Below, piece by piece: positions 1-64,000 of a stretch of 64,000 bases of DNA. The DNA lies in assembly GCA_937922655.1 (NCBI GenBank), contig CALAJH010000012.1, positions 124,001 to 188,000 of the forward strand. The letters are read 5' to 3'. Each line of letters starts with the position of its first letter. Within the stretch, counting starts at the first letter, position 1. The DNA comes from an uncultured Bacteroidia bacterium (GTDB taxonomy: Bacteria; Bacteroidota; Bacteroidia; J057; CALAJH01). The translations under genes and the position numbers were made by a program. Under the pieces are notes generated by a model. That model did no database searches. It was not told where the DNA came from and saw only the letters and a list, made by a program, of their open reading frames with translations.

Positions 1-54
1 TACGCGAGCATGAGCGGTACGGGCAGCGCAGTCTATGGAATATTCAAAATGTAG
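1..54 (+). CDS. ispE: 3' end of 4-diphosphocytidyl-2-C-methyl-D-erythritol kinase (IspE), truncated by window edge
   Basis: Frame 1 reads YASMSGTGSAVYGIFKM* (TAG at 52-54), resembling the GHMP-kinase IspE C-terminal motif MSGSGSAVFGIF. Confidence 0.75.
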   Translation, partial: YASMSGTGSAVYGIFKM

Positions 55-212
55 TTTATTCTTATTTATAAGAGATAAAAAATATTGAATTTGAAGTTGT
101 TTTAAGGTTACATATATCGATACTTATCCTTATTTAAAAGCGGTAAACAACAATCTATTTAAGGCGTTTGTAGAGAAAAATACAATTTTATCGCTTAAAA
201 AAAATAAAAATT

Positions 213-2090
213 ATGTGTGGAATCGTCGGATGGGTAGGGCCGGGAAAATTTGATTCGGAAAAATTCGAAGCCGGGCTAAAAACGTTGTCGCGGCGCGGAC
301 CGGATTTGCAGGCTATGAAAAAAATGGATGGTGCGATTTTGGGTCATACCCGTCTCGCTATTTTGGACCTTTCTCCCGCCGGCAACCAACCTATGACCGT
401 TGGCGAATTGACCTTGGTTTATAACGGCGAAATATTCAACTATCCACAAATAGCGGAAGAAATCCGACGTATTCGCCCTGAAATACAATTTCAATCCACG
501 GGTGACGCGGAAGTTCTGCTTCGTGCATACGAGACGTGGGGCGCAAAATGCGTGGAAAAATTCAACGGTTTTTTTGCGTTTGCGATTTACAACCAAACCA
601 CCCAAGAACTTTTTGCCGCTCGGGACCCACACGGCATTAAACCCTTTTGGTACGTCCACGACGAACGGGGTTTTTTCTTTGCATCCGAGGCAAAAGCTTT
701 GTTTGCCGCAGGTTATCGATTCGACCTCAATCCCGTTTCCGTTTATCATTTTTTTCAGCTCAACTACGTACCCCCCGACACTTCGATTTGGAATGGCGTT
801 TATAAACTATTGCCGGGTTATAGTTTGACGCTTGAAAAAAACACATTGAAACTTGCGCCCTACCCCCCTACCCTACCTTATCCCGAACTTCCCCATCCCC
901 ATGCAACAACATATCCACAAATACAAGAAAACGTAAAAGCACTGGTGGAAAACGCCGTAAAAATACGGTTGATTTCCGACGTCCCTTTGGGGGTGTTTTT
1001 GTCCGGAGGCATTGACTCGTCGATTGTAGGCGCGATGGCCGCCAAGCACCAACCGGAATTGTTGACGTTTTCCATCGGCTTCGACGACCCGCTTTTCGAC
1101 GAAACCTATTACGCCGAGCTTGTCGCAAAACACATCGGTTCGCGACATACAACGTTCAAATTAAGCTTTGAGGACTTGGCGCAGAGCGTAAACGGATTGT
1201 TGGATTATTTGGACGAACCTTTTGCCGACTCTTCTGCGATTAACACCTATATTTTGTCGGAAAGGGTTTCCAAACATGTAAAGGTTGCCTTGTCCGGCGA
1301 CGGCGCCGACGAACTTTTCGGTGGATATATGAAACACGTCGGTGAGGCGAATGTCCGTGAAAAATCGATGCTTAATCTATTTATTCGAGGACTTTATCCA
1401 TTGATAAAGCATATTCCAAGCCATAGAAACAGCGTAATGGCACGTAAAATATGGCAAATTAAGAAATATGCAGAGGGAATGTTGTTGTCGCCTCAAGAAC
1501 GATATTGGCGTTGGGCAAGCGTACAAGACGACGACTTTTTACGTTCAATGATTAAAACAATTCCTCATAAGGAATTGCTTAATAAAGCGCGTTCGGTATA
1601 CTTGGAACGAATTGACAAATACAACGATATGAACGGCGTATTATCGGCGGATATGTATTTGGTTTTGACGGGTGATATGCTGACCAAAGTGGACATGACT
1701 TCCATGGCGCATTCTTTGGAGGTTCGCCCTCCTTTTTTGGATATACATCTTACGGATTACGTCGAAAAATTACCGGCCGAAATGAAAATAAAAGGTAGCG
1801 ACAGAAAACGGGTATTAAGGGATGCATTTCGGAAATATCTGCCGGAAGAATTATACACAAGACCTAAACAAGGATTTGAAGTGCCGTTGCGAAAATTGTT
1901 TATTGGACCTTTGAAAAACTATATTGAAAAAGAAATCGTCAATCGTGAAAAAATCGAATCTTCGGGATTGTTTCGTTATCCACCGATAGAAAGATTATGG
2001 AACAGCGTTAAGTCGGGCGGAAACACAAAAGAAGATTGGACGTTGTGGGCGCTTATCGTTTTTATACATTGTACCAACAAGTACGATTAA
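213..2090 (+). CDS. asnB: Asparagine synthase (glutamine-hydrolyzing)
   Basis: N-terminal MCGIVGWVG (Cys2 nucleophile), RRGPD, LSGGIDSS PP-loop, SGDGADELFGGY. Confidence 0.95.
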   Translation: MCGIVGWVGPGKFDSEKFEAGLKTLSRRGPDLQAMKKMDGAILGHTRLAILDLSPAGNQPMTVGELTLVYNGEIFNYPQIAEEIRRIRPEIQFQSTGDAEVLLRAYETWGAKCVEKFNGFFAFAIYNQTTQELFAARDPHGIKPFWYVHDERGFFFASEAKALFAAGYRFDLNPVSVYHFFQLNYVPPDTSIWNGVYKLLPGYSLTLEKNTLKLAPYPPTLPYPELPHPHATTYPQIQENVKALVENAVKIRLISDVPLGVFLSGGIDSSIVGAMAAKHQPELLTFSIGFDDPLFDETYYAELVAKHIGSRHTTFKLSFEDLAQSVNGLLDYLDEPFADSSAINTYILSERVSKHVKVALSGDGADELFGGYMKHVGEANVREKSMLNLFIRGLYPLIKHIPSHRNSVMARKIWQIKKYAEGMLLSPQERYWRWASVQDDDFLRSMIKTIPHKELLNKARSVYLERIDKYNDMNGVLSADMYLVLTGDMLTKVDMTSMAHSLEVRPPFLDIHLTDYVEKLPAEMKIKGSDRKRVLRDAFRKYLPEELYTRPKQGFEVPLRKLFIGPLKNYIEKEIVNREKIESSGLFRYPPIERLWNSVKSGGNTKEDWTLWALIVFIHCTNKYD

Positions 2091-5000
2091 CTTGGACTTT
2101 TTGCCTCGGCTTTTACCCGCTTTCTAGCGATAAGTTCCGGGCCAAACATTTTAATTACTTTGACCACTTCGTCAATCTTAAAAGGTTTTCCAATAAAATA
2201 AGACATTCCGGCTTTCATGCATTCCGCTTTGTTTTCTTCAAGAACCGCGGCTGTTAATGCGATAATAATAGGTCTTTGTGTTTGGGGAAACCGGGAAACA
2301 ATTATTTCCGTAGCTTCGATTCCATCCATTTCCGGCATCTGTATATCCATAAAGATTAGGTCGTAAGGCACTTGGGAAACAGCAGCAATCGCTTCTTTAC
2401 CGTTGGCAACAACATCGGGTTTATAACCGCATTTTTCCAACAGCCGTACCATAATTCTTTGGTTTACCGGACTGTCTTCGGCAATCAAAATATACAACGG
2501 AAACAACTTGGACAGCTCGCCGGAAAGTCCTCCTTTTGTTGCCGATAAACTATTGCTTATTGATAAATCTCCTTTCAAAACGTTGGCCAGTAAACGAAAG
2601 AACTGCTTTTGTCGAACGGGTTTGGGTACAAATATTTCCATATCGCCGACTTGTTTTCCTTGAATACTGCCCGACGTCAAAAAGATAATTGGAAAATTAT
2701 TTTCTCTAAACTTCGCTCTAAAAATACTCGACAAAGCGATGGAATCTTCGACGTTTAACCTTGTACCAATGACCGCTAAATCAAACTTTTCAACATACCG
2801 AATATCACTCAACGAGCTAAACTTAAAGACTTTTACGCCGTATTTTTCAATACATTGAGATAATATTGAGCGGAGCCTGTCGTTTTTTTCGACAAGAATT
2901 ATAGACTTGGACGAAGGAAAAACGGGTTCGGGATGCCTTGATTTGTTTTGAGTTGTAAAAAAAGTTAAAGTAAAAAAGAATTCCGCACCCTCACGGGAGA
3001 CAACCCCAATTTGTCCTCCCATTAGCTCGACCAAAGACTTACTAATGGCCAACCCCAAACCGGTTCCTTCATGTTTTCTTCGATGCCCCGTTTCCAATTG
3101 TACGAAGGGAACAAAAAGTTTATGTACTTCGGATTCGCGAATTCCGGGCCCCGTGTCTTTTACTATAAATTTCAAATTTAATTGGTTTTCGTTGGATCCC
3201 AGTAAGGAAACATGAACAAACACCTCGCCTTTTGAAGTGAATTTTATTGCATTACTTACCAAATTCGCCAATATTTGACGAAGCTTGTTGCCGTCTCCCG
3301 CAACCCATTCGGGTACATCGTCTTCTATAAAATAAATGAGTTCCAATTGCTTTTGGTGGGCTTTTGCCGAGAATAACTCGAATACGCTTTCAATACTATA
3401 CGACAATTCAAAAGGTTCGGATTCAACTTTCAAACTTCCGGAATCGGCTTTGGAAAATTCCAAAATATGATTGATAATCGTAAGCAGATTATCGCCCGAA
3501 ACCCTAATCGTTTCTACTAATTCTCGTTGTTCCGACGTTAATTCGGTCTCTAAAAGTAAACCCGTCATTCCCAACACTCCGTTCATCGGGGTTCGGATTT
3601 CGTGGCTCACCATGGCAAGAAAGTCGGTTTTTGCGCGAGACATAGTCTCGGCTTCTATTTTGGCTGCTTCCAATTTCTGTTCGGCCAACTTTCTACTGTT
3701 TATATCATAAATTACCCCCGTAATTCCAATAAAGTCCCCGTCGGCGCTTCGATTGGCATTCAAGTTAAATTCCACCCAAACCGAAGGTTCTTTATCCGAA
3801 TGACGTATAATTTTGGTGTCAAATCGCACGCTATCCTTATAGCCCGTTCTCAGTTCGTTATATAAAGTAATGGCCAAGTCTTTGTTTTCCAAAATAAAGT
3901 CAAAAATTGATTTTCCCACGTACAAATGGTCTGCAATGCCTGTAATTTCACTCCATGCAGGATTAAGGAAGACAATATTCCCTTCAATATCCGTTTGAAA
4001 TATAATTTCCCGAACGCTGTTAACAACGGACTTATAATGCTCTTTACCTTGACGCAACTGTTCTTCTACAAACTTTAAATCGGTGACGTCCCTCCCAACA
4101 AAAAGATATTCATAAATTTTATTTGAATCGTCGAACATTGCTCTTGCCGTCCATTCAAGCCATTTATAGTCGTCGTTGGAAAACAATACTCTGTGTGTAA
4201 ACTTGACCATCGGCTCTTCCGCGGAAACCGTGGATAGAACAGAATTTATACCCACCGTGTCGCTTTCGGGTATTTCGGGTACAAATTCATAACCAATCAA
4301 GGATTCACGGGTAACTTTGAAAAATCTTATAAAAGCTTCATTAACAAAGAGTACATGAAATGTTGAGTCCGTCCTACAAATAAGTTCGGTCTGGTCTTCG
4401 ACAATTGCACGGTATTGCGCCTCCCGTTCGCGTAACGCCAATTCGACGTTCTTTGCAAAAGTTATATTTCTTAGTATCAATGCGGCGTCTCCATTCCCAA
4501 GACTGAATATTCGAGCCTCAAAGTAATCGCCATTGAAAAAAATCTCCGTGATTTGAGGTGTATTTTCTGCAACGGCTCTATGAAAGAAAACCATAATTTT
4601 GGCGGATATCTCCGGATTGAAAATTGAATCGAGATATCTTCCTTGATTTTTGGCATTCGAATAACTTGCTTTGCAGTATCCATCGGCGGATATCCTAAAG
4701 TACTCGTCGGGTAAAACTTCAAACAACGCCTCTAATTCTTTATTTTTAAAGTGCAATTCATTGGCTACATTATCGCTTAAAATTCGGGAAATTTTTTCAT
4801 AGGTTATATCGGTTGCAACACCCAACATTAGACGAGAACCGTCGGACAAATACAGTGGCAATTTCGTAGACTGAAACCAAAATTCTTTACCATAGTCGTT
4901 AATGTAATGAACTTCCGCTTTTATAGGTTTATCGGAAGTGAAAACGGATTCTTCAAAGTCGGTGAATGCAGGAAGGATAGGGGTAAGACTATTCGGCGCA

Positions 5001-6655
5001 AGTATTTCATTGTTATGTGTTGGTGGATTGCCAATGATTTGATACAATCTAACTTCATTAATAAGAACAAGGCTACCCTCTCGGTCTCTAACATATATCA
5101 GACTCGGATTTGAATTGATAACGTGCATTAAAAATTCGCTTTGCCGAATTACTTTTTGTTCGGCGACGATACGTTCCGTTATGTCAAGTGCAAATTGTAA
5201 CGTATAGTTGGAACTACCTGCTTTGATAAACGTATTTCCTAGAATAAAATATCGGTTGCATCCATCCAGTATTATTGAAATTTCATCCGATTTGGATTTA
5301 AAGATAGTGTCGATAGCATCATTGTCTTTGATATACAAATTGGTAAAAATTACGTTCGAATACTCGTCCAACAATCTTACGGCTACCGGTAAAGAATCCA
5401 AAACACTCTTAAACAATTCCTTTTGACCCAATAGTTCGTTTTCTTTATTTATTTCGTTTGTTTTGTCTTCAAGAATGCCCAATATATAAGTTTCATTTTC
5501 GGAAATATGAAGAGGAACTTTTCGAACTTGTAGGATTTTTCCGGTAGAATGTCTCCAAAAGTAATTTAAAGTTTCATATTGTCTTAAAGCAAGCGTACGC
5601 TTGTCATAAAAATCAAATAAAGAAATTTCATCGGACGAATAACCCAGTTCTATATCGTGCTTGTTGATAAGGTCCGCGGGTGTATTTTTTCCTTTTAGTC
5701 GAGCAAACAGTTCATTGCAACCCATGTATTTACCTTTGCCGTCTTTCCAAAAAATTCCAAGCGGCAGATTTTCAATAACCCTTTGCAACAATACATTAAC
5801 CTCGTTCAACCGCCGTCTTGTAGAAATTTCTTCGGAAATATCACGCATAACTCCGACAATTCCGGTAGTTTCTCCGTGCCAGTTTTTAATAATCGACAAC
5901 GTGGCAAACACCACAATTTTTCGACCTTCCTTGGTACGTAATGTGGTTTCGCCCGTCCACACACCGTTTTGTTGCAAAGTGGAACTCACGGACTCGTGCG
6001 TGGCATCTTGATATTGGTCGAAAAGTAATTCGTTAAATGTTTTTCCCAATGCTTCATGCTCGGTATATCCGAACATTCTTTCCGCAGACAGATTCCAACC
6101 CGTGATTATATCTTCGGAATTGGTAGAGACTACGGCATTGCCAAGTTGTTGAAATAAAAACGACTGAAACTCAATTTTTGTTTGCGCTTCAAGTCTGTCG
6201 GAGATGTCTCTTACCGAAGTAACGTAATATATTAACTCTTGATGTTTAACCGATTTCGTTCGAACCTCTACGGGAATATATTTTTCAGACTTCGATTTAA
6301 ATCTAATGCAAAGCGGATGTTCGGAGATGTTAGGAAAGCCGACAAATCTTTCCAATGCATCGGCTAAGTCGTCAGGATGTAAATAAGCGAGTAATTTGGT
6401 TTGCAATACCTCGTATTTTTGATAACCCGACAAATCAAGCAATGCTTGATTGACATCCACAACTACCCCGTCTTTGTGCAAAACCAAACCTTCGAATGCA
6501 GTTTCTATATAGCCCAATAATGAGGCGTTTTCGTGGAATATGTAGTTTGAATTTAATTTTAGCCAGTGTTCGACTAGGGAGACAAAGGCGGATTCGTCCT
6601 TTGCACAAGACCTTAGTAATTCTAAGGTGTTCTTAGGTATTCGACTGAAATCCAT
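2087..6655 (-). CDS. Multi-PAS hybrid sensor histidine kinase (about 8 PAS, HisKA, HATPase_c, degenerate REC, REC)
   Basis: Repeated PAS-like blocks, MVSHEIRTPMNGVLGM H-box, GTGLGLAISKSLVELMGG, terminal REC YDLIFMDIQMPEMDG. Confidence 0.93.
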   Translation of the reverse strand: MDFSRIPKNTLELLRSCAKDESAFVSLVEHWLKLNSNYIFHENASLLGYIETAFEGLVLHKDGVVVDVNQALLDLSGYQKYEVLQTKLLAYLHPDDLADALERFVGFPNISEHPLCIRFKSKSEKYIPVEVRTKSVKHQELIYYVTSVRDISDRLEAQTKIEFQSFLFQQLGNAVVSTNSEDIITGWNLSAERMFGYTEHEALGKTFNELLFDQYQDATHESVSSTLQQNGVWTGETTLRTKEGRKIVVFATLSIIKNWHGETTGIVGVMRDISEEISTRRRLNEVNVLLQRVIENLPLGIFWKDGKGKYMGCNELFARLKGKNTPADLINKHDIELGYSSDEISLFDFYDKRTLALRQYETLNYFWRHSTGKILQVRKVPLHISENETYILGILEDKTNEINKENELLGQKELFKSVLDSLPVAVRLLDEYSNVIFTNLYIKDNDAIDTIFKSKSDEISIILDGCNRYFILGNTFIKAGSSNYTLQFALDITERIVAEQKVIRQSEFLMHVINSNPSLIYVRDREGSLVLINEVRLYQIIGNPPTHNNEILAPNSLTPILPAFTDFEESVFTSDKPIKAEVHYINDYGKEFWFQSTKLPLYLSDGSRLMLGVATDITYEKISRILSDNVANELHFKNKELEALFEVLPDEYFRISADGYCKASYSNAKNQGRYLDSIFNPEISAKIMVFFHRAVAENTPQITEIFFNGDYFEARIFSLGNGDAALILRNITFAKNVELALREREAQYRAIVEDQTELICRTDSTFHVLFVNEAFIRFFKVTRESLIGYEFVPEIPESDTVGINSVLSTVSAEEPMVKFTHRVLFSNDDYKWLEWTARAMFDDSNKIYEYLFVGRDVTDLKFVEEQLRQGKEHYKSVVNSVREIIFQTDIEGNIVFLNPAWSEITGIADHLYVGKSIFDFILENKDLAITLYNELRTGYKDSVRFDTKIIRHSDKEPSVWVEFNLNANRSADGDFIGITGVIYDINSRKLAEQKLEAAKIEAETMSRAKTDFLAMVSHEIRTPMNGVLGMTGLLLETELTSEQRELVETIRVSGDNLLTIINHILEFSKADSGSLKVESEPFELSYSIESVFELFSAKAHQKQLELIYFIEDDVPEWVAGDGNKLRQILANLVSNAIKFTSKGEVFVHVSLLGSNENQLNLKFIVKDTGPGIRESEVHKLFVPFVQLETGHRRKHEGTGLGLAISKSLVELMGGQIGVVSREGAEFFFTLTFFTTQNKSRHPEPVFPSSKSIILVEKNDRLRSILSQCIEKYGVKVFKFSSLSDIRYVEKFDLAVIGTRLNVEDSIALSSIFRAKFRENNFPIIFLTSGSIQGKQVGDMEIFVPKPVRQKQFFRLLANVLKGDLSISNSLSATKGGLSGELSKLFPLYILIAEDSPVNQRIMVRLLEKCGYKPDVVANGKEAIAAVSQVPYDLIFMDIQMPEMDGIEATEIIVSRFPQTQRPIIIALTAAVLEENKAECMKAGMSYFIGKPFKIDEVVKVIKMFGPELIARKRVKAEAKSPS

Positions 6656-7464
6656 TAAGGCAAAGACGATTTGAACTCGGAGTACCTAGTTTCAAACGCT
6701 TGACCCGTTCCACAAGCTTCGGCTTTTTTGTTGATGTTTTCGACTCGCTTGTCGGGTGCGGGATGAGTACTTAACCACGCCGGGGTCTTCCCGCTTTGAC
6801 CGCTATCAACCAGTTTTTGAAAAAATCCTGCCGTACCATTGGGTTCGTAATCCGTTTTACACAAGTATTTTACGCTGTACTCGTCGGCTTGTGTTTCGTC
6901 TTTTCTACTGTAACTAAGCAAAGCCAAATTGGCGGCAACATCTTTCAACGTGCTCGAATTCTTGCCAAGCGCCATACTTAAAAGAAAGTCCAAACCATAC
7001 GCGGTTGTCAATCTATCCGTTGAATGTCTTAGGTCGGCATGAGCGATTTCATGCCCCATTACACCGGCGAGTTCGCTTTCTTTGTCAAGGAATTTTATCA
7101 AACCCGTGTAGACGTAAATGTACCCGCCGGGAGCGCAAAATGCATTCAACGTCGCGTCGTCGCGAATTATTTTTACCTGCCATTCGAAACGGTCCCGATA
7201 ATTTATTTCCCCCGTGTTAAGCAGGGCATTGGTAATTCTGAGTATGTGAGAATACGCGACGGGATAAGCGGTTTCATCCAATAAAGGATAAGTAGCGGGG
7301 TCGCTCTTTATCTCTTGGTCGAGCTGTTTACCTAATTTAATATCGTCTTCGACGGAAAATACGTTTACTCCGCCGCCTTTACTGCAAGAGGACGTCCAAC
7401 TTGCAACAAGGAGAATTATGGCGGCAACGACTATTCCAAGGTGAATATTTCTTTTCATCTTCAT
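6655..7464 (-). CDS. M48-family metalloprotease, probable lipoprotein
   Basis: HExxH motif GVMGHEIAHADLRHS; signal peptide with Cys (SWTSSCSKGG). Confidence 0.9.
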   Translation of the reverse strand: MKMKRNIHLGIVVAAIILLVASWTSSCSKGGGVNVFSVEDDIKLGKQLDQEIKSDPATYPLLDETAYPVAYSHILRITNALLNTGEINYRDRFEWQVKIIRDDATLNAFCAPGGYIYVYTGLIKFLDKESELAGVMGHEIAHADLRHSTDRLTTAYGLDFLLSMALGKNSSTLKDVAANLALLSYSRKDETQADEYSVKYLCKTDYEPNGTAGFFQKLVDSGQSGKTPAWLSTHPAPDKRVENINKKAEACGTGQAFETRYSEFKSSLP

Positions 7465-7576
7465 CCGTTATAAGCGCAAATATCAATAATTACGGTCGAT
7501 TTTCAAAATATACTTTGGATTTTACCGGATACAACCAAATTAAGGTTGAAAACCTCCCGTTGATTTAAAGATGTAG

Positions 7577-8113
7577 CTACTTGGTAAAACCTATGCCAAC
7601 GCCGGCCGACAACCACGGCACAACGTGATAATAGTTTCGGCTAAAATCACCCGACCTCCGATACAATCCGTATTGAGCGCTTAAGCTAGGTTCGATAAAC
7701 AAGCCCGAGTAACCCACCTTAAATCGATTACCCATAACCGCCCCTATAACCGCCAGCCGACCGTTTCCCTCATATATTCTACCAAATCCTACCGCTCCAA
7801 ACGATACGGATGGTCCTATAAAAAAACCGAACAGAGGAACTTCGACCGGAGCATTTCTTTTTCGGGTGGTGTAAAAACGTATTTGTGCATCGACAACGAC
7901 TCCTGCGCCGAGACTACGTGCCAGTGGCAACCAGTTCGCGTTAACGGCAATGCTTGATCCGTATGTAAACGGAACCCTGTTTTCAACCATGACGCTCAAA
8001 CCCGCTATCGCAAAAAAGGGTGCGGACAATCCCATCGAAGCGGCAACGTCCTGAGAAAATCCTTGCCTGACGATAAAGGCCATAAGGACCAATGCTATGG
8101 TTTTACGTTCCAA
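7577..8113 (-). CDS. Hypothetical secreted protein, possible outer-membrane beta-barrel
   Basis: Signal-peptide-like N terminus; alternating hydrophobic/aromatic segments; overlaps upstream CDS. Confidence 0.6.
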   Translation of the reverse strand: MERKTIALVLMAFIVRQGFSQDVAASMGLSAPFFAIAGLSVMVENRVPFTYGSSIAVNANWLPLARSLGAGVVVDAQIRFYTTRKRNAPVEVPLFGFFIGPSVSFGAVGFGRIYEGNGRLAVIGAVMGNRFKVGYSGLFIEPSLSAQYGLYRRSGDFSRNYYHVVPWLSAGVGIGFTK

Positions 8114-9090
8114 TTTTCGTAACGATTCAAACGTTGTTCGTGTGTTTTACCTTTTCTATATCGTAAAACGTATATAGCGGAATTGATAGGAGGAATCGCA
8201 AGAAATATTAACGTTCCAATGGAATAAGAAAAAGCGTCAACATTGTCTTTTCCTTCGAGTAAATATTGTAATGCCGCCCAAGAACCTACTCCAAAAAGTG
8301 TTCCGGCAAGCACGCCGTAAGCATCGGCTTTAACCCATTTGTGCGTTGGCGCTCTCAAACTGTCGGTAGACCATAAGGTGTCCCGTGCGCTTTTTTTTAT
8401 CCATCTTTGAGTTTGACGTTGAATTTTTTTAGCCAAGCGTCTTTGACGCCTAGTGGTATCAACGGTGGGAAAAAAGGGAATTATATTTTCCAAACCGTTC
8501 ATTGATTCCGAATGGAGACTAAATTTAATGGATGCGAATAAGTTTGTATCCTCAACGTCGTCCGCGGCGTTAAACCGTCGATTAACCCAAAACAATGCAC
8601 TGTGTTTTGCCACGGAAAGTGTAGCAAAAACAATATTTTTTTGACTTGCACTCAACTTGTCGTCGGACTGAACGACGTGCAAAACGGCATCTAAATAACT
8701 AATGTAGTCGGTTATCGAAATATTTGAATCGTTAAAATTAAATATCATGTCTAGATATGCAATTTGCCGTTTAGATAGCGACAATTCCGAGTATAAATCG
8801 GTTCGATTGTTTAGAAAATTGGGGTACCTTGAAAAAACGCAACCATATAACTCCTCAGCCTTCAAATCGGGTATGTACCACCCTTTGCAGTTATACTTTA
8901 AATTCTTGACAATCAAGTTTACCGCTTCAACCTCGTCAAGATTGTTTTCAAATCCTTTTAGAAGTTGGTTGTGAGTTTCACCCAAAAATTCGAAGGGATT
9001 GTTTTGTGCGTACCCAAAACTTGTCAAGACCGCAACGATGGCAAGCGCATCAAGGATATTCCGTTTCAATATAAACAAACTATGCATCAT
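8095..9090 (-). CDS. Hypothetical protein with signal peptide and C-terminal hydrophobic segments
   Basis: 331-aa ORF, two adjacent ATG starts, hydrophobic stretches GVLAGTLFGVGSWAALQYLL and YSIGTLIFLAIPPINSAIYVL. Confidence 0.65.
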   Translation of the reverse strand: MMHSLFILKRNILDALAIVAVLTSFGYAQNNPFEFLGETHNQLLKGFENNLDEVEAVNLIVKNLKYNCKGWYIPDLKAEELYGCVFSRYPNFLNNRTDLYSELSLSKRQIAYLDMIFNFNDSNISITDYISYLDAVLHVVQSDDKLSASQKNIVFATLSVAKHSALFWVNRRFNAADDVEDTNLFASIKFSLHSESMNGLENIIPFFPTVDTTRRQRRLAKKIQRQTQRWIKKSARDTLWSTDSLRAPTHKWVKADAYGVLAGTLFGVGSWAALQYLLEGKDNVDAFSYSIGTLIFLAIPPINSAIYVLRYRKGKTHEQRLNRYENWNVKP

Positions 9091-9107
9091 GGTACCCGGC
9101 CTTGTAG

Positions 9108-10085
9108 TTATGATATGCTTTCCGAGATTAAAAATGAATTTCTATCGGACGAGCTTCTTGCAATCAATTCCCCTAGAAAACCTGCAAGAAACATTTGCAA
9201 CCCGGCAACCAACGCCACAAGGGAAAGATAAAACAGAGGTTGTTCGACAACGGGACGGATGCTGTTTGGTTGCACCCCTATATGTAACTTATAAAGTTTT
9301 TCTGCAATTAAGTAAACGGTGGTTAAAAAACCCGATGCAAAACATAATACACCCAAAGATCCAAAAAAGTGCATCGGCTTTCTTCCAAATCTAAGAATAA
9401 AAGACAAAGAAAGCAAGTCCAGAAATCCGTTGATAAATCTTTCCAATCCGAACTTTGAAACTCCGTATTTTCTCGCTCTGTGCTCTACTACTTTTTCGCC
9501 AATTTTACTAAATCCGGAAGCTTTAGCTAAAAACGGGATGTAGCGATGCATTTCTCCATAGACCTCGATAGACTTAACCACTTCATTACGATACGCTTTT
9601 AAGCCGCAATTGAAATCGTTAAGCTTGATTCCCGAAACTATGCGCGTAACGAAGTTGAAGATTACGCTTGGAAGAGTTTTGCTTATAGGGTCGTAACGCT
9701 TTTTTTTCCATCCACTGACAACGTCGTATTTATCTTCGGTAATCATTTTGAAGAGTGCGGGTATTTCGTCGGGACTGTCTTGTAAATCGGCGTCCATCGT
9801 GATGACCACGCTTCCCGAGGCATGACGAAATCCCACGTTAAGCGCCGCGCTTTTCCCATAATTTCTTTGAAACTTGTAAGCGACAATCGAGGGAAATTTC
9901 AATTTTAGTTCCTTAATTACCTCCCATGAATTGTCTTTGCTTCCATCGTCCACAAGTATAACTTCATAGTCTAATTTATGATGGGTGCACACGCGGTCTA
10001 TCCATTCTACAAGTTCCGGAAGGGATTCGGCCTCATTGTACAACGGTATTACCACCGATAATTCATTATTCGACTTGTTCGACAT
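9108..10085 (-). CDS. Glycosyltransferase family 2 (GtrB/DPM1-like, two C-terminal TM helices)
   Basis: LSVVIPLYNEAESLPELV, VDDGSKDNSW, DADLQDSPDEIP; hydrophobic C terminus. Confidence 0.92.
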   Translation of the reverse strand: MSNKSNNELSVVIPLYNEAESLPELVEWIDRVCTHHKLDYEVILVDDGSKDNSWEVIKELKLKFPSIVAYKFQRNYGKSAALNVGFRHASGSVVITMDADLQDSPDEIPALFKMITEDKYDVVSGWKKKRYDPISKTLPSVIFNFVTRIVSGIKLNDFNCGLKAYRNEVVKSIEVYGEMHRYIPFLAKASGFSKIGEKVVEHRARKYGVSKFGLERFINGFLDLLSLSFILRFGRKPMHFFGSLGVLCFASGFLTTVYLIAEKLYKLHIGVQPNSIRPVVEQPLFYLSLVALVAGLQMFLAGFLGELIARSSSDRNSFLISESIS

Positions 10086-11325
10086 AATTTAAATCTTTGC
10101 CGAAGGTTTCTTGTAAAAAATAAAGAGATGTAAATGCAATAGGAATCAGAATCAAAAGCACGGCAAAGGCTCCATATAAATCTGCGTTTGGCATCCCTCC
10201 CCATACGGAAAATCTAAAAAATTGAAAAAGCAACGTTGATGGAACCAACGCACCGCGTACGATATTTGGAATCGTTGTAGCGGCGGTTGCTCGGATATTT
10301 GTGCCAAACTGTTCTGCCGCAATGGTTACGAAAACCGCCCAGTAACCAACGCCAAATCCCATGCCAAAAATTAACCCGTAAAAATGCAAATCGGAAGTTT
10401 TAGGGTTTAGCGTAAGATAATGAGCCGTAAGGACCGATGTCAAAAGGAGAAAGAAAAACACCGCTTTTTTTCGACTTTTCAGCAACTGGCTTAACAAACC
10501 GGAAGTCAAATCGCCTGCGGAAAGCCCCATATAAGCCAACATTATTGTAAATCCCGCATCCACGTCAAACGCCAGCCCTAACGACTTGGCAAATTCCGGC
10601 GATTGAAACACAAGAATACCAATAACAAACCATAAAGGAACGCCGATAAGAACACAGTTAATATATTTTAGAAGTGTATTCTTGTTTTTTAAAAAGATGG
10701 CAAGGTTTCCTTTCGCAACTTTTTGGGCGTCTAGGCTTGTGAACATTCCCGATTCATGAACGCCAAACCTAAGCGCCAAAAGTCCTAACCCCATTAATCC
10801 GCCAACGATGTACGCAACCCTCCAATTTTCAATTCCCAGATTTAGATTTAAGTTGGCTACACGGTTGGCGGCTACGGCCCCAAGCAAACCGAAAGAAGCG
10901 ATAAGAGTCGTGCCGATTCCACGCTTTTCCTTACCCATTAATTCGGAAACCAATGTAACACCCGCTCCAAGTTCTCCGGCCAATCCTATGCCCGCAATCA
11001 GTCGAAGTATTGCGTACGTTTCTATGGAATTTACGAAACCATTGGCAAGATTCGCAATCGAATACAAGAATATGGACCCGAACAGTACCGATAATCTTCC
11101 ACGTTTGTCCCCAAGTATTCCCCAAAGAAAGCCTCCAATCAAAAGGCCCGTCATCTGGGTATTCATTAAAAATTCACCCTCAAGACGAACGCTCTCGGCG
11201 TCAACGATTCCCAAACTATTAAGACTTGGTATTCTAACTACGCCGAAAAGAATTAAATCGTATATGTCTACGAAATAACCTAAGGCGGAAACCACTATGG
11301 CGATGTAAACTCCTCGCAAACCCAT
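10066..11325 (-). CDS. MFS transporter
   Basis: About 12 hydrophobic segments; GILGDKRGRLSVLFGS motif. Confidence 0.88.
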   Translation of the reverse strand: MGLRGVYIAIVVSALGYFVDIYDLILFGVVRIPSLNSLGIVDAESVRLEGEFLMNTQMTGLLIGGFLWGILGDKRGRLSVLFGSIFLYSIANLANGFVNSIETYAILRLIAGIGLAGELGAGVTLVSELMGKEKRGIGTTLIASFGLLGAVAANRVANLNLNLGIENWRVAYIVGGLMGLGLLALRFGVHESGMFTSLDAQKVAKGNLAIFLKNKNTLLKYINCVLIGVPLWFVIGILVFQSPEFAKSLGLAFDVDAGFTIMLAYMGLSAGDLTSGLLSQLLKSRKKAVFFFLLLTSVLTAHYLTLNPKTSDLHFYGLIFGMGFGVGYWAVFVTIAAEQFGTNIRATAATTIPNIVRGALVPSTLLFQFFRFSVWGGMPNADLYGAFAVLLILIPIAFTSLYFLQETFGKDLNYVEQVE

Positions 11326-11337
11326 TGTATCGCAAAT

Positions 11338-12372
11338 CTACAAAGTTTCCAGTACTTCTACAACTTTTCTATTTTCAACCGAGTTGCCAACGGTTAAACG
11401 TAGGCAATTCTCGCAATAGGGTAACGACGAAACATCCATTACTTTAATGCCCGCTGCAATTAATTTTTCATAAGCCGCACGTGCGTCGTTCAGTCTTACC
11501 ATTATAAAATTAGTTTCCGAAGGATAAATTTTTAAAATACTTGAACAAGTTTGTAACTCGTACACCCACTTTTCTCTAGCCTTATGAGATTTCGCCACCC
11601 AATCTTTTAATTCGTGGGCGAATCGTAGCGTTTGGATTGCCAATGATTGAGTAATACTGTTTATGTTGTATTTATTTTTAATAGCATTGACAATGTTAAT
11701 TATAGTTTTTGGCGAAATCATAGCCGACAACTGTAAGCCCGCCATTCCCCAAGCATAGTCGAGAGTTCTTATGCATATTATATTATTATATTTATGATAA
11801 TTGGTATAGTTTGGTTTTTTAAAGTCTAAATATGATTCGTTTATAGCTATTATTCCATTAAAGCTTTGTGTGATTTCGTCCAACACATCGTCGGGTATCG
11901 GCATGCCCGTAGGATCGTTCGGGGTCGCCATGTACAACAATTTCACTTCGGGAGTAAGAAAGCCAACGATTTTTTCCGAATTAAAAGGCTCGTCCGGATT
12001 CCAAGTGGCATATTTTAGCAAAGCGCCGTGAATCAAGGCCCGCCTCGAAAAGTTACACGACGATGGAGCTACTATTACAACCGCGTCTTGACAAGGCTCA
12101 ACAAATAAATTCAAAATCCAGTCGTAAACTTGGTCTAAACCGTGTCCTATGGCTATATTGTTCGCGTTTACCGACAATACGTTTGCCCAAGCTTCTCGAA
12201 GATTCGTTTGCAGTGAATCGGGAAAATGATTGTAAAAAGCGCCGGAAATGGATCCGTTGGAATTTTCGTTAGCGTCGAGCATAACATCGTACATTCGTCG
12301 CTCTTCGATACCCAAAATTCTGAACTGTTCGCGCTTTGAATCCCGCAATAATTCCTCTATTCCGACTTTCAT
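11338..12372 (-). CDS. HisC-like fold-type I aminotransferase homologue, probably non-catalytic
   Basis: LDANENSNG, TPNDPTG, NESYLDF, TLDYAWGMAGLQL, CLRLTVG align to HisC motifs, but the PLP lysine is Tyr; internal ATG at 12372 preferred over the ORF-track start 12432. Confidence 0.85.
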   Translation of the reverse strand: MKVGIEELLRDSKREQFRILGIEERRMYDVMLDANENSNGSISGAFYNHFPDSLQTNLREAWANVLSVNANNIAIGHGLDQVYDWILNLFVEPCQDAVVIVAPSSCNFSRRALIHGALLKYATWNPDEPFNSEKIVGFLTPEVKLLYMATPNDPTGMPIPDDVLDEITQSFNGIIAINESYLDFKKPNYTNYHKYNNIICIRTLDYAWGMAGLQLSAMISPKTIINIVNAIKNKYNINSITQSLAIQTLRFAHELKDWVAKSHKAREKWVYELQTCSSILKIYPSETNFIMVRLNDARAAYEKLIAAGIKVMDVSSLPYCENCLRLTVGNSVENRKVVEVLETL

Positions 12373-12411
12373 ACTCAAAATTGAATAATTTTTAGGTAAC
12401 GCAAGAATATT

Positions 12412-12510
12412 GGTATTTAAAATCAATACCAAAAATATATTTATAGAAAATTAGTATTAAAAAATAATAGTATTATTTTTTGTCAATATTTTGTATTGGA
12501 ATTCAATACT
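12412..12510. promoter_or_regulatory. Candidate operator array: repeated/inverted GTATT half-sites
   Basis: GGTATT-N7-AATACC (12412-12430), AGTATT at 12453 and 12469, GTATTG-N5-CAATAC (12493-12509). Confidence 0.4.
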
Positions 12511-12515
12511 TTTAA

Positions 12516-12546
12516 TTGGTTGGTGATTTGAGATTTACTACATTTG
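12516..12546 (+). promoter_or_regulatory. Bacteroidota-type promoter for gatC (TTG-N20-TACATTTG)
   Basis: TTG 12516-12518, TAnnTTTG 12539-12546, ATG at 12568. Confidence 0.75.
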
Positions 12547-12567
12547 CGTCGCAAATCAATTAATTTG

Positions 12568-12858
12568 ATGACGGACGAAAAGATATTGGATAAGTTGGCG
12601 GATTTGTCCCGATTAAGCATCGGTGAAAGTGAAAAAGAAAAGTTTGCTTCAGACCTTGCCGGCATCTTTAAAATGATTGAAAAAATTGGCGAAGTAGAAA
12701 CGGAACGATCATCGCCGCTTATTCATTTGTCCGAAACCGAAAACGTTCTTCGAGACGATGTTTGCGAACAATTAAACATTCGTGCCATTGCACTTGCCAA
12801 TTCGCCTAAAAGCGATGGAGACTATTTCAAAGTGCCAAAGGTTGTCGAAAAAAATTAA
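12568..12858 (+). CDS. gatC: Asp-tRNA(Asn)/Glu-tRNA(Gln) amidotransferase subunit C
   Basis: LDKLADLSRLSIGESEKEKFASDLAGIFKMIEKIGEVET and C-terminal FKVPKVVEKN; ATG at 12568. Confidence 0.9.
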   Translation: MTDEKILDKLADLSRLSIGESEKEKFASDLAGIFKMIEKIGEVETERSSPLIHLSETENVLRDDVCEQLNIRAIALANSPKSDGDYFKVPKVVEKN

Positions 12859-12877
12859 AGACTTGCTTCGCCAAAGA

Positions 12878-14080
12878 ATGCAGTACGGATTTTCTTTCAT
12901 TTATAAGACTATATGTTTGTTGTCTTGTTACACGTTCTTTTTTTCATGCGCCGGTAAAGAAAAAAAAGTCGTTAAATATTACGACGCAAATCAGAAGTTT
13001 CTTAGGGCTACGTATACGGTAAAAAGTGGCAACCCCGAATTGATTGAGGGAGTTTACAAAGAATATTACCCCAACGGCCGACTAAAAAACGAGCTCGAAT
13101 ATAAATCGGGAAGGCTATGGAATGTGGTTTCGCAATTCGACTCTTCGGGAAATAGACTTACGCAATCGCGTATTTCCAATGGCAAAGGTATGTTCGTAGT
13201 TTATTCTGAAAACGGCAATCCCTTGGTGGAAGTGGAAATGGAAGAGGGGCTTCCATCGGGTGAAGTTAGATACCTTTCGACCAATCGTCGCTATCGTTGG
13301 ACTAACGGCTTGCCCGATCCCGACGAAACTTCGAATAACACCGACTTGCCTTCGTTTGAAACTCAAACATCCTCGCCACAGGATTCTTTGAAAGCGGCTC
13401 AAAGCGGATTCAACATTAGTATTGCCGATGCAATCGTAAAAGATTTACAAGAGGGAAAAATAAAAGATGTATACTCGAAGTCTTACAGCAAACTTAAAGA
13501 AGTTCAATCATATTCCCAGTTTGAAAAGTACTGGAATTTTTTGACCAAGATATACGGCAGATTAAAATCATACAAACGTATTTCTTATCAACTTTCGGGA
13601 ATGGACACGGCAGGCGAAGGCCTTGAAGTGGTTTATGAATGCCAATTCTCGTTGGTGAAGGGAGCGTTATATATGACTTTTATTTCCGAAAATGCAAGGC
13701 CGGCGCTTGCCGGAATGATGATACGCGCCGAAGACTATGCACCCATCGTGGAAATCAACAATATGGGTAAAGTATACATGGAGCTTATCAAAGCGGGGGA
13801 TTACGAAAAAATTTACGCCCGTTCCTCCGCAAGATTTAAAGAGATTTCCCCTCGTAGTGCATTCGACGATATGTCCCGAAAATTGAAAGAGTTGGGTATG
13901 CTTACCTCTTTCCAGCTTTACCAACATCAAGTTGGACTGCTTGAAGGACAACTGGTCGTGGCCATGGTTTATGAGGCGACTTTTGGCGGAAAAGAATTTT
14001 TTGTCGAGGTCAGCGTGGGAGAAAGTGAATCGGGTTTTGTTTTGGAAGGTCTTAATCTTAGCCCGCAAGACGCCAACTAA
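12878..14080 (+). CDS. Lipoprotein with MORN-like N-terminal region and duplicated C-terminal domain
   Basis: Lipobox FFFSCAGKE; YYPNGRLKNELEYKSGRLW MORN-like; two similar C-terminal units beginning IVKDLQEGKIKDVYSKSYSKLKE and MELIKAGDYEKIYARSSARFKE. Confidence 0.75.
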   Translation: MQYGFSFIYKTICLLSCYTFFFSCAGKEKKVVKYYDANQKFLRATYTVKSGNPELIEGVYKEYYPNGRLKNELEYKSGRLWNVVSQFDSSGNRLTQSRISNGKGMFVVYSENGNPLVEVEMEEGLPSGEVRYLSTNRRYRWTNGLPDPDETSNNTDLPSFETQTSSPQDSLKAAQSGFNISIADAIVKDLQEGKIKDVYSKSYSKLKEVQSYSQFEKYWNFLTKIYGRLKSYKRISYQLSGMDTAGEGLEVVYECQFSLVKGALYMTFISENARPALAGMMIRAEDYAPIVEINNMGKVYMELIKAGDYEKIYARSSARFKEISPRSAFDDMSRKLKELGMLTSFQLYQHQVGLLEGQLVVAMVYEATFGGKEFFVEVSVGESESGFVLEGLNLSPQDAN

Positions 14081-14578
14081 ATGGGATTGATTGATTACTA
14101 CGAGTTGCTTGAAATCCCCGTGAATGCCACGGGCGACGAAATAACGACCGCCTTTCGTAAATTCGCCAGAATCTATCATCCCGACGTAAATCCTAGCGAC
14201 GAAGCCGAACAGAGGTTTCGCGACTTATACATGGCATACAGCGTGTTGAGCGATCCATTAGAACGAAGAAAATACGATGAACAGCTCGCCTTTGAAAAAA
14301 GAAAACGCGAAGCAAATCAATTTTCACACGACCCGTTTCCCAATCTTGGGCGTCCGCAAAGACGCGGAAGTCCGGTAGTTGGAATTGAACACGAAACCCA
14401 AGAATACAACATTATAGAATTGGAAAGACCCGTCGATGCATCGCCATCGAATTTAAGGCGAAACCTAATTCTCCACTTTGTCATCATCCTTATTTTCCTT
14501 TTCTTACTATGGTTGATTTTCAAGCTTACCACCGATCCCGATCCTATCCCGCCACGTTCGTTTTTTCGTCTATTTTAG
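14081..14578 (+). CDS. J-domain protein with C-terminal transmembrane helix
   Basis: YYELLEIPVNATGDEITTAFRKFARIYHPDVNP (HPD); LHFVIILIFLFLLWLIF. Confidence 0.92.
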   Translation: MGLIDYYELLEIPVNATGDEITTAFRKFARIYHPDVNPSDEAEQRFRDLYMAYSVLSDPLERRKYDEQLAFEKRKREANQFSHDPFPNLGRPQRRGSPVVGIEHETQEYNIIELERPVDASPSNLRRNLILHFVIILIFLFLLWLIFKLTTDPDPIPPRSFFRLF

Positions 14579-14865
14579 CGATCGTACTGTTGGTCGGTTG
14601 CAAACCCGATAAACCATATATACCGCATGAACATTTTGTCGCGATAATGACCGACCTTCATTTGGCGGAGTCCGCCGCATTTCTCTCTTCATCCGAACCC
14701 AACGCTCAAAATCTTACCGGATCTAGGTTGTACCGCGACGTACTTAACAGACATAAAGTTTCCGTGCACGACTTTTGGGCCACTTATGACAAGTATCGCA
14801 CGTCACCGAAAGACATGAACTTGTTGTATGAGAAAATTATTGAAAGATTGAACGTAACAAAGTAA
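14509..14865 (+). CDS. DUF4296-like lipoprotein
   Basis: Lipobox VLLVGCKPDKP; ACCP-like pattern IMTDLHLAESAAF...YRDVLNRHKVSVHDFWATYDKYR; overlaps the 3' end of the preceding CDS. Confidence 0.75.
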   Translation: MVDFQAYHRSRSYPATFVFSSILAIVLLVGCKPDKPYIPHEHFVAIMTDLHLAESAAFLSSSEPNAQNLTGSRLYRDVLNRHKVSVHDFWATYDKYRTSPKDMNLLYEKIIERLNVTK

Positions 14866-14878
14866 CATTGTATTTTTG
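14848..14878 (+). promoter_or_regulatory. Candidate promoter TTG-N20-TATTTTTG
   Basis: TTG 14848-14850, TAnnTTTG 14871-14878, 31 bp before ATG 14910. Confidence 0.65.
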
Positions 14879-14909
14879 CAATAGCACTATTCAATCATTG
14901 CCCGCAAAT

Positions 14910-16310
14910 ATGGAAAATAAGATTAAATTTGGTACCGATGGGTGGCGTGCAATCATTGGTGTGGATTTCACTTCCGCCAATTTGAAAATGGTAACGGACG
15001 CCACACTTTCTTACCTGTTAAAAAACAACCCCAAACCGATAGTTCTGCTTGGATACGACTGTCGATTCAACGGTAAATTGTTTGCACAAATGACGGCGGC
15101 CCGCCTCGCACAAAACGGCGCCAAAGTGCTTCTGACACCCGGTTTTGTTTCGACGCCTATGGTCTCGCTGGCCACGGTTCAACGGCGGGCGGACATGGGA
15201 ATCATCTTAACCGCGTCGCATAATCCTCCCGAATATTCGGGATTCAAACTGAAAGGTCCTTACGGTGGTCCGGCTTATCCTTCGGTTATTGCCGAGGTTG
15301 AGGCCGGAATCGGAAAGCCCAACGATTTTGCCGATGGCAACTTTGATTTTTTGGCGTCGAGTGGCAAAATCGAATACTACGACGCCGAGGCTTTGTATAT
15401 CAATCATTTAAAGTCGTCGTTTTCGATTGAAGCCATAAGCGAGTCGAATATTAATATTGCTTACGACGCCATGTATGGCGCCGGACGAAAGGTCTTTGCC
15501 AAAGTTTTTCCCGAGGCAAAGCTTTTTCATTGTGAAGACAACCCGGGCTTCAATGGACGCGCCCCGGAACCGATTGACAAAAACCTTCCCGAACTTCGCG
15601 ACTATTGCAAGAACAACAACATACCCTTTGGACTTGCAACGGACGGCGACGCGGATAGAATCGGCTTGTACGACGACCGTGGCGTTTTTATCGATTCACA
15701 CCACATTATCTTGCTTGTCGCCAATTATCTTTTGCAAAAAAAGAAAATGAAAGGCAAAATTGTCTGCACATTTTCTTGCACGGACAAAATCGCAAAGTTT
15801 GCCAAAATACATGGTTTGCCTTTTGAAGTAACGAAAATTGGCTTTAAATACATAGCGGAAATAATGGCATCGGAAACGGTGCTTGTTGGCGGAGAAGAGT
15901 CGGGAGGAATTGCGGTTGCAGGGCATATTCCCGAACGCGACGGCATTTATATCGGCATGCTCGTTCTGGAAATGATGGCAAAATCGGGCAAAAAAATTTC
16001 CGAACTCATTTCCGACATTTACGACGAAGTGGGGCCTTTCGCCGTGGAAAGAAACGATTTACACTTATCCGAAGCGGATAAAGCGAGAATTGTATCCGAA
16101 TGTCCGAGTTATCAAAAATTTGGTTCTTATTCGGTTGAATCCATCGAAAGTTTGGACGGCTTCAAATATCGTTTTGGGGAAGGTAAATGGGTAATGATAC
16201 GCCCGTCCGGAACCGAGCCCGTATTGCGCGTCTACGCCGAAGCCGAAAATTCCGAAACGGCAAAAGATATTCTGACTCAGACCATAAACACCATCATCCG
16301 CAAGGCTTAA
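14910..16310 (+). CDS. Phosphoglucomutase/phosphomannomutase family protein
   Basis: KFGTDGWRAII, ILTASHNPPEYSGFK (phosphoserine loop), DGDADRIG, RPSGTEPVLRVYAEA. Confidence 0.95.
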   Translation: MENKIKFGTDGWRAIIGVDFTSANLKMVTDATLSYLLKNNPKPIVLLGYDCRFNGKLFAQMTAARLAQNGAKVLLTPGFVSTPMVSLATVQRRADMGIILTASHNPPEYSGFKLKGPYGGPAYPSVIAEVEAGIGKPNDFADGNFDFLASSGKIEYYDAEALYINHLKSSFSIEAISESNINIAYDAMYGAGRKVFAKVFPEAKLFHCEDNPGFNGRAPEPIDKNLPELRDYCKNNNIPFGLATDGDADRIGLYDDRGVFIDSHHIILLVANYLLQKKKMKGKIVCTFSCTDKIAKFAKIHGLPFEVTKIGFKYIAEIMASETVLVGGEESGGIAVAGHIPERDGIYIGMLVLEMMAKSGKKISELISDIYDEVGPFAVERNDLHLSEADKARIVSECPSYQKFGSYSVESIESLDGFKYRFGEGKWVMIRPSGTEPVLRVYAEAENSETAKDILTQTINTIIRKA

Positions 16311-16323
16311 TTCGCTTCAAAGA

Positions 16324-17271
16324 ATGAGCAACAATCTCGTTTTGGATTGGGACGTAATTTTATCAATGTTTGAAGACGTTCCGTTTGAGGATTGGAAAAA
16401 AGCGGCGGATTTTGAGCTTAAATCCCCTTTACCTACGACACTTCAATTTTATGATTATTCGGTTGAAACACTAGATTTTACAAAACCAAACATCGTTTCC
16501 GGTTTCGGCTTTGCCAAACCCAAGCTTTCTTGCAGGTTTGACCTTTCCAATCCCGAGGTTCATCAATACATAAAGGAAGCGGCCAAAAGCGAGGCGGATA
16601 TTGTAAGGGTGGAATCGGACATGCCAAAAATTCCTTTAACCGAAGAGCTAAAAAACAATCTAAACGCCGTTTTTGACAATATCGAAAAGACACGGATTTT
16701 ATATCGTTCGTCGGTTCACGAATTCAACGAAAACAAACATGATATATTTGTAGACTACGATATTGGCTCGCATTCCGGTGAAATTGCGTTCATAAATTTT
16801 TACGCTCGCAACTTTAAGCCGTCGGCAAGATTGGAAAGTTTTGCCTTATTCATGCAGACAATGACCGAAGACGAACGGAAAAAGGTTTGCTGGCATTTGC
16901 CTACGGACATGAATTTCATTTTTTCGATTGCACATTTTCGAGCGGCCCGCAGGCTTTGGCAACATTTGTTCCAAGATACCCCTTGCCGTATTGGAGGATA
17001 CACCACCGCTTATTTGGAAAACGATTTACATCGAAATCTGATACGGGCAACGTTGCAAACGGCGGCTATGATAATTGGCGGTTGTGATGAAATTGAAATT
17101 GCGCCCGTTGCCAAAAGCGAGGAGGGACATCGTTGGGCTTTAAATATTTTCAACCTTTTGATTCACGAATCGAACCTCGCTCTTGTTGCCGATGCCATGC
17201 ATGGATCTTCGGCGGTTGAAAGCCTCACCGAATCTATTTTTGTTGATTCTTTGGCGTTAATCCGCCCCTAA
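16324..17271 (+). CDS. Short methylmalonyl-CoA mutase family protein (small-subunit-like)
   Basis: RIGGYTTAYLENDLHRNLIRATLQTAAMIIGGCDEIEIAP and SSAVESLTESI resemble MCM TIM-barrel motifs; no B12-binding domain. Confidence 0.7.
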   Translation: MSNNLVLDWDVILSMFEDVPFEDWKKAADFELKSPLPTTLQFYDYSVETLDFTKPNIVSGFGFAKPKLSCRFDLSNPEVHQYIKEAAKSEADIVRVESDMPKIPLTEELKNNLNAVFDNIEKTRILYRSSVHEFNENKHDIFVDYDIGSHSGEIAFINFYARNFKPSARLESFALFMQTMTEDERKKVCWHLPTDMNFIFSIAHFRAARRLWQHLFQDTPCRIGGYTTAYLENDLHRNLIRATLQTAAMIIGGCDEIEIAPVAKSEEGHRWALNIFNLLIHESNLALVADAMHGSSAVESLTESIFVDSLALIRP

Positions 17272-17276
17272 AACGA

Positions 17277-17840
17277 ATGGACGAATATTGGTTGATTAAA
17301 ATCAATTCAGCCCATACGCCATTCTGGGATACCTTTATGATTGGGGTTGCCAACAAATGGACTTGGACGCCTTTGTATCTTTTTTTGTCCGTAATACTGA
17401 TTGTAAAATTTCGAAGCGAGGCGTTGAAAATTTTTATTGGCGTAGCGGTAACGATTGCTTTCACCGACGTTTTGGCGGCACGGGTTATAAAGCCGTTTTT
17501 TTCGCGTTCGCGGCCCTGCCACGTGATGGAATTGCACACCCCTAGTGGATGCGGAGGGATTTACGGCTTCGTTTCCAACCACGCCGCCAACACTTTTGCG
17601 CTCTTTACCTTTCTTTGTCAATACTTTTTGCGTTTTTCACAAATTTGGCGGGTATTATTAATAGGAACTTTACTTATATTTGCATTTGTAAATGCCTATT
17701 CCCGGGTATATCTTGGGGTTCATTACCCCACCGATGTGATTTTCGGTGCAATATTCGGCATTTTCTCCGCAATTATGGTTGGATTTGTGGTAAATAGATT
17801 ATTTTCAAACAATCGCAACCTTTTGCGAAACACTTCGTAA
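17277..17840 (+). CDS. PAP2-superfamily phosphatase
   Basis: KPFFSRSRP, VSNHAAN, SRVYLGVHYPTDV. Confidence 0.92.
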   Translation: MDEYWLIKINSAHTPFWDTFMIGVANKWTWTPLYLFLSVILIVKFRSEALKIFIGVAVTIAFTDVLAARVIKPFFSRSRPCHVMELHTPSGCGGIYGFVSNHAANTFALFTFLCQYFLRFSQIWRVLLIGTLLIFAFVNAYSRVYLGVHYPTDVIFGAIFGIFSAIMVGFVVNRLFSNNRNLLRNTS

Positions 17841-17896
17841 TAGCCGCATGCCATCGCGTGCACATTTCATTCAATTATAGACGTAGATTTACGTAA

Positions 17897-18988
17897 ATGC
17901 CGATAGGTTTATTGGGCGTAGTAGCCGAGGCTTGGTTTTGGGTGGTTTTTGGCGTGCTCATAGTCGTTTTTTTGGTGCTTGACCTAGGAATTTTGAATAA
18001 AAATCCTCATAAGGTCTCGGCCCGATCCGCGCTATGGCAGTCGATATTTTGGGTCTCGTTGGCTCTGAGCTTCGGTGCACTCATTTATTTTTCTTTCCCG
18101 GGTACGGACAAGCTCTCGGCAGAAGACGCCGCTCTTTTGTACCTCACCGCTTATGTTTCGGAATATGCCCTTTCGGTAGACAATATTTTCGTCATCATCC
18201 TCATTCTAAGATATTTTCAAGTAAAAGACGAATACTACCATAAAATTTTATTTTGGGGCATTACCGGAGCAATGATAATGCGCGGTATTTTTATCCTGCT
18301 TGGCGCCAAGCTCGTTGAGCAATTCGAGTTTGTTCTTTACATATTCGGGGCTTTTTTGTTGTACTCAGGCTTTAAGATGCTTATAAAAAAGGACGACGAC
18401 GGCGAATTCGACCCCGACTCCAATCGAATTTTTCGTTTGATAAGAAAATATCTTCGTTTCACGCAGTCGCAAGGCGACGGTCATTTCACCGTTCGAGACC
18501 CTAAAACCGGAAAACGCATGTTTACCAAGCTCTTTCTGGTTTTGATTCTTATAGAAACCACCGACCTAATTTTCGCCGTGGATTCCGTACCCGCCGCTTT
18601 TGGAATCACGCGCGAACCCATGCTTTTGTACACCTCCAACATTTTTGCGGTGCTTGGATTAAGGGCCATGTTTTTTCTTTTGGCCGGCGTACTGGATAAA
18701 TTTTACTTGCTGCAACGCGGCTTGTCTTTGGTGCTAATTTTTATCGGCGTGAAAATGGTACTGGAAATCAGCGACAACATTTTTGGAAAAGATTACGAAT
18801 TTCATCTTTCGGCCAAATGGTCGTTGTTTGTGATTTTGGGACTACTCGGAGGCTCAATAATTCTGTCGTTAATTTTTCCGCAAAAAAAAAATAAAGTAAA
18901 AATTAGCGAATCGCAATCCACGCCGTCCGCCGTTAATGGCATGCCGGTTTCCCTCCCTACCGAAGTGGAAGAGTCTCAAACGGCGTAG
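17897..18988 (+). CDS. TerC family integral membrane protein
   Basis: YVSEYALSVDNIFVIILI, IETTDLIFAVDSVPAAFGIT. Confidence 0.95.
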   Translation: MPIGLLGVVAEAWFWVVFGVLIVVFLVLDLGILNKNPHKVSARSALWQSIFWVSLALSFGALIYFSFPGTDKLSAEDAALLYLTAYVSEYALSVDNIFVIILILRYFQVKDEYYHKILFWGITGAMIMRGIFILLGAKLVEQFEFVLYIFGAFLLYSGFKMLIKKDDDGEFDPDSNRIFRLIRKYLRFTQSQGDGHFTVRDPKTGKRMFTKLFLVLILIETTDLIFAVDSVPAAFGITREPMLLYTSNIFAVLGLRAMFFLLAGVLDKFYLLQRGLSLVLIFIGVKMVLEISDNIFGKDYEFHLSAKWSLFVILGLLGGSIILSLIFPQKKNKVKISESQSTPSAVNGMPVSLPTEVEESQTA

Positions 18989-18994
18989 CTTGAC

Positions 18995-19591
18995 ATGCTC
19001 GAACTTCTTTATCAACAAATCAAAGAATCGCGGCAAGTCGCCGAAACCTTCTTCACCCCCGAAAACATCAAAACCATAGAAAACGCCACGCGATTGTTTG
19101 CCGAAAGTTTTCAATTCGGGGGTAAGGTATTGACGTGCGGTAACGGCGGCTCGATGTGTGACGCCATGCATTTGGCCGAAGAACTTTCCGGAAAATACCG
19201 CAAATCTCGTCCGCCTTTACCCGCTTTTTCCGTTTCCGACCCCGGTTATTTGAGTTGCGTCGCCAACGACTTCGGTTACGAACATGTGTTCGCCAGATAC
19301 GTCGAAGCATTTTTGAAAACCGGCGACGTCTTGGTTGCTTTCAGCACTTCCGGCAAGAGTCCAAACGTTGTCAAAGCCGCCGAAACCGCAAAAAAATTGG
19401 GCATAAAAGTCGTTGCGCTTACGGGAAACGACGGTGGAAAACTTAAAGATTATACCGACATTGAAATTCGAGTTCCGTATTTTGGATATGCGGACAGAAT
19501 CCAAGAGATACACATTCAAGTGGTTCACGCTTTGATTATGGGAGTGGAAAGCATTCTTTTTCCCGAACTTTATCCCAAAAATCAAAATTAA
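18995..19591 (+). CDS. gmhA: D-sedoheptulose 7-phosphate isomerase (SIS domain)
   Basis: LTCGNGGSMCDAMHLAEELSGKY, AFSTSGKSPNVVKAAE. Confidence 0.93.
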   Translation: MLELLYQQIKESRQVAETFFTPENIKTIENATRLFAESFQFGGKVLTCGNGGSMCDAMHLAEELSGKYRKSRPPLPAFSVSDPGYLSCVANDFGYEHVFARYVEAFLKTGDVLVAFSTSGKSPNVVKAAETAKKLGIKVVALTGNDGGKLKDYTDIEIRVPYFGYADRIQEIHIQVVHALIMGVESILFPELYPKNQN

Positions 19592-19595
19592 GTTT

Positions 19596-20261
19596 ATGGT
19601 TGAACTTAGCAGTATTTTCGATATGATTGGCCCGATAATGATTGGCCCTTCCAGTTCGCATACGGCGGGCGTGGCTCGTATCGGAAAAATGGCTCGAAAA
19701 ATTTTGGCCGAAGAACCCAAGCAAGCGACGATAACGTTCTACAACAGTTTTGCCGCCACCTACGAAGGACACGGCAGCGACAAAGCCGTGGTCGCCGGAC
19801 TTTTAAATTTTGAACCCGACGACGTGCGGCTCAAAGAATCCCTTAACATCGCTCAAGAAAAAGGAATGGCGTTGTCGTTTCAATCCGTACACAGCGCTCC
19901 CAAATATCATCCCAATACTATCAAAATCGTCGCTCAATCCGAGGAGCGTAAAACCGAAATTTTAGGTATTTCACGCGGCGGCGGGTTGATTACCATTGCG
20001 GAAATCGACGGTTTTCACGCCAACCTTTCGGGTACCGAAAGGACGCTCATCGTTCTGGCCGACGACGTTAAAGGAAGCATTGCCTATTTGGCCAACGCCG
20101 TCGCTCACGACGATTGCAATATCGCCACACTCATCGTTACTCGTAAAGCCAAAAATCAAACCGCACTTTTAATCTTCGAACTCGATTCGGAGTTGCGCCC
20201 GCTTACCATTGAATATTTAAGCAGTTTGTCTTGGGTGCGCAAAGTAAATTATATCAATTAG
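19596..20261 (+). CDS. sdaAB: L-serine ammonia-lyase, iron-sulfur-dependent, beta subunit
   Basis: FDMIGPIMIGPSSSHTAGVARIG, GHGSDKAVVAG, ACT-like C terminus. Confidence 0.93.
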   Translation: MVELSSIFDMIGPIMIGPSSSHTAGVARIGKMARKILAEEPKQATITFYNSFAATYEGHGSDKAVVAGLLNFEPDDVRLKESLNIAQEKGMALSFQSVHSAPKYHPNTIKIVAQSEERKTEILGISRGGGLITIAEIDGFHANLSGTERTLIVLADDVKGSIAYLANAVAHDDCNIATLIVTRKAKNQTALLIFELDSELRPLTIEYLSSLSWVRKVNYIN

Positions 20262-21593
20262 ATGAAATGGACTATCGCCGCTTTTTGCGGTATCTTTTCC
20301 GTCGTTTTTGCACAAAACACCCAAAAACTCACGATATCCCAATGCTTGGAAATCGCTTTGGAAAACAACTTGGAACTGAAAATGCAAAAATTAAACATGG
20401 GGGTTACCTCGGCCCAAATTTTTCAGTCCAAGGCAAACTATCTGCCCATATTCAACGCCAACTTTAACTTTGGACGACAATTCGGAACGGTTTTTGCCGC
20501 CGCGGGCGCCATCCGGGTCGACCAAACCGTGGACTTTTCCGGCTTCAACGTTAATTCCTCGCTCAATCTTTTCAATGGTTTTGCCAACTACTACAATTAC
20601 AAAAGAAATCTTGCCCAACTTTCCGCTCAAAACGAAGGCGCCAAAAGAATTGTTAATACGCTCGTTACCAACATCATGTTTCAATTTTTGTTGTTGGTCG
20701 GCGACGAAGCCAATATCGATGTTACCAACAAGCGCATCGAAACTTTGAATATCCAAAAAGAACGTTTGCAAAAACTTGCGGACGCGGGGGTAATCGACGG
20801 TTCGGAACTGTTTAACATCAACGCTCAAATCGCCGAGGAACAAAGCAATTTGATACTTCAACAAAACCGTTTCGCTCAGAACAAACTTGTTCTTCTCCAA
20901 CTTATGAACGTCGAAGACGAAAACATTGATTTTATCATTCCCGAAGTCAATGAAGCGATGGTGGAAGGTTATCTTTTGCCCGAATTGTCGTCGGTGGAGG
21001 CGTATGCATTGGAGAACATGCCCGAAATCAAAGAGCAACGCCTGAATATGACCGTATCAAGATGGAACACCAAAGCGGCCCGCGCCGCGTATTATCCTTC
21101 GCTTGCTTTCAACGCAAATATTAGTTCCAATTATTCGTCGTTTCGTTCTCCGTTTCAGACCGAAGTGTTGCCTTATTTTACGCAAATGAAAAACAACTTT
21201 CAGCAATTTGTTGGCATTGGTTTGAATGTTCCAATATTTAACGGTTTGCAAGTTCGCACCAACGTCCAAATACAAAAATTGCGGGAACAGATGGCGGAAA
21301 TTGCCATTAACAACGCGGTCAATACCTTGAGAAGAAGCGTTCGAAGCGCCTATTTGGACGCCAAACAAGCGCAAGTTTCCTATGGCGCGGTAAAGAAACA
21401 AGTCGAAGCCGCCACGCAGGCATTCAAACTTGTTGAAACGCGCTACGCCGCCGGCACCCAAAATTTTTACAATTATCTGGACGCACTCAACACCAAAACC
21501 AACGCCGAAACCCGACTCAATTTTTCACGTTACGATTTCTTTTTTAAGCTCAAACTTCTTGACGTTTATCAGGGAAAAGAGGTGGCGTTTTAA
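20262..21593 (+). CDS. TolC family outer-membrane protein
   Basis: LTISQCLEIALENNLELKM; repeated coiled regions; VETRYAAGTQNFYNYLDALNTKTNAETRL. Confidence 0.93.
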   Translation: MKWTIAAFCGIFSVVFAQNTQKLTISQCLEIALENNLELKMQKLNMGVTSAQIFQSKANYLPIFNANFNFGRQFGTVFAAAGAIRVDQTVDFSGFNVNSSLNLFNGFANYYNYKRNLAQLSAQNEGAKRIVNTLVTNIMFQFLLLVGDEANIDVTNKRIETLNIQKERLQKLADAGVIDGSELFNINAQIAEEQSNLILQQNRFAQNKLVLLQLMNVEDENIDFIIPEVNEAMVEGYLLPELSSVEAYALENMPEIKEQRLNMTVSRWNTKAARAAYYPSLAFNANISSNYSSFRSPFQTEVLPYFTQMKNNFQQFVGIGLNVPIFNGLQVRTNVQIQKLREQMAEIAINNAVNTLRRSVRSAYLDAKQAQVSYGAVKKQVEAATQAFKLVETRYAAGTQNFYNYLDALNTKTNAETRLNFSRYDFFFKLKLLDVYQGKEVAF

Positions 21594-21599
21594 ACCGTG

Positions 21600-21631
21600 T
21601 TTGGCATTCCGGGCATAATCGGCTAATTTTG
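21600..21631 (+). promoter_or_regulatory. Candidate promoter TTTG-N20-TAATTTTG
   Basis: TTTG 21600-21603, TAnnTTTG 21624-21631; ATG only 7 bp further at 21639. Confidence 0.7.
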
Positions 21632-21638
21632 CGGGGCA

Positions 21639-22562
21639 ATGGAACATAGTGCGATAGACCGGGCGGCGGAAATCCTTATGCGTTCCGAACTTGCGGCCAT
21701 ACCGACGGAAACGGTTTACGGCTTGGCGGGCAATGCGTTGGATGAAAACGCCGTTGCCAAAATTTTCGCCGTCAAAAACCGTCCGTTTTTCGATCCTTTG
21801 ATTGTTCATGCGGGGTCGAAGGAAGCTTTCGAGCCGTACATTTCCGAATGGCCCGAAGCGGCGACGCTTTTGGCCGAACGTTTTTGGCCCGGTCCGCTGA
21901 CCTTGCTTTTACCCCGCACCTCGCTCATTTCCGACCTCGTTACTTCGGGTATGGAACGAGTCGCCGTTCGCGTTCCCAACCACCGCCTGACCCTTGAATT
22001 GTTGTCGCGTTTGTCTTTTCCCTTGGCCGCACCTTCGGCCAATCCTTTTGGATACATTAGTCCCACCCGCCCCGAACACGTTGCCGCGCAACTCGGCGAT
22101 AAAATTTCGTTTATTTTGGACGGCGGCCCGTGTACCGTCGGCATCGAATCGACCATTGTCGGCTTTCCCGACGGCGTACCGACAATTTATCGTTTGGGGG
22201 GACTGAGCGTTGAAAGTATTGAGGAGGTTGTAGGCAAAGTCGAGATACTCCAAAACCCCAACCGAAGTCCGGGCGCTATGGCCGGCCACTATGCGCCTAC
22301 CAAAAAATTGTTGTTGGGCGACGTGGCGGATATGCTCAAATCTTACCCGAACGCCGCAACCCTTTCTTTTAAGAACGAGTACCCCTCGCCGTATTTGCGC
22401 GTGCTTTCCCCCTCCGGCGACTTGACCGAAGCCGCCGCCAACTTTTTCAGGTTTATGCGCGAGCTTGACGCCACGCCCGCAGAACTTATTTTGGCCGAAA
22501 CCCTGCCCGAAAAAGGTTTGGGACGCGCAATCAACGACCGTTTGCGCCGGGCAAGGTCATGA
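21639..22562 (+). CDS. L-threonylcarbamoyladenylate synthase (Sua5/YciO/YrdC family)
   Basis: AAIPTETVYGLAGNA, KNRPFFDPLIVH, APSANPFGYISPT, RSPGAMAGHYAP. Confidence 0.93.
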   Translation: MEHSAIDRAAEILMRSELAAIPTETVYGLAGNALDENAVAKIFAVKNRPFFDPLIVHAGSKEAFEPYISEWPEAATLLAERFWPGPLTLLLPRTSLISDLVTSGMERVAVRVPNHRLTLELLSRLSFPLAAPSANPFGYISPTRPEHVAAQLGDKISFILDGGPCTVGIESTIVGFPDGVPTIYRLGGLSVESIEEVVGKVEILQNPNRSPGAMAGHYAPTKKLLLGDVADMLKSYPNAATLSFKNEYPSPYLRVLSPSGDLTEAAANFFRFMRELDATPAELILAETLPEKGLGRAINDRLRRARS

Positions 22563-23932
22563 ACCCGTTTGTCCGGGACTTTTTTCGCATCATTTTCGCT
22601 AATCTTTTGGTCAAACCCGCGTGGATTTTGACCGAAAACGGCGTACAAAACGTCATCGGTCACGAATCCTACGGGCGTTACGCCGCCCTGTTCTCATTAA
22701 CGTTCATTTTGGCGACGATGCTCGACCCCGGCCTTACCCAATACGCCACACGAGAAATCGCCGCCGACAATCCCGGCCGACAAAAAATTTTCGGAACCAT
22801 ATTGGGCATAAAACTTCTTTTGGCGCTTGTATTTCCCGGGGTGGTATGGGTGGGTATGGTGTTATGGGGATACGAAAATTGGAGCATGGGACTCACTCTG
22901 GCGGGATTGCAAATTTGTTTGGCGTTATTGGCTTTTTTTCGCGGGGCTATGCAAGGACTGCATCTATTCACCGCCGACGCTTTTTTTTCCATTGCCGACA
23001 AGGCCTTGCTTTTTCCGTTGCTGTTCTTATTTTGGTCGGGAATGACGGCGGAAAGGTTTGCCGTAATGAATTTGTCGGTGGCTATTGGATGCGTGGCCGC
23101 GGCTTCGGCGCTGTTAAGTCGTCGTATTCGTTTTTCCCTCCCCCATCGACGTTTGATATTTGACGTGTTGTGGCAAAGCCGTCATTTTGCATTAATGGTA
23201 CTGCTTTACAACATGCTCGACAGACTCAACCTCGTCTTGGTTGAACGACGACTGGGTTCCGACGTCGCCGGACTTTTTGCCGGCGCACATCGATGGTTCG
23301 GGGCGTTCACCATGTATCTTTGGACGGTTTTACCCATTCTTTACGCTAAATTTGCCAAAACACAAGACCACAACCTCATTGGCAAAGGATTGCCCTTCGT
23401 CGCCATACCGCTGATTTGGGTTGGGGGATTTTGCATTTTTCACGGAGAGAAATTACTGTTTCTTTTCACAAAAAGCACTTCGGAGGAAGTGACAATTATG
23501 ACGAAAACGCTTTCGATATTGGGGGCGACTTTAATTTTGGCCGGAATTCATAATATTTTTTCCACTTTTTTGACGGCCACCGGCAAAGAAAAATCCGTCA
23601 ATATATTAATAATTGCCGCAATTACCGTCAACGTTTGTGTTTTTATGTTGATGCCTCGAACGCTTGGTGCGTGCGTTGGCGCGTGGGGCTTGTTGGCCGC
23701 ACATATGGTTTTGTTTGTCGGTTATCCGTGTTTGGTCAAGTTCAAAAGTCGGCTTCCCCCGCCTTATTCCGTTTTGGGACGTTTAACGACGTTTGCGATA
23801 CTGTATTTGGCCGTTCTTAAATTTACCGACGATTGCGTTTGGTGGATTTCCACGGCATGGGCATGCATGCTTTCAGGGGTGTGGGCGGCGCTTGTTTTTC
23901 GAAAAGAATTAAAAAAACAAAGCCGTCCGTAG
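22559..23932 (+). CDS. Polysaccharide/lipid flippase (Wzx/MATE-like)
   Basis: About 12-14 hydrophobic segments; MLDPGLTQYATREIAADN motif. Confidence 0.85.
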   Translation: MNPFVRDFFRIIFANLLVKPAWILTENGVQNVIGHESYGRYAALFSLTFILATMLDPGLTQYATREIAADNPGRQKIFGTILGIKLLLALVFPGVVWVGMVLWGYENWSMGLTLAGLQICLALLAFFRGAMQGLHLFTADAFFSIADKALLFPLLFLFWSGMTAERFAVMNLSVAIGCVAAASALLSRRIRFSLPHRRLIFDVLWQSRHFALMVLLYNMLDRLNLVLVERRLGSDVAGLFAGAHRWFGAFTMYLWTVLPILYAKFAKTQDHNLIGKGLPFVAIPLIWVGGFCIFHGEKLLFLFTKSTSEEVTIMTKTLSILGATLILAGIHNIFSTFLTATGKEKSVNILIIAAITVNVCVFMLMPRTLGACVGAWGLLAAHMVLFVGYPCLVKFKSRLPPPYSVLGRLTTFAILYLAVLKFTDDCVWWISTAWACMLSGVWAALVFRKELKKQSRP

Positions 23933-23946
23933 TACAAACGGACGGC
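23905..23946 (-). terminator. Intrinsic terminator for the cystathionine beta-synthase gene, overlapping the flippase 3' end
   Basis: GCCGTCCG-N9-CGGACGGC (23922-23946) followed on the minus strand by TTTGTTTTTTTAATT. Confidence 0.85.
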
Positions 23947-23973
23947 GTATTAATATCCTTGTTGTGAAACGCG

Positions 23974-25341
23974 CTAAGACGACAATATTTGAATAAGGTC
24001 GCTTTTGGTGATAATGTGAAAACCCTCGTTTTTTTTGTCCACCAAAACGGCGGGGGTAACGGCGGAAATCATTTTGCCGATAACGTCGATACGGGTGGTG
24101 GGCAAAACAAAGGGAAAGGGGTCGTCCATGACCGTTGAAACGGACGCTTCTTTGAGCGCGGGGTCGTCGATAAGGGCGTTGAGCAGGCGCGATTCGTTGA
24201 TGCTTCCCACGGGTTGGCCTTCGCGGAGTACGGGAAGTTGGGAAATAGAGTTTTTACGCAATATTTCCACGGCTTTGGCGATGGTTGTTTCGGGTTCGAC
24301 GAAAAGCAATTCCCGCGCGGGTTTGCCGGCAATGATTTGTTCGGCCGTCAACAACGCACCGTCTTCGAGAAAGTTTTGTTCGCGCATCCATTCGTCGTTG
24401 TAAATTTTGCCCAAGTAACGGGTGCCGTGGTCGGGCAACAGCACGACCATAACGTCGTCGCGTTTGAGGTTTGCGGCCGCATATTGCAATGCCCCGTAAA
24501 CCGCCGAACCGCAGCTATAACCTACAAACAAACCCTCCAAGCGCGCCAAGCGCCGGGCCATCAACGCCGAATCCTTGTCCGTAACTTTGACAACCCGGTC
24601 GATAACCGTACCGTCGTAGTTTTGCGGTACCATATCCTCCCCTATCCCTTCTACCAAATACGGATAGATTTCGGATTCGTCCACCTTGCCCGTTTCGTGC
24701 AAAGTTTTGAACAGCGAACCGTAGGTATCGATACCCAGCGTAAAAACGTTCGGATTTTGTTCTTTTAGGTAACGCGATACGCCGACAATGGTGCCGCACG
24801 TACCCATGCCCGCCGCAAAGTGGGTAACTTTTCCTTCGGTTTGCCTCCAAATTTCGGGGCCCGTAGTTTCGTAGTGGGCTTGGGTGTTGGAAAGATTATG
24901 GTACTGGAAGGGAAAAAACGAGTTGGGAATTTCGCGTGCCAACCTTGCGGCGGTTTCGTAATACGAACGCGGGTCGTCGGCGGGAACTTTTGCCGGACAA
25001 ACAATGACTTCCGCCCCCACCGCCCGAAGCGCGTCAATCTTCTCTTTGGACATTTTTTCGGACATGGTGAATATGCAGCGGTAACCGCGCACCGCCGCCA
25101 CCAACGCCAAACCCATGCCCGTATTTCCCGAAGTACATTCGATAATCGTACCGCCGGGTTTGAGCAGACCTTTGCGTTCGGCGTCGGCCACCATTTTTAT
25201 CGCAATGCGGTCTTTGGTGCTGTTGCCGGGGTTGAAGTATTCGACCTTGGCCAAAACCGTCGCTTTCACGTGCGAAGCCACGGCGTTCAGCCGAACCAGC
25301 GGAGTGTTCCCTACCGCTTCAAGAATGTTGTTGTACCACAT
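23974..25341 (-). CDS. Cystathionine beta-synthase with C-terminal CBS-domain pair
   Basis: VGNTPLVRL, FNPGNSTKDRIA (PLP Lys), SGNTGMGLAL, tandem CBS at C terminus; ATG at 25341 preferred. Confidence 0.92.
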   Translation of the reverse strand: MWYNNILEAVGNTPLVRLNAVASHVKATVLAKVEYFNPGNSTKDRIAIKMVADAERKGLLKPGGTIIECTSGNTGMGLALVAAVRGYRCIFTMSEKMSKEKIDALRAVGAEVIVCPAKVPADDPRSYYETAARLAREIPNSFFPFQYHNLSNTQAHYETTGPEIWRQTEGKVTHFAAGMGTCGTIVGVSRYLKEQNPNVFTLGIDTYGSLFKTLHETGKVDESEIYPYLVEGIGEDMVPQNYDGTVIDRVVKVTDKDSALMARRLARLEGLFVGYSCGSAVYGALQYAAANLKRDDVMVVLLPDHGTRYLGKIYNDEWMREQNFLEDGALLTAEQIIAGKPARELLFVEPETTIAKAVEILRKNSISQLPVLREGQPVGSINESRLLNALIDDPALKEASVSTVMDDPFPFVLPTTRIDVIGKMISAVTPAVLVDKKNEGFHIITKSDLIQILSS

Positions 25342-25400
25342 AACACCTAGTTTAGGAAATGCAAAATTAATGTTATTTGCGTCGCGATGCACACGCATGA

Positions 25401-25445
25401 ATAAAAAAGGCGGGGAAAAATCCGAAAAACGGATTCGTCCCCGCC
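25401..25445 (-). terminator. Intrinsic terminator for the 25465-29121 gene
   Basis: Minus strand GGCGGGGACGAATCCG-TTTTT-CGGATTTTTCCCCGCC followed by TTTTTTAT. Confidence 0.9.
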
Positions 25446-25464
25446 GAGCGCAAACTTTTGTCTA

Positions 25465-28400
25465 TTAACGCCCAATTGAAATTTTGACGTTCCGGCGGCC
25501 TCTTTCGCTTTGGCAACTCAAAACATACATTCCGGCGGGAATGGACAACTCCAAATTAATTTCATTCAATCCTTCGGTTACAAAGTATTGTTTTTCGTAG
25601 ACCGTTTTCCCCGTCAAATCGGAAACTTTTAGCGTCATGGTTTCGACAACGTCGGATTCAAAGGAAACGGCGAACGTTCCCCGGCTCGGATTGGGGTATA
25701 CACTCATTTCGTAATAACCGCTCATGCCGTCGACCGCCGAACGAGAATTCGGTTTGAACGACTGTGAAGTCGACGACCAAGACGAGGCGCCCGGCCCCAA
25801 GTTTGTGTTGTTGGCGTTTACGCAGTTGGTGAAGACACGGGCGCGGTACGTCGTTGTGGGACTGAGTCCGGTAAGAAACGCGGAGTTGGTGAATGCTACG
25901 AACTTCGGCCATGTGGACGGATTTTGTAAGATGTTGCCGTAACTACAACAATACGACAAGGCTCCGGAAACGGCGTTCCAATTGACGTTGCGGTTACCCG
26001 AACCGGCGGGACTCGTTGTTGGCATATTAGGGGTTATACAGCTCACTTGTGTGCTAAATCGGCTTACAACCGTCGTGTCGGAATACACCGAATAACCCGA
26101 CAAACATTGGTAGCGCACACGGAACTGATAGGTTGCGTCGGTTTGAAGCCCTGAAAGTTGAACCGAAGTATCGGCTACGCCCGTTATCGTCTGCCATGCG
26201 CCCGGAGTCGGCGCCACTTGCAAATACTGTACCTCGAAAACCCCATACGGCGCGATATCGCTGGTAACCCACAACGGGGCGCGGCGCCAAAGAATTTTCG
26301 CCCCCGTGGCGGTGATGTTTTGCACTCCTACGGAAAAAGGTTTGGGAGCCACGTTGATGACCACTTGTACCCGATCGCTTTCACAGCCGTTGTTGTCCAC
26401 CGTCGAAACATAATACGTTACGGGCGTACCGACGGGCATCGAAAGCGTGGTGGAAAAAGGATTGGGCGAGGTTTCAAAAACGTACCAACGCAAACCGCTG
26501 CCGCCGGCGCCTATGCCCGGTTCGACCACCGTGGACGTGGCACATACTTGAATCGGCGAACTTATCAGCGGTGGACCCGGATTGGCGTTAATAACAACCT
26601 CCACGCTACGCGCCGCCAAACATCCCGGCCCCGAAGACGCGACGCAAACATAAGTGCCGGCATTCGCGGGAATACGGGCGATAACCGGATTTTGTTGGTT
26701 GCGATTGTTGTCGTCAATCCCCGGTCCCGACCAAGTGAATGCCGTCGCATTGGAAATCGCTTCAAGCGTTAAGGTTCCTGAAGAGGCGCACACGGGCTGG
26801 GGTTGTACGAGTGTCAAGGTCGGCGGAGACGGGCAATTCAAGGCCGCCGCCGCCGCAAATACGCTTCCGGTAACGGCCAAGCCAACGCCGTTCGCGGTCA
26901 AAACAGTCGCGGACGATTCACACGTTCCCGTAACCGTCCCGTCGCGTAAAACGGCAAACGCATCGGCCGATACGGACGTAAAGTTGGCAGGATAAATCGA
27001 AAGATTCAAATCGTTGGAAACGTTTATTGGCGCCGAGCCGTTGAAACCGCGAACGCGCCAACTTCCGTTGTCCAATGCGTAATTAAAGTCGGCGGAACAG
27101 TAGGTTTGCAGCACGGGAGTCAAATTGGCAATGGCGCTTAGAGCTTCGACGCGTATGTTGTTTAATCCTCCCGTGGCGCCCAAATCGATTTCGATTTTTT
27201 GAAAACCCTTTAATGCCGTTCCCACGGGAAAGACGTAGGGTCCCGTGGATGCGGTTACCGAGCGACGCATATTACCCTCCACGTAGGACGAGGCTGAACC
27301 GCCCGAAACGGCGCCCAAATTCGAGGACAGAACATCTATTTCGTATGCACCCGTCATAATTTTGCCCGCAACCAAATTAAGATTGTTGGTAACGTCAAAG
27401 TCGCCGGTAATTATCAACGCCTTGTTGGGGGCGTTCATCGTCAATTGATTGACCGACGTGTACGTCGACGATATCCAATTGATGTTTCTGTCCACTTCAA
27501 CGGATTCGGCAAAATTTTGATTGGTTCCCACGTGCATTTTTCCGTTGTCGTAAACATAGGGCAAGGCACGGTTTAAACTCGGGGTCAAAGAGTAGGGAGC
27601 GATGAAGCTTTGGGCCGTAACCGCCGCTTCGCCGGGCTTGTACAAAACATGGCCCAAAGCCGAATAGTCCACCACATGGTCGGTTTTGTTTTCGATTTCC
27701 AACATTTGGGCATGGTTGAAGGACGCGGGCGAGGTCAGGCCCGACGGCGCCGAAGCCATGTAAATTAAGTTGCGCCGCATATCCACGTTTACGTTGGCAG
27801 GAACGGCGTTGGTGTGCGAAAACGGGGGCAGGTAAGAGTATTCCGGAAACAGCGTAGAATCGGACGTGGAACCCGTGCGAGGGTCCAAACGCACCACGCG
27901 TGCGTAATTCCCCAACATCACATTGGCCGAATCCCCTTGTCCGCCAAAAATCAGTGTTCCAAAAGTGCTTGGCGCGTGGTGATGCAGTATCATAAACACC
28001 GTTCCCGTATCGGGGTAGTTGGCCGCGTAGCCAAATTGATTGGAAATGACGGTTATCGAATTGACCTCGGGCGTTTGAGACGAGGCCACCGCTTCCGTAC
28101 GCTGCTTGCTATTGACCCCGACCATGACAAAATCCGTGGCGTCCGCGTCCGGAGTAAAGGTGTTCTTTTTAACGACGACGTTCCTTGACCGCGACGAAAG
28201 CACGCCAAATCCGTTGATATCGTTTATCGTATTGTTTTCGATAACGATGTTGGCTCCGGAACGGGTGTTGTTTTTGATTTCGACGTGGGCGACATGGTTT
28301 TGCGGATAATCGGAACGGAAAAGATTGTTGGCAACAAGATGCGTACCCGCGTCGGGAACGTTGATTTCCACGCCGACGTTGCCCGTGTTAAATTCGTTGT

Positions 28401-29121
28401 GGGTAATGGTGATGGAGCCGCCGTTTTCCGCGCTTTGCACGCCGTAAAGGGCCAAAATGTAATTGCCGTTGCCGGCGCTTCCGCCCACCAACGCACGCGA
28501 ACCCCAAAATCTTACCCCCCTGCCAAACAGCGCCGACGTTCCATACACTTCCGGGACTATCGTGTTTCTCACAAGGGTACACGTGGCCGTTGTATTCCAA
28601 GAGCCGAAAAGATAAATCCCGTAGGATTCAAAAACCAAATTGATGTTGGGGTCCTGCAATGTGCTTTCTATCAAACAGTCGGCAATGGTTAAACCGTCGT
28701 AGTTGTCCGAAGGAGCGTTGATGCCGCGCAAACACGACGTTTGATTGACTTTGAGGTTGAGGTTTTCTATCGTTACCCCGGGGGACGTGATTTGTATGAG
28801 GGCGTTGGGCGTACCCGTAACAACGGGGCGTGTGTTCGGGGCGCCACCGTTACCCCGAAGCCTAACCCCCGTCTTGTTCACGATCAGCGTTGAACTCAGG
28901 TTGTAAGTCCCGGGAGCTATTTCAATGGTGTTGCCCGCGCTGACCAGCGCCATCGCCGCGGCCAGCGTTTGTTTGGGACCGGAACCAAAGGGGCCGGGAG
29001 TAGGTGAAAAACCAACGTATGCGTCGTTGCCGTTTACCGCGTCAACGTAAACCGTTTGGGCCGCAACGTTTTGACCCTCAACGATTATTAATGCCAATAA
29101 CAGCGCGTAAAGCTTATTCAT
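25465..29121 (-). CDS. T9SS type A secreted protein: right-handed beta-helix region, Ig/FN3-like domains, sorting domain
   Basis: Signal peptide; YVDAVNGNDAYVG...APGTYNLSSTLIVNK; C-terminal VYPNPSRGTFAVSF...GMYVLSCQSERGRRNVKISIGR. Confidence 0.9.
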   Translation of the reverse strand: MNKLYALLLALIIVEGQNVAAQTVYVDAVNGNDAYVGFSPTPGPFGSGPKQTLAAAMALVSAGNTIEIAPGTYNLSSTLIVNKTGVRLRGNGGAPNTRPVVTGTPNALIQITSPGVTIENLNLKVNQTSCLRGINAPSDNYDGLTIADCLIESTLQDPNINLVFESYGIYLFGSWNTTATCTLVRNTIVPEVYGTSALFGRGVRFWGSRALVGGSAGNGNYILALYGVQSAENGGSITITHNEFNTGNVGVEINVPDAGTHLVANNLFRSDYPQNHVAHVEIKNNTRSGANIVIENNTINDINGFGVLSSRSRNVVVKKNTFTPDADATDFVMVGVNSKQRTEAVASSQTPEVNSITVISNQFGYAANYPDTGTVFMILHHHAPSTFGTLIFGGQGDSANVMLGNYARVVRLDPRTGSTSDSTLFPEYSYLPPFSHTNAVPANVNVDMRRNLIYMASAPSGLTSPASFNHAQMLEIENKTDHVVDYSALGHVLYKPGEAAVTAQSFIAPYSLTPSLNRALPYVYDNGKMHVGTNQNFAESVEVDRNINWISSTYTSVNQLTMNAPNKALIITGDFDVTNNLNLVAGKIMTGAYEIDVLSSNLGAVSGGSASSYVEGNMRRSVTASTGPYVFPVGTALKGFQKIEIDLGATGGLNNIRVEALSAIANLTPVLQTYCSADFNYALDNGSWRVRGFNGSAPINVSNDLNLSIYPANFTSVSADAFAVLRDGTVTGTCESSATVLTANGVGLAVTGSVFAAAAALNCPSPPTLTLVQPQPVCASSGTLTLEAISNATAFTWSGPGIDDNNRNQQNPVIARIPANAGTYVCVASSGPGCLAARSVEVVINANPGPPLISSPIQVCATSTVVEPGIGAGGSGLRWYVFETSPNPFSTTLSMPVGTPVTYYVSTVDNNGCESDRVQVVINVAPKPFSVGVQNITATGAKILWRRAPLWVTSDIAPYGVFEVQYLQVAPTPGAWQTITGVADTSVQLSGLQTDATYQFRVRYQCLSGYSVYSDTTVVSRFSTQVSCITPNMPTTSPAGSGNRNVNWNAVSGALSYCCSYGNILQNPSTWPKFVAFTNSAFLTGLSPTTTYRARVFTNCVNANNTNLGPGASSWSSTSQSFKPNSRSAVDGMSGYYEMSVYPNPSRGTFAVSFESDVVETMTLKVSDLTGKTVYEKQYFVTEGLNEINLELSIPAGMYVLSCQSERGRRNVKISIGR

Positions 29122-29138
29122 AACTTTTCAGTTTAGCA

Positions 29139-29168
29139 CAAAACTAAAAACAATTTTTGGAATGACAA
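29139..29168 (-). promoter_or_regulatory. Promoter for the 25465-29121 gene (TTG-N19-TAGTTTTG on minus)
   Basis: Plus strand CAAAACTA at 29139-29146 and CAA at 29166-29168. Confidence 0.75.
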
Positions 29169-29171
29169 TTC

Positions 29172-29206
29172 GATTTTCGATAAAACGTTGTTGATTTTCG
29201 ACAAAA
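29172..29206. promoter_or_regulatory. Two direct repeats GATTTTCGAYAAAA, 21 bp apart
   Basis: GATTTTCGATAAAA at 29172 and GATTTTCGACAAAA at 29193, immediately upstream of the minus-strand -33 element. Confidence 0.5.
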
Positions 29207-29344
29207 AATTTTCAAATTCATTTTCTAATTTATTATTAATGCCAAACCTCGGGTTCAAATTTTGCGGCGGACTTTGACAAAAATTCGATTTCCGGACTTA
29301 CGACAAATTTCCAAATTCTCAATTTCGACTACTCTTTTTTTTGT

Positions 29345-29352
29345 TATATTTG
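29345..29352 (+). promoter_or_regulatory. -7 element TATATTTG for the giant adhesin gene
   Basis: Exact TAnnTTTG match; no clear -33 TTG. Confidence 0.5.
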
Positions 29353-29485
29353 CGAAACAAACGAACAGAAATTGAAACCCTTCGTCGCATTCTCGATTTT
29401 AAAATTAAGATATTTTGAGCAGCGCCCATCCGCGTCCGGCATCGGCGTACCGTCATATTTGTTTCGATTTGCAAACAACGGTCGA

Positions 29486-32400
29486 ATGGCCGAGACTTGG
29501 AAGTTTGTTTTACCGTTTTTCGCCTTGTTTTTTTTCTTTGAACTTCATGCCCAAACCAATCCCGCCCCCGAACAAGACTGCATCAACGCCATTCCCGTTT
29601 GTCAAATGTCCTATTACCAACCCAACTCTTACATCGGAGTGGGTAATATTCCGGGGGAACTGCCGCAGGGAGGATGCTTGGCCGTCAACGAACGCCACGG
29701 CGCATGGTATATTTTCACCGTTGCACAAGAAGGTTTTCTCAATTTTGAAATCACCCCCAACAACCTCAACGACGATTACGATTGGGCCGTGTACAACCTT
29801 ACCCATCACTCGTGTTCGGACATCCGTTTGAACCTTTCTTTGCAGGTAAGTTGCAATTATTCGGGACAGCGGGGGGTAACCGGCACACGATTTGGGGCGA
29901 CTTCGAACTCGCAAGGTTCCGGCGGCACCCGCTTCAACGCCCCCATTCCCGTCCAAGTCGGCGAAACCTACGTTCTTTACGTTTCCAATTTTTCACAAAC
30001 CCAATACGGTTATACGCTCGACTTCGGTACGTCGACGGCCGTCATTACCGACGTGGTTCCGCCGTCGTTTGTCGGCGTCGATTCGCCCGTACCTTGCGGC
30101 TCCAACCAAATTACCGTCCACTTCGGCGAAAATATTCTATGTGGCTCCGTTCAACCCTCGGATTTTACTCTTTCGGGCGGCGGGGTCAATTACACGATAA
30201 CGGCGGTCGCGGCCGAATGCGTTTTTAACGACGAACGCAGCTATGCCCAAACTTTTGTTTTAACCGTTAATCCGCCGCTCATGCAATCCGGAGCGCTGAC
30301 GATTCATTTGGTTGGGGAGGTAACGGATATTTGCGGCAATGCGGCGGCGGCGGTGTCTTTTCCTTTTTCTTTGAGCGTGGATTTGCCTTTAAGCGTTACT
30401 CCCGAAAACCCGTCGATTTGTACCGGTAATTCCGTTGTTTTGAATGCTTCGGGCGCCTCGATATACAATTGGGCGCCCGCCGTGGGCTTGTCCCAAACCA
30501 CCGGTGCCGTCGTTACCGCCGCTCCAAGTCAAACCACCACCTATACCCTTTACGGAACCCAAAACGGATGTACGGACAACGAAGTATTTACTTTAACCGT
30601 TCATCCCAATCCGACGGTGAACGTTTCGCCTCCTTCGTCCGTCGTTTGCATCGGCGATTCGGTTACCCTTACCGCTTCCGGCGCCGTAAATTATCTTTGG
30701 AACCCCGCCGTCGGACTCAATACCAATGAAGGTTCTACGGTCGTTGCCTCGCCTCAAAATTCCACTGTTTACACCGTTACGGCTACCGACGCCAACGGCT
30801 GCGTCGCCACACGAACGGTTTTGGTTTCGACGCTTGTGGCGCCTTTTATTAACGCCACGACCCAACAACCTTCCATATGCGCGGGAACGTCCACGACCTT
30901 AAACGTAGTCGGCGGTACGAATTACCAATGGTCGCCCGCAACGGGATTGAACACAAGCGCCGGCGCCACGGTCGTCGCAAGTCCGACGGAAACGACCACT
31001 TACACCGTTACGGGGGTTAATCCCGCCAATCAATGCCCGGGTTGGGATACAATTACGGTGTTTGTACGTCAGCCGCCGCTTCTGGCTTTTGAGCCGACCG
31101 AAGCAACGATATGTGCGGGGGCATCGGTCAATCTGTCGGCTTCGGGCGCAACGACTTACACGTGGAGTCCAAGCACGGGACTTAACACCACCAACGGCCC
31201 CAACGTCGTCGCTTCCCCCACCCAATCCCGAACTTATACCGTCGTGGCGGCGGGAAACGGTTGTACCGTTGTAGGAACAGTCGCCGTGAACGTTGTTTCC
31301 AACCCTGCGGTAAACGTCTCGCCCGCCAATCCCACCGTTTGTGAAGGGGAATCGATAATTTTAACCGCCTCCGGCGCCGCCGAATATGTATGGTCGCCCT
31401 CGATAGGACTAAACACAAGCGCCGGCGCCACGGTCGTCGCCCAACCTTCGACCACAACAACGTATACCGTTCGTGGAATTAACGGCGATTGCGTCGGCGA
31501 ACGTACGGTTACGGTGAACGTGGCGTCGCCTCCCGTCATCGACGCGACCGCACCTCAAAACAACGTCTGTTCGGGAAACGCCATAACACTCAACGCCTCG
31601 GGAGGAACGAATTACGTTTGGCAACCCGGCGGCGCGACCGGACCCAACATAACCGTAAACCCTAGTCAGACCACAACATTCACCGTAACCGGTACGAATT
31701 TGGCCGGAAATTGTACCGCAAGCGATACGTTCACCGTATTTGTTCGCGAAAACAGCCAAGTGGTCGTCAATCCTCCGGGAGTAACTTTGTGTTCGGGAGC
31801 GGCGCAAACGCTGACGGCCTCCGGAGCGCAAATATACTCATGGAGTCCCGCGACGGGACTGTCTCAAACCACGGGGCCGTCGGTTACCGCATCCCCGTCC
31901 CAAACTACGGCTTATACCGTTACAGGAATCAGCAACGGTTGCACGACTCAGGCGGTAGTAGTGGTGGTGGTAACGGGCGCAACGGTCACGGTCAACCAGC
32001 CCGAAGCGATTTGTCCCGGTCAATCCGCAACCCTTTCCGCATCCGGCGCCGCAACCTATTCTTGGCAACCGCCGACGGGATTGAACGCGACGACGGGGCC
32101 GAACGTCGTCGCCACCCCTTCTCAAACCACCACCTACACCGTCACGGGAATTTCGGGCGGTTGCACGAGTCAGGCGACGGTGACCGTCGTCGTCAACCCC
32201 GGTTCGGCCGTCACGGTCAACCAGCCCGAAGCGATTTGTCCCGGTCAATCGACAACCCTTTCCGCATCCGGCGCCGCAACTTACTCTTGGCAACCGTCGA
32301 CGGGATTGAACACGACCGTCGGGCCGAACGTCGTCGCCACGCCCACACAAACCACCACCTACACCGTCACGGGAATTTCGGGCGGTTGCACGAGTCAGGC

Positions 32401-35400
32401 GACGGTGACCGTAACCGTATTGAATGTTGGAGGTTTGAGCGTTACCCAGCCCGGAGGGCCGATTTGCGCCGGAGAATCGACAACCCTCATCGCCACCGGC
32501 GCACAAAATTACTCTTGGCAGCCGCCGACCGGCCTGAACAATACCACAACTTCGGTTGTCGTTGCCTCTCCATCGCAAACCACCACCTATACCGTCACGG
32601 GAACAACGGGAAATTGCACATCCACGACGACGGTGACGGTTCAAGTAGGCGCCGCCGCAAACGTTAACGTTCTGCCCAACAACCCTACAATTTGTCAAGG
32701 CGAATCGGTAACGTTGACGGCCGAAGGAGCGACAAGTTACACGTGGAGTCCTGCAACGGGTTTGAATACAACCACAGGCGCAACCGTAATCGCAAGTCCG
32801 ACGCAAACTACGCAATACATGCTCACCGCCATCGCCGGTGGGTGCGTTACCGTGCGTTTAATAACCGTTACCGTTGTTTCACCGCAAAGTATATCCGTAT
32901 TTCCATCCGAACCCACGATATGCATCGGTGGAAGCGTGAGTCTGGCCGCAACCGGCGGTCAAACTTATACATGGAGTCCGGCGTTGGGGCTAAGTTCAAC
33001 CACCGGTTCTTCGGTGAACGCCAACCCCAACCAAACCACCGTTTATACCGTTACCGCCGTAACCGCGCAAGGATGTACCACGTCCCGAACGGTAACGGTA
33101 CAGGTGGTGGCGCAATTGAACGTATCGATATCGCCGCAAAATCCTTCGTTTTGTCAAGGCCAAAACATCGTATTAACCGCATCGGGTGCGTCCCATTACT
33201 CATGGAGTCCTGCGGCGGGACTGAGTTCCACTACGGGAGCCGTCGTAACTTGCAACACTCCTACAACTCGTACTTATACCGTAACGGGAACGTCGGGTGG
33301 ATGTTCGTCCCAAGCCTTTGTTACCGTTACCGTACATCCCTATCCGAATCCTCAAATCGGCGCTTCGTCGACGCAACTTTGCGAAGGAGAATCGGCAAAT
33401 TTAAGCGCATCGGGAACGGGCGTTTTTTCATGGAGTCCTGCAACGGGATTGAATACGACGACGGGACCGAACGTCGTCGCCAATCCTGCCCAAACCACCA
33501 CCTACACTTTGACCGTGGAAGCCAACGGATGCACCTCGGAAAGAACCATCGACATAACCGTCAGGCCCCGCCCCAACGTAAGCGTTACCCCCGCCCTTTC
33601 AACGGTTTGTGCTAACGGAACCACAACGTTGTCGGCGTCCGGAGCGCAAAGTTATGTTTGGAGTCCCGCAACGGGATTGAATACGACGACGGGACCGAAC
33701 GTCGTCGCCAGCCCCACCCAAACCACTGTTTATACCGTAACGGGAACGGACGTCCACGGCTGTGCGTCCACCGCGTCCGCCACCGTTGCCATAACTCCCC
33801 TACCCGTCTTGTCGATTTCGCCGGCCAATCCCGTACGATGCGCCAACGGCGACGGCTTAACGCTCAATGTTTCGGGCGGCGCGCAATACGTCTGGCAACC
33901 CGCCATAGGATTGAACACGACAACGGGCTCGGTGGTAGTTGCCGCGCCCAACCAAACCACAACGTATACCGTCCGAAACACAACCCCCGGGTGCGAAACC
34001 CAAACGACGGTAACGGTAACGGTATATCCCCAACCTTCGCTAACGGTTACGCCGTCGTCCGTAGAGCTATGCTCCGGCGAAACAGCGGTTTTGACCGCTT
34101 CGGGAACGGCAACAACTTACATTTGGTCGCCTCCCGCGGGACTAAATACAACGTCGGGAACGACGGTCGTCGCCAATCCGACGCAATCCACGGTTTACAC
34201 CCTGACGGCCATAGCCAACGCATGCACGACGTTGCGCGAAATTCCCGTATTGGTAAAACCCGACATAAATTTGTTTGCCGTGCCGCAGGCGACGGGAATA
34301 TGCAGAGGAAACGAAACCGAAGTGGTTGTTACGGGAGCGCAAAACTATTCGTGGCAACCAACCGCGGGTGTTGCGCAACTCGGCCCCGGAACCTATCGTC
34401 TTTCTCCCTTGTCGACGACCACTTACACCCTCACCGGCACGTCTTCGGGATGTTCGGCCCAAACAACGCTGTCGATTACCGTGGACGAACCCGTGAATGT
34501 AAGCGTAAACGGCCCAAACCAGCCGATATGTCCGGGTACTTCCGTAAATTTAATCGCGTCGGGCAACGCAACGACTTTTTTATGGCAACCCTCCGCCGGA
34601 CTCAACACCGTAACGGGAACGGACGTTGTCGCCACTCCAAATCAAACCACGACCTATACCGTACGGGCGTTTTCGACAAACGGCTATTGCGTGTCGGAGG
34701 CGACGGTAACGGTAAGCGTCGTTCCGACGCCGGCCATCGTTCCGTCCATCCCTCCTCCTAGCCTATGCAAAGGACAATCGGTCGCGGTATCGCTTTCGGG
34801 CGCGACAAACTACGTTTGGAATCCACCCGTCCATCAAAACGGAAACTATCTTCTTTCACCTACCGAAACCACGGTGTACACCGTCAGCGGAATTTCCGAA
34901 AACGGCTGTTCGGTTTCTTTGGAATATCCGGTAACGGTAAACCCTTTGCCCGAAGTTGGGGTCGCGGCGGAAAAAACGACTCTATGCGTCGGGGAAAGCG
35001 TGCATTTGACCGCGTCGGGCGCGCAAACGTATCAATGGTATCGGGGAGGACATATTCACACGGGTTCGGGGATTGTCGTCCGTCCGCACACTTCGACGAC
35101 GTACACGGTCGTAGGCGTAGACGAAAACGCTTGCGAAGATACGGCCCAAATATCCATAACGGTGCATCCGCGTCCGTTGATAGTCGCTCAAACGCCCGAA
35201 GCGGTTTGCGCGGGGCAAAAGACGATAATCCTTGCAATAGGGGCGGACGTATACCGTGTTTTGCCGAACGGCCCTCCGGGCAACCCCGCCGAATTTGTGC
35301 CGACAACGTCGGGGTTTTATTCGCTCGAAGGAACGGACGCCAACGGTTGCAAGGATACCGTTGCGGTATACGTTCGAATAAATCCATTGCCGGTTTTGAC

Positions 35401-36625
35401 GATAAAACCCGCCCATCCGAAAGTGTGCGCCGGAGAAACGACGATATTAACCGCATCGGGAGCCAATGAATACGTTTGGAAAAACGATGCGGGCGAGGTC
35501 CTTTCGACAAACGATTCTTTAAAATTCGTTCCCGAACGCACGCTGACGATTACGCTTGAAGGTATGGACGTCAACGGTTGCAAAAACGTAGCGCAAACAA
35601 CGATTACCGTGTTGGGGTTGCCCGAAAAGTACGATTTTCCCGATACCGCGGTTTGTCACGGGGAAAGCGTACGCATTTACCCGCATTCCCATGCAGACTT
35701 GCTTTTACGAATATACACTATGCCAACGGGTGGAAAAAGCCTCACTCCCGAACCCGTTCGCTCATGGAATACACCGCCGGTCGAAAGAAAAACAACCTAT
35801 TGGCTGGAAACGGTTCACGAAAGTTGCGTGAGCGCCGGGCGTACGCCGCTAACCATAACGCCGCTGTCGAGGCCGGCGATACCCGATTTTCCCCTTCAAA
35901 CCGTTTGTCGCGGTACGCAAATAAATTTGTCTTTGCCCGACACGTTGTCTTATCGATGGGTCAAAACCGACGGCACGCATGCCTTTACGGGAGCGAATTT
36001 GAGCGTTCTCGCAAACGAATCGTTGTCCTATTTGATTTACGCCGACGACGGAAGATGCGAGCTTTATCGACCCGCCAAAGCGATAATCAACGTTTTTCCC
36101 GAACCCGGATTGGGAATAAGCGTATTTCCCGAAGTCGTTTTTGCGGGAGAAGCCGTCGTATTTACCGCTTACGCGGATACCAACGTCATCGGCTTCGCAT
36201 GGGACGTAAACGGAAATTATTATTTCGGCAATCCGTTTGAATATACGTTTTCGGATTCGGGGGGATACGATTTAAAACTAACGATTTATACGTCGGAGGG
36301 ATGCGTGTATACTTACCAACGAAGCGTGGGCGTGGGTGAACCGAACGTCGTTCCGGGCATTCCCGACGCCTTCACGCCCAACGGAGACGGCATTAACGAC
36401 GTATTCGAGCTTAAATTCCGCAACGCGCCCGTACATTTTGAAATGTGGATATTTGACCGATGGGGTGTACAAATCGCCCACTCCACCCGGCCAAACCCGA
36501 TATGGGACGGACGGCATCCATCGGGAACGCCGGCGCCCGAAGGCGTTTACGCCTACAAAGTCCACTTCGAACTGCCCAACGGATTAAAAGTGGCCAAACA
36601 AGGGACGATTACGCTGCTAAGGTAG
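29486..36625 (+). CDS. Giant T9SS type B (gliding-motility-associated C-terminal) repeat adhesin
   Basis: Signal peptide at ATG 29486 (MAETWKFVLPFFALFFFFELHAQ); about 20 modules of the type ICxGxSxxLxASGAxxYxWSPxTGLN...TYTVTG...GC; C-terminal FTPNGDGINDVFEL...FDRWG...GVYAYKVHF. Confidence 0.93.
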   Translation: MAETWKFVLPFFALFFFFELHAQTNPAPEQDCINAIPVCQMSYYQPNSYIGVGNIPGELPQGGCLAVNERHGAWYIFTVAQEGFLNFEITPNNLNDDYDWAVYNLTHHSCSDIRLNLSLQVSCNYSGQRGVTGTRFGATSNSQGSGGTRFNAPIPVQVGETYVLYVSNFSQTQYGYTLDFGTSTAVITDVVPPSFVGVDSPVPCGSNQITVHFGENILCGSVQPSDFTLSGGGVNYTITAVAAECVFNDERSYAQTFVLTVNPPLMQSGALTIHLVGEVTDICGNAAAAVSFPFSLSVDLPLSVTPENPSICTGNSVVLNASGASIYNWAPAVGLSQTTGAVVTAAPSQTTTYTLYGTQNGCTDNEVFTLTVHPNPTVNVSPPSSVVCIGDSVTLTASGAVNYLWNPAVGLNTNEGSTVVASPQNSTVYTVTATDANGCVATRTVLVSTLVAPFINATTQQPSICAGTSTTLNVVGGTNYQWSPATGLNTSAGATVVASPTETTTYTVTGVNPANQCPGWDTITVFVRQPPLLAFEPTEATICAGASVNLSASGATTYTWSPSTGLNTTNGPNVVASPTQSRTYTVVAAGNGCTVVGTVAVNVVSNPAVNVSPANPTVCEGESIILTASGAAEYVWSPSIGLNTSAGATVVAQPSTTTTYTVRGINGDCVGERTVTVNVASPPVIDATAPQNNVCSGNAITLNASGGTNYVWQPGGATGPNITVNPSQTTTFTVTGTNLAGNCTASDTFTVFVRENSQVVVNPPGVTLCSGAAQTLTASGAQIYSWSPATGLSQTTGPSVTASPSQTTAYTVTGISNGCTTQAVVVVVVTGATVTVNQPEAICPGQSATLSASGAATYSWQPPTGLNATTGPNVVATPSQTTTYTVTGISGGCTSQATVTVVVNPGSAVTVNQPEAICPGQSTTLSASGAATYSWQPSTGLNTTVGPNVVATPTQTTTYTVTGISGGCTSQATVTVTVLNVGGLSVTQPGGPICAGESTTLIATGAQNYSWQPPTGLNNTTTSVVVASPSQTTTYTVTGTTGNCTSTTTVTVQVGAAANVNVLPNNPTICQGESVTLTAEGATSYTWSPATGLNTTTGATVIASPTQTTQYMLTAIAGGCVTVRLITVTVVSPQSISVFPSEPTICIGGSVSLAATGGQTYTWSPALGLSSTTGSSVNANPNQTTVYTVTAVTAQGCTTSRTVTVQVVAQLNVSISPQNPSFCQGQNIVLTASGASHYSWSPAAGLSSTTGAVVTCNTPTTRTYTVTGTSGGCSSQAFVTVTVHPYPNPQIGASSTQLCEGESANLSASGTGVFSWSPATGLNTTTGPNVVANPAQTTTYTLTVEANGCTSERTIDITVRPRPNVSVTPALSTVCANGTTTLSASGAQSYVWSPATGLNTTTGPNVVASPTQTTVYTVTGTDVHGCASTASATVAITPLPVLSISPANPVRCANGDGLTLNVSGGAQYVWQPAIGLNTTTGSVVVAAPNQTTTYTVRNTTPGCETQTTVTVTVYPQPSLTVTPSSVELCSGETAVLTASGTATTYIWSPPAGLNTTSGTTVVANPTQSTVYTLTAIANACTTLREIPVLVKPDINLFAVPQATGICRGNETEVVVTGAQNYSWQPTAGVAQLGPGTYRLSPLSTTTYTLTGTSSGCSAQTTLSITVDEPVNVSVNGPNQPICPGTSVNLIASGNATTFLWQPSAGLNTVTGTDVVATPNQTTTYTVRAFSTNGYCVSEATVTVSVVPTPAIVPSIPPPSLCKGQSVAVSLSGATNYVWNPPVHQNGNYLLSPTETTVYTVSGISENGCSVSLEYPVTVNPLPEVGVAAEKTTLCVGESVHLTASGAQTYQWYRGGHIHTGSGIVVRPHTSTTYTVVGVDENACEDTAQISITVHPRPLIVAQTPEAVCAGQKTIILAIGADVYRVLPNGPPGNPAEFVPTTSGFYSLEGTDANGCKDTVAVYVRINPLPVLTIKPAHPKVCAGETTILTASGANEYVWKNDAGEVLSTNDSLKFVPERTLTITLEGMDVNGCKNVAQTTITVLGLPEKYDFPDTAVCHGESVRIYPHSHADLLLRIYTMPTGGKSLTPEPVRSWNTPPVERKTTYWLETVHESCVSAGRTPLTITPLSRPAIPDFPLQTVCRGTQINLSLPDTLSYRWVKTDGTHAFTGANLSVLANESLSYLIYADDGRCELYRPAKAIINVFPEPGLGISVFPEVVFAGEAVVFTAYADTNVIGFAWDVNGNYYFGNPFEYTFSDSGGYDLKLTIYTSEGCVYTYQRSVGVGEPNVVPGIPDAFTPNGDGINDVFELKFRNAPVHFEMWIFDRWGVQIAHSTRPNPIWDGRHPSGTPAPEGVYAYKVHFELPNGLKVAKQGTITLLR
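31986..32187 (+). repeat. Near-identical tandem module, copy 1
   Basis: Starts tcacggtcaaccagcccgaagcgatttgtcccggtcaatc; recurs 225 bp downstream. Confidence 0.9.
32211..32412 (+). repeat. Near-identical tandem module, copy 2
   Basis: Same sequence as 31986-32187 with a few substitutions; 225-bp period. Confidence 0.9.
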
Positions 36626-36721
36626 CCCAAACGCACACGTTTTAATTAATTTATGAGCGGCAGAGACAAACAACGTACAAACGATGGTTTGTTTTCACAT
36701 CAAAAGCCGTAATTTCGTATT

Positions 36722-37591
36722 TTGATTTGGGAAAAAGTGGAACAGAAAAAAATCGCGTCCTTCGATGGCGCCACGCTCTTCACGATGCACGTTGCGGCGC
36801 AGAAGCGTTGCGAATCGGAAAACTTTGGCGCCGAGCCGGTGATATTTTGGGTTCACGGCGCTTTTGAACACGCCGACAGATATTTGGAGGCGGCCAAACA
36901 TTTTGCCCGTTTGGGCTTTCACTCGGTGCTCTTTGATTTGAGAGGCCACGGGCGTTCGGGCGGAGGGAAAATGGTACTGGGCGACTTTTCGGAATATTTG
37001 CGCGACCTAACGGCAACCGTCCATCATTGGCGCGACAAATTTTCGGGAAAAGCCGTGCTTTTCGGACACTCGATGGGCGGATTGGTCGTTATACGCCACC
37101 GCCAAGTCTTTCCGGACGTCGTCGCCGACCTCAAATGCACCGTCCTGACTTCGCCGTTTTTGGGAGTGAAGGTGAAATTACCCAAATGGAAAACGACGCT
37201 CTCCAAAGTGGCGGTGTCGGTCTATCCCAAATTGGCCGTACCGACGGATTTGGACGCCAATCTAATATCCCACGACCCGACCGTCGTACGCGCCTACCAA
37301 ACCGACCCGCTCATTCGTCGCAAAACCACCGCGGGATGGTTCGAACAGATTCTCAAAAACATCAATCTTGCATTCGCGCAAGCGGCTAAAATCAACGGCG
37401 ACGTCCATTTTTTTGTCGCGGGAGACGACGGCTTGGTCGACGCGCAAAAAACCGTCGAATTTTATGAAAAGATTTCTTCTTCGGTCGTCAAATCCATTCG
37501 CGTTTACGACGGTTTTTATCACGAAATACTTAACGAAACCCCGGAACGCCGCGCCGTTGTCTTTCAAGACATAGAAAAACTGTTGTGCTGA
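36722..37591 (+). CDS. Alpha/beta hydrolase (monoacylglycerol lipase-like)
   Basis: WVHGAFEHADRYLEAAKHFARLGFHSVLFDLRGHGRSGG, GHSMGGLV nucleophile elbow; TTG start. Confidence 0.9.
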   Translation: MIWEKVEQKKIASFDGATLFTMHVAAQKRCESENFGAEPVIFWVHGAFEHADRYLEAAKHFARLGFHSVLFDLRGHGRSGGGKMVLGDFSEYLRDLTATVHHWRDKFSGKAVLFGHSMGGLVVIRHRQVFPDVVADLKCTVLTSPFLGVKVKLPKWKTTLSKVAVSVYPKLAVPTDLDANLISHDPTVVRAYQTDPLIRRKTTAGWFEQILKNINLAFAQAAKINGDVHFFVAGDDGLVDAQKTVEFYEKISSSVVKSIRVYDGFYHEILNETPERRAVVFQDIEKLLC

Positions 37592-37648
37592 TACTTTTTT
37601 GGCTAAAAAAAAATGCCAAATTTAAAATTCAATAACACTAAATGAATA

Positions 37649-37656
37649 TATATTTG
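37649..37656 (+). promoter_or_regulatory. -7 element TATATTTG upstream of the TonB receptor gene
   Basis: Exact TAnnTTTG match in intergenic DNA. Confidence 0.45.
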
Positions 37657-37726
37657 CGAAATTCGTTCGCCGTTTGAATCAATGTTACATTAATCCATCG
37701 TTTTTTTAAGAGTAAAGGACCACGAC

Positions 37727-37734
37727 TATATTTG
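37727..37734 (+). promoter_or_regulatory. Second -7 element TATATTTG upstream of the TonB receptor gene
   Basis: Exact TAnnTTTG match 18 bp before the start codon. Confidence 0.55.
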
Positions 37735-37751
37735 CACCAAATACTTCTTAC

Positions 37752-40538
37752 TTGTCTCATCTATTTTTCGCGCTTGCGGTCTTGTTTTTCAACGTCAAGG
37801 CCCAAACGACGGCCAAAATTGAGGGTCGAATCATCGACGACGCGAGCGGCGAGGAACTTGTCGGTGTAGCGGCGTCCGTGGGCACGCGGGGAACGTACTC
37901 CGACGAAAACGGATACTACTTTATTTCGGGACTTGCTCCCGGAAAGGCGTTCGTCAAGTTTTCGATGCAGGGTTACCGCCCCGATTCGGTCGAGGTGGAA
38001 TTGGAGGGGGGAAAAACCTTGGTTTTGAATTTTCGGATGGCAAGTGCGGATGTTGAATTGGGCGAGGTGCGAATTGTAGCCGAACGAGCGACGCTGGAAG
38101 CAACCGACGTTTCAACGGTATCGTTGATGCGTATGGAAAACAAGGCGGTCGTGGCGCTGAGCAAACAACAAATTGCGAGGACGCAAGACCGTGACGCGGC
38201 CCAAGTAATGCGCCGAATACCCGGTTTGTCGCTCAACGGCGGACGATTTGTGTTGGTGCGCGGCCTAAACGAACGCTATAACGCCGTACTGCTCAACGGT
38301 GCGCTTGCGCCATCGGCCGAGGCCGACGTCAAGGCGTTCTCGTTCGACGCCGTTTCGGCGGGCGCCATCGAACGAATCGTTGTGGCCAAGTCCCCATCCC
38401 CCGAACTTCCCGGAGAATTTGCCGGCGGCGTGATACAAATACAAACCCTTTCCATCCCCGAAAGAAACGTGCTTGAAATCGGCTACGGCTTGTTTTTCCG
38501 AGAAGGCACGAGCTTCGCAAGCTTTTATACCGACCCCGCCTCCAACTTGGACGCGTCGGCGGGCGACTTCGGCCGACGCGCTTTGCCCCGGGATTTTCCC
38601 TCCGACCTCAAAACCATCGGCCTTCCCGAACGGACGGCGGCCTCCCGACGTCTCAATAACGCATGGACGCCGCGAAAAACCGTCGCGGGTCCCGACCATC
38701 GTTTCAATTTTCTCTTCGCCCGTAATTTTTCCACGTCCCGCGACGTCAAATTTTCCGTTACCACCGCCGTCAATTATTCGTTTTCCCACGTTCACTTTAA
38801 GGCGTTGCGGGTAAACTACCAAAGTCCCGACGAGGGAACGTTCGAGGCCGACACCGCCAACGTTTTCGACGACCGACAGTACAACCGCAACGCCCGCATG
38901 GGCTTGGTACATCAATGGACGGCAAAATTCAACCCGAGTCATTCCGCAACGCTCAATATATTGTACAACCGTTCGGGTTTGGGAGAGGTTACGTTGCGCA
39001 ATACGCGACAAGTACAGCGGGGCAATGAACAATACAACGTCAATTTGCGTTATTTGGGAAGGGATTTGCTTTCGATAACGGCGGGGATGCGTCATTACTT
39101 GAACGACGACCGGCTTCAAATACGCTGGCAAGGGTTTGCCTCGGGTTTTTGGGCCAGCGAACCCGACAACCGGCGAATGGCGTACGTGCGTCCTTTGGGT
39201 TCGAGCGACGCCTTCCGATTTTCGCCCGGTTTGCCCAACATCAACAACGGCGGACGCTTTTGGGCCAAAATCAACGAAACGACGTTCGGCGCCCAAGCCG
39301 ACGTCGAATATGTATTACGCAAAGAGTCCGAACGCAAAAAAGCCCTCGTCCTCAAAGCGGGCCTGCTTTATCAGGAAAAAATACGTTCGTTCTCGGCACG
39401 CTGGGGGTCGTACAACCGGTCGAAAACAACGGGTACCCCCCGCTTCGACGGTAATCTGGTATTTTTGCCCCTCGAAACGATATTCGCACCCGAAAACGTC
39501 AACGACACCACCGGCTACGTTTTCAACGAAGGAACACGCAAAGCCGACGCCTACTCGGCGTCCAACCGACTCGTTGGGGCTTACGCGATGTTGGATTGGC
39601 CGGTGAGCCGACGGCTTCTGGTCTCCGGTGGAATACGTGCGGAATTCAACCGTCAGGCTTTGAACAGTTGGGACGTCAATTCCCATCCGATTGCCGTTGC
39701 CAACCCCATTTTTAGTCCGTTGCCTTCGGTAAACGCCACGCTCTATTTGCCGAAAAACCAACAGCTTCGTGCGGGGATGGGTCTTACGCTTAATCGCCCC
39801 GAATTTCGCGAATTTGCCCCGTTCCCCTATTACGACTATTACCTCAACCTCAATATTTACGGCAATCCGAATTTAAAAACGCCGTCGGTTTTCAACGCCG
39901 ATCTACGTTGGGAATGGTACCCGGCGCCGGGGGAATTGATTACCGCGGGCGTGTTTGCCAAACAATTTTTCAATCCCATCGAATGGTACTTTATCCCCGG
40001 GGTGTCGGGCAACGACTTCACTTTCGACAACGCCGCCGGCGCCACCAATTTCGGGGGCGAAATAGACGCTAGAAAATCATTTAAGCCGGCAAAAAATCAT
40101 GTGCTCACGCTCGTGGCCAACGCCACTTACACTTACGGAAGAGTCAATCTGGGCAGCCGCGCCGTAGCCCAAAACCCCGATAGGATTATGCAAGGACTTT
40201 CGCCGTTTCTGGTCAATGCGGGTCTGATATACGAACATCAAAGCATTGGTTTGGAGGCGGGCGTTTTCTACAACGTTTTCGGCAAAAGATTGTTCATCGT
40301 GGGGTCTTACGACAATCCCGACGCCTATGAAATGCCTCGTCACGAAACGGACTTGGTCGTTACGCAAAAAATATTCAAGCGTTGGAACGTACGTTTTTCC
40401 GTTCAAGACATATTCAATCAGGCGTTTTGGGTCGTCAAAGACCAAAACCTCAACGGCAAATACGACGACCGCGACGACGACTTTATCAAGTTCAGACAAG
40501 GAAGGTATTACGGATTAAGTCTAAACTTTACGCTATGA
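37752..40538 (+). CDS. TonB-dependent outer-membrane receptor with carboxypeptidase-regulatory-like N-terminal domain
   Basis: KIEGRIIDDASGEELVGVAASVGTRGTYSDENGYYFISGL; plug motif QVMRRIPGLSLNGGRFVLVRGLNERYNAVLLNG; C-terminal barrel. Confidence 0.93.
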   Translation: MSHLFFALAVLFFNVKAQTTAKIEGRIIDDASGEELVGVAASVGTRGTYSDENGYYFISGLAPGKAFVKFSMQGYRPDSVEVELEGGKTLVLNFRMASADVELGEVRIVAERATLEATDVSTVSLMRMENKAVVALSKQQIARTQDRDAAQVMRRIPGLSLNGGRFVLVRGLNERYNAVLLNGALAPSAEADVKAFSFDAVSAGAIERIVVAKSPSPELPGEFAGGVIQIQTLSIPERNVLEIGYGLFFREGTSFASFYTDPASNLDASAGDFGRRALPRDFPSDLKTIGLPERTAASRRLNNAWTPRKTVAGPDHRFNFLFARNFSTSRDVKFSVTTAVNYSFSHVHFKALRVNYQSPDEGTFEADTANVFDDRQYNRNARMGLVHQWTAKFNPSHSATLNILYNRSGLGEVTLRNTRQVQRGNEQYNVNLRYLGRDLLSITAGMRHYLNDDRLQIRWQGFASGFWASEPDNRRMAYVRPLGSSDAFRFSPGLPNINNGGRFWAKINETTFGAQADVEYVLRKESERKKALVLKAGLLYQEKIRSFSARWGSYNRSKTTGTPRFDGNLVFLPLETIFAPENVNDTTGYVFNEGTRKADAYSASNRLVGAYAMLDWPVSRRLLVSGGIRAEFNRQALNSWDVNSHPIAVANPIFSPLPSVNATLYLPKNQQLRAGMGLTLNRPEFREFAPFPYYDYYLNLNIYGNPNLKTPSVFNADLRWEWYPAPGELITAGVFAKQFFNPIEWYFIPGVSGNDFTFDNAAGATNFGGEIDARKSFKPAKNHVLTLVANATYTYGRVNLGSRAVAQNPDRIMQGLSPFLVNAGLIYEHQSIGLEAGVFYNVFGKRLFIVGSYDNPDAYEMPRHETDLVVTQKIFKRWNVRFSVQDIFNQAFWVVKDQNLNGKYDDRDDDFIKFRQGRYYGLSLNFTL

Positions 40539-41908
40539 AATATTGGATATCGGCATGCGTGCTGGCGCTGGCGCTCGCCGGGTGCAAAAAAAACGAGGAA
40601 CCCCCGAAAAAAGACGACAACGCCGGTACCGGCGAAACGATAACGCTTTCGGGCAATATTTCCGAAAACCTTACCCTTTTGGCTCGAAACCGATACATGC
40701 TCAACGGTTTCGTTTACGTCAAGCCCGGTGTAACCCTTACCATTGAACCCGGAACGGTAATCATGGGGGTGTTGAACACCAAAGCGGCGTTGATTATCGA
40801 GCGCGGGGCGAAAATCATGGCCGAGGGTACGCGCGAAAAACCGATTGTTTTTACTTCGGCCAAAGCGCCGGGCGAAAGAAGTTACGGCGACTGGGGCGGA
40901 CTCATCGTTTGCGGACGCGCGCCCATCAACGTTCCGGGAAACGAGGCCGTCGTTGAAGGCGGAACGGACGCCCTCTTCGGCGGCGACGACCCCGAAGACG
41001 ACTCGGGCGTCATTAAATACGTACGCATCGAGTTTGCGGGCATCGAGTTCGTTACGTTTCAAGAAATCAATGGTCTGACGCTCGCCGGCGTGGGCAAAAA
41101 AACCGTCGTCGAATACGTTCAAGTTTCTTATTCCGGCGACGACGCCTTCGAATGCTTCGGCGGAACGGTCAATGCCAAACATTTGGTTGCGTTCAAGACG
41201 TGGGACGACGATTTCGATACCGATTTGGGATACACGGGCAAAATGCAGTTTTTAGTTGCGGTACGCGACCCGATGCAGGCCGACGTTTCCAATTCCAACG
41301 GCATCGAATCCGATAACGACCCCAACGGCACCGCCTCCCAACCCTATACTCAACCCGTCTACTCGAACTTGAGTCTGTTCGGTCCCCTGCCCGACGAATC
41401 GTACAAAAATATTTACGACACCCAACATCGCCGGGGCGTATGGATTCAAAACCGAAGCAAGGCCGGCGTATTCAACTCGGTGGTGGCGGGTTGGCCCGTC
41501 GGTTTGCAAATCGACGGGCGCTACACCGCCGAATCGGCCCGCAACGGCGAAATCGCCTTCCAAAACAACGTTTTGTCCGGCGTGCGAAAAGACGAAACCC
41601 ATTACGGCTTTTATTACTCGATTCCATCGAGCCAATTCGACATCAAAGCTTGGGCGGCACAGAACGCCACAGGCGTGGACACGTTTAACCTGAATTCCGA
41701 TTTGAAAATTTCCGACCCCTTCAACTTGGACGGGCCGAACTTTTTGCCGCAGCCGGGAAGTCCCGCGCTCTCGGGCGCAAATTTTACGCATTCCAAACTT
41801 CAAGACCCGTTCTTTGAAAAAGTCAATTATCGCGGCGCCTTCGGCAGCGAAGATTGGACGGCGGGATGGACCAATTTCAACCCTCAAAACACCAATTACA
41901 ATCCATAA
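40535..41908 (+). CDS. Lipoprotein, beta-helix-like, partner of the TonB receptor
   Basis: Lipobox ALALAGCKKNEE at ATG 40535; VKPGVTLTIEPGTVIMG...IIERGAKIMAEGTREKPIVFTSA; 4-bp overlap with the receptor gene. Confidence 0.8.
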   Translation: MKYWISACVLALALAGCKKNEEPPKKDDNAGTGETITLSGNISENLTLLARNRYMLNGFVYVKPGVTLTIEPGTVIMGVLNTKAALIIERGAKIMAEGTREKPIVFTSAKAPGERSYGDWGGLIVCGRAPINVPGNEAVVEGGTDALFGGDDPEDDSGVIKYVRIEFAGIEFVTFQEINGLTLAGVGKKTVVEYVQVSYSGDDAFECFGGTVNAKHLVAFKTWDDDFDTDLGYTGKMQFLVAVRDPMQADVSNSNGIESDNDPNGTASQPYTQPVYSNLSLFGPLPDESYKNIYDTQHRRGVWIQNRSKAGVFNSVVAGWPVGLQIDGRYTAESARNGEIAFQNNVLSGVRKDETHYGFYYSIPSSQFDIKAWAAQNATGVDTFNLNSDLKISDPFNLDGPNFLPQPGSPALSGANFTHSKLQDPFFEKVNYRGAFGSEDWTAGWTNFNPQNTNYNP

Positions 41909-41911
41909 AAA

Positions 41912-43525
41912 ATGAAGTATTTATTGGCATTGACGACCCTTTTGCCGCTATGGGCATACGGTCAAAAGTTTTCGGAGTTTAGTACGCTCCTCGCGCCGCG
42001 GCAGAACGACACGGTGCAGTTTCCTAGCTCCACGCACGCGTTTCAACACATTATTTCCGCCGGCGAACCGCTGACCATGGGCGGAACCAAAGGAGCGCAA
42101 AGCGATTTCACGGGTTACGTACCCATCAACGGAAGTTCGCGACACGGATATCTGTGCATCAACAGCGAAAGCTTCAGCTTCGGTTTAACGGGTTCGGGGG
42201 GGGTGTGCATCCTCGAAATCAAATATGATTCGACGGAAAAAGCGTGGAAAACGCTTAATTCCCGCAATGTAAACTTTGGTGCGTTGAACGGAACGCTGGC
42301 CAACTGTTCGGGCGCCGTCACTCCGTGGGGAACCGTCATTTCATGCGAAGAATTGAAAGTGGCCTTGGACGGCAACGGCGACGGTTACCACGACTTCGGA
42401 TGGTGCGTTGAAATCGACCCCGCAACGGCGACGGTCATCGACCAAGACGGCGACGGCAAACCCGACAAACTCTGGAAATTCGGTTCGATGGCCCACGAAA
42501 ACGTTTCCATTCCTTACGACAGTCTAACGTATTATTACGGCGAAGACAACACCCTCACCGGACAAGACAATTTCGTCTATAAGTTCGTGGCCGACGAAAA
42601 AATGAAGCTCGGCTCGGGCAAACTTTACGCCTTGAAAAAAACGGGCGAAACCACCGGCGAGTGGGTACAAATCCCCAACAACACCAAAGCCGAATGCAAC
42701 AACACCATTCAACTCGCCAAGAACGCGGGCGCATGGTACCTTCCCCGCGTCGAAGACGTCGAATTTAACCCCGTCGACGGAAAGGTTTACGTGGCTTCAA
42801 CCGACCTTAACCAAGTCATTCGTTTTAAGGACGACGGCGCGACGGTTTCCGAAATCGAAGTGTATTTGGACAACCTCGACTATGAAATCGCCCCGGGCAT
42901 CGTGGCCACGTTCACCAAACCCGACAATCTTACCTTTGACAAAGACGGCAATCTGTACGTTTTGCAAGACGGGGGCTTCAACTACATTTGGTTCGTGGAT
43001 AAAAACCACACGCCGCAAAATCCCAAAGTATCGATTTTCGCCTGCGTGCCGCGCAACGCCGAACCTACGGGGCTAACCTTCACCCCCGACGGCATGTTTG
43101 GTTTTTGGTCGGTGCAACACCCGTCCGAGGCCTTGAATGCCATTCAAATCGATGCGGCGGGAAAAGAAGTCAAATACAATCGGGACGTAACGATGGTCAT
43201 GGCGCTCAAAGAACACCTAGGCACGGGCGCCACCGCACGCGCCCAACCCAAACCCGCCATCGTTGCCTCGCTTGGCGCATTTCCCAATCCCGTTTCCGAC
43301 GAACTGACCCTCGTAGTGGAATCGCTCAAAAGCGTTGAAGCGACGATTGAAGTGTGTGCGAGCGTCGGAACGACGGTACGGACTTTCAAACACAAACTCG
43401 TTCCCGGAACGAACGAAATCATCATACCTTTCTCCGATTATCCGAGGGATTTGTATTATTTGGTGGTTCGTGCGGAAAAAGACGCCGTTTCGACCAAAGT
43501 GCTCAAATCCGAAGAGAGAAAATAA
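41912..43525 (+). CDS. PhoX-family (DUF839) phosphatase with C-terminal T9SS type A sorting domain
   Basis: NCSGAVTPWGTVISCEE, GSMAHENVSI...YYGEDN, EPTGLTFTPDGMFGFWSVQHP; C-terminal FPNPVSDELTLVVE. Confidence 0.87.
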   Translation: MKYLLALTTLLPLWAYGQKFSEFSTLLAPRQNDTVQFPSSTHAFQHIISAGEPLTMGGTKGAQSDFTGYVPINGSSRHGYLCINSESFSFGLTGSGGVCILEIKYDSTEKAWKTLNSRNVNFGALNGTLANCSGAVTPWGTVISCEELKVALDGNGDGYHDFGWCVEIDPATATVIDQDGDGKPDKLWKFGSMAHENVSIPYDSLTYYYGEDNTLTGQDNFVYKFVADEKMKLGSGKLYALKKTGETTGEWVQIPNNTKAECNNTIQLAKNAGAWYLPRVEDVEFNPVDGKVYVASTDLNQVIRFKDDGATVSEIEVYLDNLDYEIAPGIVATFTKPDNLTFDKDGNLYVLQDGGFNYIWFVDKNHTPQNPKVSIFACVPRNAEPTGLTFTPDGMFGFWSVQHPSEALNAIQIDAAGKEVKYNRDVTMVMALKEHLGTGATARAQPKPAIVASLGAFPNPVSDELTLVVESLKSVEATIEVCASVGTTVRTFKHKLVPGTNEIIIPFSDYPRDLYYLVVRAEKDAVSTKVLKSEERK

Positions 43526-43610
43526 AAGTCGAACCGGCGAGGCCGTTGCCGGACACGACTCAAAATCGGGTTTTACGTTACGTACACATATTACACGCAT
43601 TTTAAGGTTT

Positions 43611-43642
43611 AAGACGCCGTCGCCGCCGACGGCGTCTTTTTT
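43611..43642 (+). terminator. Intrinsic terminator
   Basis: GACGCCGTCG-CCGC-CGACGGCGTC followed by TTTTTT (perfect 10-bp stem). Confidence 0.95.
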
Positions 43643-43760
43643 GTCGACGGACAAAAACTTTTGGTTTGATACAATAAAATCAACGCGAAATCGACAAACC
43701 TCGTTTACCAATAAAGGATTAAGCGGTGGGTTGGGGAATTTTTTCTAATTTTACGGCGCG

Positions 43761-44372
43761 ATGGAATATCCGTCCAAGACGATAGAGACGGTGGTCGAGG
43801 CGTTCGGACGCCTGCCGGGCGTGGGCAAGAAAACGGCCATGCGCATGGCCATTCACCTGCTCAAATGCAACGAGGCGGACGCGCTCAATTTGGGACGCGC
43901 CATCATCCATCTACGTACCCAAACCCGTACCTGTCCCGAATGCGGCAATTACACCGACGCGGACTTGTGCAATATTTGCGCTCAAGAACGCAGGGACAAG
44001 ACCGTCGTTTGCGTCGTCGAGGACGTCAAGGATGTATTGGCCATCGAAAAGACGGGACAATATCACGGCGTTTATCATCTTTTGGGGGGATTGATACGTC
44101 CGCTGGCGGGTATCGGGCCGTCGATGTTGAACGTCGAATCCTTGTTTAGGCGCTTGGAAACGGGAACGATAAACGAATTGATATTGGCGCTAAGCGCGAC
44201 GATGGAAGGCGAGGCAACGACGTTCTGGTTGGCCAAAAAATTGGCCGACAAAAACGTCAAAATCACGTCCATTGCACGGGGCATACCCGTGGGCGGCGAA
44301 CTCGAGTATGCCGACGAGGCTTCGCTTGCCCGTGCTTTGCATCGTAGAGTAGAAATTGAACCCATCTCTTAA
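43761..44372 (+). CDS. recR: Recombination mediator RecR
   Basis: LPGVGKKTAMRMA, CPECGNYTDADLCNIC zinc finger, VVEDVKDVLAIEKTGQYHGVYHLLGG Toprim. Confidence 0.97.
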   Translation: MEYPSKTIETVVEAFGRLPGVGKKTAMRMAIHLLKCNEADALNLGRAIIHLRTQTRTCPECGNYTDADLCNICAQERRDKTVVCVVEDVKDVLAIEKTGQYHGVYHLLGGLIRPLAGIGPSMLNVESLFRRLETGTINELILALSATMEGEATTFWLAKKLADKNVKITSIARGIPVGGELEYADEASLARALHRRVEIEPIS

Positions 44373-44396
44373 ACCTAAAAACAAAAAACTCAAAAG

Positions 44397-46370
44397 GTGA
44401 AGAAATTATCGATTGTCATCGTCAACTACAATGTCAAACATTTTCTCGAACAGGCGCTGCTTTCGGTGGAAAACGCGCTTAAAGATATAGACGCCGAGGT
44501 TTTCGTTGTAGACAACAATTCGGTCGACGGTTCGGTACAGATGATACGCAAGCGTTTTCCATGGGTGCGTCTTATCGCCAACAAACAAAACGTGGGATTT
44601 TCAAAAGCCAACAATCAAGCGATTCGTCAGGCAACGGGCGAATATATTTTGCTGCTCAACCCCGACACCGTCGTCGAAGAGGATACGTTCCATAAGACGA
44701 TCGCGTTCATGGACCAACATCCCGAAGCGGGGGCGTTGGGCGTGCAAATGGTCAACGGCAAGGGGCGATTTTTGCCCGAATCCAAGCGTTCGCTTCCGAC
44801 GCCCGAGGTGGCTTTTTACAAGATATTCGGTTTGTCGAAGCTGTTTCCGAAAAGCAAAACTTTTGGCAAATACCATCTTTCTTACCTTGACAACCAAAAA
44901 AACCACGAGGTGGAAGTACTTTCGGGGGCGTTCATGTTGTTGCGAAAAAGCGTTCTGGACCAAGTAGGCCTGCTCGACGAAGATTATTTCATGTACGGCG
45001 AGGATGTGGATTTGTCCTACCGCATTACCCAAGCCGGTTACAAAAACTATTATTTTGCCGAAACGCGCATCATTCACTACAAGGGCGAATCGACGAAAAA
45101 GGGAAGCCTCAATTACGTATTGGTGTTTTACAACGCGATGTTGATTTTCGCGCGCAAGCATTTTTCGCGCGATGGACGTTCGGCGTTGATGACGCTGATA
45201 AAACTTGCCATTTACTTTCGGGCGGGCTTGGCGATTGTTCGGCGGGTGGTCGAAGGCGCGGCTTTTCCCTTCGTGGAGTTCGCTTTGTTGTGGGCCGGGG
45301 CCTTGGGCATGAACCGTCTTTGGCGCGGCATCGCCGACCGGCCGGGCGAATCGGTTCTTTTCGATTTTGGCGCGGCGCCGCTTTACGCGCTGGTTTTCGT
45401 TTTGTTTTTTAAGGTTTTCGGCGCGTATTCGCGGCCGTACAAGATTCGGAGCGTCGCCGCCGCCGTCGCCTTCGGATTTATGGCCATCGCCACGATAAGT
45501 TTTATTTTTAAGGACATCAATTTTTCCCGGGCGGTCGTGGCGCTTACGTCCATCTTTGCGTTGATGTCCGCGTTGTTTGTGCGCGGCGGCGTCAATTTTT
45601 TGCACTCGGGCAACTTTTTCTTGGACCACAAATCCCGAAGACGAACGGTCATCGTTGGCGAAGGCGCAGAAGTGGCTCGGGTTTTGCGGCTTTTGGACAG
45701 CCAAATTTATTATCCGTGTGAAATTGTCGGAGCCGTATCCCCGGAATCGGAACCCGAAACGGAGTCGGGCTTGCCGCGCGTCGGCGAATTTTCCCAGCTC
45801 GACGAAATCGTAAGACACTACGGCATTGACGAGGTGATTTTTTGCAACAAAAACCTTTCGACGGCGGCCATCATCACGACCATGAGCCGACTCAAAGACC
45901 GCAACCTACACTTCAAAATCGTGCCGGACATGGCCGACTACCTTGTCGGCCCGAATTTGATACTCACCGCCTCCAACCTCAAACCCCTTGTGGCCAACCT
46001 CGCCAAACGCGAGTACCGCTACAAAAAATGGGCGTTCGACTATGCGTTGAGTTTAGGCATGCTTTTGGTTTATCCGTTTACTTTCTGGATTTATCGCAGA
46101 CCCCTTTCGGCATTGAAAAAACTGACGGGCGTCCTGTTCGGCGACTATCACCTCGTCGGTTATATCGGGGAAAAACCGCAAAATTTACCTCAAATCAAAC
46201 GCGGACTCTTGGATATGGGCGAACTTTTCCGCCACCGCAGACCCGCCGAACTCGACGAAGAAGAATCCCACCGACTCAACCTCCTTTACGCCCGTACCTA
46301 CTCGCCCGCGTTGGATTGGGAAATCGTCATCAACGGTTTTCGCAACATCGGAACGGCCCAACCTCGGTAA
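44397..46370 (+). CDS. GT2 glycosyltransferase fused to a CoA-binding/phosphoglycosyl-transferase-like region
   Basis: KLSIVIVNYNVKHFLEQAL, VDNNSVDGS, NPDTVVEEDT; C-terminal GVLFGDYHLVGYIG resembles the [14 protein letters not shown] motif of polyprenol-P sugar transferases; GTG start. Confidence 0.87.
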   Translation: MKKLSIVIVNYNVKHFLEQALLSVENALKDIDAEVFVVDNNSVDGSVQMIRKRFPWVRLIANKQNVGFSKANNQAIRQATGEYILLLNPDTVVEEDTFHKTIAFMDQHPEAGALGVQMVNGKGRFLPESKRSLPTPEVAFYKIFGLSKLFPKSKTFGKYHLSYLDNQKNHEVEVLSGAFMLLRKSVLDQVGLLDEDYFMYGEDVDLSYRITQAGYKNYYFAETRIIHYKGESTKKGSLNYVLVFYNAMLIFARKHFSRDGRSALMTLIKLAIYFRAGLAIVRRVVEGAAFPFVEFALLWAGALGMNRLWRGIADRPGESVLFDFGAAPLYALVFVLFFKVFGAYSRPYKIRSVAAAVAFGFMAIATISFIFKDINFSRAVVALTSIFALMSALFVRGGVNFLHSGNFFLDHKSRRRTVIVGEGAEVARVLRLLDSQIYYPCEIVGAVSPESEPETESGLPRVGEFSQLDEIVRHYGIDEVIFCNKNLSTAAIITTMSRLKDRNLHFKIVPDMADYLVGPNLILTASNLKPLVANLAKREYRYKKWAFDYALSLGMLLVYPFTFWIYRRPLSALKKLTGVLFGDYHLVGYIGEKPQNLPQIKRGLLDMGELFRHRRPAELDEEESHRLNLLYARTYSPALDWEIVINGFRNIGTAQPR

Positions 46371-46594
46371 AACCGACGAACGAGCTAAAAAAAAACGTAA
46401 ATGATGCGTGGAAAATACCGTCAAACGTTTTTCAGGCCACCTATCGTGAAACAACGGCTTGAATTTTCGAACAATCGAAAACTCCCAAACACAAATGGGT
46501 TGAGGTAATCGTAGGTTTACCGGATTAAAAACGATTTTTCATCAAGAATTTTTGCTTTAAGTCAAAACTATTAGACGGCATTTCTTTTCGTGTG

Positions 46595-46602
46595 TATATT
46601 TG
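46595..46602 (+). promoter_or_regulatory. -7 element TATATTTG upstream of the GAF/PAS gene
   Basis: Exact TAnnTTTG match in a 320-bp intergenic region. Confidence 0.45.
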
Positions 46603-46689
46603 GCTCGGTATTTCACCTCGCCGGAAAAGTATGACCATTTATTTCGTAAATTGCGTTAAATTGGAACTTCGGTAAATACATTAACAACC

Positions 46690-48978
46690 ATGGAGCATTT
46701 GCCTCAAAAAGTTTGGACGGATATTCCCAATATCGGAGATTTGGACGGTATTGGCCGGGATGAATTGAGGGCGTTGGTCGAAAGTCTGAACAAAAGTCGG
46801 ATGGATTTGGAGGCCCGCAGGTTCGTCGAATCTTCGTTGGCCAAATTTGCGTCCGTCGTACGTTTCAACGCCAACGACAACCTAAAAACATGGGCGACGC
46901 GGGTTTTGGACGAAATCGTCGCCACGGCCGACGGCTTGCAAGCCTGTTTGTACATCACCGACAGCGAAAATCCAAATGTGTTGGCGTTGGCCGCGTCCCA
47001 TGCCTTCGATTCCGACCGCCTCGACGCCCAAGTACCGATGGGCGCCGGGCTTTTGGGGCAGGCCGCAAAGTCCCAAAAAGTGTATCACTTTACCGAAGAG
47101 GCGGATATTGCCACCAGAACCCAAACCGGTCTTTCCGTCATCCGTCCCCGTTCGGTACTCATACAGCCTTTGGTTTTTGGGGAAACGGTCGAAGGGGTGT
47201 TGGAAATCAATTCGCTCAGGGTTTTCGGCAACGAAAAACTGGAGCTTATTCGTCTTTTGGCCGAAAACATTGCCGCCAACCTGATGTCCATCAAGAATCA
47301 GGAAAAAATGCGGCATCTGTTTTACGAGGCCCAACAACGCACCGAAGAACTCATGGCGCAAGAAGAGGAAATGCGCCAAAACATGGAAGAGCTTGAGGCC
47401 ACGCAGGAAGAAATGCGGCGCGTGCAAATCGAACTCAACGGACAAATCAGCGCCCTCAACAACGCCGCCATCGTTTCCGAAGCCGACCTCAAAGGCGATA
47501 TCATTTACGCCAACGAACAGTTCTGTACGGTTTCCAAGTATTCGAAGGAAGAATTGTTGGGGCGCAACCACCGCATCCTCAAATCGGGCACCCAACCCCA
47601 AGAACTGTTCGAAGACCTTTGGGCAACCATCGGCGCCGGAAAAGTGTGGCGCGGCACGATATGCAACCGCGCCAAAGACGGCTCGTTCTACTGGGTGCAA
47701 TCCGTCATCACCCCCGTACTTGGAGCGGACAAAAAACCCGTCAAATACATCGGCGTAAGATTTGAAATCACCCAACTCAAAAAACAAGAAGAACAAATTC
47801 GATTGGCGTTGGAAAACGCCAAGTCCCAAGAAGAAACCTTTCGGCGGCGTTTGGACGAACTCAAAGCAAACGATAGCCGTCGCTTTATCATGGAACGGGT
47901 GCTGGAAAATTTGGACGTCGGCGTGTTGATTACCGATGCGGGCGGAAAACCGGTTTTTGCCAACGCGACGGCGTCGGAAATTTTGGGTCGCGGGGTTCGC
48001 CCCGACGCCACCCTCGACGACCTTGCATGCGTTTACGAACTATATTCGGAAACCGACGCATGCCCGTATCCTGCGGAACGCCTGCCGTTGTCGCTTGCGC
48101 TTTCGGGCAACGCCTCCCGGGCGAACGACGTCGTCGTCCGTCGAGAAAACGACGCATTGCCTATTTCCATCTCGGGTATACCGATAACCGACGAAACGGG
48201 CGCCGTCGCTTATGCCGTTGCGATTGTTTCGCCGCGCGAAAGCCGGCCTTCTCCCACCGATTTGGGCAAAAGCGTGCTTTCAAGCGATTTTGCCAATCAA
48301 TGCCTGCAAGGGGTCATCAACGCCTCGAACGAAACGTTTTTCGCCATCGACCGGGAATATCGCGTTATTTTGGCCAACGAAACGATAAAAAAGAAATACA
48401 AAGATGCGGGCAAAGACGAAATCGCTCCCGGCACAAGCGTATGGGAACTCTTACCCGCCGAAGACCACGATTACCATCGCACCCATTTTTCGCGGGCGCT
48501 TTCGGGGGAATCTTTTGTTTTGCCCGTAAGGTACGCCGACGCCAAAGGTGGGGAATTGGACTTCGACGTCAATTATTATCCGCTTAAAGACGAAAACGGC
48601 AACGTTTTCGGCGCAGCCATTCACGCTCGCACCGCCCACGAACGTAAAACCGACGAACGTCGATACCGTAGCGCCGTGGCACTGATTGAAGCGGCCTTCG
48701 CCGCACCTCAAAAAGCGGCGATGCTTCTGGATTCGAATTTTAACGTCGAATACGCCACCGAGTCCGCCCGAGCTTTGTTGCACGCGAAAAGCAAGGAACA
48801 GGACGGAGCCGTCTTTGGGCTGGAAAAAATCGTGTCGAATCCCGAAGATTGGGGTGAATTGGCGACGACGCTGAAAAAATTCGGTTACGTGGAAACGAGC
48901 GTCGGTACTCCGGCGGGCGTGGCACGCATCCGTCTTGTCCCCGCTCAAACCGGATATTTGGCCGTATTTGAGTTTTGA
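46690..48978 (+). CDS. GAF/multi-PAS sensory protein without recognisable output domain
   Basis: GAF-like N terminus, coiled coil EELMAQEEEMRQNMEELEATQEEMRR, PAS domains (AIVSEADLKGDIIYANEQFCTVSKYSKEELLGRNHRIL). Confidence 0.85.
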   Translation: MEHLPQKVWTDIPNIGDLDGIGRDELRALVESLNKSRMDLEARRFVESSLAKFASVVRFNANDNLKTWATRVLDEIVATADGLQACLYITDSENPNVLALAASHAFDSDRLDAQVPMGAGLLGQAAKSQKVYHFTEEADIATRTQTGLSVIRPRSVLIQPLVFGETVEGVLEINSLRVFGNEKLELIRLLAENIAANLMSIKNQEKMRHLFYEAQQRTEELMAQEEEMRQNMEELEATQEEMRRVQIELNGQISALNNAAIVSEADLKGDIIYANEQFCTVSKYSKEELLGRNHRILKSGTQPQELFEDLWATIGAGKVWRGTICNRAKDGSFYWVQSVITPVLGADKKPVKYIGVRFEITQLKKQEEQIRLALENAKSQEETFRRRLDELKANDSRRFIMERVLENLDVGVLITDAGGKPVFANATASEILGRGVRPDATLDDLACVYELYSETDACPYPAERLPLSLALSGNASRANDVVVRRENDALPISISGIPITDETGAVAYAVAIVSPRESRPSPTDLGKSVLSSDFANQCLQGVINASNETFFAIDREYRVILANETIKKKYKDAGKDEIAPGTSVWELLPAEDHDYHRTHFSRALSGESFVLPVRYADAKGGELDFDVNYYPLKDENGNVFGAAIHARTAHERKTDERRYRSAVALIEAAFAAPQKAAMLLDSNFNVEYATESARALLHAKSKEQDGAVFGLEKIVSNPEDWGELATTLKKFGYVETSVGTPAGVARIRLVPAQTGYLAVFEF

Positions 48979-49193
48979 ACTTCAAACAAATAAAAAACAC
49001 ACACTTGCTACTCGGACTTCGCTTCGATATCAACGTCGCATTTGTCGCAACGAGGGCATGTCGGCGGAGCATGAAAAAGAAACAGAGCTTGCGGAAGAAA
49101 CGTTACGTTGCGGAATTGAGACGGTTAGATAATAAAAAGCGCCGTTTGGGAAAGTATTTTCGTGGTTTTTAACATTGTCGGCAAATATCTTTT

Positions 49194-49201
49194 TAAATTT
49201 G
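49194..49201 (+). promoter_or_regulatory. -7 element TAAATTTG upstream of lpxD
   Basis: TAnnTTTG with TTG 16 bp upstream (49175-49177). Confidence 0.5.
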
Positions 49202-49237
49202 CAAACCGAATTACGATAAAGCAAGTCAAATAAAAGC

Positions 49238-50245
49238 ATGAAGCTAACGCCGGCACGCACGGTTGCGGAATTGGCCGCGTTTTTAGGCACGGAGTTTGAG
49301 GGCGACCCTAACCACGTCGTCAGCGGCATTAATGAAATTCACCGGGTCGTGCCGGGGGATTTGACCTTTGTGGACATTCCCAAGTATTTTCAGCGGGCGC
49401 TGACCAGCCAAGCCACAACGATACTGCTCAATCAACGTACCGAAGCTCCTCCGGGTAAAGCCCTTATTTTCAGCGACGACCCCTTCCGCGACTACAACCG
49501 CCTCACCGAACATTACGACCCCCGTCTTCCTTTCGTTTTCAACGAACAACCCACACTCGGCGAAGGCACACAAATCGGCAAAAACGTCGTTTTTGGCAAA
49601 AACGTCGTCGTCGGTAAAAACGTCGTCGTCGGCCACAACGTCTCTATCGGAAGTCATGTAATCATTGGCGACGAGAGCATTCTTTTTCCGAACGTCGTCG
49701 TTTACGACAACGTCGTCATCGGAAAGTCGGTCTGCATTCAATCGGGTGCGATTATCGGCGGCGAGGCGTTCTATTTCAAAAAACGCGAAAACGGACGCGA
49801 CAAGATGTATACCCACGGCCGGGTGATTATCGGCGACCATGTGGAAATCGGCGCCAATACCACCGTAGACCGAGGCGTTTCGGCGGATACGATTATCGGC
49901 GAGCACACAAAAATCGACAACCTCGTACAAATCGGACACGATACCGTAATAGGAAAACGATGTTTGATAGCCGCACAAGTGGGCATAGCGGGTGCGACCG
50001 ACGTTCACGACGACGTAACCATATGGGGTCAGGCAGGCGTACCCAGCGGTATTACCATCGGTCGCGGAGCGACGCTCCAAGCCAAATCGGGCGTAATTTC
50101 AGACCTCGAGGAGGGAAAGGTCTATTTTGGTTTTGTGGCCAAGGAAGCGAAAAAATATTGGCGAGAATTGGCAACGATTGAGCAGGTGGTCGAGCGTTTT
50201 CCCGAAATGGTCAAGATGCTTCACGACAACGGGGAAAAAGCCTGA
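49238..50245 (+). CDS. lpxD: UDP-3-O-(3-hydroxymyristoyl)glucosamine N-acyltransferase
   Basis: LpxD N-terminal domain then hexapeptide repeats; [30 protein letters not shown] with catalytic His. Confidence 0.95.
49577..49648 (+). repeat. 18-bp tandem repeat encoding hexapeptide turns
   Basis: GGCAAAAACGTCGTTTTT / GGCAAAAACGTCGTCGTC / GGTAAAAACGTCGTCGTC / GGCCACAACGTCTCTATC. Confidence 0.9.
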
Positions 50246-50250
50246 GCTTG

Positions 50251-51489
50251 ATGAAAGACCTCAAATTTGAACGCTTCACGCTACCCAACGGCGTGAGAGT
50301 GCTTTTTCGTCCCCGCAAAGGCACGCAAATCGTGCATGCCGCCGTTCTCATCGATGCGGGAACGCGCGACGAACGCCCCGAAGAAGCGGGAATGGCCCAT
50401 TTTATGGAGCATATCGTCTTTAAGGGAACCAAAAAGAGAAAGTCCTTTCATATCCTCAACAGCCTTGATTCGGTCGGCGGCGAACTCAACGCTTACACCA
50501 CCCGTGAAAAAACATGTTTTCACGCGACGGTCGCCAAAACCTACGCCGACCGTGCGGCGGACGTGCTGCAAGACGTGGCCTTTGGACCCGTTTTTCCGCC
50601 CGCGGAAATCGAAAAAGAGAAACAAGTGGTGGCCGAGGAAATGGACATGTACCGGGACAATCCCGAAGAGGCGATACTTGACGACTACGACGCGATGCTT
50701 TTCGGCGACCACGCCTACGGCCGGTCGATTTTGGGAACGGAGGCGACGTTGTCTCAATTTTCCCAAGCGACGCTCCAAACGTTTCATCACCGCCAATATC
50801 TTCCCGAAAGAACGGTTTTCGCCATTACGGGCAACTTATCGGCGGCATACGTGGAAAAGTTGGCAAAAAAACACTTCGATTTTAGATTGGAGAAAAACTC
50901 GGAGCCGTCGCTGCGACCGTTACCCGCACGAAAATCGGCGTGTGAACGCGTCGTTTCGGGACGACATTTGCAGGCGCACATGGTCATCGGCGGTTATGCG
51001 CCGCAACTCAGGTCCGAAGACTATTACGCTTTCGGACTGCTGAATTTTCTGCTCGGCGGCCCGTCGATGAACACCATTTTAAACCTTAAAATCCGCGAAA
51101 AATACGGCCTCGTCTATTCGATATACTCTTTTTACAATGCCTACGTCAACGACGGAGCGTGGGGGGTGTATGCGGGTTGCGACGGCAAACAAGTCGCCCG
51201 CGTCAAAAAACTCATCGAAAAAGAATTGGACGCCCTCGTTCATTCCCCCCTCTCCCCCACGGCCGTACAACGCCTCAAACGCCAATATCTAGGGGGGCTG
51301 ATGTTGCAAACCGAACATCAAACCGCGTTTTTAAGCGGTGCGGCCAAAGACCTGCTCGACTTCGGAAACATTCCCGCACTCGACGAGATAGTGGACAAAA
51401 TTCAGGGTCTCAAAGCCGACGATTTACAACGCGCCGCCGCCCACACTTTTGCCAACCGCTTTTTTATTCTTTACGAACCCGGAGGATAA
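50251..51489 (+). CDS. M16-family zinc metallopeptidase
   Basis: GMAHFMEHIVFKGT (HxxEH) and downstream ELNAYTTREKTCFHA; ATG at 50251. Confidence 0.95.
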   Translation: MKDLKFERFTLPNGVRVLFRPRKGTQIVHAAVLIDAGTRDERPEEAGMAHFMEHIVFKGTKKRKSFHILNSLDSVGGELNAYTTREKTCFHATVAKTYADRAADVLQDVAFGPVFPPAEIEKEKQVVAEEMDMYRDNPEEAILDDYDAMLFGDHAYGRSILGTEATLSQFSQATLQTFHHRQYLPERTVFAITGNLSAAYVEKLAKKHFDFRLEKNSEPSLRPLPARKSACERVVSGRHLQAHMVIGGYAPQLRSEDYYAFGLLNFLLGGPSMNTILNLKIREKYGLVYSIYSFYNAYVNDGAWGVYAGCDGKQVARVKKLIEKELDALVHSPLSPTAVQRLKRQYLGGLMLQTEHQTAFLSGAAKDLLDFGNIPALDEIVDKIQGLKADDLQRAAAHTFANRFFILYEPGG

Positions 51490-51577
51490 ACGAAAAAACA
51501 TCTTTGGGTTCGTACATTCAACAACCCCCCGTCATGAATGTGGATTATCGGACGGACACGAATTGAACAAAGATTAG

Positions 51578-51585
51578 TAAATTTG
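51578..51585 (+). promoter_or_regulatory. -7 element TAAATTTG upstream of the RR-PP2C gene
   Basis: Exact TAnnTTTG, 20 bp before ATG 51605. Confidence 0.5.
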
Positions 51586-51604
51586 CAAAACTTATCGCCC
51601 GGAC

Positions 51605-52819
51605 ATGGCAGAAAGGCAAGGCGCCAAAATATTGGTGGTAGACGACGAAGCGGAATATTTACAAACCACCATACAATATCTGAGAGAAAGCGGAAAAGAT
51701 TTCGATTGCCTTTCGGCCATCCACGGAGCGATGGCCGTTCAAATCGCCAAGTCAAAGTTGCCCGACCTCATTATCACCGACTGGGACATGCCTGTAATGA
51801 ACGGCATCGAAGCAACGATGGCGCTGAAACAAGACCCCGAAACCCGGGAGATTCCCGTCGTCATCGCCTCGGGCGCGATGACGACCTCGTCCCACCTGAA
51901 TCTTGCGTTGGAAGCCGGCGCCGTGGACTTTATTCGCAAACCCATAGACCGTATCGAACTCGTCGCCCGAGTGCGCACCATCCTCGAACTTGCACAAAGT
52001 TACAAAGAAATCAAACGGCAAAAGGAAATCGTCGAAAAGCGCAACCGCGACTTTATGGATTCCATTGTTTATGCCCGTAGGATTCAAGAGGCGATACTTC
52101 CCGACAAAGAGTCTTTGGGACGGCGTTTAGGCGGGGCGTTTGTCTACTCCCAACCCCGGGACGTGGTCAGCGGCGACTTTTTTTGGTATTTCGACAAACG
52201 CAAGGAGGTTATGGTCGCCTGTGCCGATTGTACCGGCCACGGGGTTCCGGGCGCGTTTATGTCCATTCTCGGCAACAATATTCTCGGCGCCATTACCCGG
52301 GATTTCGGAATCCTAAAACCCAACCTTCTGCTTTCGGAACTAAACGAAAGAATGATGGCCACGCTGCAAAAAACCATTCTCCTCGAAGATTTTGCGGCCG
52401 AACCCACCCTCGACGGCATGGACGTCGCCGTTGTTCACATCGACGTGGGAAGTAAAAGAGTCGCTTTTTCGGGTGCGCACCGTCCCTTGATTTATTTCAA
52501 ATCGGGTGAAATACACGAAATTAGAGGCACCAATTGCAGTATTGGCGGTATTACGGCATTTAAACGTTTGGACTTTGAATTGCACGAAATCGAACTTTCC
52601 GAAGGCGATACGATATATTTGTATACCGACGGAGTTACCGACCAATTTTGCGAATCGTCGTCGCGAAAGCTCGGCCAGGTGCGCTTTAAGAAATTGTTGT
52701 CCGACATTCAAAATTTAGATATGGACGAACAAGGACGCGAGGTGGCGAAAGCCATTACGGCATGGCGCGGAAATCGGGAAATGCAAGACGATCATACGGT
52801 CATAGGACTCAAATTATAA
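51605..52819 (+). CDS. Response regulator with C-terminal PP2C (SpoIIE-type) phosphatase
   Basis: REC ILVVDDEAEYL, LIITDWDMPVMNG; SGDFFWYFDKRKEVMVACADCTGHGVPGAFMS; DDHTVIGLKL. Confidence 0.95.
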   Translation: MAERQGAKILVVDDEAEYLQTTIQYLRESGKDFDCLSAIHGAMAVQIAKSKLPDLIITDWDMPVMNGIEATMALKQDPETREIPVVIASGAMTTSSHLNLALEAGAVDFIRKPIDRIELVARVRTILELAQSYKEIKRQKEIVEKRNRDFMDSIVYARRIQEAILPDKESLGRRLGGAFVYSQPRDVVSGDFFWYFDKRKEVMVACADCTGHGVPGAFMSILGNNILGAITRDFGILKPNLLLSELNERMMATLQKTILLEDFAAEPTLDGMDVAVVHIDVGSKRVAFSGAHRPLIYFKSGEIHEIRGTNCSIGGITAFKRLDFELHEIELSEGDTIYLYTDGVTDQFCESSSRKLGQVRFKKLLSDIQNLDMDEQGREVAKAITAWRGNREMQDDHTVIGLKL

Positions 52820-52824
52820 TTGCG

Positions 52825-53220
52825 ATGTGGAAAATTTTAGCGTTAAGTTTTCTGGTGGGGTTTGCCTTTGGCTGCGGAAGGGGCGAGGCGATCGCACCGC
52901 CGCCCGCGGTTTACGACGCCGACGAAAACGCCCCCTACGGTACGGGTGGATTGGTCGTTAAAGTCGTCGGTGGATCGCGATACGAACCCGAAGCCAACGC
53001 CGATATTTCCCTATATGCTTCCATGGCCGACTACGAGGCCGACGTTTACCTTGCACGCATCATCACGGGCCGGAATGGACGCGCCGATTTTGGATACCTC
53101 AACGCCGGCAATTACTACGTCTACGTTTGGAAAAGCGCCGACGGAAAAGAATACAAATCGCTTCAAGCCGCCCAAGTTCAGCTCGCACGCAACCTTACCA
53201 GAACGATAATATTGCGATGA
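52825..53220 (+). CDS. Small lipoprotein, hypothetical (carboxypeptidase-regulatory-like fold possible)
   Basis: Lipobox VGFAFGCGRGE at ATG 52825; GRNGRADFGYLNAGNYYVYVWKSADGKEY. Confidence 0.7.
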   Translation: MWKILALSFLVGFAFGCGRGEAIAPPPAVYDADENAPYGTGGLVVKVVGGSRYEPEANADISLYASMADYEADVYLARIITGRNGRADFGYLNAGNYYVYVWKSADGKEYKSLQAAQVQLARNLTRTIILR

Positions 53221-55397
53221 AAACACTTCTGTACCTGTTGTTTTTGGGGAGCACGCTCCGCGCACAAGAACCTGCGATTTGGATTGAAGAAACGTTCGAG
53301 GACAACCGTCGCGGCTGGCCCACCCAAACCGACGCGGGCTTTAGCCGTGAAATTAAAGACGGAATTTACGCTCTGGAAAGCAAAAGCGCCGCGGGCGTTG
53401 CCATCGCAAACTTTTTCATCGACGACGCCAAACCGTATATTCTCGAAACGGAGTTTAGGTTTGGAACGGTGGATGCACAAGGAAAATTTGCGATAACATG
53501 GGGGGGAAAGGGCGTAAGCGCATTTTACGCCGTCGAACTCAAAGCCGACGGCGCCGTTCGATTATACCAACAGGTGGGTTCCGAGGCCAGAACCCTTGCC
53601 GAAAAAAAGATCGACGCCTTCAAAAAAGGGCCTTACGTCTTGCGGATATGGCACAAGGCGTCCGCCGCATCCGCCGACAAACAAGGCGTAAAAGACCCCG
53701 TTTTCGAGGTTGCACTCAATGGAAAGGTACTTTTCGACGCACCCGCCGATAAAATTTACGGTTTTTACCATGGTTTTTTTCTTAATCCGAAAATGAGCGT
53801 CGAAATCGACAGGCTTACCGTCAAGCAAAACAACAAAATCAATTTGGTTTCGACGAAAATCAGTAAATCGGAAAAAGAAAATCTTGGTCCCAACGTCAAT
53901 ACCGTTTACGACGACATTGCCCCCGTCGTCAGCGCCGACGGCAAAACCCTTTATTACAGCATACAATTCTGTCCCGACAACACGGGCGGCGCCAACGACC
54001 CCGACGAAATCTATTATGCCGAACTTTCCTACGACGGCCCGCCGGGTAAACGACAAAACATCGGCCGTCCGCTCAACAATGCCGCCCCCAATTCCGTTGT
54101 TTCCGTCAGCCCGGACAACAACACCCTCATTTTATTGCATCAATACGACGAGCGAGGCGAGTATCGGGCGCCGGGCCTTTCGTATTCGACCCGTTCGCGA
54201 ACGGGATGGGCCGTCCCCAAACCCGTGGTTATCAAAGATTATTACAACCTCCACAGATACAACAACTTCAGCCTTTCTCCCGACCGCAATACGCTTATTT
54301 CCGCCCTTCAACGTGAAGACAGCAAAGGCGAACAGGACCTCTACGTCAGCTTTTTAACACCCGACGGCGAATGGTCGGCGCCGAAAAATTTGGGAATCAA
54401 CATCAATACCCGGGGCGACGAAACCACGCCGTTCATAGCGGCGGACGGTGTTTCGTTGTATTTCGCCTCCGACGGACGCCCGGGATACGGAAGCAAGGAC
54501 GTTTTCGTTTCCCGAAGGCTGGATACGTCCTGGACCAAATGGTCGGAACCCCAAAACTTGGGGCCACTCATCAACACCCCCAACTGGGACGCCTATTTCA
54601 CCCTGCCCGCCTCGGGACGCTACGCCTATCTGGTTTCCAACCAAAACACCATCGGCAAAGGCGATATTTTTAGAATCGAATTGCCCGAAGAAATTCGTCC
54701 CCGACCCGTGTTGTTGCTTAAAGCGACGGTAACCACGCCCGACGGCAAAACACCCGTTGCCGCACAAATCGAATACTCGGAAGCCGGGGCGACGAAAATA
54801 TCGGGTTCGGCGTCCACCAATCCCAAAGACGGCTCTTTTACCCTCGTACTGCCTGCGGGAAAAGAATTTCTCATCACCCTCAACGCCGAACGCGGCGGCA
54901 AAATCGTCAAAAAAATTTCCACCCAAGACGTCCACGTCTACACCGAACGCACGGAAAACTTTACCATGGACGTGGCCGTCGCCGTTGAAGAACCCGAAGA
55001 GTTGCCCAAAACCGTCGCGCCCGTTGTAAAAGAAACTCCAAAAGCACCCGAGGCTTCGAAAACCGAAAGAATCTCGGGTTATATTCGTTTTCCTTTCAAC
55101 CAAGAGGTGCCGGTAAAGGGCTGGGAACCCGAGATGGTTCGCGTTGCCGAATTGATAAAATCCCGACCCGAGAAAAAGGTCGTCGTTGCGGGATATACGG
55201 ATTCCACGGGAACCGACGCCTATAATATGGGGCTCTCCCTTCGTCGGGCCGAATGGGTCAAAAACTTTTTGGTGCAAAACGGCGTGGAAGAGTCGCGCAT
55301 CAAGGTCGAAAATCGTGGCGAGGCCGACCCGCTTTTACCCAACTCCACGCTTTACGGACGCAAACGCAACCGGCGCGTGGAAATTCATTGGTATTAA
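53217..55397 (+). CDS. OmpA-family protein with PD40/WD40-like repeats (PorE-like architecture)
   Basis: Signal peptide at ATG 53217; PD40-like APVVSADGKTLYYSI..., TPFIAADGVSLYFASDGRPGYGSKDVF; C-terminal OmpA VVVAGYTDSTGTDAYNMGLSLRRAEWVKNFL. Confidence 0.9.
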   Translation: MKTLLYLLFLGSTLRAQEPAIWIEETFEDNRRGWPTQTDAGFSREIKDGIYALESKSAAGVAIANFFIDDAKPYILETEFRFGTVDAQGKFAITWGGKGVSAFYAVELKADGAVRLYQQVGSEARTLAEKKIDAFKKGPYVLRIWHKASAASADKQGVKDPVFEVALNGKVLFDAPADKIYGFYHGFFLNPKMSVEIDRLTVKQNNKINLVSTKISKSEKENLGPNVNTVYDDIAPVVSADGKTLYYSIQFCPDNTGGANDPDEIYYAELSYDGPPGKRQNIGRPLNNAAPNSVVSVSPDNNTLILLHQYDERGEYRAPGLSYSTRSRTGWAVPKPVVIKDYYNLHRYNNFSLSPDRNTLISALQREDSKGEQDLYVSFLTPDGEWSAPKNLGININTRGDETTPFIAADGVSLYFASDGRPGYGSKDVFVSRRLDTSWTKWSEPQNLGPLINTPNWDAYFTLPASGRYAYLVSNQNTIGKGDIFRIELPEEIRPRPVLLLKATVTTPDGKTPVAAQIEYSEAGATKISGSASTNPKDGSFTLVLPAGKEFLITLNAERGGKIVKKISTQDVHVYTERTENFTMDVAVAVEEPEELPKTVAPVVKETPKAPEASKTERISGYIRFPFNQEVPVKGWEPEMVRVAELIKSRPEKKVVVAGYTDSTGTDAYNMGLSLRRAEWVKNFLVQNGVEESRIKVENRGEADPLLPNSTLYGRKRNRRVEIHWY

Positions 55398-56605
55398 GCC
55401 CGTACGGGAGGCGTCAAAAGACGTCGATATAAAGCGGCCATGTCCCGAACCAGACGTTCGTAGGAGAAAGTTGCATGAACAAACTTCTCCCCTTCTTGCG
55501 ACAAGCGATGGCGGATTTCGGGGTGTAAGACAAGCGTGGAAAGAGATTGAGCGAACGCGGCCGCGTCGCCGGACGGGGTCAAAAAAGGATGAAATCCCGG
55601 AGCCACGGCATCCTCAACCCCCCCCACGCGCGTGGAAACGACGGCGACCCCCGACGCCTGCGCTTCGATTAACGTCGCCGGCGTGCCCTCGTTCAACGAA
55701 GTCAGCGCCACGATGTCCAAGCCCGGCAAAACGTTTTCCACTTTTTTTACCCAATGCAAAAATATTGCATCGTAATCTGCGGGGGGCGGTGGAAATCCGG
55801 GTTCGTAGTCCACGGAAACGACGTTTAAGCCGAGTTGTTTTGCCCGGCTTATAGCCGCGTCTTTTTCCGGGCCGCCGCCAATCAATATCGCTTTCGCTTT
55901 CAAACCCGCATTTTTGATATGAGAAAACGCTTCCAAAAACAACGAATGGTTTTTTACGGGAGCAAAACGTCCAATAATTCCTATGGCAACCTCGTCTTCG
56001 GCCAATGACAACGCCCTTCGAAATTGTACACGTCTTTTTTCGCGCTCGAGCGTAAAACGGCAAAGATCGAAACCATTGGGAACAACGACAATTTTTTCGT
56101 CCGGACATAGACGATATACCTCCGCCAATTCCTTTTTTTGGGTTGGACTGATGGCGACAATGGCATGAGACCTTTTTGCCAAAAAACGCTCGACCTCCAA
56201 GAAAAAACGGGTTTTGAGCGGGCCAAAATACGAGTGAAAAGGGTGGCCGTGAAAAGTGTGTACAATCGCGCGCACGCCCATATTCGCGGCGGCCAACCTT
56301 CCCAAAGCCCCCGCCTTTGACGAATGGGTATGCACGACATCGGGTTTAAATTCCCGAATCAACGCCTTAATTTCCCGATAACCGAGCCAATCTTTCCACG
56401 GACGGATGGCGCGATGCATATTTTTAATATAACGAGGGGCAATGCCCATGCCCGTAACAATGTATTCCGATTCGGCCTCGCCGTCGTCCAAATTTCCGGC
56501 CGCCAACATCGTTTCAAATTCGGGAGCCAAATGCTTGGTCAAATACGCGGCGTTGTAGGTTGGTCCGCCAATGTTAAGGCGATTAAGGATGCGCAATATT
56601 CTCAT
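55394..56605 (-). CDS. Glycosyltransferase family 4
   Basis: LNIGGPTYNAAYL, HTHSSKAGALGRLAA, GIIGRFAPVKNHSLFLEAF, SLNEGTPATLIEAQASGVAVVSTRVGG. Confidence 0.93.
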   Translation of the reverse strand: MRILRILNRLNIGGPTYNAAYLTKHLAPEFETMLAAGNLDDGEAESEYIVTGMGIAPRYIKNMHRAIRPWKDWLGYREIKALIREFKPDVVHTHSSKAGALGRLAAANMGVRAIVHTFHGHPFHSYFGPLKTRFFLEVERFLAKRSHAIVAISPTQKKELAEVYRLCPDEKIVVVPNGFDLCRFTLEREKRRVQFRRALSLAEDEVAIGIIGRFAPVKNHSLFLEAFSHIKNAGLKAKAILIGGGPEKDAAISRAKQLGLNVVSVDYEPGFPPPPADYDAIFLHWVKKVENVLPGLDIVALTSLNEGTPATLIEAQASGVAVVSTRVGGVEDAVAPGFHPFLTPSGDAAAFAQSLSTLVLHPEIRHRLSQEGEKFVHATFSYERLVRDMAALYRRLLTPPVRA

Positions 56606-57387
56606 ACGCCGCGATACATGGCCTGTATCCTACGACTGACCGCGTGATACAAGCCCGCCAGTTCCGGATCCACTGATTCTAAAAGTGAAAAATGTTTGAG
56701 TATCGTTTCACGGTCTCCACGCCTTGCAGGACCCGTCTGTGCGGCTTTGGGCGACATCCGGCGCAATTTATCCACCGTTTCTTGGATAAGCGGCAGGTAG
56801 ATTTTGTGGTCCAATTCCAAATCGGCCACCAACTGTTCGGCACAACGCGCAAAATAATTGACAAAGTTACTCATAAAAACCGCTCCCACATGTACTTTAA
56901 GCCGGTTTTCCGAACTCATGACGTAAACCGACGAAGATATCGAACGAGCCAACGGCTCAAGCGTCCGCAACACATCCGAATTGCCCTCCAAAAAAATCGG
57001 AACGTCGGAATAATCCACGGAACGGTTGCGGCTGACGGTTTGCATGGGGTAAAACACGCCGATTCGCTTGCCCAACTCTTCGAGTTCGTTTAACGGCGCC
57101 CCGCCCGAACAATGCACGACTATCATGTCTCCGCCGGCGACGATGCTTTTCAGGCGCCCGGCAACGGAACGTATCGCCTCGTCACGCACCGTTACAAACA
57201 GCACGTCGATAAACGGAGATATTTCCGAAAAATCCGTACCGTGCATGGGGACGTTGAATTTTTCGGCAACGATTTTAGCCCGTAAAGGGTCGCGTGAAAA
57301 AATTTGCAACATTTTTCCCCGGGTTTGCAAGGTGGGAATAAGCGATTCGGCCAAATTTCCCGGGCCAACAATGCCGAAATTGAGCAT
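56602..57387 (-). CDS. Rossmann-like / DUF2520 family protein
   Basis: FGIVGPGNLAESLIPTLQTRG, VFYPMQTVSRNR, helical C-terminal domain. Confidence 0.85.
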   Translation of the reverse strand: MLNFGIVGPGNLAESLIPTLQTRGKMLQIFSRDPLRAKIVAEKFNVPMHGTDFSEISPFIDVLFVTVRDEAIRSVAGRLKSIVAGGDMIVVHCSGGAPLNELEELGKRIGVFYPMQTVSRNRSVDYSDVPIFLEGNSDVLRTLEPLARSISSSVYVMSSENRLKVHVGAVFMSNFVNYFARCAEQLVADLELDHKIYLPLIQETVDKLRRMSPKAAQTGPARRGDRETILKHFSLLESVDPELAGLYHAVSRRIQAMYRGV

Positions 57388-57438
57388 GAACGAGCAGAAA
57401 AAATCGGAAATAGAAAATAAAAACAGGCAAAAACGAAT

Positions 57439-57478
57439 GTAGAACGTTCAAAACCGATATCGGCTTTGAACGTTCTAC
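57439..57478 (-). terminator. Long inverted repeat downstream of rpoC, probable terminator
   Basis: GTAGAACGTTCAAA...TTTGAACGTTCTAC (14-bp perfect arms) with inner CCGATATCGG palindrome; minus-strand downstream ATTCGTTTTTGCCTGTTTTTATTTTC. Confidence 0.8.
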
Positions 57479-57493
57479 GCGTCAAGAGAAGGA

Positions 57494-60400
57494 CTAGATC
57501 TCTTCGAGTTCGACGATTTGTTTGATGCGTTCGGTGTAATCCATGCCGCTTGCATCATAACCCATATCCTCGTCCGAGACCTCGATGGATTCGTACATGC
57601 GCGTACCGGTACCGGCGGGAATAAGATGGCCGACGATGACGTTTTCTTTGAGTCCCAAAAGAAAATCCGCTTTGGCGCCAATGGCCGCCTCCGATAGGAC
57701 TTTAGTGGTTTCTTGGAAAGAGGCGGCGGACATAAAGCTTTTGGTACCCAAAGAAGCACGCGTAATCCCTTGAATCGTAGGATGGGCAATAGCGGCTTTA
57801 GCGTCTCGAACCAACACCGGTTTTTTGTCTTTGCGTTTGAGGAGCGAGTTTTCGTCGCGTAACTTGCGGGCGGTAATTATCATACCGGGCTTCATGGTCG
57901 TCGAATCGCCGGCGTCGACGACGATTTTTTTGTCGAAAATATAGTCGTTTTCTTCTTGGAATTCGAGTCTGTCGACCACTTCTTTTTCAAGGAAAGTCGT
58001 GTCTCCGGGGTCTTCTATGACAACTTTTTGCATCATCTGACGCACGATGACCTCGATATGCTTGTCGTTGATTTTTACGCCTTGAAGTCGGTATACGGCC
58101 TGAATTTCGTTTACGATGTACTCCTGAACGGCGGCCGTGCCTTTGATTCTTAGGATGTCGGCAGGGGTGATGGCTCCGTCGGAAAGGGGATTGCCCGCAT
58201 ATACCAAGTCGTTGTCTTGAACGAGGATGTGTTTGACGAGCGGCACGTTGTACTTGCGGGTTTCGGCGCCGTCGCGGGAGGTAACGAGAATTTCGCGGTT
58301 GCCGCGCTTAACGATACCCAACGAAACGATACCGTCAATTTCCGAAACGACGGCGGGATTGGAGGGGTTTCGGGCTTCAAAAAGCTCGGTTACACGGGGC
58401 AAACCTCCCGTAATGTCCGCCGATTTCGACGCCGTACGGGGAATTTTGACCAGTATACTGCCGGGCGAAACTTCCTCGCCGTCGTCTACCATAATGTGAG
58501 CGCCGACGGGAATATTAAAAGTACGAGAGGTAATGCCGTCTTTGCCAATTATTGTAATTGAAGGGTTGACGTTTTTATCCCGGCTTTCGATGACCAGACG
58601 GTCGGAGTGCCCCGTTTGGTCGTCGCGTTCGGAACGATAAGTTACACCCTCGATGATGTTTTCGTATTGAACCGTTCCCTCGAACTCGGAAAGAATAAGT
58701 GCGTTGAGGTTGTCCCATTCATAAAGTATGGTTCCGGATTCGACGACGTCGCCGTTGAACCGATACAGAATCGAACCATAGGGAACGTTGTTCGTAGACA
58801 AGGTTTTTCCCGAGACGGGGTCGATAATTCGGGCTTCGGCCGAACGGCTGACGGCCATGAATTCCTTGTCGCCGTCGCTGTTGGTCCTTTCAACGATTTT
58901 AAGGCCGTCGTAAACGACGGTACCGTTATATTTGGCTTTGACGGAATTTTCGCCGGCCAAGCGCTGAGCAACCCCGCCAACGTGGAAGGTGCGAAGGGTA
59001 AGCTGGGTGCCGGGTTCGCCGATGGATTGGGCGGCAATAACCCCGACGGCTTCGCCGTTTTGAACCAATTGCCCGGTGGCCAAATTGCGTCCGTAACATT
59101 TGGCACAAACACCGCGGCGCGAGTCGCAGGTAAGTACCGAGCGGATGTCCACCGTTTCCACCCCGGCTTCTTGAATTTTTTTTGCCGTAACTTCGTCGAT
59201 AAGTTCGCCGGCTTTGGCCAAAACCTCTTCGGTAACGGGATGAAGTACGTCGTCAAGCGGACATCGTCCCAAGATGCGGTCGGCAAGTTGTTCGATGATA
59301 TCCTCGTTTTCACGAAGCGGCGTCATCTTGATTCCACGCAAAGTGCCGCAATCCACTTCGGATATAATTACGTCTTGGGCGACATCGACGAGGCGACGAG
59401 TCAGATAACCCGCGTCCGCCGTTTTGAGGGCGGTGTCCGCCAAACCTTTGCGAGCGCCGTGCGTGGAAATAAAATATTCCAAAACCGAAAGACCTTCTTT
59501 GAAATTGGAAAGAATCGGATTTTCGATGATTTCGCCTACCGAACCTTTAAGCGATTTTTGCGGTTTGGCCATAAGGCCGCGCATACCGCCCAACTGGCGA
59601 ATCTGCTCTTTAGACCCCCGCGCCCCCGAGTCCAACATCATAAACACGGGATTGAAACCGTCGTCGTCCTTGGTGAGCTGTTTGAGCAAAGCGTCGGCGA
59701 TGCGGTTGTTGGTTTTCTGCCACGTGTCGATGACCTTGTTGTAACGTTCGGTATCGGTCATCAACCCCATGTTGTACTCATCGGTATGTTCGTTAATTTC
59801 GTTGTAGGCTTCGCGGATGAAAATGTCTTTTTCGGGCGGGGTCAGAACGTTGGCCAAACTAAACGACAAACCGCCTTTGAACGCCATTTGAAAACCCAAA
59901 TCTTTGAGGTCGTCCAAAAATTGGGCGGTGCGGGCAAAACTCGTTACCCGGAAAATGTCCTGAATAACGGCCCGAAGCGATGATTTGGTCAAAAGTTTGT
60001 TGATGTAACCCACCTCCGACGGAACAATCCGATTGAAAAGGATTCGTCCGACGGTCGTTTCGATGCGGTCGTATTCAGGCCTTCCATAAGCATTTAAAAC
60101 GACTTTTCCGGCTTCCACCTTCGGAATGCGCACTTTAATTTTGGCGTGCAATGCGACGCGTCCTTCATTGTATGCGATGACGACCTCTTCGGGCGACGAA
60201 AAAAACAAACCTTGGCCCAAAGCGTTGGGACGCTCTTTGGTAATGTAGTACGCGCCCAAAACCATGTCTTGGGAGGGTACGGTAATCGGGTTGCCGCTGG
60301 CGGGGTGCATGATGTTGTGGCTCGAAAGCATCAACACCATAGCCTCCAAGCAGGCCTCGTGGCTTAACGGGACGTGAACCGCCATTTGGTCGCCGTCAAA

Positions 60401-61822
60401 GTCGGCGTTGAATCCCGTACAAACCAACGGATGAAGTTGGATGGCCTTGCCTTCGATAAGTTTGGGTTGAAAAGCCTGAATTCCCAAACGGTGGAGCGTA
60501 GGGGCGCGATTCAACAGAATCGGATGTCCTTTAAGAACGTTTTCCAAAATTTCCCAAACGGCGGGATCTTTGCGGTCCACAAATTTTTTGGCGCTTTTGA
60601 CCGTCTTAACGATGCCGCGCTCCAAAAGTTTGCGAATAATAAAGGGCTTGAACAGCTCGACGGCCATGTCTTTGGGCAGGCCGCATTCGTGAAGTTTGAG
60701 TTTCGGCCCGACGACGATAACCGAACGGCCCGAATAATCCACCCTTTTGCCCAAGAGGTTTTGACGAAAACGGCCTTGCTTACCCTTGAGCATGTCGGAC
60801 AAAGATTTAAGGGCGCGGTTGCTGTCCGTACGAACGGCGTTTACTTTGCGCGTATTGTCAAAAAGCGAATCCACCGCCTCTTGAAGCATACGCTTTTCGT
60901 TGCGTAAAATTACGTCCGGCGCCTTGATTTCTATCAAGCGTTTGAGACGGTTGTTGCGAATAATAACACGGCGATAAAGGTCGTTAAGGTCGGAGGTCGC
61001 GAAACGTCCCCCTTCCAACGGTACGAGCGGGCGAAGCTCGGGCGGAATGACCGGCACCATACGGATTATCATCCATTCGGGCCGATTAACTATGTTTTTG
61101 TTGGCGTTGCGGAAGGCCTCGACGATTTTCAGGCGTTTAAGCGCGTCTTGTTTGCGTTGCTGGGCCGTTTCCGTCGCCGCTTTTTCCCGCAAAGAGTAAG
61201 AAAGCGTATCCAAGTCCAGCTCGGCCAACAACATTTCCAAAGCTTCCGCGCCCATTTTGGCGATGAATTTGTCGGGGTGGGTGTCGTCGAGGTACTGATT
61301 TTCTCGCGGAAGGCTTTCGATAATGGAAAGATACTCCTCTTCGGTCAAAAACTGATATTTTTCGATGCCGTCTTGGGCCTTGACCCCCGGATTGACGACG
61401 ACATAACGCTCGTAGTAAATGACTTGGTCGAGTTTTTTGGACGAGAGACCGAGAAGATTGCCGATTTTGTTGGGAAGAGAGCGAAAGTACCAGATGTGTG
61501 CTACGGGAACGACGAGGGCAATGTGGCCCATTCTTTCGCGGCGAACCTTTTTTTCGGTTACTTCCACGCCGCAACGGTCGCAGATGATGCCTTTGTATCG
61601 AATTCGTTTGTATTTTCCGCAATGACATTCATAGTCTTTTTGCGGTCCGAAAATGCGCTCGCAAAACAAGCCGCCCATTTCCGGTTTATACGTTCGATAG
61701 TTTATGGTTTCGGGTTTTAAAACCTCGCCGTGCGAGCGGCTCAAAATACTCTCCGGCGACGCCAAGCTAATGGTGATTTTCCGGAAGTCCGAAGACGGTT
61801 TAGTCTCTTTTCGCTCTAACAT
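57494..61822 (-). CDS. rpoC: DNA-directed RNA polymerase subunit beta'
   Basis: [33 protein letters not shown] catalytic loop, trigger-loop region, full length 1442 aa. Confidence 0.98.
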
Positions 61823-61840
61823 TTAAAAAATAAAGGCCCC

Positions 61841-61864
61841 GCAAAATTCCTAAAAAAATTTTGC
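61841..61864 (-). promoter_or_regulatory. Inverted repeat in rpoC leader (proximal)
   Basis: GCAAAATT-N8-AATTTTGC, about 20 bp upstream of the rpoC ATG. Confidence 0.5.
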
Positions 61865-61916
61865 AGATAAAAGTTTTTCCCGACTTGAATTTAAATTTTT
61901 TCCCACAATTTTTGTA

Positions 61917-61957
61917 GGCGTATTTCCACCGCGACCGGTACGCGAGGGAAATACGCC
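61917..61957 (-). promoter_or_regulatory. Long inverted repeat between adhesin stop and rpoC (terminator or leader hairpin)
   Basis: GGCGTATTTCC...GGAAATACGCC 11-bp arms with inner CGCG-ACCGGTA-CGCG. Confidence 0.6.
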
Positions 61958-61958
61958 G

Positions 61959-61966
61959 CAAATATA
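61959..61966 (-). promoter_or_regulatory. -7 element TATATTTG for rpoC (minus strand)
   Basis: Plus CAAATATA; CAA at 61983 gives a TTG 16 bp upstream. Confidence 0.5.
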
Positions 61967-61973
61967 ATTATTT

Positions 61974-64000
61974 TTATCGAACCAAGGTTACATTGCCTTT
62001 GTAAATTCTTCGCTCGTCGAATTTTAATATGTAAAGGTACGCGCCTTCGGCCACCGAGCGGCCGTTGAGGTCGATACCGTTCCAACCCGTCGAAAGCTCG
62101 TCCCCGCGATATACGACGTTGCCCCAACGGTCGAATACCGTATAAGTAAACCGTTCCACGCCGTCGTAAATGGGGCGGAAAAAATCGTTGCGTCCGTCGC
62201 CGTTGGGGGTGAAGATGTTGGGAATGTCAAGTCCGGGTTCAAGAACCGTATACGGCCCAAGCAGACGCTCGTAGGTGCATCCCGTCGAATCCATGAGCGT
62301 AACTTTCACCGTATACGTTCCGGGCAAAAGAAAACGATGGAAGGGATTGGCGTAAGGCGAGTGATAGCCGTCGCCGAAATACCAGTTTCTGGCCATGACG
62401 TGGCGGGTTGAATCGAAGAAATGCACCGTCGCATCGGTCAGATAGAGCGTCGTACCGGGAGGCGGCTCGGAAAATATCAGCGGTTGGATGTAAGCTTCGA
62501 CGCTTACGTCCACGTCCGCCGTTTTCGTCGCCGAACATCCGTACGTACCGTACGTCGTTAAGCTTACCCTGTATTTTCCCGGCGCCGAATAATAGTGGCG
62601 CGGATGGCGCTCGTTGCTCAAAGGAGAACCGTCGCCAAAATTCCAAATCCACGCCGTGGCGCCCGCGCTTTTGTCTTCAAAAGAAACGTCGAGCGCGTCG
62701 CACCCGCCCGGAAAACTGTGTATAAAATCGGCCGAGGGGTTGGCAACAAAACTCACTTCAACGGTATCGGTGGCAAAGCACGCACCGTTCCAATCCGCCG
62801 TTACCGAATAAACGCCGGGCAAATTTACCTCAACGGAAGAACCGGTACCGATTTCAACCCCTTGCCGCCGCCACGTCAGGTTCGGTTCCATGCCCACGAC
62901 GTCGGTCCGCGCCGTAAGCGTTACGGATTGCCCCTCGCAAAGGCCGTCGGCGGACGCATGAATCGATATCGACGTCTGCTCGACGACCGTAACACGAACG
63001 CTGTCCACCTCGCGGCACGGCCCGCGCCATACTTCGAGCGTATAAACCGTCGTGCTTTCGGGTGCGACAAGCGGACGAATTTCGCTGATATGCGTCAATC
63101 CCGGAGCGGGATGCCACGCCCAATGCAATGGCGACGGCCCCGACACCGACGCCGGCAATCGCACCGTATCCCCCCGACATATCACCAATCCCCTATCGGT
63201 GGTGTCGGCGTCGGCGAACACGCCCGAACGTATGACGATTTGAACGCTGTCGGCCTGTATTCCCGGACAACCGTTCGACGCCACGTAAAGCGTATAGGTA
63301 ATGTTTTCGGTGGGCGTGGCGACGGTCGAACCGCCCGTTGGATTGCTCAAATACAGCGGCGGTTCCCAGGTGTAGGTGTAGGGTTGTTGGGCGCCCGTAA
63401 CCAATGCGTTCAAGTCCACCGATTCCCCCGGACATATTTCGTAGACGTTGGGCAGGGCCACCGTCGGACTGCCGCCGATATAAACCGTTACGGCGTCGAC
63501 CGAGCTCACGCATCCGTCCGAAATCACCTGCAACATGTATGTAAAGGTATGGGGCGGCGAAGCGGTCGGATGGGCTATCGACGAATCGGAAAGCCCGAGG
63601 GCCGGTATCCATCGATACTCGTAAATCCCGTTTCCGCCCGTGGCCGAACCCGAAAGTTGTACCGTCCCGCCTTCGCAAGTGTATTGGTCGGGTCCCGCGT
63701 TTGCCATCGGCGGACGCTTTACCGTAATGGTTACCGTACTCGTTTCGTCTATGTTTTGGCTGCGGCAACCGTAGGGTTGGGACGTAACGTAAAGCGTATA
63801 CGTGCGCGTCGAATCGGGAAAAACCAGCGGATTGCGAATGTTGGGGTTGCTCAATCCTGTGGACGGCTCCCATCGATAAGTATAAGCTACGGCATCGCCG
63901 CCGACACCGCTTCCCATTAAATTGAACGGCGGGTCGCCGACGCATACCTCCCTATCCGCACCCGCGTCGGCCAACGGCAACGGTATGTGCTTGACGGAAA
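61974..64000 (-). CDS. T9SS type B (gliding-motility-associated C-terminal) protein with PKD domain; 5' end beyond window
   Basis: Repeated CxG..V.L modules, PKD AWIWNFGDGSPLSNERHPRHYYSAPGKYRVSL, FTPNGDGRNDFFRPIY...FDRWGNVVYRGD...GAYLYILKF; frame stays open to 64000 (SVKHIPLPLADAG). Confidence 0.9.
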   Translation of the reverse strand, partial: SVKHIPLPLADAGADREVCVGDPPFNLMGSGVGGDAVAYTYRWEPSTGLSNPNIRNPLVFPDSTRTYTLYVTSQPYGCRSQNIDETSTVTITVKRPPMANAGPDQYTCEGGTVQLSGSATGGNGIYEYRWIPALGLSDSSIAHPTASPPHTFTYMLQVISDGCVSSVDAVTVYIGGSPTVALPNVYEICPGESVDLNALVTGAQQPYTYTWEPPLYLSNPTGGSTVATPTENITYTLYVASNGCPGIQADSVQIVIRSGVFADADTTDRGLVICRGDTVRLPASVSGPSPLHWAWHPAPGLTHISEIRPLVAPESTTVYTLEVWRGPCREVDSVRVTVVEQTSISIHASADGLCEGQSVTLTARTDVVGMEPNLTWRRQGVEIGTGSSVEVNLPGVYSVTADWNGACFATDTVEVSFVANPSADFIHSFPGGCDALDVSFEDKSAGATAWIWNFGDGSPLSNERHPRHYYSAPGKYRVSLTTYGTYGCSATKTADVDVSVEAYIQPLIFSEPPPGTTLYLTDATVHFFDSTRHVMARNWYFGDGYHSPYANPFHRFLLPGTYTVKVTLMDSTGCTYERLLGPYTVLEPGLDIPNIFTPNGDGRNDFFRPIYDGVERFTYTVFDRWGNVVYRGDELSTGWNGIDLNGRSVAEGAYLYILKFDERRIYKGNVTLVR

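Follow-up and report, generated by a model that had tools for sequence, protein, structure and literature searches.

The question raised by the reading frame at positions 11338..12372 (minus strand) of the window, by which we mean the whole stretch of 64,000 nucleotides that was analysed, is whether a gene resembling that for histidinol-phosphate aminotransferase (HisC), in which residues that hold the cofactor PLP have been replaced, still encodes an enzyme, is a relic of one, or has been kept for another purpose. Translation of this region revealed an uninterrupted frame of 344 aa plus stop, with an ATG start at 12372 and a TAG stop codon, whose product is referred to here as P0001. A preliminary description of this DNA had reported an intact ORF of 345 aa; the frame is indeed intact, but the length given includes the stop codon. 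The best NCBIfam family for P0001 is TIGR01141 (hisC), and as this match (E 2.4e-59) extends over the full length of the protein, it is not due to chance or to an alignment artefact. The score on this profile is 201 bits, which is under the curated cut-off of 276.55 bits. Additionally, P0001 has a Pfam match to Aminotran_1_2 (E 8e-25), and HisC proteins (7szp, 1fg3, 8bj1) head its sequence matches in the PDB. Judged by its sequence and its predicted fold, P0001 belongs to the HisC lineage of Bacteroidota.

The translation contains the motifs PNDPTG, INESYLDF, RTLDYAWGMAGLQLS and NCLRLTVGN, and the changes described earlier (NDPTG, NESY, D-Y in place of S-K and Gln in place of Arg) read identically in the translation and in the DNA. 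Residue equivalences were obtained from an alignment of P0001 to the E. coli HisC (1fg3), counted along the printed alignment. In place of the Schiff-base lysine (K214) P0001 has Tyr206 (codon TAT, 11755..11757), which is preceded by Asp205 (GAC), opposite S213. The Asn that binds the O3' of PLP (N157) is replaced by Asp153 (11914..11916), the Asp that contacts the pyridine nitrogen (D184) by Asn178 (11839..11841) and the Arg that binds the PLP phosphate (R222) by Gln214 (11731..11733), all of these codons being on the minus strand. Further, the ring-stacking Tyr (Y110; Tyr127 in the M. tuberculosis, or Mtb, enzyme) is S105, the Tyr contributed by the partner subunit (Y55; Mtb Tyr67*) is F50, one of the Arg residues for the substrate phosphate (R322; Mtb Arg337) is M312, and S79 (= Leu) is an additional change. 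The other substrate-phosphate Arg (R335) is kept as R325, in agreement with the earlier claim that the Arg of the C-terminal LRLTVG is retained; Y187 is kept as Y181, and Tyr235, on the interface side, is also retained. A lysine has been gained at position 234, opposite Mtb Pro260*, but it is no conserved replacement for the catalytic lysine.

The losses that had been claimed for the motif sites are borne out, and the change is larger than was stated. Eight of the ten PLP-contact positions are changed, S105 and F50 among them, where the contacts (E. coli Y55, A84, D85, Y110, N157, D184, Y187, S213, K214 and R222) are those that we take to constitute the site. Elsewhere, 68 columns show conservation of at least 93% across 54 HisCs, and 23 of these are changed; the Fisher p-value for this difference (0.008 one-sided, 0.012 two-sided) is indicative only, as the contact list was compiled partly after the sequence of P0001 had been seen. 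In the Mtb HisC, Lys232 forms the internal aldimine, Arg240 is salt-bridged to the phosphate of PLP, Tyr127 stacks on the ring, the substrate phosphate is held by Arg337, Arg346 and Asn176, and Tyr67*, Pro260* and Tyr261* are contributed by the other protomer (PMC4703992). Nine positions are conserved across the subfamily I-beta aminotransferases (PMC4703992), and five of these (mArAT Asn157, Asp184, Lys217, Arg225 and Gly227) are changed in P0001, where they are D153, N178, Y206, Q214 and S216, respectively. From its sequence, P0001 has probably lost both the ability to hold PLP as an internal aldimine and its transaminase activity.

The host genome (3.58 Mb in 84 contigs) is estimated to be 100% complete, and no second HisC, no HisB/IGPD, no HisD and no HisG was detected in it, while the matches to His_biosynth (HisA/HisF) were short, weak and partial only. 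The observation that no other his gene lies nearby thus extends, for a second HisC and for HisB, HisD and HisG, to the genome as a whole; this loss of the entire histidine pathway was missed by the preliminary description. Since in 60 relatives the HisC matches of genuine strength usually lie within 1–2 kb of an IGPD match on the same contig, P0001 is an orphan. Four genomes from the same order (G003, G004, G006 and G007, of which G006 is only 56% complete) likewise contained neither HisB nor a HisC-like match to P0001, and several of the families in this order seem to have lost histidine biosynthesis, so that such loss appears to be common in the order. With the whole pathway gone, the catalytic constraint upon this gene could be lost as well.

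In contrast to P0001, all of the roughly 120 HisC and HisC-like relatives checked whose sequences extend across the site have kept the Schiff-base lysine, and the SK motif was always present where a match covers it (some 80 loci in the species collection, together with the relatives with whole genomes). An alignment-based scan recovered 80 HisC loci, all with the lysine, of which the best was 37% identical to P0001. No orthologue of P0001 was found in a collection of contigs from 84,980 species, in the class (395 genomes, with a threshold of E <= 1e-66) or in viral contigs, and none of the 60 relatives contained a close one, the best match having 35% identity. In a TIGR01141 survey of 346 genomes of the class, the best match was under the cut-off in 17; in most cases these HisC-like proteins are members of other subfamilies, or else they are truncated, and the lysine is present in every one. 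In a maximum-likelihood tree, the end branch of P0001 has a length of 4.23 changes per column (median 0.49), and owing to this long branch it could not be placed inside any HisC clade. The role proposed earlier for this protein was a conserved non-catalytic one; as no genome searched contained an orthologue with the same losses, the word conserved finds no support, and the ligand sensor, scaffold or regulator suggested there is putative. Separately, a HisC gene in another genome of the class (G066:C47:6152-7147) has a full profile score and one in-frame TGA, which may represent a pseudogene, a sequencing error or recoding.

The reading that we consider probable is that P0001 is a lineage-specific, HisC-derived pseudoenzyme which has been kept under selection for its fold. 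Its main rival is late decay, i.e. that P0001 is a decaying relic of the lost histidine operon, released from selection too recently for a stop or a frameshift to have become fixed. This suggestion draws upon the loss of the pathway, the absence of HisB and of any HisC from several families of the same order, and the fact that no orthologues of P0001 were found. The identity of P0001 to the HisC consensus is 37.7%, in comparison to a typical value of 63% among HisCs, an excess of about 79 amino-acid differences. When neutral divergence to this extent was simulated, a mean of 6.6 nonsense events was observed, to which indels would add, and none of the 150 runs was free of stops. Hence, a neutral history would predict about seven stops plus indels in a frame that is in fact open, and random decay over the whole of this divergence, which the preliminary description had also doubted, is unlikely.

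In a second simulation, real HisC genes were taken through 400 neutral runs, in which stops were forbidden and which were halted at the same identity; these runs, like the first set, begin at extant HisCs and not at the true ancestor. The hydrophobic core is retained in P0001 at 86 of 95 columns (0.905), compared to 0.80 +/- 0.05 in the neutral runs, only four of which reached the value for P0001, and its mean BLOSUM score is 1.97 versus 1.64 +/- 0.10, a value reached by none of the runs. The substitutions are thus more conservative than expected under neutrality, which argues against the relic. For the HisC-conserved columns, P0001 retains 47 of 78 (0.60) versus 0.54 +/- 0.07, with 78 of the 400 runs reaching this value, so that conservation peculiar to HisC is down to what neutral drift would leave, as a relic would lead one to expect. 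The codon score of P0001 (0.028) is closer to those of neighbouring genes (0.05–0.15) than to that for random synonymous codons (-0.10), which speaks for a gene that has been kept, but it is the lowest among the genes compared, which speaks for decay. On the other side, a neutral loss of 80% of the PLP contacts would imply change at most other positions too, and P0001 is a lone gene, flanked by genes other than his genes and preceded by a repeat array of its own (see below). A constraint of the fold type is therefore visible in P0001 and a HisC-type functional constraint is not; it is unlikely that the ORF is neutral debris. We regard the relic as an unlikely explanation. The pattern seen is that expected of a pseudoenzyme, although it does not prove selection today.

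The AlphaFold2 model of P0001 has a mean pLDDT of 89.3 and a pTM of 0.88, but the input was an alignment of P0001 with 54 HisCs, so that the true HisCs may impose the fold. In a Foldseek comparison with the PDB, the best matches of this model were all HisC structures, with TM-scores of about 0.8. The core-retention test described above is independent of the AlphaFold2 alignment. It is thus probable, on the basis of the model, that the HisC fold is retained in P0001, and together with the alignment to 1fg3 the model supports the earlier view that PLP chemistry has been lost in an intact ORF with this fold.

A different possibility is that P0001 is a non-catalytic subunit whose partner is an active fold-type I enzyme of the same cell, to whose active site it contributes interface residues, in the manner of SPTLC1 and SPTLC2. 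In fold-type I enzymes the active site is located at the dimer interface and draws residues from each chain (PMC4703992), and SPTLC1, which is without the catalytic lysine, has been modelled as a heterodimer with SPTLC2 (PMC11016064). The host genome has 13 other Aminotran_1_2 places from which a partner might come, and the interface-side Tyr235 is kept. However, there is no adjacent or closely similar partner gene and no second HisC in the genome, and of the residues that would be offered across the interface the equivalent of Tyr55 is Phe and that of Pro260* is Lys234. This arrangement appears improbable to us. Even less probable is that P0001 is an active enzyme of altered cofactor chemistry, using PLP or PMP non-covalently or employing another residue such as Lys234 or Asp205. 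As Lys234 corresponds to the pocket-lining proline from the adjacent protomer (Mtb Pro260*), a lysine is formally present in the active site, and Arg325 and Tyr181 are kept. Against this stands the joint loss of the Asp that protonates the pyridine ring, the Asn for O3', the Arg for the phosphate and the stacking Tyr, for which reason P0001 should bind PLP or PMP poorly, and Lys234 is not conserved in anything, no orthologue having been found. Lastly, that a sequencing or assembly error makes a normal HisC look defective is for practical purposes refuted, since, although the genome is a draft of 84 contigs, the changes consist of many independent in-frame codon changes along the whole length with no frameshift, on a 192-kb contig, and the best identity to any HisC is only 35–37%.

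If P0001 is a pseudoenzyme kept for its fold, the loss of histidine biosynthesis in this lineage would have left hisC to survive as a fold without its cofactor, and the protein, probably dimeric, would have been kept after the loss of the pathway as a stable protein of HisC fold. The pocket would have been remodelled, with Arg325, Tyr181 and Tyr235 kept, the lysine changed to Tyr206, the second phosphate Arg to Met312, and Lys234 gained, and it may bind a small metabolite bearing a phosphate or a carboxylate, or a protein partner. Arg325 is the family anchor of the substrate phosphate or carboxylate. A ligand-binding or regulatory role is the most likely of the roles that were considered, and is, taken alone, put forward tentatively; no partner, ligand or regulator of P0001 was identified in this analysis. 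The more detailed proposal, that after loss of the pathway the aminotransferase was re-purposed in one lineage as a sensor of a non-PLP ligand, or as a regulator of a transporter unit, with an operator array of its own, is doubtful.

On the pseudoenzyme reading in general, P0001 would be part of a unit co-expressed with the downstream genes for an MFS transporter and a GT2 glycosyltransferase, which adjoin P0001 as had been noted. The MFS gene (10066..11325, minus strand) starts 12 bp after the stop codon of P0001, a gap short enough that the two are probably co-transcribed, and the GT2 gene (9108..10085, minus strand) overlaps the MFS gene and is probably on the same transcript. Of 60 relatives from the class, 38 have the MFS protein, with 45–61% identity (up to 63%, in partial matches), and in score it falls far short of all the named MFS subfamilies. 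The neighbourhoods of this gene in six sampled relatives had nothing informative in common with the window except the MFS gene itself; the ancestral his locus could thus not be recovered by synteny, and as the neighbours differ, the adjacency of P0001 and the MFS gene carries little functional information. Elsewhere in the window, positions 2087-6655 (minus strand) encode, from a reading of the sequence, a multi-PAS hybrid sensor kinase of 1522 aa, directly upstream of which lies an M48-like peptidase gene (6655-7464), with overlapping stop and start.

Upstream, between P0001 and the divergent gatC, are three repeats spaced 39–41 bp apart. The nearest, a candidate operator at 12410..12432 (the repeat itself being 12410-12429), is a GTATT-N7-AATAC dyad that is extended to TTGGTATT-N7-AATACCAA, and lies about 38 bp upstream of the start of P0001. 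A second candidate operator is the dyad GTATTGGAATTCAATAC with its flank, again GTATT-N7-AATAC, at 12490..12509, and the third repeat, at 12451..12470, is a degenerate form of the motif (TTAGTATTAAAAAATAATAG). Exact GTATT-N7-AATAC occurs at four places in the host genome, two inside ORFs and two intergenic, both of the latter (12413-12429 and the dyad at 12490..12509) being upstream of P0001. The repeats look like a dedicated operator array, but the region is AT-rich and the array could serve gatC instead. No transcription factor gene was identified beside the repeats (12410-12509). Two candidates examined for this region were not retained: a structured RNA upstream of P0001, for which there was no Rfam match, and, as the binder of the repeats, a regulator of the MocR type, in which an aminotransferase fold is joined to an HTH. 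Of the Aminotran_1_2 places outside the window, none of the nine with the best scores showed such a regulator, although at two of them the longest ORF was that of a neighbouring gene.

In relation to known proteins, P0001 shares with HisC (TIGR01141; PDB 7szp, 1fg3/1gew, 8bj1) full-length homology and the predicted fold, and it keeps the LDANEN motif, the PN-PTG frame, the equivalents of Tyr187 and Arg335 and the C-terminal CENCLRLTVGN. Unlike HisC, it is without the catalytic Lys, O3' Asn, pyridine Asp, phosphate Arg and stacking Tyr, it falls under the family cut-off, and its genome has neither a his operon nor the histidine pathway. By the features tested P0001 does not qualify as a HisC, and these features accord with a fold-type I pseudoenzyme. 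One such pseudoenzyme, SPTLC1 (LCB1), is kept by selection; like P0001 it is a fold-type I homologue without the catalytic lysine, but it has a known active partner, whereas P0001 has none known. SPTLC1 is the non-catalytic subunit of serine palmitoyltransferase (PMC11016064). Among bacterial proteins, Rv3778c of M. tuberculosis is cysteine-desulfurase-like, lacks the PLP lysine, and was judged likely non-catalytic and possibly functional (PMC12910592). It resembles P0001 as a bacterial PLP-fold protein without the covalent PLP lysine; however, it belongs to a different fold-type I subfamily, the parent of P0001 being HisC, and in P0001 the loss of cofactor residues goes much further and there is no parent pathway left. 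Rv2231c, a CobC/HisC-like protein of M. tuberculosis, has been listed among bona fide PLP-dependent enzymes, and a non-catalytic or moonlighting role has also been suggested for it (PMC11065945, PMC12910592). It is thus, like P0001, HisC-related with a suggested non-catalytic role, but only in P0001 is the PLP site lost.

Pseudoenzymes of the PLP fold are already known, but a full-text literature search found no description of one derived from HisC, the single match being unrelated. In this lineage the order of events is unusually readable: the pathway has been lost, the catalytic residues are gone, and the fold has apparently been kept. If P0001 is functional, it would provide a clean test case of the path from metabolic enzyme to non-catalytic protein after the loss of a pathway; if it is not, it would usefully illustrate the extent of divergence that a relic can undergo with its frame still open.
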